Source: Candidatus Aquidulcis sp. (GTDB taxonomy: Bacteria > Chloroflexota > Anaerolineae > UBA4142). Taken from it: a stretch of 64,000 nt of DNA. Below, in pieces: positions 1-64,000 of the stretch. The notes beneath the pieces are model-generated. The model worked only from the letters and a program-made list of their open reading frames with translations. It was not told the DNA's origin and made no database searches. A program made the translations under genes and the position numbers. Every line of letters starts with the position of its first letter. Position 1 is the stretch's first letter. The stretch spans positions 55,602-119,601 of the forward strand of contig DYJA01000001.1 in assembly GCA_020723345.1 (NCBI GenBank), read 5' to 3'.

Positions 1-491
1 TAATCCGGCTCGGCGTGGTGGAATGGATTTTCCGCGGCGAGTCCTTCGGCGTGCGCGGCTTGCAAGAGTTTGTCGTCGCCGCTGACGAAAATCAGAGTCA
101 GATTATTCGCCTTCAATGTAACACCAAGATGGTGCGCCATTGCGAGTTGAATGGCATCGTAGGCGCGCAGAACATGTCTCTGCGCCAGTTCGGCAGCGGA
201 GCGCAGTAGACGAGATGTCAACAATACGATCCGGTATTCTTCTTCGAGATGCGTGAGAAATAATTTGTACGCATCAATCGCATCTTGCTCGCTGATTTCT
301 TTTGTGTTTTTTGCTTTTCGGGTTAATGTGGAAGCCACTTCGACTCGCGCAATCTCGCCAACATGAAGCGTGTGCATCCTGGCTTTGTTTGTCGCGTCAC
401 GCGCAGCACACAATTGATCAATCCACGGGGTCCCAATTTCGGTGACGTATCGCTTGATGATTGCGCTGGAATCGAAGTAGTAGATGCCCAT
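1..491 (-). CDS. PIN-domain ribonuclease, VapC-like toxin (runs to window edge)
   Basis: Read from an ATG at 491 towards base 1, the frame stays open for 163 codons and reaches the window edge with the last two bases TA, so the stop is just outside or at the edge. The protein begins MGIYYFDSSAIIKRYV, the usual PIN start with a first acidic residue (D7). It later has a VGEIARVE segment, an RAYDAIQLA segment and a VSGDDKLLQAA segment, which match the acidic residues that bind metal in PIN nucleases. PIN proteins of this size usually cleave RNA as toxins. The start is 2 nt after the stop of the upstream small gene and an AGGTG ribosome binding site overlaps that stop, so the pair is probably translationally coupled. 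Function as a toxin is inference. Confidence 0.8.
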   Translation of the reverse strand, partial: MGIYYFDSSAIIKRYVTEIGTPWIDQLCAARDATNKARMHTLHVGEIARVEVASTLTRKAKNTKEISEQDAIDAYKLFLTHLEEEYRIVLLTSRLLRSAAELAQRHVLRAYDAIQLAMAHHLGVTLKANNLTLIFVSGDDKLLQAAHAEGLAAENPFHHAEPD

Positions 492-493
492 GA

Positions 494-841
494 TCACCTC
501 TCGCCACGATCTTGGATGATTGTCTCAGAGAAGGTTGGATTGAACGGGGTCGTTCTTAGTTTGTGAACAACTTGTTGCTTCCGCGCTTCCGGCAATGCGC
601 GCCATTCCGCTGCCATTGCCTTTTCCTCCGGCGTTAGTTCTGCCAGCAAACCTGCGCGGCGCAAAATTTCATCCGCCAATTCGTTTTCATTCTTTGCCCG
701 CGCCAATGGGAGCGCGGCTTTGCGCCTTTGCGCCGCCGCGCGTTGCTTGCCATTGCCGCGCCGTTCCAACCGCGCCACCTGCTTCTTGAGCGTTTCAATA
801 TCGCGCTGCATGCGTTTGAGATCGGCTGTCGTAATTGCCAT
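494..841 (-). CDS. Small coiled-coil protein, putative antitoxin partner of the PIN protein
   Basis: This 115-residue protein has a heptad-rich N-terminus (about residues 5-35, MAITTADLKRMQRDIETL then KKQVARLERR) that should form a coiled coil. A basic stretch and a ELTPEEKAMAAEWRALPEA segment follow. I do not recognise a named family. It lies directly upstream of the PIN gene with a 2-nt gap, the classic order for a toxin-antitoxin pair, so an antitoxin or regulatory role is inferred from position. It could instead be an unrelated small DNA-binding or structural protein. Confidence 0.65.
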   Translation of the reverse strand: MAITTADLKRMQRDIETLKKQVARLERRGNGKQRAAAQRRKAALPLARAKNENELADEILRRAGLLAELTPEEKAMAAEWRALPEARKQQVVHKLRTTPFNPTFSETIIQDRGER

Positions 842-875
842 GGGCTATCTCACTTTCGCGCGCTCCACGGATCCA

Positions 876-1733
876 TCACGCGCGCAATTCATTCACCGCG
901 CGCCGCGTCAGCACAACCGCCATCTCGCGGCGATACTCCGCGCTGCCGCGAAAATCGTCGCGCGGCATCAAGTCTTGCGATGCAAGTCGCGCGGCTTGAT
1001 CGATCAACGCGTCGTTCAGCGATTGCGCTTCCAGCATTTTTTCCGACGCGCCCGCGCGGATCGCGATGTCGCCAACGCCGCCCAACGCGATTCGTACGTC
1101 GCGCGCCACCTTGTCATTCTGAGCGGCGCGAAGAATCTCGATCCGCGCGGACGCGACGACGCAGACAATCGGCTTGTCGCTGGGCGTACGCGCGACCGTT
1201 TGCAGCGACGCGCGCGGGTTCGTCAGCGGCACGGCGATTTCGGTGACGAGCGCCATCACCGAGGTGACCTTGGTCATCAAGAGATGCTCGCGCATCGAGA
1301 GGAAATCGGCAAGCGCGACAGTGCGCGGCTCTTTGCGAACGACGGTCACGCGCGCGTCGAGCGCGAGCAGCGCAACCGCCAAAACGCCGTCGGGTTCCGC
1401 GATCAGCGTACCGGCACTCGTCGCTTGATTTCGCAAAATGCTCGCCGCGCTGCGATGCGCGGCTTGCGCGACGGCGCCGTTCGCGAGCGCGCGCAAAATC
1501 GGCGACTCGGCGATTCCGGCGAGTGGCGTCATCGCGCCGATAATCACCGCGCCGTCGCGTTCGCGGATGTACGCCAAGCCGAGCGCGCTCAGATCGACGA
1601 CCGCGCGCACGTCGTCGCGTTTGTTCGCGAGCAGTTGTGTTCCGCCCGCGAGTGCGATCGCGCCGGGTTGCTGCAAAAATTGTAGCGCATCCGCGAGCGT
1701 GGTCGGCTTGTGAATCTCGTTTAGGTTCAACAC
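876..1733 (-). CDS. FAD-binding subunit of a molybdopterin dehydrogenase (CoxM/XdhB-like)
   Basis: The 285-residue protein has the FAD-binding PCMH fold of CO dehydrogenase and xanthine dehydrogenase medium subunits. The N-terminal ALAGGTQLLANKRDD segment and the QATSAGTLIAEPDG segment correspond to the two FAD phosphate loops of the family, and IALGGVGDIAIRA is the conserved C-terminal CoxM segment. Such subunits pass electrons between a molybdopterin large subunit and a 2Fe-2S small subunit. Neither partner gene is in the window, so it is an orphan here. The start is GTG at 1733, 5 nt after the stop of the DUF4177-like gene. Residues IEILRAAQNDK (DNA 1111-1140) come from a palindromic repeat seen elsewhere in the window and appear to be inserted in frame. 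Confidence 0.85.
   Translation of the reverse strand: MLNLNEIHKPTTLADALQFLQQPGAIALAGGTQLLANKRDDVRAVVDLSALGLAYIRERDGAVIIGAMTPLAGIAESPILRALANGAVAQAAHRSAASILRNQATSAGTLIAEPDGVLAVALLALDARVTVVRKEPRTVALADFLSMREHLLMTKVTSVMALVTEIAVPLTNPRASLQTVARTPSDKPIVCVVASARIEILRAAQNDKVARDVRIALGGVGDIAIRAGASEKMLEAQSLNDALIDQAARLASQDLMPRDDFRGSAEYRREMAVVLTRRAVNELRA
1111..1140. repeat. Repeat fragment in frame inside the CoxM-like gene
   Basis: The stretch beginning TTGTCATTCTGAGCGGCGCG matches half of the TGTCATT-C/G-GAG palindromic family that recurs in this window (for example at 18881 and 21368). It is read in frame and encodes the residues RAAQND in a surface loop just before the IALGGVG motif. Confidence 0.7.
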
Positions 1734-1738
1734 TACCG

Positions 1739-2020
1739 TCAGTCGGTCGCGATTCTAGGACGCGGCTCGCTCTGGTTCTCCGGACGTTTCAAGATCCATT
1801 TGTAGACCGGTTTGCTCTCCAGCGCGTGCGTGTCGTCACGAACGGCGGAAACCGAAATGGTTTCCCAGCCATTCTTCCCCAATTCGTCAATGACTTGACG
1901 TCCGCTCGGGGCGTTCTGCTCTGATGATTTCTTGGCGTCTTCGTGGTCGCCTTCTTGAAAATAGAATACGCCTGTGTCATCAGGATATTGGAGGACGTAG
2001 CAATATTCCCATTTTGCCAT
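1739..2020 (-). CDS. DUF4177-like small protein
   Basis: The 93-residue protein starts MAKWEYCYVLQY and has VIDELGKNGWETISVSAV, the pattern of the DUF4177 family (aromatic strand, then a helix ending NELGxxGWE). The function of that family is unknown. A GAGAGGAG ribosome binding site precedes the ATG at 2020. It is followed after 5 nt by the CoxM-like gene, so the two may share a transcript. The similarity is by pattern only. Confidence 0.7.
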   Translation of the reverse strand: MAKWEYCYVLQYPDDTGVFYFQEGDHEDAKKSSEQNAPSGRQVIDELGKNGWETISVSAVRDDTHALESKPVYKWILKRPENQSEPRPRIATD

Positions 2021-2043
2021 GATGCGACTCCTCTCGCTTGGAT

Positions 2044-3039
2044 CTATTGCGCGAACGTATCTATCATCAATTTTACATCATTTCCGAGCGGATACAAAAT
2101 CGGGCAGGTGCAGCCGTTGTGACGATACTGCGCGACTTTGTGACGCACCTCCTCCGGTGTGCCACTCGCGGTAATGCGTTCGATTAATTCGTCCGGCACG
2201 AGTTCCATCGCGCGATGAATTTGCTCTTTCGTCGCGGGCCAGCCCAGAATGCTCTGGATTTTTTTGATTGTCTCTTCCGGCGTCTCGCTCGCTTTGGCGA
2301 TGTGCGGCTGCTGTGCGAGGTACTGCGTGATCAATTCCTTCGCCGCGTTGACCGCTTTCTTGTGATCGCGATCCACCGAGCAGACGACGAGTTGCGGACG
2401 ATCCAGCGCGTCGAGTTTGCGTCCGGCTTTTTTCGCGCCGATTTCCAAATGCTTGAGCGCGTTGATGTTGTACTCCGGCGGCACGCAATAATTCAGCACG
2501 ACGCCGTCCGCGATTTCGCCCGCGAGTTCCATCATTGCGTCGCCGGTCGCGCCGATGTACATCGGCACGTTGCGCGGCTCGCGGCGACCGTGCACCACGT
2601 CGAGTTCGATCCCGTCGACGTGATGAAATTCGCCGTGAAAGGTGACGCGTTGCATCGCGAGCAATTGCTTCATCACGGTGATCGTCTCGCGCATCGCGAG
2701 CAGCGGTTTCTTGCGCTCGATGCCGACGTTCTTGGCGAGCGGATCCCACCACGCGCCGATGCCGCAGATGACGCGATTCGGCGCGAGATCGTCGAGCGTG
2801 AGAAACGTCGCGGCGAGCAAGCCGATGTTGCGCGTCCAATTGTTGATCACGCCGCTGCCGACTTTCAATTTCGACGTGACCGCCGCGAACGCCGCCATCG
2901 GCACAATCGCATCGCGCACGAGCCGCGATTCGGCTTGCCACACCGCTTCAAAGCCGCGCGCCTCGGCGTACTTGACGTACTCCATCCCTTCGCGAATTTC
3001 GTGTTTGTCTTGCAGGTAAAGTGCGACGCGTTCAGTCAT
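2044..3039 (-). CDS. LLM-class F420-dependent oxidoreductase
   Basis: The 331-residue protein is a luciferase-like TIM barrel of the methylenetetrahydromethanopterin reductase (Mer) branch. Recognisable segments are the N-terminal [15 protein letters not shown], a [19 protein letters not shown] segment, [27 protein letters not shown] for the phosphate-binding region, and a C-terminal [15 protein letters not shown] typical of the family. These enzymes use F420 (some FMN) to oxidise or reduce diverse substrates, and the substrate cannot be told. I chose the ATG at 3039 because a GGAGGT ribosome binding site lies 5 nt upstream. The longer frame to 3213 reads through palindromic repeats and the end of the neighbouring transposase. 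Confidence 0.88.
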
Positions 3040-3064
3040 TGTTACCTCCAGTCGTTTACGGTTC

Positions 3065-3152
3065 GTAGTCGCGCCATTGATGGCGCGGAATACGGCGATA
3101 GTTCGTAGTCGCGCCATTGATGGCGCATCACGGCGATGAATCGCCTGACTAC
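3065..3152. repeat. REP element, truncated copy plus full 48-bp copy
   Basis: A full 48-bp element lies at 3105-3152. It starts GTAGTC and ends GACTAC (outer stem), and encloses two hairpins, GCGCCAT-TG-ATGGCGC and GGCGAT-GA-ATCGCC. A truncated copy (3065-3100) precedes it. An identical full copy in the same orientation lies on the other side of the transposase gene. Confidence 0.9.
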
Positions 3153-3163
3153 AAACTTTTAAT

Positions 3164-3754
3164 CTAATCCCAACCTTTTCCATAATCGCGCACAGGGTGG
3201 GTGCGCCACACATCGCGCAACCACTCTAATCCCAGGTGTTCCGCGTACCAATGCGCGCTTGAGCAATTCCAGTCCAGCGCTTTTTTGACATAGCCGTGTT
3301 TGATCGGGTTATAGTGAATGTAGTTAAGGGTCGTGTAATAATGTCGCTCGTCGCGGATCAAGCGGTCACTGAAACGATACCACACTTGCCTGCCCTCGAC
3401 ACTATCTCGGCGATTCAGTTCGCGCGCGGTGCGCGCGTGGGCGCGACGCAGTGGCTCACTGACAATCGCCAAAGGACTGCACTGCACAAGCAGATGATAG
3501 TGATTGGGCAAGATCACCCAACCAGCAAATGGAACATTGACCGCGCCAAGTTCCTTGAAGAGTTCTTCTAGCAACCATGCGCGGTCTTCTTCGGCGGTGA
3601 AATAGTGCTTGTGTTCATACGTCGCGGCGGTGATGAGGAACCATCCCTCTGCCGCGTACAAATGCGGCGGCGAGTGCAAGGGATAACCATTCAAACGCCG
3701 TTGACGCAGAACCTCTTCTTTTTGCTCGGCGGTGAGTTTACGGTACTCGTACAT
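3164..3754 (-). CDS. REP-associated tyrosine transposase (RAYT, Y1_Tnp family)
   Basis: The 196-residue protein is a Y1/HUH-type transposase of the RAYT group. The HUH metal motif is PNHYHLLVQ, and the catalytic tyrosine region is [20 protein letters not shown]. RAYTs mobilise or maintain REP-type palindromes as single-stranded DNA. Here 48-bp palindromic repeats sit on both sides of the gene (3105-3152 and 3776-3823), which supports the family and names its likely substrate. The start is taken at the ATG at 3754 (MYEYRKLT). The longer frame to 3802 runs into the upstream repeat, which would encode [11 protein letters not shown]. Confidence 0.9.
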
Positions 3755-3775
3755 AGTTGGTAACACGGTTGGTTG

Positions 3776-3823
3776 GTAGTCGCGCCATTGATGGCGCATC
3801 ACGGCGATGAATCGCCTGACTAC
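3776..3823. repeat. REP element flanking the RAYT gene
   Basis: This 48-bp element is identical in sequence and orientation to the one at 3105-3152, with the same outer GTAGTC/GACTAC stem and two inner hairpins. It lies between the transposase start and the end of the mod gene. Confidence 0.9.
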
Positions 3824-3829
3824 GAACTC

Positions 3830-5755
3830 TCATACTTGTTTCGTCACCAGGACTTCTTCGCCGAGCATATCCACGATTTTCACCGCGACGGTTGTCGCGC
3901 CGTCAGGCGCGGCAAGCTCGTACTCGCCTGCGACGAGATCGTTTTTCTTTTCGGGCACGTCCGAGAGCGCGATGTTGAATGCCTTGCCATCGTAGGATGA
4001 ATCAATCATCACCGTATCCACCATCGCGCGCCAATCGTCAATGTGCGGCGTAAGAATGCCTGCCTGCTCTTTCAATCGCTCGACAATCGTCGGCGAGACA
4101 AAATCGCGAATCTTGATTTTGATTTGCCCATCCGCGCGCTGAATGTCCGCTTTTGCCGTCACGGGCTGATGCGCAAAGAATTTGCCGTACCTGGGATCGG
4201 TGCGGAGTTCGATGATTTCGATTTTGTTCGGAAAATCTTTTTGCCTGCGATAACGATTCCAGTCTGCGAGCCAACCATCCACCGCGAGTTCTTTGCCAAG
4301 ACAGACGACGGTAATATCGCGTTCTTCATCGGGACGCGCGGCGAGTTCGTTCTTGATTTGTTCGAGGTCGAGCGGCGTGAGCGGATGATTGAACGGGACG
4401 ATTTTGACGAGCCGCTTGCCCAGTTCGCCGTCAAAGAATGTGTCGCTCTTGGTGCGCTTGATGCCGATGTGCTCGCACGCCAGGTTGACCGCTTCGTTGT
4501 GCTGAATCTGCAAGTCGTAATCGTTGACGCGATAAATGGAAAACGCGAGTTGCGCGGGGCGCGGTTCCTCATCTTTGTCCATTTCGGGCAATTTTTTGTT
4601 GGCGGCAGTCTTTTTCTCCGCCTCGCTCTGCTCGAGCATAATTGTCTGCAAACGCTTGCTCGTCGTTTGGATTGCGCCCTTGTTGATGTCACACCCAATC
4701 CACCGCCGTCCCAATTTTTGCGCGACGGCGGCGGTGGTGCCAGAGCCGATGAAGCAATCGAGGACGAGGTCGCCTGGGTTTGATGATGCGCGAATGATGC
4801 GCTCCAAAAGTCCTTCGGGCTTCTGGGTTGGATAATCGGTTAATTCCTTCGCGAAACTCACCACTTGCAGCGAAGTTACGCCTTCTTGAGGAAATACGCC
4901 CCATACATCTTCAATCGGCAAACCTTTTCCTGAAGGTCGCCCACCCCAACGTTCATAGTCAGGCGGATAGGGCACGTATGTTTTGTTAAAGGTAAGTTGG
5001 CTTTTATCTCTTGCGTAAAAAAGAAGTGTTTCGTGATTTCTAATCCAGTTGTCTGGCGTAGATTTGTATCCCGATACCCATCCGATTCTCCAAATGATTT
5101 CACGCACATATGACTGTTCTCCGAATACCTCGTCCATCACGACCTTTATCGGATGCGCTCGACGCCAATCCATATGAACATAGATGCTCCCGTCCTCCGC
5201 CAACAACTCTTTCAGCAACAACAACCGCTCATACATAAACTGCAAGTAATTATCGTTTGCCCAAATGTCGGTGTATTGAATTTGCTCGCCCAGCGTGTAG
5301 GTTTCGCCGTCGAGTTTCGCCGCGCCCGTAACGCCGCGCAGTTGCACTTTACGCACATAGTCCGCGCCTGAATCGAACGGCGGGTCAATGTAAATCAAAT
5401 TCACCTTGCCGCGATAGCCGTTCGCCAAGAGATACGCCAGCACGTCTTTGTTGTCGCCGTGGAAGAGCAAGCCCTCACCCCCACCCCTATCCCCTCCCCC
5501 GTTAGACAGGGGAGGGGCAAAGCGCTCGACGAGTTGCGCGGGGAACGCGGTCACTTGATGCAAGGGACGTTTGCCGACCCACGTGAGCATCGGGCGTCCC
5601 TTTGCCGCGTTGATTTTTACCGTTTGCTTTTCGGGCGTGTAGGTGGCTTGCGCTTCTGCTATCTTGCGCGACTGACGCGGCGCGCGCCTTAACGCTTTCG
5701 CGGTTTTCGCGACCTTTCGCGGCTTTCGTGTTCCTGGTTTTTTCGCCACCGTCAT
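3830..5755 (-). CDS. Type III-like DNA methyltransferase, modification subunit (Mod)
   Basis: The 641-residue protein is a beta-class amino-methyltransferase. The catalytic DPPF is at residues 124-127 (LIYIDPPFDSGADY). The SAM-binding motif follows later (VLDCFIGSGTTAAVAQKLG, near residue 335), and this order defines the beta class used by type III Mod subunits. It would methylate adenine in the recognition site and guide the Res subunit. The start overlaps the stop of res by 4 nt (ATGA), so the two are coupled. Residues around 82-96 (PLSNGGGDRGGGEG) are encoded by a palindromic repeat at 5472-5518 that seems to be an in-frame insertion ahead of the catalytic motif. Confidence 0.9.
   Translation of the reverse strand: MTVAKKPGTRKPRKVAKTAKALRRAPRQSRKIAEAQATYTPEKQTVKINAAKGRPMLTWVGKRPLHQVTAFPAQLVERFAPPLSNGGGDRGGGEGLLFHGDNKDVLAYLLANGYRGKVNLIYIDPPFDSGADYVRKVQLRGVTGAAKLDGETYTLGEQIQYTDIWANDNYLQFMYERLLLLKELLAEDGSIYVHMDWRRAHPIKVVMDEVFGEQSYVREIIWRIGWVSGYKSTPDNWIRNHETLLFYARDKSQLTFNKTYVPYPPDYERWGGRPSGKGLPIEDVWGVFPQEGVTSLQVVSFAKELTDYPTQKPEGLLERIIRASSNPGDLVLDCFIGSGTTAAVAQKLGRRWIGCDINKGAIQTTSKRLQTIMLEQSEAEKKTAANKKLPEMDKDEEPRPAQLAFSIYRVNDYDLQIQHNEAVNLACEHIGIKRTKSDTFFDGELGKRLVKIVPFNHPLTPLDLEQIKNELAARPDEERDITVVCLGKELAVDGWLADWNRYRRQKDFPNKIEIIELRTDPRYGKFFAHQPVTAKADIQRADGQIKIKIRDFVSPTIVERLKEQAGILTPHIDDWRAMVDTVMIDSSYDGKAFNIALSDVPEKKNDLVAGEYELAAPDGATTVAVKIVDMLGEEVLVTKQV
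5472..5518. repeat. C-rich palindromic repeat in frame inside mod
   Basis: The stretch CCCTCACCCCCACCCC continues to CCCCTCCCCC, a short loop, and GGGGAGGGG, making a C-rich/G-rich inverted repeat. It is read in frame and gives a Gly-rich loop (GGGDRGGGEG) in the Mod protein. Its skewed composition is unlike the flanking codons. Confidence 0.65.
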
Positions 5756-8382
5756 CGCTCCTCGATGAATTCGCGTGCTGTTTTCATTTGTTCGTAATCT
5801 ACGGCATCACGCGCAAAGATGATTTGATACTTGAGCCGCTTGGGGTCGAGCCGTTCCCATTTCTTGAGCGCAATCGCTTTGCGCCCCTCGACGGTGATTG
5901 CCGTCTCACCGCGCGCGTCGCGTTTCAAATCTTCTTCGGTCGCGGCTTGGAACTGCGCGCTTTTGATTTCCACAATCAAGCATTTCCCATCTTTGCGGCG
6001 AATCACAAAGTCAGGCGTGTAATCGTGCCATTTGCCGTCTTCGCCCTTGTATTCGACGCGAAAATCGGTTTTTCGCGCGTCGGTCAGCGCGCCTGTAAAG
6101 TAAATGTCCTCGACCTCGTCGCGATGCAAATTGAGTTGAATCAAAACTTGCTCAAAGAAATTCATTTCGGGATTCGAGTCAAAGTTGTACGGGACATAGT
6201 GAAAACCGAAATCGCCCGCGCGTGCTTGCCATTCCTCATAGCGCGCCAGCAAATGTTCTTTGCTGATGGGATAGGAAATCTCGGCGGTGTAGGTTTCCGT
6301 CGCGGCGTCATACTCGAATCCATCGGGCTTGACAAGCGCGAGCGCGATCTCGCGTTCCTCTTCGCGCACCTCGTAATTGCGCGTTTGCTCTTCGATTTGC
6401 CGCGCCAGGTCGGCGAGATGCGCGCGCGGCATTTCGTGTGTGCCTGCGTAGATGCGGCGCAATTCGTCCAGCACCGCCCACAGGTCAACGCGATAAATCG
6501 CCGCGAGTTCGACCGCCGCCGAATACAGGTCAGTTGTCTTGGGCGTCGTCGCAACGTAAACCGTATCCGTCGCCTCGCGCAAAACATTTTTTGAGGCGCG
6601 TTGCTCGTCCAACGTCAGCGTCGTGATTTCCAAATTCGATTCGATGGGCGTCGTCGGCATTGTAAATTCAAAACTCTGCTCTCGATTTTCTTTTCGCACG
6701 ACGGTGCGAATCAACTGCTTGACGACGAGCGGCGGGATATTCAATTTTCGCAAGCGAATCGTTTCGGAACGGCTCTTGCTCGCCGCGCGCGTCAACTCTT
6801 CGAGCGTCTCGCCATAGTTCTCGCGCAACTCGCGGTCAAGCACGTTGCGATTGTCGCTCGAAAGATAAATGCGCGCGGAAACATTGTTGCCAGGCACCTG
6901 GCGCAAACAACGCGACGCGGCTTGCAGGACAAAATTGTTGCTGCTCTTGAGTTTGCGCGCGAGCGCGCAGGCGAACAGCGTGGGCACGTCCCACCCTTCG
7001 ACGCCGCGATCTACCAACAGCGCGATGCGATGCGGCGATGCTGTGGTTTTGAACCGGTCAAAGTCGGCTTTGTTGTCGTTCTTGGTGTGATGCTCCAAAA
7101 TGAGCGTCGGCGACAAGCCGAGCGCGACGAGTTGCGCGTCAATCGCGGGACGCAGTGCGGCAACGTCGCCGGTCTGGGGAAAATACATCGCGAGTTTCGC
7201 GGGCGTGCCGTCGGGCAACGTCACATCGCCATAATCTTTGAAAAAATCTTGTACGACGTGCGCGACATACGCTTCGATATTGTCCTCGAATTCATACGAG
7301 CGAATATTTTCCTTGACCTCTTTGAGAATGTGATCGCGAATGCCTTCCGAAAGTCCGTACCAGATCACCACATCGCGAAGCGGTTGCCGCTGAAAGTAGG
7401 GCGTGCCCGTGGTGTTGATGACACAAACGACATTCGTATTTGCCGCGAGATAATCCACTGTCTTGCGAACTTTTTTGAGTTCGGTATCGAGCGACTGTCC
7501 GTACGTGTGATGCGCTTCATCGGAGAAAACGGCGAGATGCGGCAAACTCGCAATCGCTTGCAGACGCAAGTTCGCGACTTCTTCGCGCGCCTCGTCCGCG
7601 CGCTCTGGCGCAAAGAGCGGTCCCAAATCGGCTTTGCGGATGTTTTCTTTTTGAATCCGAATCTTTTCCGTATTCGTGACGATGACGTTGAACAAACTCT
7701 GGCGAATGACGGGAATGTCTTTTTCGCCATCGCGCGTGAACGTGAGTTTGACCGACGCGGCGAATCGTTTGAACAGACGCGGCGGCAGGATGCGGTCGTA
7801 GCGCGTTTCGGCGAGTTGCCGCAGCGATTCGATAATCGTTTTGCCTGGCGCAAAGACGAGCGCGTTCTGCACAAAATTCGCGTCGGGACGCTTTGCGTCG
7901 AACGCCATCGCGAACTCGGTGGCGAAAATCGCGCCAATCAAAATCGTTTTGCCCGCGCCCATTGCCAGCGCGAGAATGTAACTCGGATAAGCGAGTGTCA
8001 GCGTTTCGCGCAATGCTTCAAGTCTGAACTCGCGCGCAAAATCGTCGTCGGTCTTGACGTTATCCCAGAGGTTTTGAAAGTTGTATTTGCTTTTCTTGAA
8101 CGCTTCATCAGGAATTCCAAACGCCTTCAAAAGCGCGTCGGGGTCATCCTGGGGAGAAAAATATTTTTGATAGAGGTCGAAGATGTGCGGCGTCTTCTCG
8201 ACAAGCCGAAGATACCAATACGTTTCCAGCGCGCGCAGTTGCGGCGCGCGCAAGCGAAAACCGTCGCCTTCGGGATTCGCCGCGTACTCGAGAATTTCCG
8301 CGATGACGGGATATTCGGCGTGCGCGTAATTTTGTTTGCGCCACGCGTCAACGCGCGCGGCAAGTTGCTCGTAGAGATGCAT
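5752..8382 (-). CDS. Type III-like restriction subunit (Res), DEAD/DEAH helicase-nuclease
   Basis: The 876-residue protein has a superfamily 2 helicase core: Walker A AMGAGKTILIGA (about residue 140), Walker B-type VFSDEAHHTYG (about 287) and motif III INTTGTPYF. A helicase C-terminal part has VDRGVEGWDVPTLFACALA and QAASRCLRQVPG. Near the C-terminus (about residues 785-805) PDFVIRRKDGKCLIVEIKSA is a PD-(D/E)xK nuclease motif. Together these match type III Res, which translocates or diffuses on DNA and cuts with Mod. The ATG at 8382 (MHLYEQLAARVDAWRK) is chosen because the longer frame to 8559 reads through a REP copy. It overlaps mod by 4 nt. Confidence 0.9.
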   Translation of the reverse strand: MHLYEQLAARVDAWRKQNYAHAEYPVIAEILEYAANPEGDGFRLRAPQLRALETYWYLRLVEKTPHIFDLYQKYFSPQDDPDALLKAFGIPDEAFKKSKYNFQNLWDNVKTDDDFAREFRLEALRETLTLAYPSYILALAMGAGKTILIGAIFATEFAMAFDAKRPDANFVQNALVFAPGKTIIESLRQLAETRYDRILPPRLFKRFAASVKLTFTRDGEKDIPVIRQSLFNVIVTNTEKIRIQKENIRKADLGPLFAPERADEAREEVANLRLQAIASLPHLAVFSDEAHHTYGQSLDTELKKVRKTVDYLAANTNVVCVINTTGTPYFQRQPLRDVVIWYGLSEGIRDHILKEVKENIRSYEFEDNIEAYVAHVVQDFFKDYGDVTLPDGTPAKLAMYFPQTGDVAALRPAIDAQLVALGLSPTLILEHHTKNDNKADFDRFKTTASPHRIALLVDRGVEGWDVPTLFACALARKLKSSNNFVLQAASRCLRQVPGNNVSARIYLSSDNRNVLDRELRENYGETLEELTRAASKSRSETIRLRKLNIPPLVVKQLIRTVVRKENREQSFEFTMPTTPIESNLEITTLTLDEQRASKNVLREATDTVYVATTPKTTDLYSAAVELAAIYRVDLWAVLDELRRIYAGTHEMPRAHLADLARQIEEQTRNYEVREEEREIALALVKPDGFEYDAATETYTAEISYPISKEHLLARYEEWQARAGDFGFHYVPYNFDSNPEMNFFEQVLIQLNLHRDEVEDIYFTGALTDARKTDFRVEYKGEDGKWHDYTPDFVIRRKDGKCLIVEIKSAQFQAATEEDLKRDARGETAITVEGRKAIALKKWERLDPKRLKYQIIFARDAVDYEQMKTAREFIEER

Positions 8383-8445
8383 TGGTGTTATTCCGCAGAA
8401 GCTTGTTCGTAGTATGCGTTTCAGCGCAAGGGACGGCACGGGTTC

Positions 8446-8493
8446 GTAGTCGCGCCATAAATGGCGCACGAACGGCGATAAATCGCCCACTAC
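8446..8493. repeat. Third copy of the 48-bp REP element
   Basis: This copy keeps the GTAGTC start, ends CACTAC, and has the two hairpins with AA loops instead of TG and GA (GCGCCAT-AA-ATGGCGC and GGCGAT-AA-ATCGCC). Compensating changes keep both stems intact. It lies in the 177-bp gap between asnS and res. Confidence 0.88.
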
Positions 8494-8559
8494 GAACAAG
8501 TATGTGTTCTCAGAATGACAACCTGTGATGGATTGTGACTGGCTACTGTTGACTGACAA

Positions 8560-9858
8560 CTACGGATAAATCTTCTCCAGCATCCGCGGATACGGAATCG
8601 TCTCGCGCACGTGATCGAGTTTGCAGATCCACGCGACCGTGCGCTCGATGCCGAGACCGAAGCCGCAGTGCGGCACCGTGCCGTACTTGCGAAGATCGAG
8701 ATACCACTCGTACGCGTCGCGCGGCAGTTTGTGCTTGACGATTTGCTTTTCGAGATACGCGAGATCCGCGGAACGCTCGCCGCCGCCGATGATTTCGCCG
8801 TACCCTTCCGGCGCGAGCAAGTCCGCGCCCAAACACACTTTCGGATCGTTCGGATCGGGTGCCATGTAAAATGCTTTCATTTCCGTTGGATAGCGATGGA
8901 CGAAGACTGGCTTGTCGAATTGTTCGCTGATCACCGTCTCGTGCGGCGCGCCGAAATCGTCGCCCCAATTGAAATCGGCGAAACCGTTCTTCTTCAAAAT
9001 CTCGACGGCGTCGGTGTACGAGATTTTCGGAAACGGCGGCGTCACTTTTTCGAGTTTGCTCGTGTCGCGTTCCAACGTTTTCAATTCATCCGCGCGCTCT
9101 TTCAAAATCGTCTGCACGATGTACGACACAAATTCTTCGCCGACCTTCATGTAATCGTCAAGCGTCCCGTACGCCCACTCCGGTTCGACCATCCAAAACT
9201 CGGTGAGGTGACGGCGCGTTTTCGATTTTTCCGCGCGGAACGTCGGACCAAAGCAGTACACTTTGCCGAACGCCATCGCGTCCGCTTCGTTGTAAAGTTG
9301 TCCGCTTTGCGTGAGGTACGCCGGCACGCCAAAGTAATCCGTTTCAAAAAGCGTCGTCGTTCCTTCACACGCGGAGGGCGTGAGCATCGGCGTATCCACG
9401 AGCATAAAGCCATTGTTGTCGAACCAATCGCGAATCGCCTTGATGATGCGCGCGCGCGTTCGCAGAATCGCGTGCTGGCGCGGCGAACGCAGCCACAAAT
9501 GCCGATTCGCCATCAGAAATTCGACGCCGTGTTCTTTCGGCGTGATCGGATAATCGGCGGCGATTTGGACGACTTGCAAATCCTTCACCGAAAGTTCGTA
9601 TCCGCCCGGCGCGCGCGGTTCGGCGCGTGGTACGCCGGTGAGAACGATCGACGATTCTTGCGTCAGTTTTTTCGCCGCGTCGAACGCTTCCGGCGAAACA
9701 TCTTTTTGAAAGACGACCGCTTGAATGAAACCGGTGCCGTCGCGGAATTTCAAAAATTGCAATCTCCCTTTATCGGTCTTGTCGGCGAGCCAGCCCTTCA
9801 TCGTGATTTCTTTGCCGACATGTGCGGCGATGTCTTGGATGTAGATGTGTAGAGTCAT
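8560..9858 (-). CDS. asnS: Asparaginyl-tRNA synthetase
   Basis: The 432-residue class IIb synthetase has an N-terminal OB-fold anticodon-binding domain (residues 1-110, [20 protein letters not shown]). A catalytic domain follows with motif 2 ([20 protein letters not shown]) and motif 3 ([12 protein letters not shown]). It charges tRNA-Asn with Asn. Length fits the short bacterial AsnRS type. The ATG at 9858 (MTLHIYIQD) has a GAGGAA ribosome binding site that overlaps the stop codon of the upstream TOPRIM nuclease, 7 nt away. The gene is therefore translationally coupled to a defence-like pair. It may simply be the housekeeping copy. Confidence 0.95.
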
Positions 9859-9865
9859 CGTTTCC

Positions 9866-10708
9866 TCACTGCGGAGATCCAGAAGTGATCTTCTGACGTA
9901 GTTGTGTCCATTCAGGCAGCCAAGTCCATGCATCTTCGAGAGACTCTGCAATTCCCTTGATAATTTGTTCTCGGAATTGGCGCGGTGACTCGAATCCGAA
10001 TCGCGCCAACTCGCTTTGCATTCCCAAGAGCAGATCCTTGCCTGCGAAAAAGGTCAGAAAATGCTGAAAGCGCACGCCGCCCCGGCGGCACAAGGGAAGC
10101 AATCTGTCAAATTCCCTTAACGCGTTCTGCAGGGACGGGATTTGGGATTGAGCATAGTCTTGCAAAATCGCACGCATGCCTTGACGACAATTATCCTCGC
10201 CAAACTGATCTGGGAAACGATGTCCATTCAGATTCCGTTCGGTTCCCCACGAATTTTCCAAAGGAGAAAAACGCGGGCGATTGAGCGATAGCGCAGTTCG
10301 AGCAGCAGTATAATCTGACCCTGTTTCGGCGGCGGCTTGCAGAGCCGCGCGATAATCTTCTAGATCAGGTGTGCGGGTGCCGAGGGCGCGGCTCACGACT
10401 GTCGGATCAATCAAATAGTTCTCCAGTTCTTTCCGTTCCCATCGCCAACCCAACTGAGTCTTGCCCCCATCAATTCGCCATTCACGCGGTAGCCCTTGGG
10501 GTATTGCTTCATCATCGTCAAAGTCGCGGTCACACAGTCCAGCAATGACTGAGCCAGATTGGATTCCTCTTGCCTGCAGAACCCTTTGCCCAAAGCCATA
10601 TTTGCTACCTGAGGGTACGACCAAACAAACTCCCGCAAGAATTACTGAAAGCACGCGAATGTCAGGACTCTTCGCGCCTCCTTCGCAGTATAAAATGGTT
10701 ATAGGCAT
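9866..10708 (-). CDS. TOPRIM/DUF4435-like nuclease, AriB-like partner of the ATPase
   Basis: The 280-residue protein has TOPRIM-type acidic positions: E9 in [11 protein letters not shown], and D60 and D62 in [12 protein letters not shown]. The [11 protein letters not shown] segment is the RxxxENYL signature of DUF4435 proteins. DUF4435/TOPRIM proteins paired with an AAA15-type ATPase form the PARIS system (AriA/AriB), where AriB is an effector nuclease released upon phage sensing. The gene overlaps the ATPase gene by 10 nt. The match to AriB is by motif and gene order, and a generic split OLD-family nuclease is the main alternative. Confidence 0.7.
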
Positions 10709-11802
10709 AATGAACCTCCTGGCAGACGGAAGGTTTCATCTTCGCCGATGAGATTACTGACCGCATCCGAGTGCGTTGTCAGAATAAACTGGCAGGTTGG
10801 TCCAATTTTAGGCAATTGATTTACTAACAATTGTGCCACTGGCGGATGCAGATTAAGATCTATCTCATCAATCAACACAACCGAGTAGGCGATCTGCTGG
10901 CGGACAAACTCGTACAAGACAGGGAAGACTGCCTGTTCACCCGCCGACATTTCAACGATGTCGTATGTGCGGTGTCCGTCATTGAGGAGAAAATAATAGT
11001 CTTCTGCCGTAGGAGAATCCATTCCTGGCATTGGCTCGACGCCAGAAAAAGAACGTCCGGGAAAGACCTTGCGATAAAGATTCTCCAATTCCATCAAGTA
11101 GTCACGCAGATACGGTTGGCTGCGTGATGATCGAGCCAACTGCCATCCATTCAGATACTTGCGAAGTTGCCCAACTCCCAAATCGTACGAAGTCCGCCCG
11201 CTACTCTCTTTTTGTCCGTCGCCGTTGCTTTCCCAATAGGGACTCGATCCCAAATTACGGAATTGATCAAACCAGAAAAGCCCGGGAAGTCTGGAAAACA
11301 ACGACCGCACCGAAGGATCTGTCTTCAACAATTGCAGAGCATAATGGCGCCCCTGAAATTGAAAGTATTCCGCCGCCGTTTGAGCGCGGCAAGATTCGCC
11401 ATCCAATGTTAATGCGACGCTGGAATTTCTACTCGGCGCAATAAAGGGGCGATCTAGCCATAAAGTCTCTGGCTGCGCGCGCCGCCATCGCTCAGCCACA
11501 TCACTTGTAGCATCAATTTCCTCCGGCGTAAAGGATACTACCACTTCGATCCGTGGAGGACCCCAACGCAAGTAACGTCCTGAAACAAATCCAATCCAAT
11601 CAAACACGGTCACATTGCGAATTTGCCGAGTCGCCAATGCGAGCGGTAGAGCAATGGCTTGCAAGAGTGTCGTCTTGCCAGTACCGTTGTCGCCTAGGAT
11701 CAAGTAGCGATTGCTGACTTCGCGCAATGTCTTGTTCTTGAACGATACCTCAAGTTTGTCGAACAACTTGAAATTTTGAATCGAAATAGATTCGACTTTC
11801 AT
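10699..11802 (-). CDS. AAA15/OLD-like ABC-type ATPase, AriA-like
   Basis: The 367-residue ATPase has Walker A GDNGTGKTT (residues 37-45) after an N-terminal IQNFKLFDKLEVSF strand. It also has a signature-like MSAGEQAVFPVLYEFV, Walker B SVVLIDEIDLNLHP and a switch His in FILTTHSDAV. This is the SMC/RecF/OLD layout with only a short insert between the lobes. The downstream TOPRIM gene overlaps it, so the two proteins probably act as one complex, as in PARIS or split OLD systems. An AGAGGT ribosome binding site precedes the ATG at 11802. It lies 32 nt after the transglutaminase gene. Confidence 0.8.
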   Translation of the reverse strand: MKVESISIQNFKLFDKLEVSFKNKTLREVSNRYLILGDNGTGKTTLLQAIALPLALATRQIRNVTVFDWIGFVSGRYLRWGPPRIEVVVSFTPEEIDATSDVAERWRRAQPETLWLDRPFIAPSRNSSVALTLDGESCRAQTAAEYFQFQGRHYALQLLKTDPSVRSLFSRLPGLFWFDQFRNLGSSPYWESNGDGQKESSGRTSYDLGVGQLRKYLNGWQLARSSRSQPYLRDYLMELENLYRKVFPGRSFSGVEPMPGMDSPTAEDYYFLLNDGHRTYDIVEMSAGEQAVFPVLYEFVRQQIAYSVVLIDEIDLNLHPPVAQLLVNQLPKIGPTCQFILTTHSDAVSNLIGEDETFRLPGGSLCL

Positions 11803-11834
11803 ATTTACCTCTCGTGGTTGTAGTAGTCGAACTC

Positions 11835-14162
11835 CTATACCGACGTACTTCGATTATTCCATCGTTCCAACGCCGCGTACGCGCGCGCGAGAAAATCGCG
11901 TGTCGGAACGACAATGCTATCGACAACGCGCTTGCCCATGCCACGCCACCACACCGCGCGCCAAACCTCCCACGCGCGCGTCAACGTCGCGCGCTCCGCG
12001 ACATCAAGTTGGCGCGCGCTGAAACGTTCGCGCGAGTAAAATGCCGCGACACGTTCGGCTTCCGGTTGCGCGTCCGGCAGCGCCGCGCCAATCGCGCGCG
12101 CGCGTTCGAGCGGCGTCGCGTAACGTTCGTCGCGCACGCCGAGCCAACGCGCGCGTTCGAGCATCTCTTCGTACACGCGCGCGGCGGGCGCGAGCTTCGC
12201 GATTTGCTGCAAGCGATGTCGCCGGCGCAGCGCGAGTGTCCCAAACGCCACGAACGCAATCGTGCCAGCGAACAGCAGCGCCACGTTGCCCGGATCCGAC
12301 CAGAACGGCAAAGTGTAGCCGGTGCCCGCGCCGAAATCTTGCTCATCCATTTCATCCGCGCGATTTTGGCGTTCTTGGCGTCGTCGCTCTTCTTCGGCGG
12401 AATCGCCGATGTCGGAATTTTGCGGCGCCGCTTGCGCGCGTTTGGGGCGTTCGATCTCCGGTTTGTTCGCGGTCGGTTCGAATTCGATCCAGCCGTAGTG
12501 CGGAAAATAGATTTCGGTCCACGAATGTGCGTTCGACTCGACAATGTGGTATGCGCCGCTTTCGTAATCGCCGAGCGCATAGCCGGACGCGACGCGCGCT
12601 GGAATGCCGACCGCACGCGCCAGCACTGCCATCGCCGACGCGTAATAGTTGCAGTATCCCGCCAGGCGTTCGAACAGCACATAGTCCACGCCGTCGACAT
12701 CGGCGGGCGGCGCGCTCACTTTTTCGTCGTACGCGACATTCGCGCGCAAATATTTTTCGAGCGCGACGGTTTGGTCGTACGGATTGTCGAAGGCGGAGGT
12801 GATTTCTTTGGCTTTGGCGCGGACGCGTTCCGGTAGATCGTTCGGCAGTTGCAAATAATTTGCGGCGATCCACTCGGAATATTCCGTCGCATCGTCGCGC
12901 AGCGATTCTTCGTCCGCCGCGCTGATCATCGAAACGACGGTGTACGATTCGCCTGCACGAAGCGGCTTGCGCGCGCGGGCGAGCGTCAGGTCCAATCCGA
13001 ATCCGCCGGACGCTTTATCGATCCCCACGCGCGCTTCGGTCGGAACGTTGAAGCGAACGGGCTGCGATTGCGCATATAAAATGTTTTGATCGTTGCTGTA
13101 AAGCGTGACCGTCTGGGTGACTTCGACGCGCAGATACCCTGTCCAGTCGTCGAGCCGCGCGTCGTGCGCGTTCAGCATCAGCGTTTGCAGATGCGTGCTG
13201 ACCCAAGTGCCGCCGCCGTACTTGTCGTACACCGCCGCGCGCCAATAACGTCCGTTCTCCGCGCGCACATCCATCACGCGCCGCTGACCCAGGTTGACCG
13301 GACCACCCATCGTCAACGTCGCGCCGTAGAACGCGTTCGGGTCCGGGCGCGCGCTCGCGCGCAGCGTGCTGAACGCGCGCGTGAATTGCTCTTCAAAACT
13401 GCGCCAGGGCGCTTGCAGCGGTTCGAGCACGGCGAGCCAGGTTGGATTCGGCGCGCTCGCGGGAAATACCCAAACGATGACCAAAAGCAAAGTCGCCATG
13501 AGCGACCCGGACCACATGACATCCCAACCGACATCGGACGTGTAGCCGATGGCGGATTGACGCCATGCCTGTTCCAGCGTCACCAGGTTCATTCGCACGA
13601 GCAGCATTAACGCGCACAGAAGGTACAAGCCGAAATACAAGTCGGCTTGCGGCGCGGCGTAAAAAAGATTGATCAGGATCGCGATGCCGCTCGGCAGGAT
13701 CGCGCCCCAAACTTGATGGCGTCGATAGACGAACCACGCCGCGCAGTACGCGAACAGCCAGGTCACCAGTGTCAGTTCGATCACGAAGATCAAACTATCG
13801 GCGCCGGGACCTCCGCTGATCACTCGCCGCAGCCAGATCACCACGCGATCTCCGAGGACGAACAATTTTTCTTCGAGCGTGAACGAGTTCGGCAGCAACG
13901 ACGCGACGATGGCGATGGTCACGGGGACTGACAGGAGTCCCATGACGAGGTGCGCGAACCATCCCCGCACGCGTTGAATCTTCGCCAGTACCCAGCCGAA
14001 CGCGATGCCGCCGAGGACTGCCCAACCCAGGACGCCCAGTCCGTCCGTCCAATCCGCCGCGGTGATCGAGCCGGTCAAGCAAAAGAAGAGCAAGAGCAGC
14101 AAGACAAAAGTCCCGACGCCCTCGCCGATTTTATTGTCTGTCTGCGCGCGAGTCTGTGCCAC
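11835..14162 (-). CDS. Transglutaminase-like membrane protein, TgpA family
   Basis: The 775-residue protein starts with several hydrophobic segments (about residues 15-215). An extracytoplasmic region follows with a transglutaminase core: Cys504 in GYCNYYASAMAVLARAVGIPAR, His546 in ESNAHSWTEIYF, and GWIEFEPTA, where the usual third-residue Asp is Glu. A further membrane segment lies near residue 620, and a C-terminal DUF4129-like tail ends EVWRAVWW. This is the layout of TgpA/DUF3488 proteins, whose role in bacteria is poorly known (cell-envelope peptide or amide chemistry). The start is GTG at 14162. A TTGACA-17-TAATCT promoter ends so close that the transcript may be leaderless. Confidence 0.88.
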   Translation of the reverse strand: MAQTRAQTDNKIGEGVGTFVLLLLLFFCLTGSITAADWTDGLGVLGWAVLGGIAFGWVLAKIQRVRGWFAHLVMGLLSVPVTIAIVASLLPNSFTLEEKLFVLGDRVVIWLRRVISGGPGADSLIFVIELTLVTWLFAYCAAWFVYRRHQVWGAILPSGIAILINLFYAAPQADLYFGLYLLCALMLLVRMNLVTLEQAWRQSAIGYTSDVGWDVMWSGSLMATLLLVIVWVFPASAPNPTWLAVLEPLQAPWRSFEEQFTRAFSTLRASARPDPNAFYGATLTMGGPVNLGQRRVMDVRAENGRYWRAAVYDKYGGGTWVSTHLQTLMLNAHDARLDDWTGYLRVEVTQTVTLYSNDQNILYAQSQPVRFNVPTEARVGIDKASGGFGLDLTLARARKPLRAGESYTVVSMISAADEESLRDDATEYSEWIAANYLQLPNDLPERVRAKAKEITSAFDNPYDQTVALEKYLRANVAYDEKVSAPPADVDGVDYVLFERLAGYCNYYASAMAVLARAVGIPARVASGYALGDYESGAYHIVESNAHSWTEIYFPHYGWIEFEPTANKPEIERPKRAQAAPQNSDIGDSAEEERRRQERQNRADEMDEQDFGAGTGYTLPFWSDPGNVALLFAGTIAFVAFGTLALRRRHRLQQIAKLAPAARVYEEMLERARWLGVRDERYATPLERARAIGAALPDAQPEAERVAAFYSRERFSARQLDVAERATLTRAWEVWRAVWWRGMGKRVVDSIVVPTRDFLARAYAALERWNNRSTSV

Positions 14163-14168
14163 GATCCT

Positions 14169-14197
14169 AGATTAACACCGCGCCGCGAATTTGTCAA
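14169..14197 (-). promoter_or_regulatory. Sigma-70-type promoter of the transglutaminase gene
   Basis: On the minus strand a -35 TTGACA (14197-14192) is followed after 17 nt by TAATCT (14174-14169). The predicted transcript start is at about 14162, which is the GTG start codon itself. Confidence 0.6.
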
Positions 14198-14219
14198 CGC
14201 GCGTTCGGGCGACGGCAAG

Positions 14220-14306
14220 TCGCGGCAACAAAAACACAAAGCCGACCTTCGTCGGCTCGCTCTGCGTTAGCCCGCGGAGGCGGGCTGGGTGTCGTTGTTG
14301 CCGCGA
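14220..14306. repeat. Three-way-junction palindromic element
   Basis: A 12-bp outer stem (TCGCGGCAACAA at 14220 with TTGTTGCCGCGA at 14295) encloses two perfect hairpins, AGCCGAC-CTTC-GTCGGCT and AGCCCGC-GGAG-GCGGGCT. It lies in the 156-bp gap between the CpaE-like and transglutaminase genes. The architecture is the same as that of the REP elements although the sequence differs. Confidence 0.8.
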
Positions 14307-14318
14307 TTTCAATCGCCG

Positions 14319-15467
14319 CTAGGTTCTCGCGCGCTCGCGCGCTTGCAGCAAACGCGCGAGATCGGTAAAGACCATTCCCGCCGCGTGATCGGGGAATTTT
14401 TCCATAAACGGGACGGACGCATTGATCGCCATCGTCATGTATTCGACGACGTATGGAATCGTGAGACTGAGCGGCAAGCGCAATTCGCGCTCGATGTCTT
14501 CGGTCGTCGTCCAAACGCGACCGACGGTGCGGTTGTTGATCAGGACAATCCGATTCCGTTCCACGTTGTGCGCTTCGAGATAATCGAGCATGACGCGCGA
14601 TGCTTTGACGGTACTGATGTCGGGTGTCACGATGACGACGACTGCCATCGAATTTTCGATGATCGGAATCGAAATACGCGACAAGGTGCGCCCCAAATCG
14701 ACGAGGATATAGTCGTAGGTCGCGCTGAGCATTTCATAGATCGTGCTGATCTGATCGACGTTGAGTCCGGTGGCTTCCTGCGGATCGTTCGCGCCGATGA
14801 TGACGTGAAAGCCCCATTTGAGTTTCTGCGAGACGTACCGCTCGATAGTCACGCGATCCACCTGGGACGATACCTCGCGCGACATGCGCGCGATGGTGCG
14901 CGCGGTTTCGTATCCCAGCGAAGAGCCAACCGAGCCGATGGGAAAAACCATATCGATCACCACGATCCGCGCCTGCGGTTCAAGTTTGACGAGCGCGTAC
15001 GCGGTGTTGACGCAGACCGAAGTCGTGCCGGTGCCGCCTTTGGCGCTGCAAAAGGAAATGATCTTGCCGCGACTCGCGGCGTAGGTGACTTTGGGTGGAT
15101 GGGTGAGGCACGCGCGCACCACCGGCAGCAATTCGGCGTCCGCGCCCGGACGTTTGTGGACGTAATGATCAGCGCCGGCGTTCAAGCCCGCCACAATATC
15201 ATTCGGTTCGGCGCGTAAACTGAAAATGATGATCCCCAAGTGACTGAACTTGGGGTCTTCGCGCAGGCGATGGATGAGGTCCAGCCCATTTCCATCCGGT
15301 AAATTGAGTTCCAGTACGATCAGGTCCGGCGAATCTTGCGCGATCTTTTGCAACGCGATATCGCCGCGCGTCGCGCCCTCCACCGAGTACCCTTCCGCTG
15401 TGAGTTTGGATTCAAGCCAGTTAATTGTTACTTGATCGCTATCGACAACTAGAATTCGTGTGGGCAT
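14319..15467 (-). CDS. CpaE-like protein: pseudo-receiver domain plus MinD/ParA-type ATPase
   Basis: Residues 1-120 form a response-regulator receiver fold (ILVVDSDQ, DLIVLELNLPDG, NAGADHYVHKRPG), but the phosphoacceptor position is Glu53 instead of Asp. Residues 133-375 form a MinD/ParA-type ATPase with a deviant Walker A, SAKGGTGTTSVCVNTA. It keeps the signature Lys but has Thr where the usual Walker Lys sits, which is common in CpaE/TadZ proteins. CpaE places Tad pilus or secretion machinery at the pole. No other pilus gene is visible. The gene has its own promoter at 15537-15565 and a GGAG ribosome binding site. Confidence 0.85.
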   Translation of the reverse strand: MPTRILVVDSDQVTINWLESKLTAEGYSVEGATRGDIALQKIAQDSPDLIVLELNLPDGNGLDLIHRLREDPKFSHLGIIIFSLRAEPNDIVAGLNAGADHYVHKRPGADAELLPVVRACLTHPPKVTYAASRGKIISFCSAKGGTGTTSVCVNTAYALVKLEPQARIVVIDMVFPIGSVGSSLGYETARTIARMSREVSSQVDRVTIERYVSQKLKWGFHVIIGANDPQEATGLNVDQISTIYEMLSATYDYILVDLGRTLSRISIPIIENSMAVVVIVTPDISTVKASRVMLDYLEAHNVERNRIVLINNRTVGRVWTTTEDIERELRLPLSLTIPYVVEYMTMAINASVPFMEKFPDHAAGMVFTDLARLLQARERART

Positions 15468-15536
15468 TCGTTATCTCCAAACAGGGTAGCAGAAAGTTGA
15501 CAAAACGGGAAAACCCTGTTTCTTATGTTCAGCCCA

Positions 15537-15565
15537 ATTATACCACGCGGCAAAAGTTTCCGCAA
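15537..15565 (-). promoter_or_regulatory. Extended -10 promoter of the CpaE-like gene
   Basis: On the minus strand TTGCGG (15565-15560), a 17-nt spacer ending TGG, then TATAAT (15542-15537). The TGG before the -10 box gives an extended -10. The leader of about 60 nt contains inverted AAACAGGGT/ACCCTGTTT arms before the GGAG site. Confidence 0.7.
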
Positions 15566-15582
15566 TAGGACGAGACGATAGC

Positions 15583-15619
15583 AAAAAACCTTCCAGGTTT
15601 CGGAAACCTGGAAGGTTTT
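15583..15619 (-). terminator. Rho-independent terminator after metK
   Basis: Perfect 16-bp arms (AAAACCTTCCAGGTTT at 15585 and its complement at 15604) with a 3-nt loop sit 4 nt after the metK stop on the minus strand. Six T residues follow (15588-15583). The same type of palindrome recurs inside a coding gene at 51661. Confidence 0.85.
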
Positions 15620-15622
15620 GGT

Positions 15623-16831
15623 CTACAATCCTGCTTCGCTCCGCAGCGCTTCCGCCTTGTCCATCTTTTCCCACGGCGCGTCGATGTCGTGTCGCCCAAA
15701 GTGCCCGTACGCCGCCGTCGGCTGATAGATCGGACGGCGCAAATCGAGATCGCGAATGATCGCCGCCGGGCGCATGTCGAAATGCGCGTTGATCAGTTCG
15801 ACGATTTTCTCGTGCGGCACTTTTTCCGTGCCGAACGTTTCGAACATGATCGACAGCGGACGCGCAACGCCGATCGCGTACGCGACTTGCATCTCGAAGC
15901 GATCGGCGAGTCCCGCCGCGACGACGTTCTTGGCGACATAGCGCGCCATGTACGCGCCGGAGCGATCCACTTTCGTCGGATCTTTGCCGGAGAACGCGCC
16001 GCCGCCGTGCCGCGCGATGCCGCCGTACGTGTCGACGATGATCTTGCGCCCGGTCAATCCGGCGTCGCCCACCGGTCCGCCGATGTTGAATCGCCCAGTC
16101 GGATTCACATAGTACTTGGTTTTCGCGTCGAGCAAATTCGCGGGCACGGTCGTACGAATCACTTGCTCGATCACGTCGTCGTGAATCGTTTTTTGCGTCA
16201 CTTGATCGGTGTGTTGCGTCGAAATGACGACCGTGTCAACGCGCACGACTTTGCCGTACGCGTACTCGACCGTCACTTGCGATTTGCCGTCGGGACCCAG
16301 GTACGGCAGCGCGCCGCATTTGCGCGCGTCGGCGAGTTTCTTGACGAGTTTGTGCGCGAGCGAAATCGTCAGCGGCATGTACTCCGGCGTTTCGTTGCAC
16401 GCAAACCCGATCATCATGCCCTGATCGCCCGCGCCGATCTTGTCGATCGGATCGCTGCCGTCGCCGCCGCGCGTTTCCAGCGCGGCGCTGACGCCGCGAT
16501 CAATGTCCGGCGATTGCTTTTTGATCGCGGTCATGATGCCCGCGGTTTTGAAATCGAGCCAGTACTTGGAATCGGTGTAACCGATCTGCTCGATGGTTCG
16601 GCGGACGACTTCGTACGGATCGAAATGCGCGGTCGTCGTGATTTCGCCCATCACCGCGACCAAGCCGCCGCTGCACGCAGCTTCGCACGCGACGCGCCCG
16701 TACGGGTCTTGCTGGTAAATCGCGTCCAACACGCCATCCGAAATCTGATCGCATAATTTATCCGGATGACCTTCGGTCACCGATTCCGAAGTCAACAGCA
16801 ACTTGGGCGCGGACATGAATGTAGTGCTCAT
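15623..16831 (-). CDS. metK: S-adenosylmethionine synthetase
   Basis: The 402-residue enzyme makes SAM from Met and ATP. Clear family motifs are [18 protein letters not shown] at the N-terminus, [12 protein letters not shown] (ATP site), and the P-loop-like [19 protein letters not shown] near residue 260. The ATG at 16831 has AAGGAG 5 nt upstream. The GTG two codons earlier would overlap that site. It is the last gene of the riboswitch-headed methyl-cycle operon and is followed by a strong terminator. Confidence 0.97.
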
Positions 16832-16848
16832 GATCACTCCTTTGGATG

Positions 16849-16905
16849 TCAGAATTCAGAATTCAGTGTTCAGTTTTCAGTCTGAATACTGAACACTGAA
16901 TACTG
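16849..16905. repeat. Tandem ATTCAG/ACTGAA repeat array
   Basis: Several near-tandem units (CAGAATT, CAGTGTT, then CTGAATA, CTGAACA) fill the gap between ahcY and metK and form an inverted repeat around 16881. No coding or known regulatory signal was seen here apart from the metK ribosome binding site. Confidence 0.75.
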
Positions 16906-16915
16906 TTCTACTGAT

Positions 16916-18181
16916 TTACGTGCCTTCTTCCCAACTCGCCAGATACGCTTCCTGTTCCGGCGTCAATTTGTCAATCGTGATCCCCATCGCCTCCAATTTC
17001 AAACGCGCGATCTCTTTGTCGATGTCGGTCGGTACGGGGAAAACGTTCTTCGGCAATTCTTTGCCGTGCCGCGCGATGTACTCGCAACTCAACGCTTGAT
17101 TCGCGAACGACATATCCATCACGGATGACGGATGACCTTCCGCCGCGGCGAGATTCACGAGCCGACCTTCCGCGAGCAAATTGATGCGGCGTCCGTCCTT
17201 CATAATGAATTGCTCGACGAATTCGCGCACCTGGCGTTTTTCGACCGCGAGTTTTTCCAATTCGGGGATGTTGATCTCGACGTTAAAGTGACCGGAGTTT
17301 GAAATAACCGCGCCGTCCTTCAGATACGGGAAATGACGTTCGTCGATCACGTTCTTGTCGCCGGTCGCGGTGACGAAAATATCGCCGATCTTTGCGGCTT
17401 GTTCCATCGTCATCACTTCAAAGCCGTCCATCAGCGCTTCGAGCGCGCGGAGCGGATCCACTTCGGTGACGACGACGCGCGCGCCCAAGCCGCGCCCGCG
17501 ACTCGCGATCCCGCGCGAGCACCAGCCGTACCCGCCGACGACGAACACCTTGCCCGCGAACAACAGATTCGTCGCGCGAACGATCCCATCAATCGTCGAT
17601 TGCCCGGTGCCGTAGCGATTGTCGAAAAAGTGTTTCGTCAGCGCGTCGTTCACCGCGATCACCGGATATTTCAGCGCGCCCGCCTTTGCCATCGCGCGCA
17701 AGCGGATCACGCCGGTCGTCGTTTCTTCCGTACCGCCGATCACGCCGGGCAGCAAATCGGTGCGCTCTTTGTGTAGCGTCGACAACAAGTCCGCGCCGTC
17801 GTCCATCGTGATGTTCGGTTTGAATTCGAGCGTCGAGCGCAAATGCCGATAGTACGTCGCGTTGTCTTCGCCTTTGATCGCAAAGACCGGCATTTCGAAA
17901 TGCGCGACGAGCGACGCGGCAACGTCGTCTTGCGTGGAAAGCGGATTCGACGCGGAAAGCACCACGTCCGCGCCGCCTTCGACGAGCGTCCACATCAAGT
18001 TCGCGGTTTCGGTCGTCACGTGCAAGCACGCCGCGATCCGCAATCCTTTGAGCGGTTGCTCTTTTTTGAAGCGGTCGCGGATTTGCCGCAATACCGGCAT
18101 ATCGTTTTCCGCCCACTGAATGCGGAAACGTCCTTTTTCCGCCAGTGAAAGATCCTTCACATCATTTTCGCGTTTTGCCAT
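16916..18181 (-). CDS. ahcY: Adenosylhomocysteinase
   Basis: The 421-residue enzyme splits S-adenosylhomocysteine to adenosine and homocysteine using bound NAD. The NAD-binding segment is [30 protein letters not shown]. Substrate-site segments [13 protein letters not shown] and [19 protein letters not shown] match the family, as does the C-terminal [24 protein letters not shown]. The ATG at 18181 (MAKRENDVK) has AAGGAG upstream. It precedes metK in the same operon, and its product adenosine is the likely substrate of the PfkB kinase upstream. Confidence 0.97.
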
Positions 18182-18202
18182 TCGATACTCCTTATTTTGC
18201 TT

Positions 18203-18259
18203 GTTGGGGCGACCCTGTGTGGTCGCCCGCACAGGGCAGACACGCAGGTCTGCCCCTAC
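18203..18259. repeat. Two-hairpin palindromic element between the V4R gene and ahcY
   Basis: Two perfect 8-bp hairpins, GGGCGACC-ctgtgt-GGTCGCCC (18207-18228) and GGGCAGAC-acgcag-GTCTGCCC (18234-18255), lie between weak outer arms GTTGGGG and CCCCTAC. It sits inside the methyl-cycle operon, in the leader of ahcY. Confidence 0.8.
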
Positions 18260-18861
18260 GATTCGTTTTGCTTGTGATGATTTCGCAATGAAAATCGTTC
18301 ATGCGAGACTTGGAAGAGACACGCGTCGTTTCCCATCGCCGCGCATTGTTGTTCTTGCATTTCGATCTCTTCGCCGAAAAAGTTGGAAACTTGGGCGGCG
18401 AGATACGCGCCCAACAACGCGCAGCGCGTGATGGTCGATTTCGCGCCGGTCGCGATACTGCGACCCTGCGCGGTGAATTTGCTAGCGTACCCTTGCGCGA
18501 GAAAAGAATTTTTCACGACGACGCGTCCGGTCTTTTGGGCGTAATCGAGTTGGTACTCCAGATTGCCCCAGCCGATGGCGGCGTAAAACTCGGCAAAGAA
18601 TTGCTCTTTCGATTTTGGATCGTCGGGCACGTGAAATTCCGCGAGCAGCGCGGTGACGGTGCGCTTTGCCGCGCGGCGCGCGCTCAGGTACAACCGCGCG
18701 TCGATGAATCGTTCGCCCAGCAGCATGTACAAATCGTCCATCCAATCCGCGATGGACGCGCAACTGGTAATGAACGCGCGCACGCCGATGATGTTGAATT
18801 GTCCATCCTGTTCAAACGTCGCAGATTTGGCGGCTTCGTCAAAATACGGCGTCTGACTCAT
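18256..18861 (-). CDS. V4R-like small-molecule-binding protein
   Basis: The 201-residue protein ends with [41 protein letters not shown], the pattern of the V4R (4-vinyl reductase) fold. There a conserved xCxxxGxxxCxF segment lines a ligand or metal pocket. V4R domains sense or bind small hydrophobic ligands in several pathways. The N-terminal 120 residues have no motif I recognise. The ATG at 18861 is preceded by GGAGGAG. The longer frame to 18954 reads into a palindromic repeat. It sits between the PfkB kinase and ahcY in a SAM-controlled operon, so a link to methyl-transfer metabolism is inferred. Confidence 0.65.
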
Positions 18862-18880
18862 TGGCTCCTCCCCGGGAGTT

Positions 18881-19000
18881 TTGTCATTTCGAGCGGAGCG
18901 AGAAATCCCCGATGCCCAACGAAAAGATTTCTCGTCGGCGTCCTTCGACTCCATCTCCGCTTCGCTCCGATTCCGCTCAGGACGCCTCCTCGAAATGACG
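18881..19000. repeat. TTGTCATTTCGAG palindromic element
   Basis: Outer arms TTGTCATTTCGAG (18881) and CTCGAAATGACGAA (18987) enclose inner inverted pieces (GAGAAATC/GATTTCTC and CCTTCGACTC/CGCTCAGGA). It lies in the gap between the PfkB kinase and V4R genes. Confidence 0.85.
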
Positions 19001-19002
19001 AA

Positions 19003-19956
19003 CTACAATTGAATTATATCGCCGAACGCGTGTTGAAAGCGTTCACCGAATTCCTGCAAAGTGTAACGATGATTCTGCGTGCCGTGTTCTTCCAGCACGT
19101 ACGTCGCGGCAAGACTGCCGATTTTTCCGACCGTTTCCCAGGGCAATTTTTTCAGATAGCCCTTGATGATGCCCGCGCGATACGCATCGCCGACGCCGGT
19201 CGGATCCGCCTGACGCCGCGGCGGAACGATGGGCACGGTGATCGTCTTGTCGCCGGAGTGGATGCGCGATCCTTTTTCGCCGAGTGTGACGATGAGCGTT
19301 TGCGTCTGCGCGATCACGTGCGCGTCCGTCCAGCCGGTTTTATTTTTCAGCATTTCGAATTCGTACTCGTTGACAATCGTCATCGTCGAGCCGCGCACGC
19401 CTTCCGCGAGTTCGTCGCCGTTCAGACGAATGATTTGCTGACTCGGATCGTAAATGTACGGCAAGCCGAGTTCCTTGCACTCGCGGACGTACTGCGTCAT
19501 CGCGCGCGGATCGGTTGGCGAAATGACGGCGAGATCGATTTGTTCGCCGCAGGCGTGTTCTTTGAACGAGAGTTTGTGCGCGTGCGCCATTGCGCCGGTG
19601 TAAAACATCGCGATCTGATTTTGCTTGCCGTCGGTGCTGACGAAGAACGACGCGGTGAAATCGTCCGGGATCGCGATGATCGCGCGCGTGTCGACGTTGT
19701 TCGCTTCGAGCCACGCGCGGTACTCGACAAAATCTTGTCCGACCGTCGCCATGATGCGTGGGCGTTCGCCCAAGAGCGCGAGGTTGTACGCGATGTTCGT
19801 CGCGACGCCGCCGCGCTGTTTCTTCATCGAGTCGACGAGGAATGAAACGGAGAGATTCGCGATCTTGTCCGGCAAAATGTGATCGTGAAAATAGCCGGGA
19901 AATTGCATGATGTAATCGTACGCGATGGAACCGGCAATTAATACGCTCATGCTCAT
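19003..19956 (-). CDS. PfkB-family kinase, probable adenosine kinase
   Basis: The 317-residue protein is a ribokinase/PfkB-fold sugar or nucleoside kinase. Signature 1 is GGVATNIAYNLALLG and signature 2 with the catalytic base is ADPTGVGDAYRAGIIKGYL. The family includes adenosine kinase, and its place beside ahcY and metK suggests it removes adenosine produced by AhcY. The substrate is an inference from context. The start overlaps the stop of the retropepsin-like gene (ATGA), so translation is coupled. Confidence 0.85.
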   Translation of the reverse strand: MSMSVLIAGSIAYDYIMQFPGYFHDHILPDKIANLSVSFLVDSMKKQRGGVATNIAYNLALLGERPRIMATVGQDFVEYRAWLEANNVDTRAIIAIPDDFTASFFVSTDGKQNQIAMFYTGAMAHAHKLSFKEHACGEQIDLAVISPTDPRAMTQYVRECKELGLPYIYDPSQQIIRLNGDELAEGVRGSTMTIVNEYEFEMLKNKTGWTDAHVIAQTQTLIVTLGEKGSRIHSGDKTITVPIVPPRRQADPTGVGDAYRAGIIKGYLKKLPWETVGKIGSLAATYVLEEHGTQNHRYTLQEFGERFQHAFGDIIQL

Positions 19957-20315
19957 TTCGCTTTCATCGCGCGCGCGCGGCGAATAGTATGATGCGTCAC
20001 ATCGACGACCATGCGAAACTCTTGCAAAATGTGCGTGCCCGCGAGCGGCTCGATTCCTTTCGGTCCGATCACAACCGTTCCATTGATCACTTCGCCTTCA
20101 TACTCAAATTTGCAGAGACCGTAGGGGAGAGAATCAATCTTGCCATTCGCCAATTCCATCGGAGTTTTACCGACCGGTTTGATTCCCAGTTTCTTGGCGA
20201 TGTCTTGCGGAATCCACGCGCGCGTCGCACCGGTGTCCGCCAAAAATTGGAGTTCCATTTGTTTCTGCGGGTCGGTGTCATTGATGATCGTCAAATCGAG
20301 ATAAACATCACCCAT
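19953..20315 (-). CDS. Retropepsin-like (clan AA) aspartic protease
   Basis: The 120-residue protein has [24 protein letters not shown], the catalytic DTGA motif and following helix of single-domain retroviral-type aspartic proteases. It also has a second conserved strand [19 protein letters not shown]. Such proteins act as dimers, and bacterial family members of this size have few known substrates. It overlaps mtnA by 8 nt and the PfkB kinase by 4 nt, so it is co-translated with methyl-cycle enzymes. Its job there is not known. Confidence 0.85.
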
Positions 20316-21357
20316 TGCTTGCCTCCCTTCGATTCATCATCTTCGCTAGATTTTCCACAAACGGCGGATACACGACGCCGCGTTCCGTCACGAGCGCGGT
20401 GATGTACTTGTGCGGCGTCACGTCGAACGCGGGATTACCGACGCGCACGCCCTCCGGCGCAATCGGCACACCTTCGATGTGCGTCACCTCGCGCGCGTCG
20501 CGCTCTTCGATGGGAATGAGATCGCCGTTCGCTAGATTCATGTCAATCGTCGAAGTCGGCATCACCGCATAAAACGGAATTCCGTTCTCATGCGCGACGA
20601 CGGCGGCTTTGTACGTGCCGATTTTGTTTGCCACGTCGCCGTTTGCCGCGACGCGGTCCGAGCCGACGAAGCATTTCTGGATTTTGCCGCGCCGCATGTA
20701 ATAGCCGGACGCGTTGTCGGCGATGAGCGTCATCGGAACGCCGTGCTGGGTCAACTCCCACGCGGTTAGGCGCGCGCCTTGCAAGCGCGGACGCGTCTCG
20801 TCGACAAAGACGTGAATCTTTTTGCCCTGGTTGTGCGCCTCGATGATGCAGCCCAGTGCAGTGCCGATGTCAACCGTCGCGAGAGGACCCGTGTTGCAAT
20901 GATGTAAAATCGCGTCGCCGTCGTCGATCAGCGCCGCGCCATTTTTCGCCATCGCGCGATTGATCGCCACGTCTTCTTCCGCGATCTTCTGCGCTTCCGC
21001 GACGACGAAATCGCGCAAGCCGTTCGCGTCGAGATTCGTCGCGTGCGCGGCGCGCATCACACGATCGAGCGCCCACGTCAAATTGACCGCGGTCGGGCGC
21101 GTCGCGCGGAGGATTTTTTCGGCGGTGTCGAGATCGCGCAGCAGCGCATCGCGCGTCGTCGCTTTTGATTCGCGCGCGGCGAGCGCGAGTCCAAACGCCG
21201 CCGCCGCGCCAATCGCGGGCGCGCCGCGAATCGTCATATCTTTGATCGCCTCGGCGAGCGCGCGATAATCGCGGCACTCGACGATTTCAAATCGGCGCGG
21301 CAGTTTCCGTTGGTCGATCATTTTGACCACGCCGCCGAGCATTTCGATGGTTCGCAT
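20308..21357 (-). CDS. mtnA: S-methyl-5-thioribose-1-phosphate isomerase
   Basis: The 349-residue enzyme converts methylthioribose-1-phosphate to methylthioribulose-1-phosphate in methionine salvage. Family motifs seen are [37 protein letters not shown] with the catalytic Cys, [18 protein letters not shown] and [19 protein letters not shown] with the catalytic Asp. The ATG at 21357 has GAGGATTGA just upstream. It is the first gene behind the SAM-I riboswitch. Some Chloroflexota proteins of this type may use related aldose-1-phosphates, which cannot be excluded. Confidence 0.95.
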
Positions 21358-21367
21358 TCAATCCTCG

Positions 21368-21632
21368 TTGTCATTTCGAGTCCTTCGACTCCGCTCAGGA
21401 TAAACTCCGCGAGAAATCTCCGCAACTCAGCGTCGAGATTTCTCGTCGCAGAAAACGCTCCTATCCAGAAACTTGGCGTTCGTTTGTAGTGAGGCACGCA
21501 GCGCACTTTGCGGAGTGCCTTCTAGATCCGCTACAACGCGACTCCGCGAACTTCGCTGCGTCGCTTACTACAAACTACGCGCGTTTCTGAGTGCGAACAT
21601 ACCGCGCGGCGGTATGTACTCTCGAAATGACA
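21368..21632. repeat. Nested palindromic elements in the mtnA leader
   Basis: Outer arms TTGTCATTTCGAG (21368) and CTCGAAATGACA (21621) flank a second palindrome with TTTGTAGT (21483) and ACTACAAA (21567) arms. A small hairpin CATACCGC-gcg-GCGGTATG also lies near 21598. The nested order suggests one element inserted into another. All of it lies between the riboswitch terminator and mtnA. Confidence 0.8.
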
Positions 21633-21643
21633 TCTGCGCAAAT

Positions 21644-21670
21644 AAAAAATTCTCTCCGATGAGAGAGAAT
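21644..21670 (-). terminator. Riboswitch-controlled terminator
   Basis: On the minus strand ATTCTCTC (21670-21663), loop TCATCG, GAGAGAAT (21656-21649), then five T. The segment CTCTCATC overlapping its 5' arm (21665-21658) is an exact complement of GATGAGAG in the 3' strand of riboswitch stem P1 (21690-21683). Antiterminator and P1 are therefore mutually exclusive. Confidence 0.9.
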
Positions 21671-21682
21671 CGCAAAATCTTG

Positions 21683-21851
21683 CTCTCATCTTCCAAGCCG
21701 CGGCGCGCGCATTTCGCGTTGGCTTGCCGGAATTGGCACCGCGTCCAGAGATTGGAGATTGGAGATTGGAACGCTCCAATCTCTAATCTCTAATCTCCAC
21801 ACCGGTTGCCGAGGTTTCACAGGGCCGTTCCCTCCACCTCTCTGGATGAGT
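21683..21851 (-). ncRNA. SAM-I (S-box) riboswitch
   Basis: On the minus strand the P1 5' strand ACTCATCCAGAGA leads into GGTGGAGGGAACGGCCC, then TGTGAAACCTCGGCAACC, which is the core of the S-box with kink-turn and pseudoknot bases. After a long P3 hairpin come GGTGCCAATTCCGGCAAGCC, P4, and GGAAGATGAGAG as the P1 3' strand. High SAM should stabilise P1 and allow the terminator at 21644-21670, lowering expression of mtnA to metK. The P3 arm (21748-21798) is built of tandem GAGATTA/GAGATTG units and is much longer than usual. Confidence 0.95.
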
Positions 21852-21877
21852 GTCCAGTTCTATTCAATTGCGAGCCG

Positions 21878-21906
21878 TTTATAGCACAGTCGAAAAAATT
21901 TGTCAA
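21878..21906 (-). promoter_or_regulatory. Sigma-70 promoter of the SAM-riboswitch operon
   Basis: On the minus strand TTGACA (21906-21901), a 17-nt spacer ending TGC, and TATAAA (21883-21878), giving also an extended -10 (TGnTATAAA). Predicted transcription starts near 21871, about 20 nt before riboswitch stem P1. The -35 box lies 2 nt beyond the stop of the preceding glycosyltransferase gene. Confidence 0.85.
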
Positions 21907-21907
21907 T

Positions 21908-24340
21908 TTACGGAGTGACGCGCACAGGCGTGAGCGGAAGCTGATCGTCGCCGCGCACCGACAAGCGCGCGCCGTCGCTCGCGCGATAGATGCCGACGCG
22001 AATTTGGTATTCGCCCGGCGACGTGTCGCGCGCAACCGCGAGCGTGTATTCGTCCGCGATAATTTCGCCAACATCCCAGTACGAGGTCGGATACGCGCCG
22101 CGCTGCGGTTGATCGTCTTGTTGCGCGATAATTTTTCCGTTCGCGTCGACAAGATGCGCAAACACGGTGTAGTTTTCCGTGGTGGGGGTAAGCGCGCGCC
22201 AATACAATTTGAGCGATAGCGTCGAACCGCGCGCGACACTATCCGGTCGCGCAAAACCGACGAGCGCGATTTGATCGCCGAAAATGTGGTTGACCGCGTT
22301 TTCGATTTGCGACGCGGGCGGTCCGTGTCCGGTAATTTTGAATCGCGCGATGGTCGGCGTGACGATGTTGCCGCGCGGGTCACGCGCGGTCAGTGTTTCG
22401 AGCGGCACGCGGCGAAATAGCCCGGCTTCGATCCGACCAACGCCCGCGCGCGCGTCGACTGGGATCGGAATACGGTACTTGTCCTCGACGATTTCGCCGG
22501 GTTGCCACACGCGCGTCGGATACAAGCCGCCGCCGGGAAACGCATCCCAGCGCGCGACGATTTTGTCGTTCGCGTCGAACAGGCGAATGTACACCGAAAA
22601 ATCTTCGGCGAGCGGCTCCCGCGCGCGCCAGTAGATCGTCAGCGGCAATTCGCCGCCGGGCGCGACGCGCGTTTGCGGCAACGCGTACCCGACGAGTTCG
22701 GCTTGGTTGGCGAACGTGATGTGAACCGGATTCGGCGCCGCCGCCTCGTCGGCAAAACGCGCGGGGAGCGCGTACGCGGGTGCGATGATTGCGAAGGGCG
22801 CGAGTAATGAAAAAAGCAGTAAGAAGATTGCTAACCCGAAATTCAAAATTCCAAATTCAAAATTCAAAGCCATCCCGTGGCGTGAATTTTTAATTACGAA
22901 TTTTGAATTACGAATTTTGAATTCGGCGAGCCCGTACGCCAGCAGTACTGCCGCCGCCGCGATTGCCGGAAAGATCAAGCGCCCTTGCGACGCCATCGTC
23001 ATCCACGTCCAGCGCACGAGCGCGAGCGAAATGAGCGCGAGCCACAGCGCGGGCAGCCACAGCAAGCGCGGCAGCGCGCGCCGTATCAAACCAACCAACA
23101 AACCGACTAACGCAATCAAGGTGAACGCGTCGAGAAGAAAGTACACCCACTCCGGCGCGATCAGATTGACGCCGCCAAAGTTGCCCCAGAACGAAATGCG
23201 AAAGCCCTGGAATTCGTCGAGCAAACTCGCGAACGTGACCGGCGTCGGTCGCCCACCGGCAATTTGCACCCATACGTCGAACGCGGAAAAGTCGCCGTAC
23301 AGAATCCAGTTGCGCGCGTACCACCAGAACGCGATGACGACGACGAGCGCGGCGCAAGTGAAACTACCCCGCATGACCGCCGACCACCTCAGGCGCGGCG
23401 GCGCATTCCCATTTTCCTGCAACGCCGCGCTGCCGCCGCCCACCGCATCCTGAGCGGAGCGGAGCGAAGTCGAAGGATCGCCGTCTGCGGTCTGTCGTCT
23501 GCGGCTGTTCATCAGCAGATACGCAAACACGACTGCCGCGACGCCGAGCAAACCCAGGTTGCTCACTTTCGTCAACGCGCCGAGACCCAGAACAATTCCC
23601 AGCGCGACAAAACGCCGCGTCGTCGCGCCGCGCGTGATCAGTTGCGCCATGAGCAGCAGCGCAAGCGTCGCGAGCATCGTCGCGAGATTGTCGTTGTTGA
23701 CCGACGCGCTGATGAACAGAAACATCGGATTGAACGCGACGAACGCGGCGGCAAGCGCGGCAAGGCGTTTGTCTTCTGTGTCATTGCGAGAGCGGTTTGT
23801 GCTCGAAGCAATCCCCGATTCGGGAGTTGGAGATTGCTTCGCCGCTACGCGGCTCGCAATGACGAACGCGAAAAAGTACGTCAGCGCGACGGTAACTGTC
23901 GAAAGCAGAATCGAGAGAAAGCGAATCAGGTGAACGGCGAGCGTCGTATTTTGCCAGGGGAAATTTTCCGCGCTCGTGTGAACGATCATGTTCTTGTTGC
24001 CGTAATCGAGCGGGATGCCGATGCGCGCGTGCGGGTTGCGCCACAAGCGGTCGGGCAAATCGCGCGTGTCGATCCAAAACGTCGCGAGCGCGGCGAGCGC
24101 GTAATACAGCGGCGGCTGTCCACCTTCTTGTTCCCACAACGTTTTGACGTTCGGATCTTGGATCGGCAAGCCGTGACCGGTGGCAAGATGCTGGACGAAC
24201 GGATAATGCCACAGTTCGTCGCCCGCTTCAAAAATCGGCGTGACGATGGAGTAGATTGTCGCGAGCGCGATAAACGCGGCGAGGATCAGCGCAAGGGCGC
24301 GATGCGATTGAACGCGCGAAACAAGGTCATTCATCCACAT
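21908..24340 (-). CDS. GT39-like membrane glycosyltransferase with two C-terminal YTVF-type beta domains
   Basis: The 810-residue protein starts with a membrane segment followed by IFEAGDELWHYPFVQH. Its acidic DE pair after the first membrane helix is the position of the catalytic Asp in GT39/GT-C enzymes. Many hydrophobic segments follow to about residue 500. The last 280 residues carry two copies of a beta domain (DFSVYIRLFDANDKIVARWD and YTVFAHLVDANGKIIAQQD) shared by most glycosyltransferases here. Three repeat-derived insertions are read in frame: residues encoded at 23779-23863, 23445-23481 and 22834-22925. It overlaps the next upstream gene by 14 nt. Expected to move a sugar from a polyprenyl donor outside the membrane; the acceptor is unknown. 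Confidence 0.85.
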   Translation of the reverse strand: MWMNDLVSRVQSHRALALILAAFIALATIYSIVTPIFEAGDELWHYPFVQHLATGHGLPIQDPNVKTLWEQEGGQPPLYYALAALATFWIDTRDLPDRLWRNPHARIGIPLDYGNKNMIVHTSAENFPWQNTTLAVHLIRFLSILLSTVTVALTYFFAFVIASRVAAKQSPTPESGIASSTNRSRNDTEDKRLAALAAAFVAFNPMFLFISASVNNDNLATMLATLALLLMAQLITRGATTRRFVALGIVLGLGALTKVSNLGLLGVAAVVFAYLLMNSRRRQTADGDPSTSLRSAQDAVGGGSAALQENGNAPPRLRWSAVMRGSFTCAALVVVIAFWWYARNWILYGDFSAFDVWVQIAGGRPTPVTFASLLDEFQGFRISFWGNFGGVNLIAPEWVYFLLDAFTLIALVGLLVGLIRRALPRLLWLPALWLALISLALVRWTWMTMASQGRLIFPAIAAAAVLLAYGLAEFKIRNSKFVIKNSRHGMALNFEFGILNFGLAIFLLLFSLLAPFAIIAPAYALPARFADEAAAPNPVHITFANQAELVGYALPQTRVAPGGELPLTIYWRAREPLAEDFSVYIRLFDANDKIVARWDAFPGGGLYPTRVWQPGEIVEDKYRIPIPVDARAGVGRIEAGLFRRVPLETLTARDPRGNIVTPTIARFKITGHGPPASQIENAVNHIFGDQIALVGFARPDSVARGSTLSLKLYWRALTPTTENYTVFAHLVDANGKIIAQQDDQPQRGAYPTSYWDVGEIIADEYTLAVARDTSPGEYQIRVGIYRASDGARLSVRGDDQLPLTPVRVTP
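22834..22925. repeat. A/T-rich AATTC/TTGAA tandem repeats in frame
   Basis: Repeats of AATTCAAA and AATTTTGAATTACG make up two inverted groups. In the glycosyltransferase they encode alternating NSKF and FEFGIL-type residues between two membrane segments. Confidence 0.8.
23445..23481. repeat. CCTGAGCGGAGC/GTCGAAGGAT element in frame
   Basis: This half-element (GCATCCTGAGCGGAGCGG onward to GTCGAAGGATCGC) encodes DPSTSLRSAQDAV in a loop of the glycosyltransferase. The same CCTGAGC/GTCGAAGG pair occurs inside the elements at 29215, 29908 and 51392. Confidence 0.8.
23779..23863. repeat. TGTCATTGCGAG palindromic element in frame
   Basis: Outer arms TGTCATTGCGAG and CTCGCAATGAC with inner GAAGCAATCCCC/GGAGATTGCTTC. 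Read in frame it encodes VIASRVAAKQSP and SGIASSTNRSRND in a loop of the glycosyltransferase. Confidence 0.85.
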
Positions 24341-26186
24341 AGACGGGTCCGATGATCACCTGATCGCCGATTGGTTGACCCTGCGCGTCGAGGAGCGCGA
24401 GCCGTTGCGATGTAGCCAGATCGTACCACCCAATTTCAACCATGTAATTGCCAGGGACAACTGTCGCGTCGACAGGAATGACCATGCCGTCGGCGACCAT
24501 CAGGTCCACGCGCCACGAACTTGTCGGCGCACTGCCTTGATGCGGCTGGCTGTCAAACCCCGCGACGATTCGTCCGTTGGCGTCAACCACGTGGGCGAAC
24601 ACGGTATAGTTTTTTTCGATGGGCTGCCTCGCGCGCCAATAAACGATCAAGGCAAGCGGTTCGCCGCGCTTGACGCGGTCGCTGACGATCTCGAACGCGG
24701 CGAGTTCGAGTCCTTGATCGAATTGCGCCGGCAGCGACGTCGACGCGCGCGCGGCGGATTTCTTCGCGACGACTAGTTCCTGCCAACCATTTTGTTCGTC
24801 GCGATGGTACACGAACGCGGCGTCGCGATTCCGCAGCCCGGCGACGCGCCCGCGATCCGTTCCGTACGCGTAGACGTTCGCGCCATAGCGGAGGTACATC
24901 ATCGCCGAAATCGTCGGCGTAGGAAAGGGTGGTTCGATGAAATACAAAATGGTATTGGACGGAAAAGTCGGATGCTTTTGAAAGATCGGACGAAATTGCA
25001 GGCGCGTTTCGCGCACGAATCCGGTGTACGCGTCGGCAACATCATAGACGGTGGCGCTGTTCCAGATCAGGAACGATGTCAGCGCGCCGAAAGCCAGCGC
25101 GGCGCGCCAGCGCGGAGTTGTGAAATGCGCGCGTGCGGCGTAGAAACCCAAGCCGAGCAGAGCCATCGTTGCGATCATCGGTAAATACAAGTAGCGATCC
25201 AGCGCGAACGGAAATGGCAACACCGGGAACACGGCGATCAATCCACTCGCCGCCAAAAAGATCACCGCGCGTGCGCGTTTGACCGCGAGCCAGTACAGCG
25301 CTGCTGCGGCGACGATGCCCTGCGCGATCAGAGTCCACGGCGCGTCAATGTGCCACGGAAATGCCAGCCACTGCGCGTATTGCCACAGATTCGCCAGCGA
25401 CTGCGCGCGCATCCCGTACGCGACCTGTCCAACGTACACACCGCGCCGCGACACTTCGTACTCAATCAACACATACGGAATCAGAACGATGACGAATGGC
25501 AGATAACGCTTCGCGAGTTGCGCGAGCGAAACCGGACGATTGACCAGCAGGCGATCCGCGAGGAACAGAATCGCGATGAGCGTTGCACCCATTTCCTTCG
25601 TCAGCAGCGCGCCGACAAACGCAAACCAGGCAAACACAATGTTGGACCGACGACCTTGCTCCAGATACGCGATCCAGAAAGAGAGTGACGCAAGATAAAA
25701 TAATGCCATCAACGCGTCGGCAACGCCGGGCCAACTCACGCCCCAGGTAAGGCGCGGCAGACTCAGAAACGCAAAGGCGGCGACGAATCCGCTCACGCGA
25801 TTGCGCGTGAAATGCGTGACCAGGTTGAAGAGGAGCCAGCAGTTGGCGATATGGAAAGCGACGTTGACGACGTGGTACCCCATCGGGTTGACGCCGAAAA
25901 TTTGATATTCGATCCACCACTGAAGACCCTGAAACGGGCGATACCAAAGCAGTTCGGTGTTGCGCGGATCGAAATAGTACAGCAGATAATCGCCGAGTCC
26001 GCGGCGCGCCGCCAATTCGACAAAAACAAAATCATCGGTCCAGAACCCGGCGTGGAACGCCGGGCTGAACATGAGCATTCCGGCAACGCCAAGCGCCAGC
26101 GCGCTGATGATCTGCCACCCGCGAGATTCGAAAAATCGAACAACTACACTCACTCTCCAGGTCTCCAATTTTTGTGCGTGCGTCAA
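24327..26186 (-). CDS. GT39-like membrane glycosyltransferase, tandem paralog A
   Basis: The 619-residue protein has an N-terminal membrane helix and then GFWTDDFVFVELAARRG, whose DD pair is the likely catalytic site, and LLWYRPFQGLQWWIEYQIFG. A dozen or so hydrophobic segments follow to about residue 390. An extracytoplasmic part has ILYFIEPPFP and MYLRYGANVYAYG, and a final YTVFAHVVDANGRIVAGFD beta domain ends VEIGWYDLATSQRLALLD. The neighbours at 26183, 28018 and 30066 share the same order, so the four look like tandem duplicates. The start is TTG at 26186 overlapping the upstream stop (TTGA). An internal GTG near codon 13 is an alternative. Confidence 0.85.
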   Translation of the reverse strand: MTHAQKLETWRVSVVVRFFESRGWQIISALALGVAGMLMFSPAFHAGFWTDDFVFVELAARRGLGDYLLYYFDPRNTELLWYRPFQGLQWWIEYQIFGVNPMGYHVVNVAFHIANCWLLFNLVTHFTRNRVSGFVAAFAFLSLPRLTWGVSWPGVADALMALFYLASLSFWIAYLEQGRRSNIVFAWFAFVGALLTKEMGATLIAILFLADRLLVNRPVSLAQLAKRYLPFVIVLIPYVLIEYEVSRRGVYVGQVAYGMRAQSLANLWQYAQWLAFPWHIDAPWTLIAQGIVAAAALYWLAVKRARAVIFLAASGLIAVFPVLPFPFALDRYLYLPMIATMALLGLGFYAARAHFTTPRWRAALAFGALTSFLIWNSATVYDVADAYTGFVRETRLQFRPIFQKHPTFPSNTILYFIEPPFPTPTISAMMYLRYGANVYAYGTDRGRVAGLRNRDAAFVYHRDEQNGWQELVVAKKSAARASTSLPAQFDQGLELAAFEIVSDRVKRGEPLALIVYWRARQPIEKNYTVFAHVVDANGRIVAGFDSQPHQGSAPTSSWRVDLMVADGMVIPVDATVVPGNYMVEIGWYDLATSQRLALLDAQGQPIGDQVIIGPVYVDE

Positions 26187-28021
26187 GGCGCACTCGCGAA
26201 TCGTTCCAACACAACGCTATCGCCAATCGGTTCGCCGCGCGCGTTGAGAATCGCTAGACGTTCTCCGGTTGACGGGAGATACAAGCCAATCCGCACGCGC
26301 AAGTTCTCGCTCGCCGGAAGGGTTACATCAATCGGCAGCACAATCGCATCTACGATCAGCGCGCCGGGCGCCCAAGTACTCGTCGGCACGCTACCGCGCT
26401 TGGGCTGGCTGTCCACACTTGCGATCAGGTTGCCTTCCGCGTCGACAAGATGAACAAAAACGGTATAATCTTCATCTATCTTCTTGATGGCGCGCCAGTA
26501 CAAGATGAATGCTACTGCTTCGCCACGTGTGAGCGTAGAATTGGTGAGTTCAAACCCATCCAGGGAAATCTCCGTTCCAAACTGGACGGGCAAATCGGGT
26601 GACGTGCGAACAGACGCGGTTGGATTTGCTGCGATTTCTTGCAAATGCTCTTGCTCGTCTTCGTAATATACAAAAGCGGCTTTGTAATTCCCTAGTCCGA
26701 CTCTTTGCCTGCCGTCTCTGCCATCGACAGTGACGTTAGCGCCATAGCGAAAAGCCATTGCGCCTGCGACATTGATTTGCGCAAACGGTGGATCGACGAA
26801 ATACAGCAACGTACCTGGAGCAAAACTCGTGTGGCGTTGGAATACCGGTTGCAATTTGAGGTTGACCTGGCGGACAAATCCCGTATAGTTTTGTCCACCC
26901 TCGGCAATCGTCGCGCCGCCGGACCAGATCATTCCTAAAATGATCAAGACACTGGCGATCCGTACAGCAGGCGCGGACTTGACGAATCGTTCTAACATTC
27001 CGCGCCCCCATTCGATCAGTAGCGCAAACAACACAGCCGATGCCATCGCGGGCAAGTAGAGGTAACGCGGTAGAACACTTCGAAACAGCATAACAGGCGC
27101 AAGCGTTAGCAGAGCGCAAGCCGCGACAAAAAGAATTCGCCAGCGATGGGTGAGTGCCACGTAGACAAGAATTCCGAGTACGGCGACCAGCCATAGATAA
27201 ACCAGCGGCGATTGGACATCCCAGGGGAAAGCGAGCAACCCAAGATACTGGACTAGTACCGGTACAATATGACTGCCGATGCCATAACCCGAGTCGCGCG
27301 TATACGCGCTGTGCAGCACGACATCGAATTCAAGCGCGGCATAAATCAAAAATACAAAAACGAACGGGCTATATCTTTTGAATAATTGCACCGGTGAAAC
27401 TGGCTTACCGACGATCCACCGGTCGGCGAGAAAAAAAAGGATCGGCACGACCACCCCGTTCTCTTTCGTTCCTAATCCGGCGAATAAGGTAACGTAGGCG
27501 AATACTGCCGCAAGGGTATGTTCGGTTTCGAGATAGTGAATCCAAAGGCGAAGCGCCGATAAACAGAAAAATGCCAGCAGAGGATCGGCGACGGTGGGCC
27601 AATAAACAGCGAGACTGAGGATTGACCAGGTTCCGTAAATCAATGCGGCGACGAGTCCGATGCGCCATCTTCGCGAGACATGGGTGACCAATTCCAGCAG
27701 CAGCAACGTATTAGCGCAGTGCAGCAAAAGTTGCGCAAGGTGATAACCAAAAGAAACGTTGCCGAACAGCATGTACAGGATTCCAACTTGGATTCCTTGG
27801 ACCGGACGGTACCAAATCCATTGGACGCGCGGGTCAATGTAATAAGTCAGAAAATCCCACCAGGTCAACCGCGCTGCCGGCGCGATCATGTGATAGTCAT
27901 CCGACCAAAATCCGGCATTCAGAACGGATTGATAGATGATCAAGTTCACACTCAGAGTGACTACACCGCTGAGGATTAGGTATTTTTTCTGATCATTGAA
28001 AATGCCACCAAGGCGCGTCAT
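26183..28021 (-). CDS. GT39-like membrane glycosyltransferase, tandem paralog B
   Basis: The 612-residue paralog has GFWSDDYHMIAPAARLTWWDF at the catalytic loop, IWYRPVQGIQVGILYMLFG, then a membrane core. The extracytoplasmic part has LLYFVDPPFA and AFRYGANVTVDG, and the C-terminal domain is YTVFVHLVDAEGNLIASVD to VRIGLYLPSTGERLAILN. It starts with ATG at 28021, overlapping the stop of the next gene by 4 nt (ATGA). It carries no obvious repeat insertion, unlike its neighbours, and gives a clean reference for the ancestral layout. Confidence 0.87.
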   Translation of the reverse strand: MTRLGGIFNDQKKYLILSGVVTLSVNLIIYQSVLNAGFWSDDYHMIAPAARLTWWDFLTYYIDPRVQWIWYRPVQGIQVGILYMLFGNVSFGYHLAQLLLHCANTLLLLELVTHVSRRWRIGLVAALIYGTWSILSLAVYWPTVADPLLAFFCLSALRLWIHYLETEHTLAAVFAYVTLFAGLGTKENGVVVPILFFLADRWIVGKPVSPVQLFKRYSPFVFVFLIYAALEFDVVLHSAYTRDSGYGIGSHIVPVLVQYLGLLAFPWDVQSPLVYLWLVAVLGILVYVALTHRWRILFVAACALLTLAPVMLFRSVLPRYLYLPAMASAVLFALLIEWGRGMLERFVKSAPAVRIASVLIILGMIWSGGATIAEGGQNYTGFVRQVNLKLQPVFQRHTSFAPGTLLYFVDPPFAQINVAGAMAFRYGANVTVDGRDGRQRVGLGNYKAAFVYYEDEQEHLQEIAANPTASVRTSPDLPVQFGTEISLDGFELTNSTLTRGEAVAFILYWRAIKKIDEDYTVFVHLVDAEGNLIASVDSQPKRGSVPTSTWAPGALIVDAIVLPIDVTLPASENLRVRIGLYLPSTGERLAILNARGEPIGDSVVLERFASAP

Positions 28022-30069
28022 TCTAAAATCCTCAAGGGCTCGATGACGATGCGATCACCAGCGCGCGTTTGGCTTGGGTCTAGGAGGTTCAGGCGTTGGC
28101 GGGTGGTTGAATCGACCAAGCCAAATTCAAGGCGATATTTTCCCGGCATAACCGCCGCGACGGGCAAGACAATTGCATCGACAATCTGCTGTCCGGTCTG
28201 CCACTGCGATGTGTGAGCGGCTCCGTGACGCGGTTCGTTTTCATAACTTGCGACAACTTTGCCGTCTCCATCGACCAACTGGGCGACGACCGCATAGTCA
28301 TTTTCGACTGGTTTGAGCGCGCGCCAGTACAGCAAAAGCACGATGGGTTGCGCGCGTTTGACGTTCGCGTTCGCCAATTCGAAACCTTCCAGCCGAATCG
28401 GCGCGACAAAATCGACGGGCAGCGCCGGACGCGTTTCGATGGAGGACGCTTTGTCGACCGGCGCTTCGCGCGTGCGGCGTTCCTCGTCGAAATAGATCAC
28501 GTACGCGTTCGCGTGCGCGCGCAAGTCGGCGCGGCGGTTGCCATCGGCGTCGCTCGCCACATGCACGCCCGCGCCGTAGCGCAGGAAAAACATGCCGGAC
28601 AACTGCGACGTGATCGTCGGCGGATTGATAAAGTACAAGTACGTGTCGTCGGGAAAAGTCGCATGGCGCTGGGAAATATCGCGGAACGGCACGCGCGTTT
28701 GACGACCCAGTTCGGCGAAATCGGCGACCGCGCCTGCCACGCCGACCGAGTTACCCAAGACAATCAGCGCGAGCGCGGCGGACGCGACGGGCGCGAACCA
28801 ACGCGCACGCGCGAATCGCCGTATTGTCCCATCGATCAAAAACGCGATGACGATCGCGGTTGCCGTCACGGCGAGATACAAATAGCGCGTAAAGAACCAG
28901 GGAAACGGCGTGACCGGCAAAAACGCCAAAATCGCGGCGATGCCCAGGAATAGCAGCGGCGCGCTTTTTTTTCGCAGCAAGATGAATCCGTAGAGCAAGA
29001 TTGCCGCGCCGAGCCAAACGTAGTTGAGCGGCTCCGGTAAACTCCAGGGAAAAGCAAGCCACGCGAGGTATTGAACGAAATTGAGAGCGACGTGATCCGC
29101 AACGCGATAGCCGTATGTGTTTGTCAGCACACTGCGCGATTGAATGTAATATTCGAGTGGCAAGTACAATAGATAAACGATCAGAAAGGGCACGTACCGT
29201 CGCGCGAGTCCCAGTGTCATTGCGCGGCGCGTCCTGAGCGGAGCAGCATTTTTCTGCTGCGGAGTCGAAGGATGCGACGAAGCAATCTCCCAGTCGCGAG
29301 GTGGAGATTGCTTCGCTTCGTTCGCAATGACATGCCGCTGGAGCAACAAGCGATCTGCCAGAAACAAAACGATCGGCAAGGTCACGCCGAATTCTTTCGT
29401 CATTAGCGCGAGTAAGAAACAAACGAATGACAAAACAAAGAATCGGCGTTTGCCTTGTTGCCAATGCAAAACCCAAAGCAGCATTGACGCGAGATAAAAG
29501 AACGTCAAAAGAAAATCCGCGTCGCCGGGCCAAAAGACCGCGACGCCGTACAACGGCAAGCCGGAGTACAGCAACGCGCTGAGAAATGCCGCGCGCCACT
29601 TTTGCGAAATCACGCCAACGAGCGCGAACAAAAGCAGCACGTTGGCGAGATGCGCGAGCACGTTGACGAGATGATAGCCGACTGGATTTCCGCCAAACAG
29701 CATCCATTCGATCCCGAACACCATTCCTTGCATGGGGCGAAACCAGCCGGTCTGCCAGCGCGGATCGAAATATGCCGCGAGATATTCCGCGAACGATGAG
29801 CGTCCCGCGAGTTCCAGAAATGAATAGTCGTCGCCGTAAAAGTTGAGCAGCAAGGCAGCGCGATATGTTGTGAGCACAACTGCCGCGAGCGCGGCGATAC
29901 TCGCCAGTGTCACTGCGCGGCGCATCCTGAGCGGAGCGGCATTCTGAGCGAAACGAAGCGGAGTCGAAGGATTTGCTGCGGAGTCGAAGGGCTGCGTCGA
30001 AGCAATCTCCAAATCGCGGTGTGGGGATTGCTTCGTTTCACTCGCAATGACAGTCGGAGGGATCATCAT
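28018..30069 (-). CDS. GT39-like membrane glycosyltransferase, tandem paralog C with repeat-encoded insertions
   Basis: The 683-residue paralog has NFYGDDYSFLELAGRSS at the catalytic loop, GWFRPMQGMVFGIEWMLFG, a membrane core, YLYFINPPTI and FFLRYGAGVHVA, and a C-terminal YAVVAQLVDGDGKVVASYE domain. It is about 65 residues longer than its neighbours. The extra length comes from two in-frame repeats: the element at 29908-30052 encodes nearly all of the first 48 residues (VIASETKQSP onward), and the element at 29215-29332 encodes VIANEAKQSPPRDWEIA in a cytoplasmic-side loop. The ATG at 30069 overlaps the upstream stop (ATGA), so that start is kept. MRRAVTLAS is an alternative start just before the first membrane helix. 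Confidence 0.85.
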   Translation of the reverse strand: MMIPPTVIASETKQSPHRDLEIASTQPFDSAANPSTPLRFAQNAAPLRMRRAVTLASIAALAAVVLTTYRAALLLNFYGDDYSFLELAGRSSFAEYLAAYFDPRWQTGWFRPMQGMVFGIEWMLFGGNPVGYHLVNVLAHLANVLLLFALVGVISQKWRAAFLSALLYSGLPLYGVAVFWPGDADFLLTFFYLASMLLWVLHWQQGKRRFFVLSFVCFLLALMTKEFGVTLPIVLFLADRLLLQRHVIANEAKQSPPRDWEIASSHPSTPQQKNAAPLRTRRAMTLGLARRYVPFLIVYLLYLPLEYYIQSRSVLTNTYGYRVADHVALNFVQYLAWLAFPWSLPEPLNYVWLGAAILLYGFILLRKKSAPLLFLGIAAILAFLPVTPFPWFFTRYLYLAVTATAIVIAFLIDGTIRRFARARWFAPVASAALALIVLGNSVGVAGAVADFAELGRQTRVPFRDISQRHATFPDDTYLYFINPPTITSQLSGMFFLRYGAGVHVASDADGNRRADLRAHANAYVIYFDEERRTREAPVDKASSIETRPALPVDFVAPIRLEGFELANANVKRAQPIVLLLYWRALKPVENDYAVVAQLVDGDGKVVASYENEPRHGAAHTSQWQTGQQIVDAIVLPVAAVMPGKYRLEFGLVDSTTRQRLNLLDPSQTRAGDRIVIEPLRILE
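29215..29332. repeat. TGTCATTGCG palindromic element in frame
   Basis: Outer arms TGTCATTGCG and CGCAATGACA. Inner inverted pieces are CGAAGCAATCTCC and GGAGATTGCTTCG, with a CCTGAGCGGAGC/GTCGAAGGAT part. It interrupts a loop of paralog C without breaking the frame. Confidence 0.88.
29908..30052. repeat. TGTCACTGCG palindromic element at the start of paralog C
   Basis: Outer arms TGTCACTGCG and CGCAATGACA with the same inner GAAGCAATCTCC/GGGGATTGCTTC pair and duplicated GGAGTCGAAGG pieces. It lies between the overlapping start codon and the first membrane helix and is fully open in the reading frame. Confidence 0.88.
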
Positions 30070-31910
30070 TCGATCACACTCAGCGGTTGAATCACCAACG
30101 CATCGCCCAGCGGTTGACCACGCGCGTCGACGATGGCGAGCCGCTGCATCGTGGCGAGATCGTACAACCCGATTTCCAAACGGTACGTGTCACCGGTCGG
30201 CGCGTGGGCGGGAATTGACATCACAATCGGATCGACGACGGGCGCGTACCGCGTCCATTGCGCTGTGGGCGCGATGCCTTTGCGCGGCTCGCTGTCGTAC
30301 CCGGCGACGATGTTTCCCTTCGCATCGACGAGGTGAACGAAAACAGTGTAATTCCGATCGACCGTGTCGCGCGCGTGCAAGTACAACAACGCGATCAGCG
30401 CGCCGCCGCGCTTGACGCGCGGTTGGACGATTTCCACATCGTCCAGCACGATGGGTTGATCGTAGACAACCGGAAACGCGGGCGATGTTTGCAGTACGGT
30501 GTTCAGATCGGCTTGAACTTCAATCGGTTTGCCGGTGGCGTCGAAATGATAGACGAAAACGTTCTTGAATTCGCGCAGACGCGCGGCGGTCGGCGCGCGA
30601 TCTCCGCCGATGTTCACCGCGCGACCGTACCGCATCAAGAACATCCCGGTCAGTTCGGGCAAGGGCGAAACCGGATCGATGAAATAGAGGTGCGTGCCTG
30701 CGGGAAAAGTTGGATGCTGGCGTTCGATGTCGCGAAACGGCACGCGGCGCTGCCGCGCGATTTCGGCGATGCCGGCGTTCGCGCCGGCGATGCTCAAAGC
30801 GCTGCCGAGCACGATGCCGCCCAGCGCGATGGCTGCCGCGTCATTTGCCCAGCGCGCATTTCGCAGAACGTCGAGCGCATGGTCGAACCAGAGCGCGAGG
30901 AGAATGCCCGAACCTATCGCGGGCAAATAGAGATACCGCAATTCGATAAAAGGGAACGGCAGGACCGGCACCAGTGTCGCAAGAATCGCGGTGCCAAGAA
31001 AAATCAATCCACGGTTTTTGCGCGACGCGGCGAGGAACACGATCAAGATGCTCGCGCCCGCGAGCCAAACCAAATTGCCGGTATCGGCAAATGGAAATCC
31101 TTCGGTGATCTGCGTGTCTGTCGGCGGATAATAGCCCCAGGGAAAAACGAGCAGTGACAGATATTGAATCAGCATCGAAAGAATTTGCGCGCCGAGCGAA
31201 TAGCCAAACACTTGGGCGAACGTGTGCGTGCTGCGCGTGGCGTACTGCACGACCGCGAAAATTCCGGCGACGACGACGAGCGCGGCGTAGCGGCGGATCA
31301 ACGCGCGCCAGGTTGTCGACTGGGCAATCAGTAATCGGTCAATCAGGAAGAGGATGGCGGGCAAAGTGATCGCCATCTGCTTGTTTAGCAGCGCCGAGAC
31401 AAATGCAGCGAGGACGATGAGATAATCGCGTTTTGATCCACGTTCCAGGTAATTCAGCCAGAACCAGACGCCGAGCAAATAGAAAATCGTCATCAACGGA
31501 TCGGTGATGTTGATCCAATTGATCGCGAGCGCGTACACGGGAAACGTCGCGTAAAACAGGGTGGCGAGAAACGCGACGCGCCATTTTCGCGCGACGCGCC
31601 AGACGAGCGCGAACAAGAGCGCGCAAGTCGCGATGTGAAAAATGATTTGGACCCAGTGATACGGCACAGGATTGGAACCAAACAGCGAAAACTCAAGCAG
31701 GATTTGAAGCCCTTGCAGCGGACGATACCACAAAACCTGTGCGCGGGGATCGAGGACATAGTTTAAATACGCGGGCGTGTCCAACTGCGCGACTGGATTC
31801 AGAAAATCGTAATCTTGCGCGAAAAAACCAATCCAGAGTGAAGGATAGTAAACGAAGATAATGACCAAGGCGATGAGCACAATGCTCACGAGGAGTAACC
31901 ACCGAGACAC
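30066..31910 (-). CDS. GT39-like membrane glycosyltransferase, tandem paralog D (first gene of the run)
   Basis: The 614-residue paralog has GFFAQDYDFLNPVAQLDTPAY in the catalytic loop, so the DD pair of the others is QD here with a further Asp two residues on. LWYRPLQGLQILLEFSLFG, a membrane core, HLYFIDPVSP, LMRYGRAVNIG and a YTVFVHLVDAKGNIVAGYD C-terminal domain follow. The start is GTG at 31910 with a strong GGAGG site 4-5 nt upstream, consistent with the first gene of a five-gene overlapping run (31910 down to 21908). The donor is probably a polyprenyl-phosphate sugar. Confidence 0.87.
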   Translation of the reverse strand: MSRWLLLVSIVLIALVIIFVYYPSLWIGFFAQDYDFLNPVAQLDTPAYLNYVLDPRAQVLWYRPLQGLQILLEFSLFGSNPVPYHWVQIIFHIATCALLFALVWRVARKWRVAFLATLFYATFPVYALAINWINITDPLMTIFYLLGVWFWLNYLERGSKRDYLIVLAAFVSALLNKQMAITLPAILFLIDRLLIAQSTTWRALIRRYAALVVVAGIFAVVQYATRSTHTFAQVFGYSLGAQILSMLIQYLSLLVFPWGYYPPTDTQITEGFPFADTGNLVWLAGASILIVFLAASRKNRGLIFLGTAILATLVPVLPFPFIELRYLYLPAIGSGILLALWFDHALDVLRNARWANDAAAIALGGIVLGSALSIAGANAGIAEIARQRRVPFRDIERQHPTFPAGTHLYFIDPVSPLPELTGMFLMRYGRAVNIGGDRAPTAARLREFKNVFVYHFDATGKPIEVQADLNTVLQTSPAFPVVYDQPIVLDDVEIVQPRVKRGGALIALLYLHARDTVDRNYTVFVHLVDAKGNIVAGYDSEPRKGIAPTAQWTRYAPVVDPIVMSIPAHAPTGDTYRLEIGLYDLATMQRLAIVDARGQPLGDALVIQPLSVIE

Positions 31911-32053
31911 CTTTCCTCCAAAACGATGAGGGGATACTAGACTGTTTGATCGAGTTTTCCCTGAGAGGTTGATCGTCCGCGTCTAACGATGAGAGGCATG
32001 CACCGATGACTCGTTTGCTGCGTTGAGCGTACTGGCTAACCCGGAATGCGCGC

Positions 32054-33964
32054 TTACGATCCAAATGGACAAACAGGCGCCGGTGGAACCTGCGGCACCA
32101 CTATGAGGGGCAGAAAAACGGGCGTCCCTTCAGGTGCTCGCGGTCCGGTGCGAAAGCGCACTCGACCGGAAGGAGCGTGTGACGAAAAAGAACGTTGAAT
32201 GTTGCTTATTCGCACTTCATCTACCACACCCATTAAGCATCGGTTGCCTTCATCGCAACCGATGACGAACTTGTCAGCCCCGCTGCCATTCGGCCAGCCA
32301 GAATACGCCACCGCTCCGCGCAGTGTTCCATCCACCCAAATCTGCACGCCTTGAGCGCCCCAGGTGCCGGCAACGTGATGCCAGCATCCGATCAGGGCTT
32401 CCTTGGGCATTCCACTGTCCGCCCAATACCAATTTGAATCTTGACCAAAGAAGCCAAAGCCCAAGGTGCCTTGCCCATAATAGTCGACACCCAACACCAA
32501 ATTTCTCGACGGGGGATTCGCGTTAGGACCGGAACCCCTGGAAATGATTGGGACAGACGCCTGCGTGCTGGACAACTTGATCCACGCTTCCATTACTCCG
32601 CTAGATGAATTGGCCACTGTCGGCATTTCCACATAAGAGAGATTTCCATCGAGCACCAAGGCGCCGTTGTAGCGTCCACTCTGGGTGATGGATGAGTTGC
32701 CGCGTAACCACGCATCCCACTGCTGACTCGCTTCGTTGTAAAGACGGCTCCACCAAAAACTGCTCGTCGAGTTCAGGTGATAGAGCGCAACAGTTGCCGC
32801 ATCAACCGTATATTCACCCAGTATCTGATCGGGGGTTTGAGAGGGTGTCGGCGTCGTCGTGGGAACTACCGATGGCGAAAAAGAACGTTGGACATTGCTA
32901 ATCCGGACCTCGTCAATTCTCCCATTGAAACACGATCCATTGGGATCACAACCGATTAGGAACGTGCTGTACGTGGACAGTCCGCCGAAATAATCGCCGG
33001 GGGGAGTCGAAGTCATGGTCGGCAACAGCACGGGAGTTTTGCACAGAGGATAGCGATCGTTCGGAGGCCATGGTGAAATCCCCAATTGCATTTGCGGATT
33101 ACACCGGTATTGGAACATGTTATCTACTTCAGGATATGGGTATATTCCTACGCCGTGCAATACACCATCCACCCAAATCTCTACGCCGCGCGGGCCCCAA
33201 GTGCCGGCAACGTGACGGAATCGCCAAGTTTCATAGGGCCAGAGTGGGGCTGACTGATGACCCAGATAGCGGCACGAAATACCTCCATTCGCATAAACCC
33301 AGTGTCCATTGGCGAGGATTCCAAATTCGATATATCTTTGATCATATACTTGATCGAGATCGCCATAGCGTAATCTCAGCACAGGTTGATTGCTACCATA
33401 TTCGCCGCCAGCCGAAAGAATTCCAAAGGGACCAGGCAGTGGATTACATGCTGTTTCGAAATCAATGAATGCCTCAATTGTCCCCTGACTGAAATCCACG
33501 TTGTCAAAATGACCGGTTCGGACGTACGAGCCATTCCCATCCGTCTGCAACACGCCAGCGTACAGACCTGAAGTTGTTACGAGCGCGTTTCCATTTAGAG
33601 TTGCAGTGTATCGCCCGGTCGCATCGATCACTTGATTGGTTCCGGTGGGGGCGTCAAAGTGATACAAGGCAATCGTATCGGCGTCGACTTGGGGTTGACC
33701 TGGCACAGACTGCATAGCAAATGCGGACTTGACTACAGGTGTCGCCATTGACGGAACACGAGTCGCAGCGAGCGATGGTGTGCGAGTACTCTGCTGCATC
33801 GCAATGAGAGAAAACTCGCGCGTCGATATACCTGCGTGAGGAAGGGGGGCAGTGGCTGTCGCACTGGCATAAAAACAAAGCACAAGGGAGAGGCAAGCAA
33901 GTACCCTAAGTGCGGTGCGACTTTTCTGGCGGCTATGTGGCTCGAATTGGGTATTATGGCGCAT
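32054..33964 (-). CDS. Secreted protein with two LamG/concanavalin-like domains
   Basis: The 636-residue protein begins with a signal-peptide-like segment (basic RQKSRTALR, then VLACLSLVLCFYASATATA). Two LamG-like domains follow (about residues 95-370 and 395-600), each with ALYHFD or ALYHLN, a WxHVAGTWGxxGVxIWVDG segment and a VDEVRISNxQRSFS end. A Thr/Pro-rich linker (TTTPTPSQTPDQ) lies between them. LamG folds bind glycans or act as adhesion modules, so the protein may bind the surface polymer made by its neighbours. The ATG at 33964 has GGGGA 8 nt upstream. A promoter lies at 34021-34049. Confidence 0.85.
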   Translation of the reverse strand: MRHNTQFEPHSRQKSRTALRVLACLSLVLCFYASATATAPLPHAGISTREFSLIAMQQSTRTPSLAATRVPSMATPVVKSAFAMQSVPGQPQVDADTIALYHFDAPTGTNQVIDATGRYTATLNGNALVTTSGLYAGVLQTDGNGSYVRTGHFDNVDFSQGTIEAFIDFETACNPLPGPFGILSAGGEYGSNQPVLRLRYGDLDQVYDQRYIEFGILANGHWVYANGGISCRYLGHQSAPLWPYETWRFRHVAGTWGPRGVEIWVDGVLHGVGIYPYPEVDNMFQYRCNPQMQLGISPWPPNDRYPLCKTPVLLPTMTSTPPGDYFGGLSTYSTFLIGCDPNGSCFNGRIDEVRISNVQRSFSPSVVPTTTPTPSQTPDQILGEYTVDAATVALYHLNSTSSFWWSRLYNEASQQWDAWLRGNSSITQSGRYNGALVLDGNLSYVEMPTVANSSSGVMEAWIKLSSTQASVPIISRGSGPNANPPSRNLVLGVDYYGQGTLGFGFFGQDSNWYWADSGMPKEALIGCWHHVAGTWGAQGVQIWVDGTLRGAVAYSGWPNGSGADKFVIGCDEGNRCLMGVVDEVRISNIQRSFSSHAPSGRVRFRTGPRAPEGTPVFLPLIVVPQVPPAPVCPFGS

Positions 33965-34020
33965 GGACAACATCCCCGGCGAATACTGCGAACTAGGTTC
34001 TTCGATTATCCTGCAACGCG

Positions 34021-34049
34021 ATTATAATCGCAATGGGGTTAATTTGCAA
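34021..34049 (-). promoter_or_regulatory. Promoter of the LamG protein gene
   Basis: On the minus strand TTGCAA (34049-34044), 17 nt, TATAAT (34026-34021). This predicts a start near 34014 and a leader of about 50 nt. Confidence 0.7.
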
Positions 34050-34070
34050 GAAATTCGGGAGATACGATTT

Positions 34071-36338
34071 TCACTGGGCGCAGCGCGGTTTGGTCTGGGC
34101 GGACTGGGCTGGGTCGACTTGGATGAGTTGCAATCCTTCGATCCACATCGTCCCAAACGCTTTCGAGAAACCGGCTTTTAGCAATGCCCGCCGTGTAGTG
34201 GGCGCGGTTGTGATCGTTTGCCTGAATGGCAACCAGCCATGTGTCCCGGTGGCTTGGGCAATGTCGAGATTCCGCGAGTCGCGCCACTTGCCATTATCTT
34301 CGAACCAGCCGATGATCGCAGCGCCGTCACCGGCGATTCCGGCTGCCCTGAACCAGCCGGACAATTCGTACTGGGAATTGCCGAGAACTGAGAAAAAAGG
34401 AGTGTCTGCCTCTGTGCTAACTTGTCTTTCCGGCGGCGTACTGATCTTGAGCGAGCGATCCTCGAAAAGCACAACCGCTGCATCCTGCTCAATCTTCATC
34501 GCGTCGTTATTCGATTCCAAGGCGATCAAATCTCCAACTGCAACCTCTGTTCCTAGAGACTTGGGGGTAATCTCGTCAAATCGACTCGCGCTTTGTCTGG
34601 AGAAGGCAGTCCCAAAGTAAAGCGCTTCCACATAAAACGCTTTTGCCTCACAAAACCGTTGGTCTGCGAAAAACGACTCGGCGGCAACGTACTTGGTGTT
34701 GCCCTGCGCGGCTAAAGCCGCAGGATACGACGGGAGCAGCCATGCCACCAGACCAGCAAGGGGAATTCCAACTGCTATCACCATAAGGGCGGCGTTATGC
34801 CAGGGTGACATACGGAGATATTCTGACTCTTTGTTGGATAATCGGATGAACAAGAACAAACTGCAAAGCAGAACCAAAGCGATCAAGAACCAAGCCAAGG
34901 GACTTGCCTGCAGCCCGCCTTGGGGATTGAGAGAAACCATCAATGAATGGATGCCCCCGTGACGGAAGAAATCAAGTGCGCCGGGAATATCGATCCACTG
35001 ACCTGTGACATCGAGATATTCGCGGTCATTCGTCCAAGCGCCAAGTACTTGGACGAAAAGACCAGTCCCGAACACGATGATTGATGCAAGCCGCCAAAGC
35101 CATCGCGTGAATCCCTGTCCGGTCTGCCACAAAAAACCAAACGGCAACACCAAAAGCGGGACAAGTTCCACCACGTATCGAGGTCCCCAATACGAGCCGC
35201 CCTCCCAAAATATATAGGCGCCATAGAAAAGAAAGTTCGGAATGACCATGATCAGGAGGAACGTAGCGTCAGACTTGTTTCTGCGGAAAAACTCAAACCA
35301 CGCCGGCAAGAAAAGCAACACAGGAGGAGCGTATAACAATAGACTTTTGCCCGGGAAGATCAAGAGACCCGGCAGTCCGGAACGGAGACCAGAAAGCGAA
35401 AAAGCAGGCAGCGGGTCGAAATAAACAATGGCGGGACCGATGTTGAAAAAATTCCCGAACTTGAACAGATTGATAAGGCCTTGGAATGTCAGACACAATA
35501 GCGTAGGAATCAGGAATAGACTCACCAATTTGATCGCGCGCGTCCATCTAGCTCTGGATTTCCAATCTACGTTGCTCGGAGAAAAGGTAATGGCGATGTA
35601 GCCCAAAAAAACAGGAAGCATAATCAGATTGGCGACTTTGGTCAGAGCCAAACACCCAAAGGCAATCGCCGATACCCAAAACCACTTCCCAGTTTCCTCC
35701 GCGCGCGCTTTGCAAATGGCATAGACGGCGAGCAGCAAGCACAAACCTTGGAGTGCTTCACGGTAAAGCCCCTTGGAGTAGGGCCAAGCCGTTGTCCCTA
35801 ACCCGAAAACGATTGTCGTCCAGATTGCCAGACGCGGGGTGAGTCCGATTGCGCGGGCAAATGCAAAAAGTAAGACGCACGTCAAAGCGGTCATCAATGG
35901 ATTGGAAAGGTATACAAACAACATCGGGATCCAATCGGCATCCGCAAGTGGAATGAAATTCGAAACCAAACGTCCCAATGCGTAAAATGGAATTACTAAC
36001 AGCCCGTATCCCATTTCAAATTGATAGTACGGATTCCCGTCGATGCCGGTTTGCCCTTCGCCGGGGATAAATGGAATCACGAAGGTTTGTTTTTCGATCA
36101 GACTTCTTGCCTGAAAGTACCTTTCCGCTTCGTCGCCGTACCGAATCTGACCATAGATCGTGAAGGTGTACAAAGAAAAGAAAAGACAGAGCAGGACAAC
36201 GCCGATTGGCACGGATGACAGATAGCGCGATTCGAGTTTCTCAACGAGCGACCGCATTGGATTTTCCCTATTGATAACCCTAGTGTGATTTGACGAAAGC
36301 GGGCAAGAACCACCAGAGGATATCTCTGCAGTTGCCAT
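34071..36338 (-). CDS. GT-C-type membrane glycosyltransferase with C-terminal carbohydrate-binding-like domain
   Basis: The protein (755 residues from the chosen start) has a membrane helix near residue 40, then YGQIRYGDEAERYFQARSLIE with the catalytic-type DE pair. About a dozen hydrophobic segments follow to residue 500. An extracytoplasmic end (about 600-740) contains QYELSGWFRAAGIAGDGAAIIGWFEDNGKWRDS, which resembles a beta-sandwich carbohydrate-binding module and differs from the YTVF domain of its neighbours. I chose the ATG at 36338 because AAAGGA lies 8 nt upstream and the promoter at 36367-36394 predicts a transcript start near 36360. The longer frame to 36383 would begin upstream of that transcript start. 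Confidence 0.78.
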   Translation of the reverse strand: MATAEISSGGSCPLSSNHTRVINRENPMRSLVEKLESRYLSSVPIGVVLLCLFFSLYTFTIYGQIRYGDEAERYFQARSLIEKQTFVIPFIPGEGQTGIDGNPYYQFEMGYGLLVIPFYALGRLVSNFIPLADADWIPMLFVYLSNPLMTALTCVLLFAFARAIGLTPRLAIWTTIVFGLGTTAWPYSKGLYREALQGLCLLLAVYAICKARAEETGKWFWVSAIAFGCLALTKVANLIMLPVFLGYIAITFSPSNVDWKSRARWTRAIKLVSLFLIPTLLCLTFQGLINLFKFGNFFNIGPAIVYFDPLPAFSLSGLRSGLPGLLIFPGKSLLLYAPPVLLFLPAWFEFFRRNKSDATFLLIMVIPNFLFYGAYIFWEGGSYWGPRYVVELVPLLVLPFGFLWQTGQGFTRWLWRLASIIVFGTGLFVQVLGAWTNDREYLDVTGQWIDIPGALDFFRHGGIHSLMVSLNPQGGLQASPLAWFLIALVLLCSLFLFIRLSNKESEYLRMSPWHNAALMVIAVGIPLAGLVAWLLPSYPAALAAQGNTKYVAAESFFADQRFCEAKAFYVEALYFGTAFSRQSASRFDEITPKSLGTEVAVGDLIALESNNDAMKIEQDAAVVLFEDRSLKISTPPERQVSTEADTPFFSVLGNSQYELSGWFRAAGIAGDGAAIIGWFEDNGKWRDSRNLDIAQATGTHGWLPFRQTITTAPTTRRALLKAGFSKAFGTMWIEGLQLIQVDPAQSAQTKPRCAQ

Positions 36339-36366
36339 GTCCCGCATCCTTTTGTTATTGAGCCAC

Positions 36367-36394
36367 ATTCTATTTACATCCATTTAATTGTCAA
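36367..36394 (-). promoter_or_regulatory. Promoter of the 34071-36338 gene
   Basis: On the minus strand TTGACA (36394-36389), 16 nt, TAGAAT (36372-36367). It is divergent from the plus-strand promoter at 36425. Confidence 0.65.
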
Positions 36395-36424
36395 ACAACC
36401 TAGACCATGCATTGTCTCATTCCT

Positions 36425-36452
36425 TTGACCATACCCCCTAAACGCGTATAAT
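36425..36452 (+). promoter_or_regulatory. Promoter of the plus-strand glycan island
   Basis: TTGACC (36425-36430), 16 nt, TATAAT (36447-36452). The predicted transcript start (about 36459) is 1-2 nt before the ATG at 36461, so the first gene may be read from a leaderless mRNA. Confidence 0.75.
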
Positions 36453-36460
36453 GTGTTTGT

Positions 36461-37795
36461 ATGCAAACCAATGGTTCTTCAACGCGGCGCATTGCGCTTG
36501 GAATTTTTCTTGTGGCGATCGTCGTCTACAATTTTCCGCTCGGCTACAATCTGCTTCACAAGCCATTCTTCTGGAGCGCGGGGCAGGACATGGCTGCTGC
36601 TTCGTTCTTGCCGCTCGTGCTTTTCGAGAGCGGCGATTTTACGTTGGAGAAGTATCAAGATTTCTTTACCAAGAATTGGCGCAGCCCGTACTTTGTCGCC
36701 GAAGTAAATGGGCGACTCGTCTCGCGCTATCCCATCGCTCCGGCGATCTTGGCGTTGCCACTCTACGGCGTGCCGTTTGGAACTGGTTGGCTCTTCGATC
36801 CAGGACGCGATTGGCTAGTTTTTCCGTGGAGTGTTTTTTACCCGGCGAAGTTCGCCGCCGCGCTCATGACCGCGCTCGCTGTTGTCATGTTCTTTTTCTG
36901 CGCGCGTGAACTTGCCGACGCGCGAACGAGCGCGGCAGTCACGCTCGCGTTTGCCTTCGGCACGAGCGTCTGGTCGACGGCGTCGCAAGCATTGTGGCAG
37001 CACACGCCGAGTTTGTTGTTTCAATTGATCGGTGTTTGGTTTCTCTTGCGCGGCAGGCGCAAAGGCGCGAGCGCGATCGCGCCCGGCGCACTGTTCTTCT
37101 CCGCCGCGACGGTCACGCGCGCGAACAATGGTTTCATCGCGTTGTTGTTCACGCTGTACGTGCTGATCGAATACCGCGCGGCGATCTGGCGCTGGATCGC
37201 CTGGGCGATTCCACCCGCCTTGCTCGCGATGTTTTACAACGCGCTGTACAACGGCTCGCCGTTTGTGTTTGGTTATCAGGAAGGTTTCACGCAAACGATG
37301 GCGTGGCTGCGCGTGGACGGCATCATCGGCTTGTTTCTCAGCCCAAGTCGCGGCTTGTTTGTCTTTTCGCCGTTTCTCGTTCTGGCGATTTACGGCGCGT
37401 GGCTGGCGCGGCACGGAGCGGCGCGGCTCTTTTATCTTTTTGCGGCATTCATTTTTGTCTTGTCAGCATACATATTGAGCATGTTTCAAAACTGGGATGG
37501 CGGATGGAATTATGGTCCCCGCGTGCTGGTGGACGCGATGCCGTACATTGCCTTCTTGCTCATTCCGGTCTTGCCGCGATTGCGCGGCGCGGCGCGGGGC
37601 GCGTTTTGGTGCGCCTTTGCATACGCGGCAATCGTCCAAGCGTTCGGATTATGGGATTATGGCTGGCGCTGGCAATGGCATTGGGACAATCTGAATTACG
37701 ACGTGTGGAACATTTCGGAAAACGAGCCACTGTTTTATCTCAAGCAATATGCCGAAATGGCGAGTTATTATCTCAACCGATTGATCGCGCGCTGA
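36461..37795 (+). CDS. GT-C-like integral membrane protein
   Basis: The 444-residue protein is almost wholly hydrophobic. A first membrane helix (FLVAIVVYNFPLG) is followed by the loop FFWSAGQDMAAASFLPLVLFESGDF. Later come SQALWQHTPSLLFQLIGVWFLL, LFLSPSRGLFVFSPFLVLAIYGAW and NWDGGWNYGPRVLVDAMPYI. The last two are close to segments in the 34071-36338 protein (FPGKSLLLYAPPVLLF and GSYWGPRYVVELVPLL), so the two belong to one branch of predicted membrane transferases. No soluble C-terminal domain is present. It is the first gene of a plus-strand run with the GNAT gene 6 nt downstream. Confidence 0.78.
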   Translation: MQTNGSSTRRIALGIFLVAIVVYNFPLGYNLLHKPFFWSAGQDMAAASFLPLVLFESGDFTLEKYQDFFTKNWRSPYFVAEVNGRLVSRYPIAPAILALPLYGVPFGTGWLFDPGRDWLVFPWSVFYPAKFAAALMTALAVVMFFFCARELADARTSAAVTLAFAFGTSVWSTASQALWQHTPSLLFQLIGVWFLLRGRRKGASAIAPGALFFSAATVTRANNGFIALLFTLYVLIEYRAAIWRWIAWAIPPALLAMFYNALYNGSPFVFGYQEGFTQTMAWLRVDGIIGLFLSPSRGLFVFSPFLVLAIYGAWLARHGAARLFYLFAAFIFVLSAYILSMFQNWDGGWNYGPRVLVDAMPYIAFLLIPVLPRLRGAARGAFWCAFAYAAIVQAFGLWDYGWRWQWHWDNLNYDVWNISENEPLFYLKQYAEMASYYLNRLIAR

Positions 37796-37801
37796 TGATT
37801 T

Positions 37802-38329
37802 ATGAAAGAGATTTTTTCGCTCACATCTCCCGAATCCGACGTTGTGCTCCGCACGATCACGCTTGCCGATCTGGAGAATCTGCGCGCGTGGAAGAACGCG
37901 AATCGTTCTGCTTTTTTTTATCAGGGGATCATCACACCGGAACAGCAAGTCCGGTGGTTTCAAGATTATCTGGAACGCGCGCGCGATTATATGTTCATCG
38001 TGGAGAGCGCGGGGCAAGCGGTTGGCTGCATGGGATTTCGAATGCTCGATCAGCGCGCCGATATTTACAACGTCATTCGCGGACAATCAGAACACGGCGG
38101 CAAGGGTGTGATGAGCCAAGCAATGCGTTTGCTGTGCAGTTTCATCGCCACCAATTCTACCCGCGATATTAGCGCGCAAGTTTTGCTGTCGAATCCGGCG
38201 CGCGCGTGGTATCGGAAGAACGCGTTTCGCGAGATCAAGTTTTTCGACGCGTACGTCGAGGCGCAACTTGATTGGGCGCAGTTTCGACCGTGTGCGTTTG
38301 AAAAAATTCAGACGAGTCAGAAGGCATAG
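37802..38329 (+). CDS. GNAT-family N-acetyltransferase, probable sugar-nucleotide amine acetyltransferase
   Basis: The 175-residue protein has VVLRTITLADLENLRAWKNANR at the start, an acetyl-CoA-site-like segment IRGQSEHGGKGVMSQAMRLLCSF, and a C-terminal NPARAWYRKNAFREIKFFD. All are typical of GNAT enzymes of the PseH/WecD kind. Because a DegT-type sugar aminotransferase gene follows 12 nt downstream, it most likely acylates the 3- or 4-amino group of a nucleotide sugar. The exact sugar cannot be told from sequence. Confidence 0.82.
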   Translation: MKEIFSLTSPESDVVLRTITLADLENLRAWKNANRSAFFYQGIITPEQQVRWFQDYLERARDYMFIVESAGQAVGCMGFRMLDQRADIYNVIRGQSEHGGKGVMSQAMRLLCSFIATNSTRDISAQVLLSNPARAWYRKNAFREIKFFDAYVEAQLDWAQFRPCAFEKIQTSQKA

Positions 38330-38341
38330 AAGGAGAACATC

Positions 38342-39451
38342 GTGATCTCTGTTTTTGGATCCAAGGTCGGTCAGGAAGAACTAGACGAAATTCGTACGAG
38401 TATCGAAGCGCAGTGGATGGGCATTGGTCCCAAGACGCGCGCGTTCGAAGAGCAAATCGCGCAACGCTTGGGTGTGCCCGGCTTTGCGCTGCTCGACAGC
38501 GGATCGAATAGTTTGTATATGGCGGTCAAACTGTTGAACCTTGCGCCCGGCACAGAAGTGATTCTGCCCGCGCTGACCTGGATTTCGTGCGCGCACGCGG
38601 TCGTTTTGGCAGGCTGTGTCCCGGTTTTTTGTGACGTGGATTTGGGCACGCAAAACGTCACCGCCGAAACGATCGCGCCGCACCTCACGCGCCAGACCGG
38701 CGCGATCATGGTCGTGCATTACGCCGGCAAGCCGGTGCGAATGCAGCCGATTTTGGATTTCGGCGTGCCGGTGATCGAAGATGCCGCGCACGCGGTCGAT
38801 TCTAAACTTGGCGGAAAAGCGTGCGGCGCGATGGGCGCGGTCGGCGCGTTCAGTTTCGACGCGGTGAAGAATTTGGCGATGGGCGAGGGCGGCGGCGTGA
38901 CCGCGCAAGACCCGGAACTGATCACGCGCGCGCGGACGCTGCGCTACTGCGGGATCGGCAAATCCGGCTTTGAAGCCTCGGCAAACAAGGATCGCTGGTG
39001 GGAATACAATATCGTGGATTTCTTTCCCAAGTTCTTGCCGAACGACATCAACGCGTCCATCGGGCTCGCGCAATTGCGAAAACTCGACAAGTTGCAGGCG
39101 TACCGCAAACAGACTTGGGAATTGTACCAGCGCGAATTCGCAAACCTGGGTTGGCTGGCGCGTCCGTGCGATCCGGAACCCGATGAACAACATTCGTACT
39201 TTACGTATTTCGTGCGCGTGCTCAACGGCAAGCGCAACGCGTTCGCGAAATATTTGTACGATCGGGGAATCTACACGACGTTCCGCTATCACCCGTTGCA
39301 CCTGAATCCGATTTACAAATCGAACGCGATTTTGCCGATGAGCGCGCAATTGAACGAAGAAGGACTGAATTTGCCCTTGCATCCCAATCTCAGTACCGCC
39401 GACATGGACAAGATCGTCACCACCGTGAAAGCGTACTCCAAGGTTGCGTGA
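38342..39451 (+). CDS. DegT/DnrJ/EryC1 family aminotransferase (PLP-dependent)
   Basis: The 369-residue enzyme has the family's IEDAAHAVDSKLGGKACG segment (Asp that contacts PLP), and AFSFDAVKNLAMGEGGGV with the Schiff-base Lys. A C-terminal RGIYTTFRYHPLHLNPIY contributes to the sugar site. Such enzymes add an amino group to 3- or 4-keto nucleotide sugars. With the GNAT gene upstream and the FAD oxidoreductase downstream it forms a small sugar-modification operon. The start is GTG at 38342 with AAGGAG upstream. The end overlaps the next gene by one nucleotide. Confidence 0.9.
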   Translation: MISVFGSKVGQEELDEIRTSIEAQWMGIGPKTRAFEEQIAQRLGVPGFALLDSGSNSLYMAVKLLNLAPGTEVILPALTWISCAHAVVLAGCVPVFCDVDLGTQNVTAETIAPHLTRQTGAIMVVHYAGKPVRMQPILDFGVPVIEDAAHAVDSKLGGKACGAMGAVGAFSFDAVKNLAMGEGGGVTAQDPELITRARTLRYCGIGKSGFEASANKDRWWEYNIVDFFPKFLPNDINASIGLAQLRKLDKLQAYRKQTWELYQREFANLGWLARPCDPEPDEQHSYFTYFVRVLNGKRNAFAKYLYDRGIYTTFRYHPLHLNPIYKSNAILPMSAQLNEEGLNLPLHPNLSTADMDKIVTTVKAYSKVA

Positions 39452-40842
39452 TGCCAAATACTACACAACCCATTGTCATTCTCGGCGCAGGGTGCGCGGG
39501 GTTAGCCGCCGGAATGCGCTTGACCGAACGCGGTTATCGCGTCGTCCTGCTCGAACGCGCCGATCACGTTGGCGGATTGGCGGGCGGCGTGCGGATCAAC
39601 GGCAACACGTACGAGTACGGTCCGCACACGTTTCACACGACTGATCCGGAAATTCTCAACGACATTACGTCGCTCATGGGCGACGCGCTGATTCCGTACA
39701 ATCGTACGATCAAGATCAAATTCCTCGGCAACTATTTCAAATTTCCGCTCGCGATCCGCGATGTGCTGTTCAAACTCCCGATTCCCACGGTCATCCACGC
39801 GGGCTTGAGTTTCTTGTGGCATTTTGTCACCGGATCGATCTGGCGTCCCAAAGTGGAGACATCGGAAACGCTTTTGCGCCGGTACTACGGCAACGTTCTG
39901 TACGAACTTTTCTTCAAGACGTACATCACCGCCGTGTGGGGAATCCCCCCCGCCGAATTTTCGCCGTCGTTCGCGCGCGAGCGAATTCCGCGCATGAACA
40001 TTCTCGAATTTCTCGACAAACTTCGGACACACGCGCAGAATCGGTTGGGGCGTGCGGTCAAAACCGACGGCTATGTCGAAAAAGTGGAAGGCAATTTGTA
40101 CACGACGAACCAGGGCTTTTCGCTGATCACGCAGCGGATGGGAGACGAAATTATTGCGCGCGGCGGGCAGATCGAACTGAACGCGACGGCGACGCGGATT
40201 GAGTGCGACGGCGCGCGCGTTTGGGCAATCGAGTACGAACAAGCGGGCGAACGAAAACGGATCGCTTGTCGCGGCACGATCAACACGCTGCCGATCAACG
40301 AAGCGCTCTTGATGATCCAGCCGCCTCCCGCGGACGCGCTCGTCGGGTCGGCGCGCGCGCTGCGATTCCGCGCGCTCGTCTTCGTCGGGTTGCTCGTGCG
40401 AAAGGATCAAGTGCTGCCGTCGTCGTTTATGTATTTTCGGCAGCACTCGTTCAATCGAATTTCGGATCTCGCGCAATTTGGTTTTCACATCACGCCGCCC
40501 GGCTGCGCACTCCTCGTCGCCGAAATCAGTTGCGACGTGGACGATCGCGCGTGGAACGACGAGCCGTTCGCCAAGCAAGCGGTCCTCGACGACCTGATTG
40601 CCGAGAAATTGTTGACGCGCGATGACGTGATCGAAATGCACGTCTTTCGCGCGCAGCACGCGTATCCGATTTACAAATTGCACTATGAAGATCACCTGGC
40701 ACGGCTGCTCGCGTTTTTCGGCAGTTTGGCGAACGCGGAAACGACAGGACGGCAGGGCAGATTCGCGTACATCAACACGCACATCGCGATGAAGATGGGA
40801 TACGAAGCCGCGGATCGGTTGACCGCCAAGATGGACCAGTGA
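39451..40842 (+). CDS. FAD-dependent amine-oxidase/UDP-galactopyranose-mutase-like protein
   Basis: The 463-residue flavoprotein starts with the dinucleotide-binding motif IVILGAGCAGLAAGMRL, followed by VVLLERADHVGGLAGG. It also has TYEYGPHTFHTTDPEI, FKTYITAVWGIPPAEFSPSFA and a C-terminal GRFAYINTHIAMKMGYEAADRL, the usual FAD-closing segment. Family members include protoporphyrinogen-oxidase-like proteins of O-antigen loci and UDP-galactopyranose mutases. Here the sugar context favours action on a nucleotide or lipid-linked sugar. The ATG at 39451 overlaps the upstream stop (TGATG). GTG at 39448 is an alternative. Confidence 0.82.
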   Translation: MPNTTQPIVILGAGCAGLAAGMRLTERGYRVVLLERADHVGGLAGGVRINGNTYEYGPHTFHTTDPEILNDITSLMGDALIPYNRTIKIKFLGNYFKFPLAIRDVLFKLPIPTVIHAGLSFLWHFVTGSIWRPKVETSETLLRRYYGNVLYELFFKTYITAVWGIPPAEFSPSFARERIPRMNILEFLDKLRTHAQNRLGRAVKTDGYVEKVEGNLYTTNQGFSLITQRMGDEIIARGGQIELNATATRIECDGARVWAIEYEQAGERKRIACRGTINTLPINEALLMIQPPPADALVGSARALRFRALVFVGLLVRKDQVLPSSFMYFRQHSFNRISDLAQFGFHITPPGCALLVAEISCDVDDRAWNDEPFAKQAVLDDLIAEKLLTRDDVIEMHVFRAQHAYPIYKLHYEDHLARLLAFFGSLANAETTGRQGRFAYINTHIAMKMGYEAADRLTAKMDQ

Positions 40843-40854
40843 CGCGAATCGGAA

Positions 40855-40889
40855 AAACAAAGCACTCGGCAATTCACTGCCGAGTGCTT
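40855..40889. terminator. Bidirectional hairpin terminator
   Basis: Perfect 12-bp arms AAGCACTCGGCA (40860) and TGCCGAGTGCTT (40878) with a 6-nt loop lie between two convergent genes. T residues follow on the plus strand (TTTT) and the minus strand (TTTGTTTTT). Confidence 0.8.
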
Positions 40890-40921
40890 TTCGCGTCTGC
40901 CAGCACTGTACTTGTGTCTGC

Positions 40922-42862
40922 TCACGGCGGCGTACAAACACACCGCTCGTTTTGCCACGAACTGCAATGCGTGGAAATGCTAATCGACTGGATCGCAATC
41001 TCGGCGGGTGCGTCCGTTGGATCGAGGCGCAGTTGGGTGATGTGATCGCCGAGCAATAACATGCCGCTCCGCGCCATATCCACGCGATAGGTGTGCCAGT
41101 CGCCGTCGGCGAGGACTGGAAATGTCAATTTGAGCCCCGGCGAAAAATCGGACTGGCTGGTCGTCAGCCAGTACACCTCGCCGCGCAAGGTGGGTTGCTT
41201 TGCCCGAACGCGCATCGTGATTTGAATTTCGCCGATTGCCAACGTGGAAAGTTCAAACGGTGGACTAGCTAGGATCGGGTCGTCGCCTACCGCACGCATG
41301 CTCCAAGCGTGGTCGCGGATCGCAAAATCGACTAGTTGATTCCACGATTCCCAATCGAGCGGGCTGGTGGCAAAGTTCCATTGCTGAAATGGCGCAGAGT
41401 AATTTTCGCATTGTGTGCGCTCCTTCAATCTTTGAACCAAATCAGTGCGCTCGGCTACTCTGCGGTGATCGACCTCGAAGAAGAAGACCTTGTCCAGATT
41501 GTCGAGCCACATAGGGAACTTGTTGAACTTGAGGGCTTGAATCTCCCTGCTTCCGTACCAGGGATGCAACAGACCAGGAAACCCGGTCAGAAAAACCAAA
41601 GGACCTTCGGGTATCCGGTCCGGTACTCCTACAAAGACCAGGCGCTCGTCCGGCGATGCGCTCGGATGCAGTTTGACAATCTGCTTTAGAATTGTTTCCG
41701 CGACATCGCCCGCTTTGCGCATGGTTTGATTGGTCGTGATGAGTGCGGCGCTGTAGATCACGATCAACCCGATCACACCGGCAGCGGCAACCACAGACCA
41801 CCATCGGCGCGGATAGAAAGGCGGGCGCGTCAAGATGCTTGCGAGTACAAGCGCCAATCCAAACGAGGAAATGTAAAACGAACGATCGCTGACTTCGCCG
41901 ACGATCGTAGGGAAAAATGTGATCGGAATCCACAGCACGCCGAATAGCACTTCGCGACGTGAACGATAAACCCACACCAAGAAGATCACGCCAACCAGGA
42001 CGCCTAGTTGCATCACCGCGTTGGGTTCGACGATCAAAGGATTTGCCACGCGGATGAGGATGCCGTCTAGCCAGTTCCACCCATTCCGCTCGTCCAACCG
42101 CAGCCCGGTATTTCCATGCCCGAAAGCCAGGATGCGTACCGCAATCATAATCCAAAATGGCGCGTGGCGTTTGATGCGCTCTCCGAGGCGCAATGGCGCA
42201 AGCCCGTGAAACATCACGTCGTACAGTATGATCACGCCGGGCAAAGTCAAGGCGATTTCTTTCGAGCATAACGCCGCCATGAACGCGCCAAACGCCATGA
42301 GATACCACTTGGGCAGATGCTGCCGCAGATACAAAACAAAGAAAAGAACACTCAGAAAGAAGAACAATCCGCCGATCGGATCGTAAATCGCCGCAATCCA
42401 GCCCACGGGTTCCGCATGGACCGGCATCGCCGCGAATACAAGCGCGCTCACGCTGGCAGCGCTTCGATGGCGGGTCAATAGAGTGACGAGGAGAAACACA
42501 ACATAGGAGGCAAGCAGATGAAACAGCATACTGACACTGTGATAGCCAACTGGGTCCAAGTTGAAAGCGATATAATGTAAAACCCAGAACGCATTTGCCA
42601 AAGGGCGAAAGAAAACAGCGCCCTGGATCCCCCCGAGCAGCCATTCCCCCCATCTTTGTCCATTCAGCAGATCCCGCGTGTAAAAATGAAGGTACGAGAG
42701 AAAACCGAAATCGTCGCTGATGAAATAGGCAGTCAGCGCGGGGAAATAGAGAATCACGATCACGATCCCCAGAAATGCAAACACGCTCCAGGCGGAATGG
42801 CGTTGGAACACGGTTTTCAAGTTGGCGACAAGAGTCGAAAGAGAATGACGCTTGAAGTTCAT
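40922..42862 (-). CDS. GT39-like membrane glycosyltransferase with different C-terminal domain
   Basis: The 646-residue protein has YFISDDFGFLSYLHFYTRD at the catalytic loop, AVFFRPLANAFWVLHYIAFNLDPVGYHSVSMLFHLLASYVV, and a membrane core to about residue 390. It is related to the tandem paralogs at 24-32 kb but its extracytoplasmic end lacks the YTVF domain. Instead residues 500-640 contain FELSTLAIGEIQITMRVRAKQPTLRGEVYWLTT and DGDWHTYRVDM, a beta-sandwich type seen in carbohydrate-binding proteins. It starts at ATG 42862, 20 nt after the acyltransferase gene. Confidence 0.82.
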   Translation of the reverse strand: MNFKRHSLSTLVANLKTVFQRHSAWSVFAFLGIVIVILYFPALTAYFISDDFGFLSYLHFYTRDLLNGQRWGEWLLGGIQGAVFFRPLANAFWVLHYIAFNLDPVGYHSVSMLFHLLASYVVFLLVTLLTRHRSAASVSALVFAAMPVHAEPVGWIAAIYDPIGGLFFFLSVLFFVLYLRQHLPKWYLMAFGAFMAALCSKEIALTLPGVIILYDVMFHGLAPLRLGERIKRHAPFWIMIAVRILAFGHGNTGLRLDERNGWNWLDGILIRVANPLIVEPNAVMQLGVLVGVIFLVWVYRSRREVLFGVLWIPITFFPTIVGEVSDRSFYISSFGLALVLASILTRPPFYPRRWWSVVAAAGVIGLIVIYSAALITTNQTMRKAGDVAETILKQIVKLHPSASPDERLVFVGVPDRIPEGPLVFLTGFPGLLHPWYGSREIQALKFNKFPMWLDNLDKVFFFEVDHRRVAERTDLVQRLKERTQCENYSAPFQQWNFATSPLDWESWNQLVDFAIRDHAWSMRAVGDDPILASPPFELSTLAIGEIQITMRVRAKQPTLRGEVYWLTTSQSDFSPGLKLTFPVLADGDWHTYRVDMARSGMLLLGDHITQLRLDPTDAPAEIAIQSISISTHCSSWQNERCVCTPP

Positions 42863-42882
42863 CGCAATTGGCGTGTCCTTGG

Positions 42883-44016
42883 CTAAACCGTAGCGCGCCG
42901 GTCGATCATTTGCGCGCCCCAGTGGTTGATCGCTCGCCGCAGTGGTGTCTCAACATATTTATTCAGACTGATGGAGAGGGCAATGCAGATCGCGCCAAAA
43001 ACGATCCACAAAAGAATCGCGACCCAGGGGGCAAACGCCAGATAGCGATCAATCTTGAAGATGGACATCAATGGGGTGTGGATCAGATAGAGCGCAAAGG
43101 ACGCCTCTCCGAGTATGACGAGCGGATGCGAACCCAGCAAGCGCCCCAGCATTGTTTGGGGCGCGCGCGCAAGCCCCAGGATGAGAAGGAACGCTGGCAG
43201 CGCATAAGCCGCGTCCCAACTGAACGCGGAGAAATAATTGAGGGGCCAAAGCATCAAAAGCGCGATGCCAAGGCACGCGGCATAACTCAGCCAATTCCAC
43301 CGTCGTTCGGCGCGCGCGCTGGACGACGTGCCGCTTTTGAACAGCAATGCCGCGATCATACCGAGCAGAAAATCGCCGAGCCGAGTCAACGGAGTTCGGT
43401 AGAGCCAACGGTGTGCGGACTCGGGGTCTTCCATCGCCAAGTCCGCGCGTCCCAATAAATGAAAATAGAGTACCGCGATGACCAAGTATGTCATTGTCCC
43501 CAGCGCCAACAACCACAACGATTTCCGGTGTTGCCTTAGGGGAGCGATTGCAATCGCAATCAACGGAAAACACGCATATAGAAAGAACTCGACTCCGATG
43601 GACCAACCGGGTCCATTAAATCCATAGGCAATGCCAAGATCCGGAAACCATGTCTGGATCGCTAGCAAATGCGGGATGAAATAGTAGGTCTGCGGAGCCC
43701 CGCGCGTTAACCAGACATAGAGCAAGACCAAAACGTACAGGGGATAGATTCGCCCCAACCGGGCGATGGCGTATTTGAGCAACGCCCGCCCGGTCAGCGG
43801 CGTCAGAGAGTCAAAGTAATTCAAGCAAATGACAAAACCCGATAAGACAAAAAAGATCGTAACGCCATTGTATCCCGCATTGAAGAACGTGGTTAACCAG
43901 TCCGGAAAATAGTCGGCTTTTGGGTGATGGTGAAAATACACTGCCAGCGCTGCCAGGAACCGGAGTCCCGTAAGCGCATGCACGTGTGACTTGGGCGTGA
44001 CATCAGAGTTTGCCAT
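42883..44016 (-). CDS. Acyltransferase 3 family membrane protein
   Basis: The 377-residue protein has about ten hydrophobic segments and the family signature LTGLRFLAALAVYFHHHPKADY with the catalytic His, then NGVTIFFVLSGFVICLNYFDS. A conserved RLGRIYPLYVLVLL and SIGVEFFLYACFPLIAI follow. Family members O-acetylate surface sugars using cytoplasmic acyl-CoA. It probably decorates the glycan made by its neighbours. Confidence 0.93.
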   Translation of the reverse strand: MANSDVTPKSHVHALTGLRFLAALAVYFHHHPKADYFPDWLTTFFNAGYNGVTIFFVLSGFVICLNYFDSLTPLTGRALLKYAIARLGRIYPLYVLVLLYVWLTRGAPQTYYFIPHLLAIQTWFPDLGIAYGFNGPGWSIGVEFFLYACFPLIAIAIAPLRQHRKSLWLLALGTMTYLVIAVLYFHLLGRADLAMEDPESAHRWLYRTPLTRLGDFLLGMIAALLFKSGTSSSARAERRWNWLSYAACLGIALLMLWPLNYFSAFSWDAAYALPAFLLILGLARAPQTMLGRLLGSHPLVILGEASFALYLIHTPLMSIFKIDRYLAFAPWVAILLWIVFGAICIALSISLNKYVETPLRRAINHWGAQMIDRRATV

Positions 44017-44071
44017 TCAAGAATCCTTCGTCATGGGAATTTGAGGTGATCGAGTGGTCGACGAAACCGGC

Positions 44072-46024
44072 TCACGGTGTCGCAATCATGAATGTCTGAA
44101 TGGACAGGAAGGTTATATTTTGGTCGGTTACTAATTCTTCACCATTCGCCGGATTGTACACGACGATTATCAGCCGATGCGTTCCCGGCGCGGCATCCGG
44201 CGGAACAAAAAAGCCGGCGTCGTCTTGGACGATTTCACCCGGCGCCCAACCGATCGTCGGACGCAAGCCGTTTGCCGGTTCCGCGTCGCGCTGGTAGACG
44301 ACGCGGTCTTGCGCGTCCACCACACGCAGCGAAATCGTAAACCGCGCGCTGAGCGATTGCGGCGCGCGCCACGCCAGCATCAATAATCCGAAATCGCCTG
44401 CGCGCAAATTCGTCGCCGGAAATACCGCGTGACTTTGTAATTCGATCGCGCGTCCGTCGCCGTCACGGAACGACGCGCGCGACGTGACGACCGGCGCTCC
44501 GCAATTTGCAATTTGCAATTCGCAATTCACCACACGCCACAACTCGCCAACGCGCGTCAGACGAAATTCGTCCGCCAGCGCGCCGAGCGTTTCCGTTTCG
44601 CGCGGATGCACGGTGAGATAGACCGGACGACCTGCGCGCACCGCGCGCTCGATGTCGGCTTGCCGCGAACCGTACAGCGTCAAACTCACCTGCTCTTGTT
44701 TGACGATCACTTTCCAGCGTTCGAGATCGGTGCGCCGGTTGTCGACGTACTGCGCGTACTCCAGCGGCGTCAGCGTTTCCCAGGGTCCGACGATCAGCGC
44801 GTTTTGCTCCAACGGTTGCGCCAAGTTTTCATTCCAAGTTGTGATCGCCTCAGTCCGATGGCTGAAATCGTTTTGGACATAGTTGCTCGCGAGCAGAAAA
44901 CCCGCCGCGCCGACAAACGCGATTGCGACGACGGCTTGCGCGCCCGCGCGTCGCCTCGCCAGCCAATCCCACGCGATAGCGATCCCGACGCCGACGAAAA
45001 ACAGGAACGTGATGTACGACGGCAGAAAAAATTTTTCGACGTCAATCGTCCAAAAGAAAACGCAGAACGCGCTGTTGCCGATGTTCGCGAGCGCGATGAA
45101 GAGCAACGCTTCGCGCGCGGGCAACGCGCGCTGCCAGCCGCGCGGCGTGCGATCGAGCGCGAGTGCAAGTATGCCGATCAATCCGGCGACGAGACCGAGC
45201 GGCGTGAACTGTTCGATCAGCAGCGGAATGTACAAATCGGTGACGCGGCTGATGAGCCAATCGAGCGGACCATAGCGCATCCAGCGGCTCGCGTTCCCCG
45301 CGAGGATCATATCGCTAAAATCTTTGAGGTGAAACTCGACGCCCACGTCGCTGTCGCCGCGCCAAAAGACATAGCCGTACAACAAGAGCGGCGCAACGAA
45401 CGCGACAGCGAGCGTGAGCAAGCGACGCGGTTGAAAAAGCGCGGCGCGCTCTTTCCACAAAACCAGGAACGCAATCGCCGGAGCGAACCAGATCATCGTC
45501 CGGTGATTCGTCAAACTGAGTCCGACGAGAAAGACCGGCACGCTGAGATCAACTTTGCCGATCCGCCAGAGGAAAAAGAAGAGCGCGACCAGCACGACGA
45601 AAAATGAGTTGAGCGTGTACGGGCGCGGAATGATCGCCTGCGACCATTCGACGCGCGAGACCGCGAGCAACAGCGCGCCCAGCAGCGCGACCCAGCGATT
45701 GCCGACAAGAAATCGCGTGAAGACGAAAATCGCGACGACGGCGAGCGCGCCCCAAAACGCCGCGAACAAATTCGCGCGCGTCGCCAGCGTGCCAACGGGA
45801 ACGAGCATCGTCCAGAGTTTGCCGAGCAAAAAGAAGAGCGGGTAGCCGGTGTGACTGACGCCCAAGCGCGCGATGTTCGTTTGAAACTCGCCTTCGTCGC
45901 CGTCGAGCAAACCGGGCGCGGCAGTGCGCGCGTAGAGCGCGAGCGCCGCGATGAAGAGCGCAAGCGCGATGAGGTGATCACGTGATACGTGATACGTGAG
46001 GCGTGAGGCGTGAGGAACCTTCAT
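44072..46024 (-). CDS. DUF2723/PMT-like membrane glycosyltransferase
   Basis: The 650-residue protein has GLLDGDEGEFQTNIARLGVSHTGYPLFFLLGKLW, the DUF2723 (TMEM260-like) start with the acidic catalytic loop and the GYPL motif. A membrane core follows to about residue 390. The extracytoplasmic end has a periplasmic region and a diverged YTVF-type domain (ARFTISLRVVDAQDRVVYQ). The first residues MKVPHASRLTYHVSRD are encoded by a tandem repeat array (45978-46018) that runs through the overlapping start codon (ATGA with the upstream gene). Residues VVNCELQIANCGAPVV come from another array at 44500-44530. Confidence 0.85.
   Translation of the reverse strand: MKVPHASRLTYHVSRDHLIALALFIAALALYARTAAPGLLDGDEGEFQTNIARLGVSHTGYPLFFLLGKLWTMLVPVGTLATRANLFAAFWGALAVVAIFVFTRFLVGNRWVALLGALLLAVSRVEWSQAIIPRPYTLNSFFVVLVALFFFLWRIGKVDLSVPVFLVGLSLTNHRTMIWFAPAIAFLVLWKERAALFQPRRLLTLAVAFVAPLLLYGYVFWRGDSDVGVEFHLKDFSDMILAGNASRWMRYGPLDWLISRVTDLYIPLLIEQFTPLGLVAGLIGILALALDRTPRGWQRALPAREALLFIALANIGNSAFCVFFWTIDVEKFFLPSYITFLFFVGVGIAIAWDWLARRRAGAQAVVAIAFVGAAGFLLASNYVQNDFSHRTEAITTWNENLAQPLEQNALIVGPWETLTPLEYAQYVDNRRTDLERWKVIVKQEQVSLTLYGSRQADIERAVRAGRPVYLTVHPRETETLGALADEFRLTRVGELWRVVNCELQIANCGAPVVTSRASFRDGDGRAIELQSHAVFPATNLRAGDFGLLMLAWRAPQSLSARFTISLRVVDAQDRVVYQRDAEPANGLRPTIGWAPGEIVQDDAGFFVPPDAAPGTHRLIIVVYNPANGEELVTDQNITFLSIQTFMIATP
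44500..44530. repeat. GCAATTT tandem repeat in frame
   Basis: Four units of the type GCAATTT/GCAATTC are read in frame as NCELQIANC in the DUF2723-like protein. Confidence 0.75.
45978..46018. repeat. ACGTGAT/GCGTGAG tandem repeats forming a protein N-terminus
   Basis: Six 7-bp units (three ACGTGAT-like, three GCGTGAG-like) lie directly after the start codon of the DUF2723-like gene. They encode its first hydrophilic residues before the membrane helix. Confidence 0.8.
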
Positions 46025-47874
46025 TTTGCGGCAACCTCAATTTGCCCGATGAATGGCGTGATGATTTCCCCGCGCGGATCGCGCGCGACAAGATCGCGCC
46101 GGCTCAGTCGCTCGAACACGATGATTTCGAGTTGCGCGAGCGGCGTGTCGGGCGCATCGGCATTGATCGGCAGCCAGTACGCATCGCGAATGATCTGTCC
46201 CGCGTACCATAACCGCGTCGGCAACATTCCATGCCCCGGATAACTATTGCGCGCGCCGATGACGCGTTGCTGCGCGTCCAGCACGCGAATCCCAATCGAG
46301 TAATCTTCGTCCAGCGATGCGAGCGATTGCCAGTACAGCGTCAATTCGATTGCGCCGCCGGGCGTAACGCGCCGCGATGAGGCGTCGTAGCCGAGTAGTT
46401 TGATTTTGTCATCATACGAAATATCTACGCGGTTCGGTATCTGCGGAATCGCGTTTTCGTTCAGCGTTGGCGGATACGCGTACGCCGGTTGCAGAATTAG
46501 AAACGGCGCGAGCGCGGCGAGCGCAAATAGGAAAATGACAAATGACAAATGCGTGAAAGGTGATGCGTGTTGCGTGATGCGTGCTGCGTGAAATCGAAAA
46601 TCGAAAATCGAAAATTGCGCGAGTCCGGAGACGAGCAACACGGCGAGGGCGGGCAGCGCAGGAAAGAAGAGTCGCCCGTGCGGCGCTTGCGTTGACTGCA
46701 TCCAATAAATCAGCGCGCCCAGCATAATGGCAAGCCATCCCATCAAGCCGATGAATTTTGAATTTTGAATTTTGAATTTTGAATTACGAATTCCCAGCAA
46801 CCATCCAATAACGCCCAACGCGACAAAAATTTCAATCGCCGTGTAAATCAGCGGCTGCGCGCGCACATTCCCCCAGCCGAATCCAACCCAAAACGTTTCC
46901 CACACTTCGCGCAACTGTGCGAGCAATTGATCGAACGGCATCGGCGCGGCGCGGAGGTGAAAAATTTCGTTCATGCGCGCGGTGCCGGTTAATTCGCCGT
47001 ACAAAAACAGATTGCGCGCGTACCACCAACCGGCGACAAGGAGAAAGGCGCCAAAGAAACAAAGCAGCGACGCCCTGAATTCGGAATTCAAAATTCGGAA
47101 TTCGAAATTTGGGCGGCGTAGATCGCGATAAACAACGAATAGCAAAACAAGCATGGCGAGAATTGTTAGCCCCAAGCCGCTAACTTTCGCGAGCGCGGCA
47201 AGTCCGCACGCGACGCCAAGCACAAGCGCGGTCTGCGGTCGATGGTCGGCGGTCGACAGCCGCGTCATCAACCACAATGTCAACGCGCTCAGCGCGACAA
47301 TCGTGCTGTCGTTGCTCACCGCGCTGCTGACGAAAAGAAACTGCGGAACGAACGCGACGACTGCCGCCGCGCTCGCCGCGAGAAATCGTTGCGCGGGAAA
47401 ATTTTCCAACGCAAGCAAGTACGTGAACAGCACCGCGAGCGCGCCCATCACCACCGATAGCCAGCGCGCGATGTGAATGGCGAGCGTCGCGCCGCGATAT
47501 GGAAAATTTTCGAGCGACGTGTGGATGAAAAGGTTCTTGTTGTCGTTGACGATGCCGGGAACATTATAACCGTAATGCGGATTTTCCCAAACGATGCCGG
47601 GAAAATCGGATGTGTCGATCCAAAACGTCGCGCCTGCCGCGAGCCAATAGTACAGCGGCGGCTGACTCCCTTCCTGCCGCGCGAGATGCGTCAGCGGTTC
47701 CGCTTGCACCGGCAAACCGCGCCCGGTCGCGACGTGCTGCACGAATGCGAAATGCCACTGCTCGTCCGGCGCTTCAAACAGCGGCGTCGTCGTACTGTAG
47801 ACGATGCCGAGCGCGACGAACAATGCCAGGACGACAACGATTTCGCGATGCACGCGGAGGGTCTGCCGAATCAT
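46021..47874 (-). CDS. GT39-like membrane glycosyltransferase with YTVF-type domain
   Basis: The 617-residue protein has LFEAPDEQWHFAFVQHVATGRGLPVQ and EGSQPPLYYWLAAGATFWIDT, close to the same segments in the 21908-24340 and 49781-52180 proteins. The three form one subgroup. A membrane core runs to about residue 450. The C-terminal domain is diverged (DYSIGIRVLDAQQRVIGARN). Three A/T-rich tandem arrays are read in frame (46533-46617, 46751-46793, 47081-47112), placing RNSKFKIQNSKF-type stretches between membrane segments. I chose the ATG at 47874, overlapping the upstream stop by one nucleotide (TGATG). GTG at 47880 is possible. Confidence 0.83.
   Translation of the reverse strand: MIRQTLRVHREIVVVLALFVALGIVYSTTTPLFEAPDEQWHFAFVQHVATGRGLPVQAEPLTHLARQEGSQPPLYYWLAAGATFWIDTSDFPGIVWENPHYGYNVPGIVNDNKNLFIHTSLENFPYRGATLAIHIARWLSVVMGALAVLFTYLLALENFPAQRFLAASAAAVVAFVPQFLFVSSAVSNDSTIVALSALTLWLMTRLSTADHRPQTALVLGVACGLAALAKVSGLGLTILAMLVLLFVVYRDLRRPNFEFRILNSEFRASLLCFFGAFLLVAGWWYARNLFLYGELTGTARMNEIFHLRAAPMPFDQLLAQLREVWETFWVGFGWGNVRAQPLIYTAIEIFVALGVIGWLLGIRNSKFKIQNSKFIGLMGWLAIMLGALIYWMQSTQAPHGRLFFPALPALAVLLVSGLAQFSIFDFRFHAARITQHASPFTHLSFVIFLFALAALAPFLILQPAYAYPPTLNENAIPQIPNRVDISYDDKIKLLGYDASSRRVTPGGAIELTLYWQSLASLDEDYSIGIRVLDAQQRVIGARNSYPGHGMLPTRLWYAGQIIRDAYWLPINADAPDTPLAQLEIIVFERLSRRDLVARDPRGEIITPFIGQIEVAAK
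46533..46617. repeat. Mixed short tandem repeats in frame
   Basis: Units GACAAAT, then GTGATGC/GTGCTGC, then three AATCGAA-type units follow each other and encode HASPFTHLSFVIF and FSIFDFRFHAAR in the glycosyltransferase. Confidence 0.78.
46751..46793. repeat. TTTTGAA tandem repeat in frame
   Basis: Five units of TTTTGAA/TTACGAA are read as RNSKFKIQNSKF in the same protein, next to a membrane segment. Confidence 0.8.
47081..47112. repeat. GAATTCGGAATTCAAAA repeat in frame
   Basis: Alternating GAATTC and AAAATTC units are read in frame as FEFRILNSEFR in a loop of the same protein. Confidence 0.78.
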
Positions 47875-49784
47875 CACCACTCGACCTCGAACAACGGGAC
47901 GCGATTTTGTGGAAACGCTTTGCCGCGCGCATCAACCACGACGAGTCGCTCGCGCGTTTGTGAATCGTACATGCCAACTTCCAAAAAATATTTTCCCGAC
48001 GGCGCGTCGGCGGGAATTGTCAATGCGTACTCGTCCACGATGATCGTGTCGGTTTCCCAATCGGTCGTGAGATACGTTCCGCTGACCGGCGGGTTGTCCT
48101 GTTGACTCCACAATTTCCCATCGGCGTCGTAAAGATGAACGAATACGGTTGCCGCGCGCGCCGGACGCGTGATCGCTTGCCAGTACAGCGTCACGCGCAC
48201 GGTCATTCCCGGTCGCGCGATTTTTCCGCGCGTCTCGGAATCGAACGCGCGCAAGCGAATTTGTCCGGCGAACGTCGCGTTGATCGGTTCGGCTTGGCGC
48301 AACGCGACCGACGCGGGTAGATAGAGCGCGAGGCGCAAGCCGCGCGGTTCGGACGCGCTGACGAGGCGCGCGTGACGCCGCAGCCAGGTTTCGACCACGC
48401 CGTCGGTGTCCCAGGTGGAGTACGGCGCGGCTTGGAACCACACGCGCGCGTACTTCGCCGTCACGCGTTGCAAATCGGCGTTGACCTCCGCTATCGTCGC
48501 GGAACCCGAACGCGGCAGCAGCACGCGCGGCATGCGATCTTGCAAATAGTACGGCAACGCGGGATCGGGATAATTTTGGATCAAGACATCGCCGGGCTGT
48601 GCTTGCTCGTTGAGCGTTTGCATAAAGGTATGCCAATCCGGACTGCGCGCAAATTCGGGTACGTGAAAATAGTTGTTGAGCGCGTAACCGTCGGCGATCA
48701 CAATGAACGCGGCGGCAACAATCGCGATCCAGCGGCGCCACGGCGAGTCCCAGAGATTCGCGAGACCGCGCGCGACGAGTAGCGAGAACGCGGCGGAAAT
48801 GTACAGGACGTAGCGTTCGTCGAACAATGGAAAGCGGACGAGTGAATAAGTGAAGAACGCGCCCATCGGCACGCCGAGAAAAATTACCAACGCGACGCGT
48901 CCCGCGCCTTCCGCCGAATTTTGAGCGAACGCGCCGTACAGAAAAATCGCGAGAAAGCCGAGCGACAGTAGCGTGCCAATTGTCGGCTCGACCCAGGCGG
49001 GCGCCATCCGCGTATCGGTGCGTCCGACCGTAAATGTGACGAGCGCGCGCTGGCACATTTCCAACAACGACAGCGGCGGAATGAAATCGGAATGAAAAGT
49101 CGTCAGCAAAGGCAACGCGACGATCACCCAGGGCAGAAAAAGGATCGCGATCGCGCTCGCGCTCGCCGCAAATGCAAAGCGCATGGTTGCGCGCAAATCG
49201 ATCGGCCGCGTGAAGATCCAATAAATCCAGAGGATTCCTTGCGCGAGTAGGATGAACGCGAAGAAGTAATGAAAGTACAATCCGACTGCGCTGGCAATAA
49301 TGTACGCGATCCAGTGCGCCCCCCGCGCGCCTGGTTTGATCAGATGTAGAAATAAGTTGAACGAGACGAGTGTCGTCACGGTAAGCGCGGAGTACATATA
49401 AACATCTTGCGCGTCCCAGATCAGAAACGGATTGAGCGCGATCAACGCTGCACCGATCAACGCGATTTGCGGTCGACGCGGAAAAAGTTGTCTGCCCAGC
49501 GCGTACGTAAGCGCAACGCTCAAGACGCCGACAAAAATCGCGGGAAAACGCGCGGCGAGTTCCGAGATGCCGGCTGCCAGCATCCAGAAATGCAGGATGA
49601 GAAAATAGAGCGGCATGTGCGGATCGCTCGTGACAAACACACGTACGATGTCCTGCAGGTCTTGCCGCGCGAGGAACAAACTTGACGCTTCATCCGCGCG
49701 CAGCGGCATTTCTGCCGCGCGATAAAAACGGAGCGCGGCAGCAAGCACAAGAATCGCGAGCAATGCCCAGCGCGCGCGCGTCAT
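47874..49784 (-). CDS. GT39/ArnT-like membrane glycosyltransferase with YTVF-type domain
   Basis: The 636-residue protein begins ALRFYRAAEMPLRADEASSLFLARQD, where ADE is the catalytic acidic loop of PMT_2 family enzymes. DPHMPLYFLILHFWM and IALNPFLIWDAQDVYMYSALTVTTLVSFNLFL follow, both classic for GT39 relatives. The C-terminal part (about 500-630) has the domain AATVFVHLYDADGKLWSQQD to LEVGMYDSQTRERLVVVD. The ATG at 49784 overlaps the upstream stop (ATGA). The longer frame to 49946 is only the reverse reading of the previous gene's end. Confidence 0.87.
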   Translation of the reverse strand: MTRARWALLAILVLAAALRFYRAAEMPLRADEASSLFLARQDLQDIVRVFVTSDPHMPLYFLILHFWMLAAGISELAARFPAIFVGVLSVALTYALGRQLFPRRPQIALIGAALIALNPFLIWDAQDVYMYSALTVTTLVSFNLFLHLIKPGARGAHWIAYIIASAVGLYFHYFFAFILLAQGILWIYWIFTRPIDLRATMRFAFAASASAIAILFLPWVIVALPLLTTFHSDFIPPLSLLEMCQRALVTFTVGRTDTRMAPAWVEPTIGTLLSLGFLAIFLYGAFAQNSAEGAGRVALVIFLGVPMGAFFTYSLVRFPLFDERYVLYISAAFSLLVARGLANLWDSPWRRWIAIVAAAFIVIADGYALNNYFHVPEFARSPDWHTFMQTLNEQAQPGDVLIQNYPDPALPYYLQDRMPRVLLPRSGSATIAEVNADLQRVTAKYARVWFQAAPYSTWDTDGVVETWLRRHARLVSASEPRGLRLALYLPASVALRQAEPINATFAGQIRLRAFDSETRGKIARPGMTVRVTLYWQAITRPARAATVFVHLYDADGKLWSQQDNPPVSGTYLTTDWETDTIIVDEYALTIPADAPSGKYFLEVGMYDSQTRERLVVVDARGKAFPQNRVPLFEVEW

Positions 49785-52180
49785 CGTCCGGCTCCACGCC
49801 AATTGATTTCGACGTGATCGCTGTCGCCGACCGGCAGGCGTTCGCCGGTGTCCGCGCGATACAACCCAACGATGATGCGCTGCGCGCTCGTGCCCGGCGC
49901 AAGCGCGAGCGTGTAATCGTCGCGCACTTGTTCGCCCGTGTCCCACAACGAAGTTGGATAGGGGCGTGGCTGCCGATCCGCTTGCGCGATGATTTTGCCG
50001 TTCGCATCGAGCGCGTGGACGAATACGGTGTAATCGCGATCCGGCGCCGCGCGCGCGCGCCAGTACAACGTCAGTTCAAGTGTGTCTTGATTCGCGCTCA
50101 AGTCGTACCCGGTCAATTCGATTTGATGCCCGAAATTCGCGTCGACGCGCGTGCGCGGCGTGAACGCGGCGCGCTCCGCGTCGCGCGGCGCGATTTTTAT
50201 CGCGGTCAACTCCACGTGGCTTTCGTCGCCGCCAGATAATTGCAGCCGTTCGCCCGGTTTGCCAACCGGATACGCGCCCACTTGTATCTCGTATTTGCCC
50301 GACGGCGCGTTCGGCGCGATCGGAATTTGGACGACATCGCGCAGCGTATCGCCGGGTTTCCAGTACACCGTCGGAAACGCGCCGCGCGCCGGAATTACAT
50401 CTGCGCCGCCCGCGCTGCGATTGTCTTGCGCGATCACGTGAACGAACACGCGGTACGATTCGTTCATCGGCGCGAGCGCGCGCCAATAGAGCGCGACGCG
50501 CAGCGTGTCGCCGGGTTTCGCCGCGCGCGTTTCGAGATCGTAGCCGAGCAGTTGAAATCGATCCGCAAAAGTCGCCTGCGCCGGATTCGCAATGCGCGCG
50601 AGGTCGTTTGGCGATAGCAGCGCCGGTCGCGCGTACGCGGGCAGAGTGTACGCGAAGGGGACGAAGAGTGCGAGTGTAAAAAATGCGGAAATGACAAATG
50701 AGCAAATGACAAATGACAAATTCGTAATTCGAAATTCAAAATCCTGCCCTGAGCCAAGTCGAAGGGTCGAAATTCGGATGACGAAACGCGCGAACTCGAC
50801 TAATCCGGCGACAAGAAACAGCGCGATGATGCTGATCGCGGGAAAGAGGTAACGTCCTTGATCTGCGCCGGTGGTTGTGCGGATGAATTGAATTTGCGCG
50901 ACGAGAATGAACGCGAGCCACGCGCCCAACACGAGAATCGAATCTCGAATCTCGAATCTCGAATCTCGAATGATTGAGAGAATCATCCCGACGAAAGCGA
51001 CGGACGTCAGTACGCCCAGCGTGATCAAAATCGCTGGCGAAAAATCGCTGGGTGTTGGTCCACCCCAAAAGGTTTGCCACAGCCATGGCAGCGAAATCTG
51101 AAAAAGTTCTGGCGGCGTGAGCGGTCCCGCGCGCGGAAAAATTGCCGAAGTGATCATCAAACGATACGCGAGCGGATCGCCATAGAGCATTTGATTGCGA
51201 ATAAACCACCATCCGCTGATCAGTGCGATGATTGCGAGCATCGTCGCGTTGCCGATGATCGCGAAACGCGCATCGCGCGCGCGCCACGCGGCGATGATCA
51301 GCACGAGCATCGAAAAAGGAATCAAGCCAAGCGCGCTCGTTTTGGTCAAGATTCCCAAGCCGATCAACGCGCCAAGAAACGCGGCAGATCGTGTCATTGC
51401 GAGGAGCGTCCTGAGCGGAGCGACGTTCGTCGTCGCGGAGTCGAAGGATCGCGACGAAGCAATCCCCATAGTGCGATTTGGAGATTGCTTCGCCGCTGCG
51501 CGGCTCGCAATGACGGTTTGGCGTGCCGTTTTTTCGGTGAGCAAGCGTACCCACATCAGCAACACAAGCGACGAAAACGCCGAAAGCATCGCGTCGTTGG
51601 AGACGAGCGCGCTCGCGAAGAGAAAACTGGGATTGAACGCGACAATCGCGGCGGCGGCGAGACCTGTCAGGTTTCCGAAAACCTGACAGGTCTGGTACGT
51701 TGCCCACACTGTGACCGCGCCGCAAAGAATCGAGAGCAGGCGCGCGAGGTGAACCGCGAGCGTCGTGCGCGTGTACGGAAAATTCTCCGAATCGGTGTGA
51801 TAATAAATGTTGCGCCCGCAGCACGCCGGATCGCCGACGAACGTCGCGGCGTAGTTGCGCCACAAGTGTTGTTCGTGATCCGATGTGTCAATCGGCGCGA
51901 CGACGAGCGCGACGAGTGAATAGTACAACGGCGGCTGCCAGCCCTGATGTCCGGCGATTCCGCCGCCCGGCTCGAACAACTGCACCGGCAGTGCGCGTTG
52001 ATCCGCGATGAATTTGGCGTAGCGAAAATGATCGTCTTCGTCGGGACCTTCAAACAATGGAATGATGATCGAATAGAACAACGCGAGCGCGATAAAGACG
52101 CCGAGCAAAACAATCAATGGCTTGGCGATGCAAAAATTTCTGAATTGCGTTTCGGATTTATTCGCGATTGCCAATTTCAA
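49781..52180 (-). CDS. GT39-like membrane glycosyltransferase with two YTVF-type domains
   Basis: The 799-residue protein has LFEGPDEDDHFRYAKFIADQRALPVQ and GGIAGHQGWQPPLYYSLVALV at the start, a membrane core, and two C-terminal beta domains (YRVFVHVIAQDNRSAGGAD and YTVFVHALDANGKIIAQAD). An in-frame palindromic element at 51392-51514 adds VIASRAAAKQSPNRTMGIAS. A second palindrome at 51661 gives the residues around FGNLTGL, and two further arrays lie at 50688-50745 and 50936-50972. No ATG or GTG precedes the first membrane helix. TTG at 52180, overlapping the upstream gene by 23 nt, is the only plausible start. Confidence 0.83.
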   Translation of the reverse strand: MKLAIANKSETQFRNFCIAKPLIVLLGVFIALALFYSIIIPLFEGPDEDDHFRYAKFIADQRALPVQLFEPGGGIAGHQGWQPPLYYSLVALVVAPIDTSDHEQHLWRNYAATFVGDPACCGRNIYYHTDSENFPYTRTTLAVHLARLLSILCGAVTVWATYQTCQVFGNLTGLAAAAIVAFNPSFLFASALVSNDAMLSAFSSLVLLMWVRLLTEKTARQTVIASRAAAKQSPNRTMGIASSRSFDSATTNVAPLRTLLAMTRSAAFLGALIGLGILTKTSALGLIPFSMLVLIIAAWRARDARFAIIGNATMLAIIALISGWWFIRNQMLYGDPLAYRLMITSAIFPRAGPLTPPELFQISLPWLWQTFWGGPTPSDFSPAILITLGVLTSVAFVGMILSIIRDSRFEIRDSILVLGAWLAFILVAQIQFIRTTTGADQGRYLFPAISIIALFLVAGLVEFARFVIRISTLRLGSGQDFEFRITNLSFVICSFVISAFFTLALFVPFAYTLPAYARPALLSPNDLARIANPAQATFADRFQLLGYDLETRAAKPGDTLRVALYWRALAPMNESYRVFVHVIAQDNRSAGGADVIPARGAFPTVYWKPGDTLRDVVQIPIAPNAPSGKYEIQVGAYPVGKPGERLQLSGGDESHVELTAIKIAPRDAERAAFTPRTRVDANFGHQIELTGYDLSANQDTLELTLYWRARAAPDRDYTVFVHALDANGKIIAQADRQPRPYPTSLWDTGEQVRDDYTLALAPGTSAQRIIVGLYRADTGERLPVGDSDHVEINWRGAGR
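50688..50745. repeat. ACAAATG and ATTCGAA tandem repeats in frame
   Basis: Units GACAAAT, GAGCAAAT and ATTCGTA/ATTCGAA are read as FEFRITNLSFVICSFVI, forming part of a predicted membrane segment. A short CCTGAGC/GTCGAAGG piece follows immediately. Confidence 0.78.
50936..50972. repeat. ATCTCGA tandem repeat in frame
   Basis: Five units of GAATCTC/ATCTCGA encode RDSRFEIRDS in a loop of the glycosyltransferase. Confidence 0.8.
51392..51514. repeat. TGTCATTGCGAGG palindromic element in frame
   Basis: Outer arms TGTCATTGCGAGG and CTCGCAATGAC, inner CGAAGCAATCCCC/GGAGATTGCTTCG, and CCTGAGCGGAGC/GTCGAAGGAT pieces. It is closely similar to the elements at 23779, 29215 and 29908. Confidence 0.88.
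51661..51692. repeat. 14-bp-arm palindrome inside a coding gene
   Basis: Perfect arms GACCTGTCAGGTTT and AAACCTGACAGGTC with loop CCGA are read in frame. The layout and the AGGTTTC/GAAACCT core resemble the metK terminator palindrome at 15585. Confidence 0.8.
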
Positions 52181-54815
52181 ATTGTCCTAGTTCAATCACA
52201 TCATCCGGCGACTGTTCGCCGGTTGGGTACGTTACCGGCAAGCGCTCCAATTCAGGATAATGATACATGCCGACGATCACAGAATATTTTCCGGGCTTGA
52301 GATCGTCGGGCAGATTCAGCGCGACGCGATCTACGATCGTTTCACCCGGAACCCACAAGAACGGTGAATTCAGTCCACCGCCCGGCACGCTGTCGTATTT
52401 CAGAATTGCAACGCCTTGCGCGTCGAGCAACTGCACGAACACGGTGTAATCATCATACACATTTTCGTCAGTTTGCCAAAACAGCGTCAACGGAAAACGT
52501 GACCCAGGAATTAGTTTGGGCGGCGTGTCGTATCCGAGCAGACGAATTTTTTGTCCGATCCGCGCGTTGAGCGAATGTGCGATGCGTGGATCGGCAGACG
52601 ACGCGACGCCGCGCGCAAACGCGATCACACCGACCGGGACGAATCCACGCGCGTCCGCAGATGCGACTTGGAGTTGATAACGACCGAGCGCGATTGCCGC
52701 GACCGGCAGATCGTACGCGTCCTCGACGATTTCGTTCGCGACCCAGGATGCAGCGTAGCCGGTGCCGTAGCGCGGCATTTGTTCGCGCGATGCCCACACC
52801 TTGCCCGCCTCGTCCACCAAACGCCAGGTCAGCGGCTTGTCTTGCGCCGATGCTTTGACGTGCCAGTACGCGCGCAAGCGCAGCGACCGCGTCGGTTCGG
52901 AGACGCGCCACGCGTCCGATTCCCACCGCGCGTTTTCGACGCGCACGCCGATCATGTCAAGCGCGGGCGAAACGGTGACGCGCGTTGTTTGCAAATCGCG
53001 CAGCGGCGCGGTCAACGCGGTAAATGCGATTGGCGTGAACAGCGCGCCGAGCAGCGCGATCAGCCCGATGATCGCGCGCGCGTCGGACTCGCGGCGGCGC
53101 AACGCAAGCGCGATCAAACCGATCAGCGTGAGCAGACTTGCGATAGAAAGCGTAGCGCCGATCTGACGCGGCGGCGTGTCGCTCTGGACGAACGCGACGC
53201 GATGATCGCCCGCCGGTACGTCAACCGCCAACAGCCCTTGCGGCGTGTTCGCGTACGCGACGGCGGCTTGATCGTCAATCGTGACGCGCCAATCGGGGAA
53301 ATAAAACGCGCGCAGAGAGAGCGAGATTGGTTCCGACGCGGAGACGCTCATTTCGCGGCGCGCGGCATCGTATCGCGTCAACGCAATCGTCGCGCGCGGC
53401 GCGTTCGTTTGCGGCGCGCGGTAGGTCGCGAGGTCGCGTACTCTGAACGTCGCGGGCAGATACTCGCCCCAGGTCGTCGCGCCGATGAATTTCGAGGATG
53501 CTTCATAGCGCGCGATGTGCGCGAGCGTCGGCGCGTTGTCGGGCAGAAAAATTTCTTGCGGCGCGAGATTGCCCAGACCCGCGAATATCATCACGCCGGC
53601 AATCGTCGCGATCAGAGTGAACTGAAGAATACCGGCTTGACGCGCGGACAAGTTGAATTGGCGCGGAATGAGCGCGAGCGCGTTGACGCTGACGGCAACT
53701 CCCAGACTGATCAGCACGGAAACGCGCCAGGGATATTGGATCATCAGCGCGAACGGCACAGCAAGCCACAGATCGCGCGCCAGTTCGGACATGGCGAGCG
53801 CGGCGACGAACGCGACGACGCCGAAGAAAATGATCGTCGCGCGAGCGGGCATCGGTTTGCGCGCGGCGAGCGCGATGGCAAACGCGAGCGCACCCAACAC
53901 GATCGGTACAAGTCCAAGTGCGAACGGCGCGGACGTGTACTGATAAAGCCAGGATGTTTGAACGAGATCGGATAATTTCAAAAAATGATCGGGAAAGACC
54001 GCGCCGATCGGAACGCCGCCGCGCCCGATGCGGACGAGCGACAATTCCGCGATGAAGGGCAACCAGTAAAACGCGGTGAGTCCGGCGGCGATTGAAATCG
54101 CGGCAACAACTACACCAAGCCTGCCCTGAGCAAAGCCGAAGGGTCTGCCTACGCAGACTGAGAAATCGCGCAATTCTCGTAATTCCAAAATGACGTACAA
54201 AATAATAACCGGCGCGGCGATGGCGAGCGTCAAAATGTGCGCGAGCATCAGCAATGCCAGAAAAATCGCGGCGAGAATGATCGCGCTGATCGCTGGCGCG
54301 GTGATCGCGCGCCGGAGCGACCAGACGACCCAGGGCAACAAAACCAACCCGAGCGCTTCAGTGCTGACGCCGCGCGTGTAAATGTCGGTGAGCAAATAGG
54401 GGAAACAGACGTACCCGACGGCGGTCAGGACGCCTAGCGCGCGCGCGTTTTCGCGCCGCGCGTCGCGAAAAATTTCCGCGCCGAGCGCGTACGCGCCGAG
54501 CGCGGCGATGGCGATCATCGCGCTGAACGCGATTTTGAGCGCGGTGACAAAATCAAATCCGAGCAGATGAAACGATTCGATCAAGTAAGTGGAGAGCGGC
54601 GGATAGTAATTGAAGAGCGGATAGCCCAAGCCGAACGCGAGATCGTTCAGCCAGCGCGGGTAAAGCATTCCTTGCCGGATCATCTCGTCGAGCGCGAACG
54701 CGTGCGACAAACGCAGTAATCCATCGTCGGAATAATAAAACGACAATTCCCACAATGGTCGCGCGGCGAGTCCGGTTAGCGCGATGAGAAATGCGAATGG
54801 AATCCAGCGGCGCAT
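52158..54815 (-). CDS. PTPS-related membrane protein, predicted glycosyltransferase, with YTVF-type domains
   Basis: The 885-residue protein has SFYYSDDGLLRLSHAFALDEMIRQGMLYPRW and LGYPLFNYYPPLSTYLIESFHLLGF. This is the pattern of the PTPS-related integral membrane family often found with GT39 proteins. Despite that family name it has no pterin-synthase fold. A long membrane core is followed by extracytoplasmic domains (about 420-560) and two YTVF-type domains at the end (PLTWRLVDEAGKVWASRE and YTVFVQLLDAQGVAILKYD). A small repeat at about 54118-54155 is read in frame as RPFGFAQGRLG. The start is ATG at 54815, one nucleotide after the upstream stop. Confidence 0.83.
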   Translation of the reverse strand: MRRWIPFAFLIALTGLAARPLWELSFYYSDDGLLRLSHAFALDEMIRQGMLYPRWLNDLAFGLGYPLFNYYPPLSTYLIESFHLLGFDFVTALKIAFSAMIAIAALGAYALGAEIFRDARRENARALGVLTAVGYVCFPYLLTDIYTRGVSTEALGLVLLPWVVWSLRRAITAPAISAIILAAIFLALLMLAHILTLAIAAPVIILYVILELRELRDFSVCVGRPFGFAQGRLGVVVAAISIAAGLTAFYWLPFIAELSLVRIGRGGVPIGAVFPDHFLKLSDLVQTSWLYQYTSAPFALGLVPIVLGALAFAIALAARKPMPARATIIFFGVVAFVAALAMSELARDLWLAVPFALMIQYPWRVSVLISLGVAVSVNALALIPRQFNLSARQAGILQFTLIATIAGVMIFAGLGNLAPQEIFLPDNAPTLAHIARYEASSKFIGATTWGEYLPATFRVRDLATYRAPQTNAPRATIALTRYDAARREMSVSASEPISLSLRAFYFPDWRVTIDDQAAVAYANTPQGLLAVDVPAGDHRVAFVQSDTPPRQIGATLSIASLLTLIGLIALALRRRESDARAIIGLIALLGALFTPIAFTALTAPLRDLQTTRVTVSPALDMIGVRVENARWESDAWRVSEPTRSLRLRAYWHVKASAQDKPLTWRLVDEAGKVWASREQMPRYGTGYAASWVANEIVEDAYDLPVAAIALGRYQLQVASADARGFVPVGVIAFARGVASSADPRIAHSLNARIGQKIRLLGYDTPPKLIPGSRFPLTLFWQTDENVYDDYTVFVQLLDAQGVAILKYDSVPGGGLNSPFLWVPGETIVDRVALNLPDDLKPGKYSVIVGMYHYPELERLPVTYPTGEQSPDDVIELGQFEIGNRE

Positions 54816-54816
54816 A

Positions 54817-57255
54817 TCAGCGACCTGCGATTTCTATGGGCAATCGCCACGCATCATTCGGCTGACGCGCGCCGTTCGCGTCGAAGATTGGCAAACGCGC
54901 GCCGCTCGCCGAATCGTACACGCCGAGCGCGAGCGTGTACCGACCGGGCGAAATTCCGGGCGGCAAGATGAACGCGTGCGCGTCGGCGATGAGGTCGCCG
55001 GGCAGCCACCATGATGTTGGCGCGTTGCCATTCTGCGGCGCGCTGTCGCGCTGCGCGATTAGATTGCCGCTCGCGTCGAGCAAATGAATGAACACGGAAT
55101 AATCTTGCGGCGTCGCGCGTTCCGATTTCCAGTACAGTATGACGGACAACGATTCTCCGGCGCGGTCGAGATCGTAACCCAGGAATGAGATGAGCGCGGG
55201 TTCGCCCAGTTTGGCGGCGACGGGATTTTTGATCGCGCTGGGATTGACGGACGCGCGCGCGACGGTGAATGGATCGAGCGAGAGACGATCCGTCGCGCCG
55301 ATCAACGGCAGCAACAGATCGGCGGCGGTGCGATCCAGCAAACTGATCTCGACGCGATATTTGCCGTCGTGCGCGTCGGCGGGGACGCGCAGATCGAACG
55401 CGTCGGGGATGAGCGCGCCGCGCCGCCACAAACTTGTCGGCGCGGCGTCGAGCGCGGGATGCGCAACGCGTTGCGCGAACGATTCACCGCGCGCGTCGAA
55501 CAGGTTGACCGCGAGAAAATAATCGGTGTTCAAATCGCGCAGCGCTTGCCAATACAAAGCGATCCAGACTTGCTCGCCGGGAGTGACTGTCGTCGGCGTG
55601 AGCGTGTAGCCGAAGAGGCGGATCGCGTCGCCGAATCGCGCGTCGAGGCGATGCGTAGGTTGAATGTCCGCGATATATTCCGGCGTGTTGTCAATTTGCA
55701 ATTGCGACGCGACGCCATCGCCGAATTTGTTCTTGATCGGCTGACCGTTTTTCAACAGTGTTTTGAGCCGCGCGATCTGCGCGTCGTTCAGCGGCTGCGG
55801 AATGAAAATGCCGTCGGGACCGACGACGATGTTCGCGCGTTGAACGGTCGTCGTGACGAACCACGCGGACGATTGCGGCGAGCGCGGTATGAATGGAATA
55901 TTTTGCGGGTAACGTTTTGCCATCGCGAATTGCATTTGCGGCGTACCGTAAATGCTCACTGGCACGATCACGTTCGCCGTTTGGCTCAATGACATTACGC
56001 GCGCGACCGTCGCATCAAGCGAACCCTCGAACGCGTCGTACGTCGCGCGGCTGGACGCCCACACGTCGAAATAATCGCGGCACGTCAGCGCGCCGCCAAA
56101 AATGATCGCGCTGAGCAAGAGCGGCGTCCATCCGAATCTTGGAACGACGCGTTGCCAAACCTGGGTTAGTCCGTCGGCGGACAGAATGATGATCGCAGGA
56201 AGCGCGTTGATCGCGCGGAGAAAATGCGGCGCGTCGACGGTTAGCGCGGTCGGCAAAAGATTCAAGCCGATCCAAATCAGCAAGAGCGAATAGCGCGGCG
56301 TTGCGAAATGTGTCAACGCGATGACGACGCCGATCCAAAATCCGACGATGCCGAGCAGATCGAGCGCGGGGCGTCCGGGTAAATTGAGGAGTGGATTTAT
56401 GTCGCCGCGGTCGACGAACATGCGCGCGACGCGAATTATGTTTTCGGCAAGCCCGATAGGATCGTGCGCGGCGAAGATCGACACGTCGCCGGTGCGTAGC
56501 GCGAATTGACCGGGGTGTTGCCAATAATGAATCGCCAGCGGCGCGAAGACGATGCCCGCGACGATTGCCATTACGGCGAATCCGATCAGCGCGGTGCGCC
56601 AGTCGAATGTTGAAAATCGCGCGCGCAAAATCAGGCGCGCGATTCCAGCCGCAACTGCGAAGACGGCGAGCGTGACCGGAATAAAGCGCGCGGCGGGGTA
56701 CGTGTACAATCCGATGCCGATCAGCGCGCCGGCTATCGCGAAATAGCGCGCGCGTCCGGTTCGCCAACCGCGCCAGAATGTCCACGTTGCGAGCGCGCTA
56801 AACAGCGGAACGAAAATCACGCGGAACGACAGCCGCGACACATCGAGATGCCAGAACGAAACGGCGAGCATTCCGGCGGCGAGCGCGCCGAGCCATTTCG
56901 CGCGCGCGGTTTCGCGGAAAAGTTCAGCCGCGACGCGATAGATCGCCGGAACGGTCGCGACGCCGACGAGCGCAGGGACCACGCGCAATGCCCAGTCGTT
57001 CGCGCCCCAGAAGAAAAACGCGAGCGCTTGCAAGTAAATCATCAGCGGCTCGCGCCCGTAATCGCCGGGAAAGAAGATCGGGAGCGCGCCGGTTTGCGCG
57101 ACACGCAGCGCGTCGTACGCATCCCACGCTTCGTCCAAGTACAGCGCGGGCGGCAATTCCGCCAAGCGATAGGCGCGCAGAAAGAGCGCGAGCAGCGTAA
57201 ACGCGAGGACGAACAATTCGGGTTGGGGAAATTGACGCGCCGAACGACTAGTCAT
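54817..57255 (-). CDS. GT39 (PMT_2) membrane glycosyltransferase with two YTVF-type domains
   Basis: The 812-residue protein is the clearest PMT_2 member here: FLRAYRLAELPPALYLDEAWDAYDALRV with the catalytic DE, then GREPLMIYLQALAFFFWGANDWALRVVPALVGVATVPAIYRVAAELF. The membrane core ends near residue 410. An extracytoplasmic region follows, with two C-terminal domains (YFLAVNLFDARGESFAQRV and YSVFIHLLDASGNLIAQRD, ending LALGVYDSASGARLPIFD). It is the first gene of a six-gene overlapping or near-overlapping run ending at 44072. No ribosome binding site is evident before the ATG at 57255. It lies just after the terminator of the GT2 gene. Confidence 0.9.
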   Translation of the reverse strand: MTSRSARQFPQPELFVLAFTLLALFLRAYRLAELPPALYLDEAWDAYDALRVAQTGALPIFFPGDYGREPLMIYLQALAFFFWGANDWALRVVPALVGVATVPAIYRVAAELFRETARAKWLGALAAGMLAVSFWHLDVSRLSFRVIFVPLFSALATWTFWRGWRTGRARYFAIAGALIGIGLYTYPAARFIPVTLAVFAVAAGIARLILRARFSTFDWRTALIGFAVMAIVAGIVFAPLAIHYWQHPGQFALRTGDVSIFAAHDPIGLAENIIRVARMFVDRGDINPLLNLPGRPALDLLGIVGFWIGVVIALTHFATPRYSLLLIWIGLNLLPTALTVDAPHFLRAINALPAIIILSADGLTQVWQRVVPRFGWTPLLLSAIIFGGALTCRDYFDVWASSRATYDAFEGSLDATVARVMSLSQTANVIVPVSIYGTPQMQFAMAKRYPQNIPFIPRSPQSSAWFVTTTVQRANIVVGPDGIFIPQPLNDAQIARLKTLLKNGQPIKNKFGDGVASQLQIDNTPEYIADIQPTHRLDARFGDAIRLFGYTLTPTTVTPGEQVWIALYWQALRDLNTDYFLAVNLFDARGESFAQRVAHPALDAAPTSLWRRGALIPDAFDLRVPADAHDGKYRVEISLLDRTAADLLLPLIGATDRLSLDPFTVARASVNPSAIKNPVAAKLGEPALISFLGYDLDRAGESLSVILYWKSERATPQDYSVFIHLLDASGNLIAQRDSAPQNGNAPTSWWLPGDLIADAHAFILPPGISPGRYTLALGVYDSASGARLPIFDANGARQPNDAWRLPIEIAGR

Positions 57256-57258
57256 TGG

Positions 57259-57290
57259 AAAAAATCAAGCGGGCAATTTGCTTGCCCGCT
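57259..57290 (-). terminator. Rho-independent terminator after the DPM1-like gene
   Basis: On the minus strand a 9-bp stem AGCGGGCAA/TTGCCCGCT with a 5-nt loop is followed by TGA and six T (57264-57259), 6 nt after the stop of the gene. Confidence 0.85.
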
Positions 57291-57296
57291 CATTTT

Positions 57297-58037
57297 CTAC
57301 GCGTTTTCGTGTTTTTGCAAATTTGGATCATTCGGGTCGACGAGCGGCGGCGCGCTGCCGAGCAAACCAAAGCGTTTGCGAAAGAGGAAAAACAAATTGT
57401 AAAAGCCGTCGCGCCAAATCCGCAATTTGCTGACGCCGTGCCGCTCTTTGTAGTAAATCGGCAACTCTTTCGCGCGAATGATTTTCTTTTTCGACATCGC
57501 TTCGAGTTTGATCTCTTCGGAGAACGCCATTCCGTCACTCGTCAGATTGAGATGCGTCAAGACCCAGCGGCGCAAGACCCACATGCCCGATTGCGAATCG
57601 CGTACGCGAAACCAAAACAGAATCCAGATGAAGAAATTGAGCACGTCGTTGCCAAAGACGCGCAGCCAGTTGCTCGGTTTGTCTTTGTGTCCGGTGCGGT
57701 CGCAGGTGATGAAATCGAATCCTTCGTCGATCATCACGTCGAGCAGGATCGGAATGAAATTGCGCGGGTAGGTGCCGTCGGCGTCCATCGTGACGATGAT
57801 GTCGCCGGTCGCCGCGCGCAAGCCGGTTTTGTACGCCGCGCCGTACCCTTGTTTGGCTTCGCAGATAACTCTTGCGCCGAATTGTCGCGCGACTTGCGCG
57901 GTGCAATCGGTCGAGTTGTTGTCGACGGCGATCACTTCGTCTACGATTTTCAAATCGAGATCGCGATAGACCTCCGGCAAGCCGTGTTCTTCGTTCCAAC
58001 AAGGCATGACGAGTGAGATGCGATGATTTTTGTACAT
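57297..58037 (-). CDS. Family 2 glycosyltransferase, DPM1-like polyprenyl-phosphate sugar synthase
   Basis: The 246-residue GT-A protein has ISLVMPCWNEEHGLPEVYRDL, EVIAVDNNSTDCT, ATGDIIVTMDADGTYP with the metal-binding DAD, and YYKERHGVSKLRIWRDGFYN typical of DPM1/dolichol-phosphate mannosyltransferase-like enzymes. These make polyprenyl-phosphate sugars, the donors used by GT39 enzymes, so this gene probably feeds the membrane transferases of the locus. There is no C-terminal membrane domain. The ATG at 58037 overlaps the stop of the thioredoxin-like gene (TAATG). The longer frame to 58490 is a shadow of that gene. Confidence 0.9.
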   Translation of the reverse strand: MYKNHRISLVMPCWNEEHGLPEVYRDLDLKIVDEVIAVDNNSTDCTAQVARQFGARVICEAKQGYGAAYKTGLRAATGDIIVTMDADGTYPRNFIPILLDVMIDEGFDFITCDRTGHKDKPSNWLRVFGNDVLNFFIWILFWFRVRDSQSGMWVLRRWVLTHLNLTSDGMAFSEEIKLEAMSKKKIIRAKELPIYYKERHGVSKLRIWRDGFYNLFFLFRKRFGLLGSAPPLVDPNDPNLQKHENA

Positions 58038-58528
58038 TAAGGCGTTAGCACTCCGCGGAGTTGGATTTCCAGTTCGGTTTCGGTGAGCGTTCCATATTTT
58101 TTCCAGACCACCTTGCCGGTCTTGTCGAGCAGGAAAAAGTTGGGCTGCGCCAGATAACCCAGACGATCTTTCGCGTTCTTGGTCGCCGCGTTGTCGATGT
58201 CGAGATAAACGAAATCGATGCAGTTGCCGTACTTGGCTTCTAGCCCATGCACGATGGGCTTGAGCGCGCGACAGGTCACTCACCAGTACGCAAAGAACTC
58301 GACGAGTTTGGGTTTGCTCCCGGCGACGAGTTTCTTCGGATCGTCGGAACGAAACTCGTCGCCGGGGACTGGATACGTCGCCGGGCAGGATGTGACGTTT
58401 GATGTTGTCGTCGCGACGGGCGGGGCGACAGGTGCTTTCGTCGGCGGCGGCGTTGGCGTTGCCACAGTCGCGCATGCGACGAGCACGCACGACAATGCCG
58501 CCGTCAAGATCATCTCTCGCATTTTCAT
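58037..58528 (-). CDS. Thioredoxin-like lipoprotein with in-frame TGA at the active site, putative selenoprotein (UxxC)
   Basis: Reading through one TGA gives a 163-residue protein. Residues 1-20 are a lipoprotein signal (TAALSCVLVAC lipobox), then a Pro/Thr-rich linker, then a thioredoxin fold. The active site reads EFFAYW-[TGA]-VTCRALKP, where family members have WCxxC, so the TGA (58282-58280, codon 83) replaces exactly the first redox Cys. The frame and the family pattern continue on both sides, including a cis-Pro loop LAQPNFFLLDKTGKVV. A hairpin AGCCCAT-CGTGC-ATGGGCT begins 19 nt after the TGA, at the place and with the loop G expected of a bacterial SECIS. An AGGTG site lies 5 nt before the ATG at 58528. 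A pseudogene or base error is the alternative. Confidence 0.75.
58242..58260 (-). promoter_or_regulatory. SECIS-like hairpin downstream of the in-frame TGA
   Basis: A perfect 7-bp stem with loop CGTGC starts 19 nt after the TGA, so the TGA-to-loop distance is 26 nt. A G lies among the first two loop bases. These values fall within the ranges described for bacterial selenocysteine insertion elements. Confidence 0.6.
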
Positions 58529-59727
58529 AACTTCACCTGATAACTTTCGACAGCGCGCGGCGCGGCTTGCATTACTTCGGGCGAAAGCCCGTGCCGCAAC
58601 TCTGCCCATTTCAACGTTGCCCATTCTTTCAAAATGACCGGGTACATCAACGGGTTGAACAAAATATTGACGGTCAAAAAACATTCGTACGTGCAATAGC
58701 ATTTCGTTTTGGAAATCCACGCGCGCATCTCGTCCGCTCTGCGCGAGCGCCAGATCTTTTTGAAATCGTAATCGAAGTCGCGCACGTTGCCGAGAAGTTG
58801 CTCCTCGCCCATTTGCTCGCACGCGAGCACGTCGCCGTTCGCGAACATGTTGCCGCCGAGCGTGCCGGCGTAACAGGGAATCACGAACCGGCGTTCTTTC
58901 ACCATTTGCGTGATCAGTTTCGGGCGAATGATCCGTTTGGCGTTGATGAAATCGCCGAAGGGCAATTTGTAATAGCCCGATAGTTCACGCGCTTTGTTTT
59001 CGCGCTCCAGGCGATAATGGAAATCGAGATAGTTATCGATGTCGAATTCATTCGCGTGCGGATCGATCGGCGGCGTGTATTTCGCAGCAGGGTCTTTCGG
59101 TCCGCCGCGCAAGAGCAGCGTGAACACGGTATTGACGCCGACGTACGTTTTCAAATAGTCGTAGAGTTCGTTCAGCTTCTCGTGATTGTACGCGCTGACT
59201 GCGATCTGAATGCACGCGGAAAAATTCTTGTAATGTTTTTCGAGCACGCGCAGTTCGCGGTACGTCCGGATCGCGCGGTCGAACAAGCCCTTGAAGCCGC
59301 GAAACCGGTCGTGGTCTTCGCCGACGCCGTCAATCGAAATGTCAATGTGCAAATCGAGATCGGGACACGCGTCGAGCATTTCGCGCGTGCCGTCGACGAC
59401 GCGGCTGGTGAGCGAGCCGTTCGTCGGGATGCCGACGTTGGGCGCGTGGTTGTTCTTATGGAAAATCTTGACGATCTCCGGCAAGTCTTTCCGCAAGAAC
59501 GGCTCGCCGCCGGTCGGCGTGAAGAAGATCATGTCATCCATCGAGCGGCTGACTTTTTCGATTTCGTCAATCGTCAGTTCGCCGACGTGGCGTTCGTGCG
59601 AGCCGAGCAAGCAGTGCCCGCAGCGCGCGTTGCAGTTCTTGGTCACGAACAGCACAAAGTATAGGGGCGACGCGCCGCGTTTGTAGAGGATGCGCGGCGC
59701 GAATTTCATATAGTTCATCAGAGACAT
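58525..59727 (-). CDS. Radical SAM protein with SPASM-like C-terminus
   Basis: The 400-residue protein has the radical SAM cluster motif CNARCGHC (CxxxCxxC) in LYFVLFVTKNCNARC, then FFTPTGGEPFLRKDL, DLHIDISIDGVGEDHDRFRG, and a C-terminal Cys-rich part. That part (CYAGTLGGNMFANGDVLACEQM and KCYCTYECF) fits a SPASM or Twitch domain binding further 4Fe-4S clusters. Such enzymes modify peptides or act in cofactor or sugar chemistry; the substrate is not evident. The start is put at ATG 59727 with AGGA about 12 nt upstream. The stop overlaps the start of the thioredoxin-like gene, linking the two. Confidence 0.88.
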   Translation of the reverse strand: MSLMNYMKFAPRILYKRGASPLYFVLFVTKNCNARCGHCLLGSHERHVGELTIDEIEKVSRSMDDMIFFTPTGGEPFLRKDLPEIVKIFHKNNHAPNVGIPTNGSLTSRVVDGTREMLDACPDLDLHIDISIDGVGEDHDRFRGFKGLFDRAIRTYRELRVLEKHYKNFSACIQIAVSAYNHEKLNELYDYLKTYVGVNTVFTLLLRGGPKDPAAKYTPPIDPHANEFDIDNYLDFHYRLERENKARELSGYYKLPFGDFINAKRIIRPKLITQMVKERRFVIPCYAGTLGGNMFANGDVLACEQMGEEQLLGNVRDFDYDFKKIWRSRRADEMRAWISKTKCYCTYECFLTVNILFNPLMYPVILKEWATLKWAELRHGLSPEVMQAAPRAVESYQVKL

Positions 59728-59743
59728 TGGCGTTGTTTTCCTA

Positions 59744-59771
59744 ATGATAGGGCAATCAGTCAATCAGTCAA
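59744..59771 (-). promoter_or_regulatory. Possible promoter made by tandem repeats
   Basis: On the minus strand TTGACT (59771-59766), 16 nt, TATCAT (59749-59744). The -35-like box belongs to a GATTGACT tandem repeat, and a second copy lies 8 nt closer. Confidence 0.4.
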
Positions 59772-59825
59772 TCGGTATCTGATTACCGATTGCCCGATTA
59801 CGGACTGGTTGATTACTGATCGTCC
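59755..59825. repeat. GATTGACT/CGATTGC tandem repeat array
   Basis: Units CAATCAGT, then ATTACCGATTGCCCG and GATTACTGATCGTCCG, fill the 85-bp gap between the DUF4058 and radical SAM genes and run over the DUF4058 stop codon. Confidence 0.75.
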
Positions 59826-60589
59826 GATTGCCTGAATGACTTGGCGATTCCCTCCACCCACGCGGCATCCTCTGCGCCTAATTCCGCGAGCGGCTGCGTG
59901 TAATCGAGCAGACGTTCGTAACCGACGAGATCAAAGCACGCGGCGAGCGCGGCTTGCAGATCGAGCGGCACATCCGCGTCGGGCGGCAGAAGCGGTACCG
60001 GCACGGTCGGCAATTTATCGCGCAGCTGAATTGGATAAACCTGGGTTTTCGGTCGATGCGTCCAGCGACTCACGAAAACGAAATACGCCGCCGCGGGAAG
60101 TTTGCCGATCAGTTCAATGCGCTGTCCTTGCCGCAGCAAATCAATTTCGATCAAGTGCGTTTTCGTTTCGAGAATCTCGATCCGTTTTTCGTTGTACTCT
60201 TGGTAGCCCTTGCCGCGTTTGTTTTCCGGCGAAAGGATTTCGATCACAGTGACGAGCCGCCGCTCGGCGACATCGCGGATTTCGATAGCCAGTCGCGGAA
60301 TCGGTTCAGGCAGCGGGTTGTCTAATTCGATCGGCGCGACGCCAATGTTCGGCGGAGCAACCGCGTATGCTTCGCGCGTCTGCTTGGCGATGTGGACATC
60401 CGGGTAGATTGCGCGCGTGTCGCTCAAGATGGGATGCTCAATGGTAAACCGCTTTGCCAGCAGCGCGACGTATTTGGGCTTGAGACGCGGCAACAGTTGT
60501 TCGCTAATTTGATTGGCGAATCGGTCGTGAAATTCTTGCCACATTTCACTTTCGAGAAACGGATCCATGCCGGGAAATGGAGAGCCCAT
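59813..60589 (-). CDS. DUF4058 family protein
   Basis: The 258-residue protein starts MGSPFPGMDPFLE and has LPRLKPKYVALLAKRF, RRLVTVIEILSPENKRGKGYQEYNEKR and LIEIDLLRQGQRI, the defining segments of DUF4058. The E and K pairs look like a PD-(D/E)xK-type arrangement (EILSPENK and LIEIDLL). Function is unknown, and such proteins are frequent and multicopy in Chloroflexota and Cyanobacteria. The start overlaps the stop of the GT2 gene by one nucleotide (TGATG). Confidence 0.93.
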   Translation of the reverse strand: MGSPFPGMDPFLESEMWQEFHDRFANQISEQLLPRLKPKYVALLAKRFTIEHPILSDTRAIYPDVHIAKQTREAYAVAPPNIGVAPIELDNPLPEPIPRLAIEIRDVAERRLVTVIEILSPENKRGKGYQEYNEKRIEILETKTHLIEIDLLRQGQRIELIGKLPAAAYFVFVSRWTHRPKTQVYPIQLRDKLPTVPVPLLPPDADVPLDLQAALAACFDLVGYERLLDYTQPLAELGAEDAAWVEGIAKSFRQSDDQ

Positions 60590-61581
60590 CAGTACCTCCT
60601 GCCTCCCACAAAATCCATAATCGCTTTGAACATTCCCAATCCCACCGTGACTAGATCAACCGGCTGAAACAGCGCGGCGATCAGCGCAAAGCGCAAACCG
60701 CGTTCGCGCGCGAGAAAAGCAAGCCAAGTGAACAGTGAACAGTAAACAGCGAACAGTAAAACCGCGCTTGTCACGAGAAAGATCGGATGGATGAACGCGA
60801 GTGCGAGACACGCGAACGTGGCGAAAATCATCGGCACGGCGAGTTGGTAAAAGAGCGGGACGCTCGTGTAAAACCGCACAGCGTGACCGCGCTTGCGGAG
60901 CCGCATCAGCATCAACGCGCGCGCGCGCAGAAAATCGGTGACGAGCACCTCGCGCGGCGTGTAATGTTTGCAGTGCGTCACGCCGACGCGCGGATCAAGC
61001 ACGATGTTGTGTCCCGCCGCCCACGCGCGCTGCCCGAACTCGGTGTCTTCGGCGATGCTCGCGCCGCGATAGTTTTCGTCAAAGCCGCCGAGCGCGCGAA
61101 ATGTTTCGCGGCGCATCGCGGCGACGCTCGTGTAAAACAAGCCGATGCGTTCGCGCGGCATTCGTTCGTACGTAAAGCGCATCCAGAGATTTTTAAAGTT
61201 GCTCGCAAAATCGTCGAACGGAATTTTGCGATCGAGCAAGCCGACCACGCCCACGACGCGCGCATCGGCGAAATTTTCGGCGAGCCGCGCGAGCGCGTCG
61301 CGCGCAACGATCACGTCGTCGTCGGTGAAAAACAAAATGTCGCCCGTCGCTTCGCGCGCGCCGCGGTTTTTCGCGCGCGCCGCGCCGATGTTTTCGTCGG
61401 CGCGGATTACGCGGCAGGCGAACCGCCGCGCGATGTCGCCGGTGGCGTCGGTTGATGCGTCGTCCACGACGATGATTTCGGCGGGCGGAAACGACGAGGC
61501 GCGGAGCGATTCCAAACACGCGGCGAGGGTGCGCGCGCCGTTGCGCGTGGGGATGACGGCAGAAATGCGTGGGCGGTTCAT
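60589..61581 (-). CDS. Family 2 glycosyltransferase with C-terminal membrane segments
   Basis: The 330-residue protein has ISAVIPTRNGARTLAACLESL, EIIVVDDASTD, ATGDILFFTDDDVIV with the DDD metal site, and LGGFDENYRGASIAEDTEFGQRAWAAGH, all typical of GT2 enzymes of surface-polysaccharide loci. Two or three hydrophobic segments fill residues 235-320. FAVYCSLFTW inside them is encoded by a tandem repeat (60726-60763). A good promoter (61594-61622) predicts a transcript with a leader of only about 6 nt. It heads a run with DUF4058 downstream. Confidence 0.92.
   Translation of the reverse strand: MNRPRISAVIPTRNGARTLAACLESLRASSFPPAEIIVVDDASTDATGDIARRFACRVIRADENIGAARAKNRGAREATGDILFFTDDDVIVARDALARLAENFADARVVGVVGLLDRKIPFDDFASNFKNLWMRFTYERMPRERIGLFYTSVAAMRRETFRALGGFDENYRGASIAEDTEFGQRAWAAGHNIVLDPRVGVTHCKHYTPREVLVTDFLRARALMLMRLRKRGHAVRFYTSVPLFYQLAVPMIFATFACLALAFIHPIFLVTSAVLLFAVYCSLFTWLAFLARERGLRFALIAALFQPVDLVTVGLGMFKAIMDFVGGRRY
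60726..60763. repeat. GTGAACA/GTAAACA tandem repeat in frame
   Basis: Five units of the type AGTGAACA/AGTAAACA are read in frame as part of a membrane segment (FAVYCSLFTW) of the GT2 protein. Confidence 0.78.
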
Positions 61582-61593
61582 TTGAGCGGGGAG

Positions 61594-61622
61594 ATTATAA
61601 CACGGGGAGAGGGGTTCGTCAA
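61594..61622 (-). promoter_or_regulatory. Sigma-70 promoter of the GT2 run
   Basis: On the minus strand TTGACG (61622-61617), 17 nt, TATAAT (61599-61594). Transcription should start near 61587, 5-6 nt before the ATG at 61581, with no room for a ribosome binding site. Confidence 0.8.
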
Positions 61623-61667
61623 AGGCGCGATGGATTTGGTTTGGTGAAAATGGTGATCAGGGCGTTG

Positions 61668-61706
61668 GCAAAAAAAGCAGAACCTTGTCTGTGGAAAGAC
61701 AAGGTT
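61668..61706 (-). terminator. Hairpin with T-run downstream of the first attC
   Basis: On the minus strand perfect 10-bp arms AACCTTGTCT/AGACAAGGTT with a 6-nt loop are followed by CTGC and seven T (61676-61670). It may end transcription leaving the cassettes and protect the GT2 promoter. Of the 334-bp gap 61582-61915, this hairpin, the promoter and attC are all that I can identify. Confidence 0.65.
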
Positions 61707-61720
61707 GTGGATTGAGAACG

Positions 61721-61849
61721 GCCTAACGGTTTGCGTTACCTGCGTGTGGGCGGGCGTGGACAATGTTTGGGAGCAGGAAAGACTCGAAGCCAGAAAAAAG
61801 CCTGTAAAACGCGCAGACTCCCACACGTCAGGTGCACGCTTTGTTGGGC
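61721..61849 (-). other. Integron attC recombination site 1
   Basis: The 129-bp site has GCCTAAC at one end and GTTGGGC at the other (RYYYAAC and GTTRRRY cores). Inside them are complementary L boxes (CGTGTGGG with CCCACACG, and ACCTG with CAGGT) that make the long imperfect stem of attC sites. It lies downstream of the DinB-like gene, reading on the minus strand, and closes that cassette. Confidence 0.88.
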
Positions 61850-61915
61850 GCGTTTTTTTACGCAACACTTGGCTGGATAACAGAACATAATCTCCCATGA
61901 GATTAATTTGTGGCA

Positions 61916-62404
61916 TTAATGCCAGCCGAAACTATTGCTTTCCCAACTCAACAAATCTCCTTCAATATGATTCTTCAGCCCTGCTCTTTCCATCAAAAAC
62001 ATAATCTGAGCACGATGATGCATATTATGAGTGACTACATGCCCAATTGCACCACCAAAGGTTTTTTTCACAGGCGGGTTGTCAAGAGTATCAATGAAAC
62101 AATCATCATAACGTTTTTCTCGCGCAATATTATGCGCTAAATTGGCAAAATCTCGACTAACGATGCTCAAACGTTCAAGTAATTCTGAAATCGTGTTTCC
62201 AGTTTTGTCCTGAACGGCTCGCTCATAAAGTAAATCTGTCCAAACTTCCATGTTTTCGATAACATGGATGAAAGTTTCGCGAAGCGACTTGTGGTCAATA
62301 TCAAATTCCTTATCTAGCAAATCATCAGGTAATGACTGGCACGCTAAAAGAAGTTGGCGAGTTGTCCAAGTATCGTGACCAAGCAATCTATCAAGAATAT
62401 CCAT
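61916..62404 (-). CDS. DinB-family protein in an integron gene cassette
   Basis: The 162-residue protein has LLGHDTWTTRQLLLACQSL, FIHVIENMEVWTDLLYERA and GHVVTHNMHHRAQIMFLMERAGL. This is the DinB/YfiT four-helix layout with its three metal-binding His. DinB proteins include thiol transferases and many of unknown role. The gene has GGAG before the ATG at 62404. It lies between two attC sites, so it is a mobile cassette (about 61727-62454). Its A/T-rich composition differs from the flanking GC-rich chromosome. Confidence 0.92.
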   Translation of the reverse strand: MDILDRLLGHDTWTTRQLLLACQSLPDDLLDKEFDIDHKSLRETFIHVIENMEVWTDLLYERAVQDKTGNTISELLERLSIVSRDFANLAHNIAREKRYDDCFIDTLDNPPVKKTFGGAIGHVVTHNMHHRAQIMFLMERAGLKNHIEGDLLSWESNSFGWH

Positions 62405-62448
62405 TAGGTCTCCGAAAGTTCAGTAGATGATGATGGTAAATGCCCAGC

Positions 62449-62577
62449 GCCCAACGGCTTGCGCTACCCGCGTGTGGGCGGGCGTGGACAATGTTTGGGA
62501 GCAGGAAAAACTCGAAGCCAGAAAAATGCTTGTAAATCGCGCAGAATCCCACACGTCAGGTGCACGCTTTGTTGGGC
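62449..62577 (-). other. Integron attC recombination site 2
   Basis: This second 129-bp site has GCCCAAC and GTTGGGC ends and the same inner L boxes, and is closely similar to site 1 along its whole length. It lies downstream of the ATPase gene on the minus strand. Confidence 0.88.
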
Positions 62578-62597
62578 GCTTTTATAAGACTTCACCT

Positions 62598-63887
62598 CTA
62601 TTTTATTAAACTCTTAGCATATGCTTCAACTAACGTGGATGCACCTTTTTCTAGCCAATTACCAGCAATTTTTGCTGCTTGGCTAACTTGCCTAAGGTCG
62701 CTACGTGAGACTGCTCCATGTATATATTGACGGTCTAGAATCCAATTTTCAAATGTAATATCATCTCTTACGATACGAACAATTTCATCTGCCAACCACC
62801 AAAGCATGGCTTTTTGAGCCAATCTATAGCCGCTAGATGTTGAGTCATCTTCTTCAATTATTCCAGTCCGTAACAGATATCCAGTTTCTGGAGAAAGCCA
62901 TACCAAATCTCTGCGAAAATCAAAAGTCTGCTTGCTGTTATCTTGTAGTGTTAATGGCGTTTGACTCAATCCTATTATTGCGATTGCTTTACGTATAGCG
63001 CCAGACCAACTTTCCCATAAATCCGAATAAAACAACTTGCTGCTTTCCCTAACTTTTTCTCCAACTGCTAAATGACGCTTAAAACGGTCTGTATTGTTTT
63101 GAAAAAACTCTTCCCACATAGCCGATGCAGATACTTGAACTAGATAAGGATGTCCTCCAGAAACATCATAAATATATTGGCAGTCTGTTGGAGAAAAATT
63201 ATTACTGAGAAGTATTTTTACATCATCGAAAGGAAGAGTTGACAATCGAATCTGGTGATACAAATTGAAAAATGGAGAGCCTGCTAATTCGACTTTTCCA
63301 GTACGGTTTTGGATTGCGTCAAGAGGATGGCGACTTGATATAAGAACTGCAAGGGTCCGAGGTGTATCGGAAAAAGAACGTAAACTCCACCAAAAATCAA
63401 AATCGTTCAATGCGTGTGAAAGAAGAATTTCGAACTCATCAAAAACAAGAATTAACCGTTTTTCTAGTTCTCCTAAGTTATAAATAAACTTGGATAAATA
63501 AAGAGATTCAAAGTTTTTTTCTTTAGATGTGTTATATGACTTGCTTAATTGAGAATCAGGATTCTTTTCTATCTCAGGCAGTATTGGAGATAGCGCATAC
63601 TCCCAGAATTCTGCTTGGGTAATCTTGCTGGGTAAAAGTTGACAATCTATGCGACTAAAAATTAGTTTTTCGCTGTTGTCTCCAAACAATGATTTACGAT
63701 TCTCTGGAGCCAGTAAATAATCAATCGTACTTGTCTTTGCAAGTCGTGGCTCACCAATCAATGCCACAGATACTCCATTACCCAGCCTTTCAGCCACAGA
63801 TAGGATTATTTGCCTTCGACTTGGAAGGTCGTTTAGGTTTACTGGAAAGCCATAAAGAAATGGGTTGCTCTTATTTTGATTATTCAT
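62598..63887 (-). CDS. STAND/AAA-like P-loop ATPase in an integron cassette
   Basis: The 429-residue protein has a Walker A SVALIGEPRLAKTSTIDYLL, Walker B KRLILVFDEFEILL, a sensor-like RTLAVLISSRHPLD, and YDVSGGHPYLVQVSASAMWEEFF, the winged-helix-proximal motif found in STAND and archaeal-type AAA ATPases. The C-terminal 100 residues (after LWWLADEIVRIVRDD) have no motif I recognise and could be an effector or sensor part. The gene is strongly A/T-rich compared with the chromosome and ends 20 nt before attC site 2, so it is a cassette gene. ATG at 63887 is chosen; GTG at 63896 is possible. A role in phage defence is a guess. Confidence 0.8.
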   Translation of the reverse strand: MNNQNKSNPFLYGFPVNLNDLPSRRQIILSVAERLGNGVSVALIGEPRLAKTSTIDYLLAPENRKSLFGDNSEKLIFSRIDCQLLPSKITQAEFWEYALSPILPEIEKNPDSQLSKSYNTSKEKNFESLYLSKFIYNLGELEKRLILVFDEFEILLSHALNDFDFWWSLRSFSDTPRTLAVLISSRHPLDAIQNRTGKVELAGSPFFNLYHQIRLSTLPFDDVKILLSNNFSPTDCQYIYDVSGGHPYLVQVSASAMWEEFFQNNTDRFKRHLAVGEKVRESSKLFYSDLWESWSGAIRKAIAIIGLSQTPLTLQDNSKQTFDFRRDLVWLSPETGYLLRTGIIEEDDSTSSGYRLAQKAMLWWLADEIVRIVRDDITFENWILDRQYIHGAVSRSDLRQVSQAAKIAGNWLEKGASTLVEAYAKSLIK

Positions 63888-63934
63888 GAGTATCACTTAT
63901 CTGAAAATTCATTTTTGACGATTCTATTACGTTA

Positions 63935-63985
63935 GCACCCAACTACATCTTATGCGGAATCGTTTCCGCATAACAGACTAGGTGC
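63935..63985. repeat. Palindrome with attC-like core at the right edge
   Basis: Perfect 10-bp arms TTATGCGGAA (63950) and TTCCGCATAA (63964) with a 4-nt loop lie inside outer arms GCACC and GGTGC. On the minus strand one end reads GTTGGGT, which fits GTTRRRY, but the opposite RYYYAAC is not clean. It may be a third, shorter cassette site. Confidence 0.5.
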
Positions 63986-64000
63986 AGATTATACATCTCC

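Follow-up and report, generated by a model that had tools for sequence, protein, structure and literature searches.

We analysed a 64,000-nt stretch of DNA (the window) from Candidatus Aquidulcis sp., whose genome assembly comprises 6.34 Mb in 132 contigs and is 95.5% complete. The minus strand of the window carries a single thioredoxin reading frame interrupted by one TGA (Table 1). The frame runs from an ATG at 58528..58526 to a TAA at 58039..58037, and its sole internal stop, the TGA at 58282..58280, is codon 83 and falls at the first Cys of the thioredoxin W-C-x-x-C site, giving W-TGA-V-T-C-R. With the TGA read as U, the product is MKMREMILTAALSCVLVACATVATP...KPKLVEFFAYWUVTCRALKPIVHGLEAKYGNC..., ending at the TAA, and this sequence contains the cis-Pro loop with its QP. 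When the window was scanned for coding frames that cross a TGA, the gene at 58528..58037 came clearly first and was the only strong case; a much weaker second frame, on the plus strand at 16422, is probably a shadow frame. The original prediction, which left the strand unstated, had the coordinates, the active-site motif, the hairpin and the overlaps with both neighbours correct. Its warning that a conventional reading would split the gene was also borne out, since a mechanical ORF caller gave the two halves separately.

Table 1. Features of the predicted selenoprotein locus, in window coordinates.
Feature	Position	Strand	Details
Radical SAM/SPASM protein, upstream neighbour	58525..59727	-	PF04055, PF13186; 4-bp overlap of its stop TGA with the ATG (ATGA)
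Predicted Sec-containing thioredoxin-like lipoprotein CDS	58037..58528	-	163 residues, U83, stop TAA; PF00085 E=1.5e-10
Putative signal peptide with lipobox L-V-A-C19	58472..58528	-	read by eye
In-frame TGA, predicted Sec (U83) of the W-U-V-T-C active site	58280..58282	-	TGA in 110/154 homologues, Cys in 44
Cys86 (TGT), predicted resolving residue of UxxC	58271..58273	-	second TGA in nine homologues
Putative bSECIS hairpin	58242..58260	-	7-bp stem, 5-nt loop CGUGC, TGA-to-loop 26 nt, -9.2 kcal/mol
GT2 glycosyltransferase, polyprenyl-phosphate hexose transferase-like, downstream neighbour	57297..58037	-	PF00535; TAATG overlap
Membrane protein with PMT_2 domain, next in cluster	54817..57255	-	PF13231; matches in L079-L082

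The radical SAM gene is conserved upstream in relatives L079-L084, and the GT2 and membrane protein genes in L079-L082. The TAATG junction is also conserved in the latter four relatives, which makes plausible the proposal that readthrough of the TGA would preserve operon coupling. At 49781-57255 on the minus strand, a run of three large membrane proteins, of which two or more are PMT-like, lies beside GT2 enzymes; this is likely a surface glycosylation cluster, and its order with the predicted selenoprotein gene is kept in relatives. The cluster is retained within the taxonomic family and partly within the order, while more distant members have other neighbours. A client of the protein may conceivably be part of this cell-surface sugar work, a link that is weak because the neighbours differ beyond family and order. 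Elsewhere in the window, a SAM riboswitch (RF00162, 77.7 bits) lies at 21683-21852 on the minus strand.

The thioredoxin fold claimed for the product was supported, and its putative lipoprotein signal was visible in the sequence. The Pfam Thioredoxin family PF00085 matched at 41.4 bits (gathering cut-off 23.5), and an AlphaFold model was confident over residues 60-160, the core of the protein, and matched PDB thioredoxins at a TMt of about 0.8. The lipobox L-V-A-C19, read by eye, follows a hydrophobic start, and the pattern L-x-[AS]-C is kept in close relatives.

The assembly was also searched for the selenium machinery that the original prediction had named as a check, and selA, selB, selC and selD were all found above their family cut-offs. 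The tRNA-Sec lies at C70:51449-51539 (76 bits against a cut-off of 47; called by ARAGORN as tRNA-SeC with anticodon tca), and SelB, SelA and SelD scored 361, 594 and 357 bits against cut-offs of 242, 268 and 125, respectively. The selD gene (L046, G000:C72:4090-5022) carries one TGA of its own, in the segment YAACAGUASKLG, and is thus probably a second selenoprotein gene in this genome.

A published model of bSECIS elements specifies a loop of 3-9 nt, a stem of 4-16 bp, a G in the first two loop positions, a spacing of 16-37 nt and a minimum free energy of -7.5 kcal/mol or lower (PMC13188914). The hairpin of the window gene begins 19 nt past the TGA, with 58260-58254 pairing with 58248-58242 around a loop at 58253-58249. 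As predicted, it fits the model fully, its G being at loop position 2. By a simple perfect-stem test, under which many of the failing Sec members missed the energy limit only, the full model fitted 72 of 110 Sec members, one of 44 Cys members and 7% of the codons of neighbouring genes. In one Sec member, L156, the only hairpin is a weak one displaced by a single codon. Across 17 representatives, 94% of the cells of the 7-bp stem were paired and six of the seven pairs showed changes on both sides; the covariation score was 0.48 compared with 0.22 after shuffling, and none of 500 shuffles scored as high. RNAalifold recovered the same helix unaided. Since the stem sits within codons of a conserved peptide, we also recoded the genes synonymously: Sec members averaged 6.3 pairs where 4.1 were expected, and Cys members 2.9 where 2.6 were expected. 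For the window gene by itself, the seven pairs gave P = 0.004, and the family-wide signal was far stronger. Loop positions 2-3 were GU (loop N-G-U) in all 110 Sec members, compared with a G at the corresponding place in 21 of the 44 Cys members. The same GU fixes valine at the codon in the loop (58250-58252, minus strand) in 110/110 Sec members, a residue that varies in the Cys members; here an RNA signal seems to have shaped the protein sequence.

Of 396 genomes of the class searched with a profile, 155 had a match; 80 stretches were fetched, and 154 distinct homologues were read. Their active sites were UxxC in 101, UxxU in nine and CxxC in 44, the last group including ordinary thioredoxins; the column of U83 accordingly held TGA in 110 and a Cys codon in the remainder. 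The nearest relatives (34-73% identical) all had TGA: in a set of 60 relatives, it was present at each of the twelve loci that reached 34% identity or more across most of the protein length. Named relatives were Chloroflexota metagenome assemblies, several titled Anaerolineae or Anaerolineales, and among 400 genomes drawn from across the phylum, matches at E <= 1e-18 fell within the class only. Some genomes encode two Sec-form paralogues (L102 and L018 in G003; L021 and L103 in G019). The Sec form was accompanied by tRNA-Sec in 89 of 91 genomes, the two exceptions being 69% and 78% complete, compared with three of ten close Cys-form genomes of our own choosing, seven of which were without it (Fisher P = 2e-7). 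The alignment of close homologues proposed originally thus gave TGA at this column, or Cys mostly where tRNA-Sec was missing. In the tree, Sec member L137, from a genome with tRNA-Sec, and Cys member L142, from a genome without it, were sisters with 99% support, and L142 retains a 6-pair relic of the hairpin.

That TGA is one base away from both TGC and TGT speaks for a misread Cys codon or a nonsense mutation in a pseudogene. However, independently assembled genomes of many genera have TGA at this very codon, which rules out a base-calling error. Nearly every pairwise comparison with the window gene gave a dN well below dS, before the TGA as well as after it, so the region past the TGA is under protein-level selection. 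The hairpin covaries, the overlap with the downstream neighbour is kept in relatives, and none of the relatives, checked for the further decay that would mark a pseudogene, looks to be decaying. We consider either explanation extremely improbable. It is just as hard to credit that the locus holds two genes, a truncated lipoprotein followed by a C-terminal half starting from the GTG at 58279, as the separate entries of a mechanical ORF caller would have it. Neither half by itself contains the whole thioredoxin fold or the whole active site, the TGA and the GTG are adjacent with no spacer or ribosome-binding site between the halves, and the 44 Cys homologues each form one continuous protein.

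Since the frame goes on normally past the TGA, the codon could also be read in some other way, with UGA generally reassigned to Cys or Trp or else read through unspecifically, and this too is very unlikely. TGA terminates neighbouring genes as an ordinary stop, so that a Sec reading depends on position, and homologue L022, whose active site holds two TGAs, appears to stop at a third. Furthermore, the Sec form tracks tRNA-Sec, and in Cys members the hairpin is at its synonymous expectation. Pseudogene, sequencing error, general recoding and a pair of genes were therefore all rejected, on the grounds of conservation, the hairpin, the tracking of tRNA-Sec and the Cys homologues. As a whole, the evidence is best explained by a selenoprotein gene in which the UGA at codon 83 is read as Sec, a reading to which we assign a probability of roughly 0.96.

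The nine UxxU homologues (L022, L030, L037, L135, L165, L169, L173, L179 and L180) carry their second TGA 9 nt past the first, and the same hairpin lies at 26 and 17 nt, both spacings falling inside the allowed 16-37 nt. It is likely, judging from this arrangement, that one bSECIS serves two successive Sec insertions and yields a thioredoxin that may form a diselenide; the third TGA of L022 appears to be its actual stop. The tree is weakly resolved, with UxxU members in several different parts of it, and its well-supported branches force at least four changes; the second position seems to have switched between Sec and Cys several times.

On the selenoprotein reading, SelB with Sec-tRNA(Sec) would bind the N-G-U loop 19 nt downstream of a ribosome at UGA codon 83 and insert Sec, a step that we infer because the sel genes and a conserved hairpin are present. 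The lipobox suggests that the product would leave the cytoplasm, receive a lipid at Cys19 and stay on the outer face of the membrane. There, with Sec83 attacking and Cys86 resolving, it would reduce extracytoplasmic proteins at disulfides or related forms of oxidised sulfur. Re-reduction would probably proceed via a CcdA/DsbD-type membrane protein, and the DsbD_TM (CcdA-type) protein encoded in the genome is, by analogy with periplasmic thioredoxin-like systems, a candidate reductant.

Because standard ORF calling splits the gene, many Chloroflexota annotations probably miss a class-wide family of redox selenoproteins. As a test bed the family is well suited, with Sec, Cys and UxxU forms side by side and a loss of tRNA-Sec that is matched by a decaying hairpin. 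It could be used to measure what selenium gains for a membrane-anchored thioredoxin and whether one SECIS drives two insertions.

Thioredoxins with a UxxC site are established selenoproteins (PMC13188914, PMC1794560), and Sec-thioredoxin (Trx, PF00085, UxxC) is listed as experimentally supported (PMC13188914). Thioredoxin-like UxxC selenoproteins are common in marine data, where UxxU is already listed for Prx-like selenoproteins (GOS; PMC2398784); in the open papers available to us, we found no description of UxxU in a thioredoxin of the PF00085 type, which is no proof of absence. Like these Trx-like and Prx-like thiol:disulfide oxidoreductase selenoproteins (UxxC, UxxU), the window protein would be a thioredoxin-fold redox selenoprotein; the distinction drawn between them is one of classification, with the former assigned to PF00578, COG0526 and others and the window protein to PF00085. 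The UxxC in a thioredoxin-like fold is likewise shared with SaoT (NF040730), HUIPC (NF047660) and GOS_C (NF045500), none of which matched the window protein in an NCBIfam scan at E up to 0.1. No family in that scan scored over its cut-off: the TrxA equivalog TIGR01068 (thioredoxin) gave 46 bits against a curated cut-off of 96.8, and TsoB, the only selenoprotein model to appear, was far below its own (E=0.018). A search of open papers for Anaerolineae and Chloroflexota, which again proves no absence, gave no description of the lipoprotein clade. Among the closest known systems is Sec-thioredoxin (Trx), with which the window protein has in common the PF00085 domain, Sec at the first position of CxxC and a bSECIS downstream. 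Unlike it, the window protein has a predicted lipoprotein signal and a linker of 40-50 residues, and it belongs to a new, apparently unnamed lipoprotein clade of Sec-thioredoxins that was found in one Chloroflexota class only (Anaerolineae, by the titles of named relatives).
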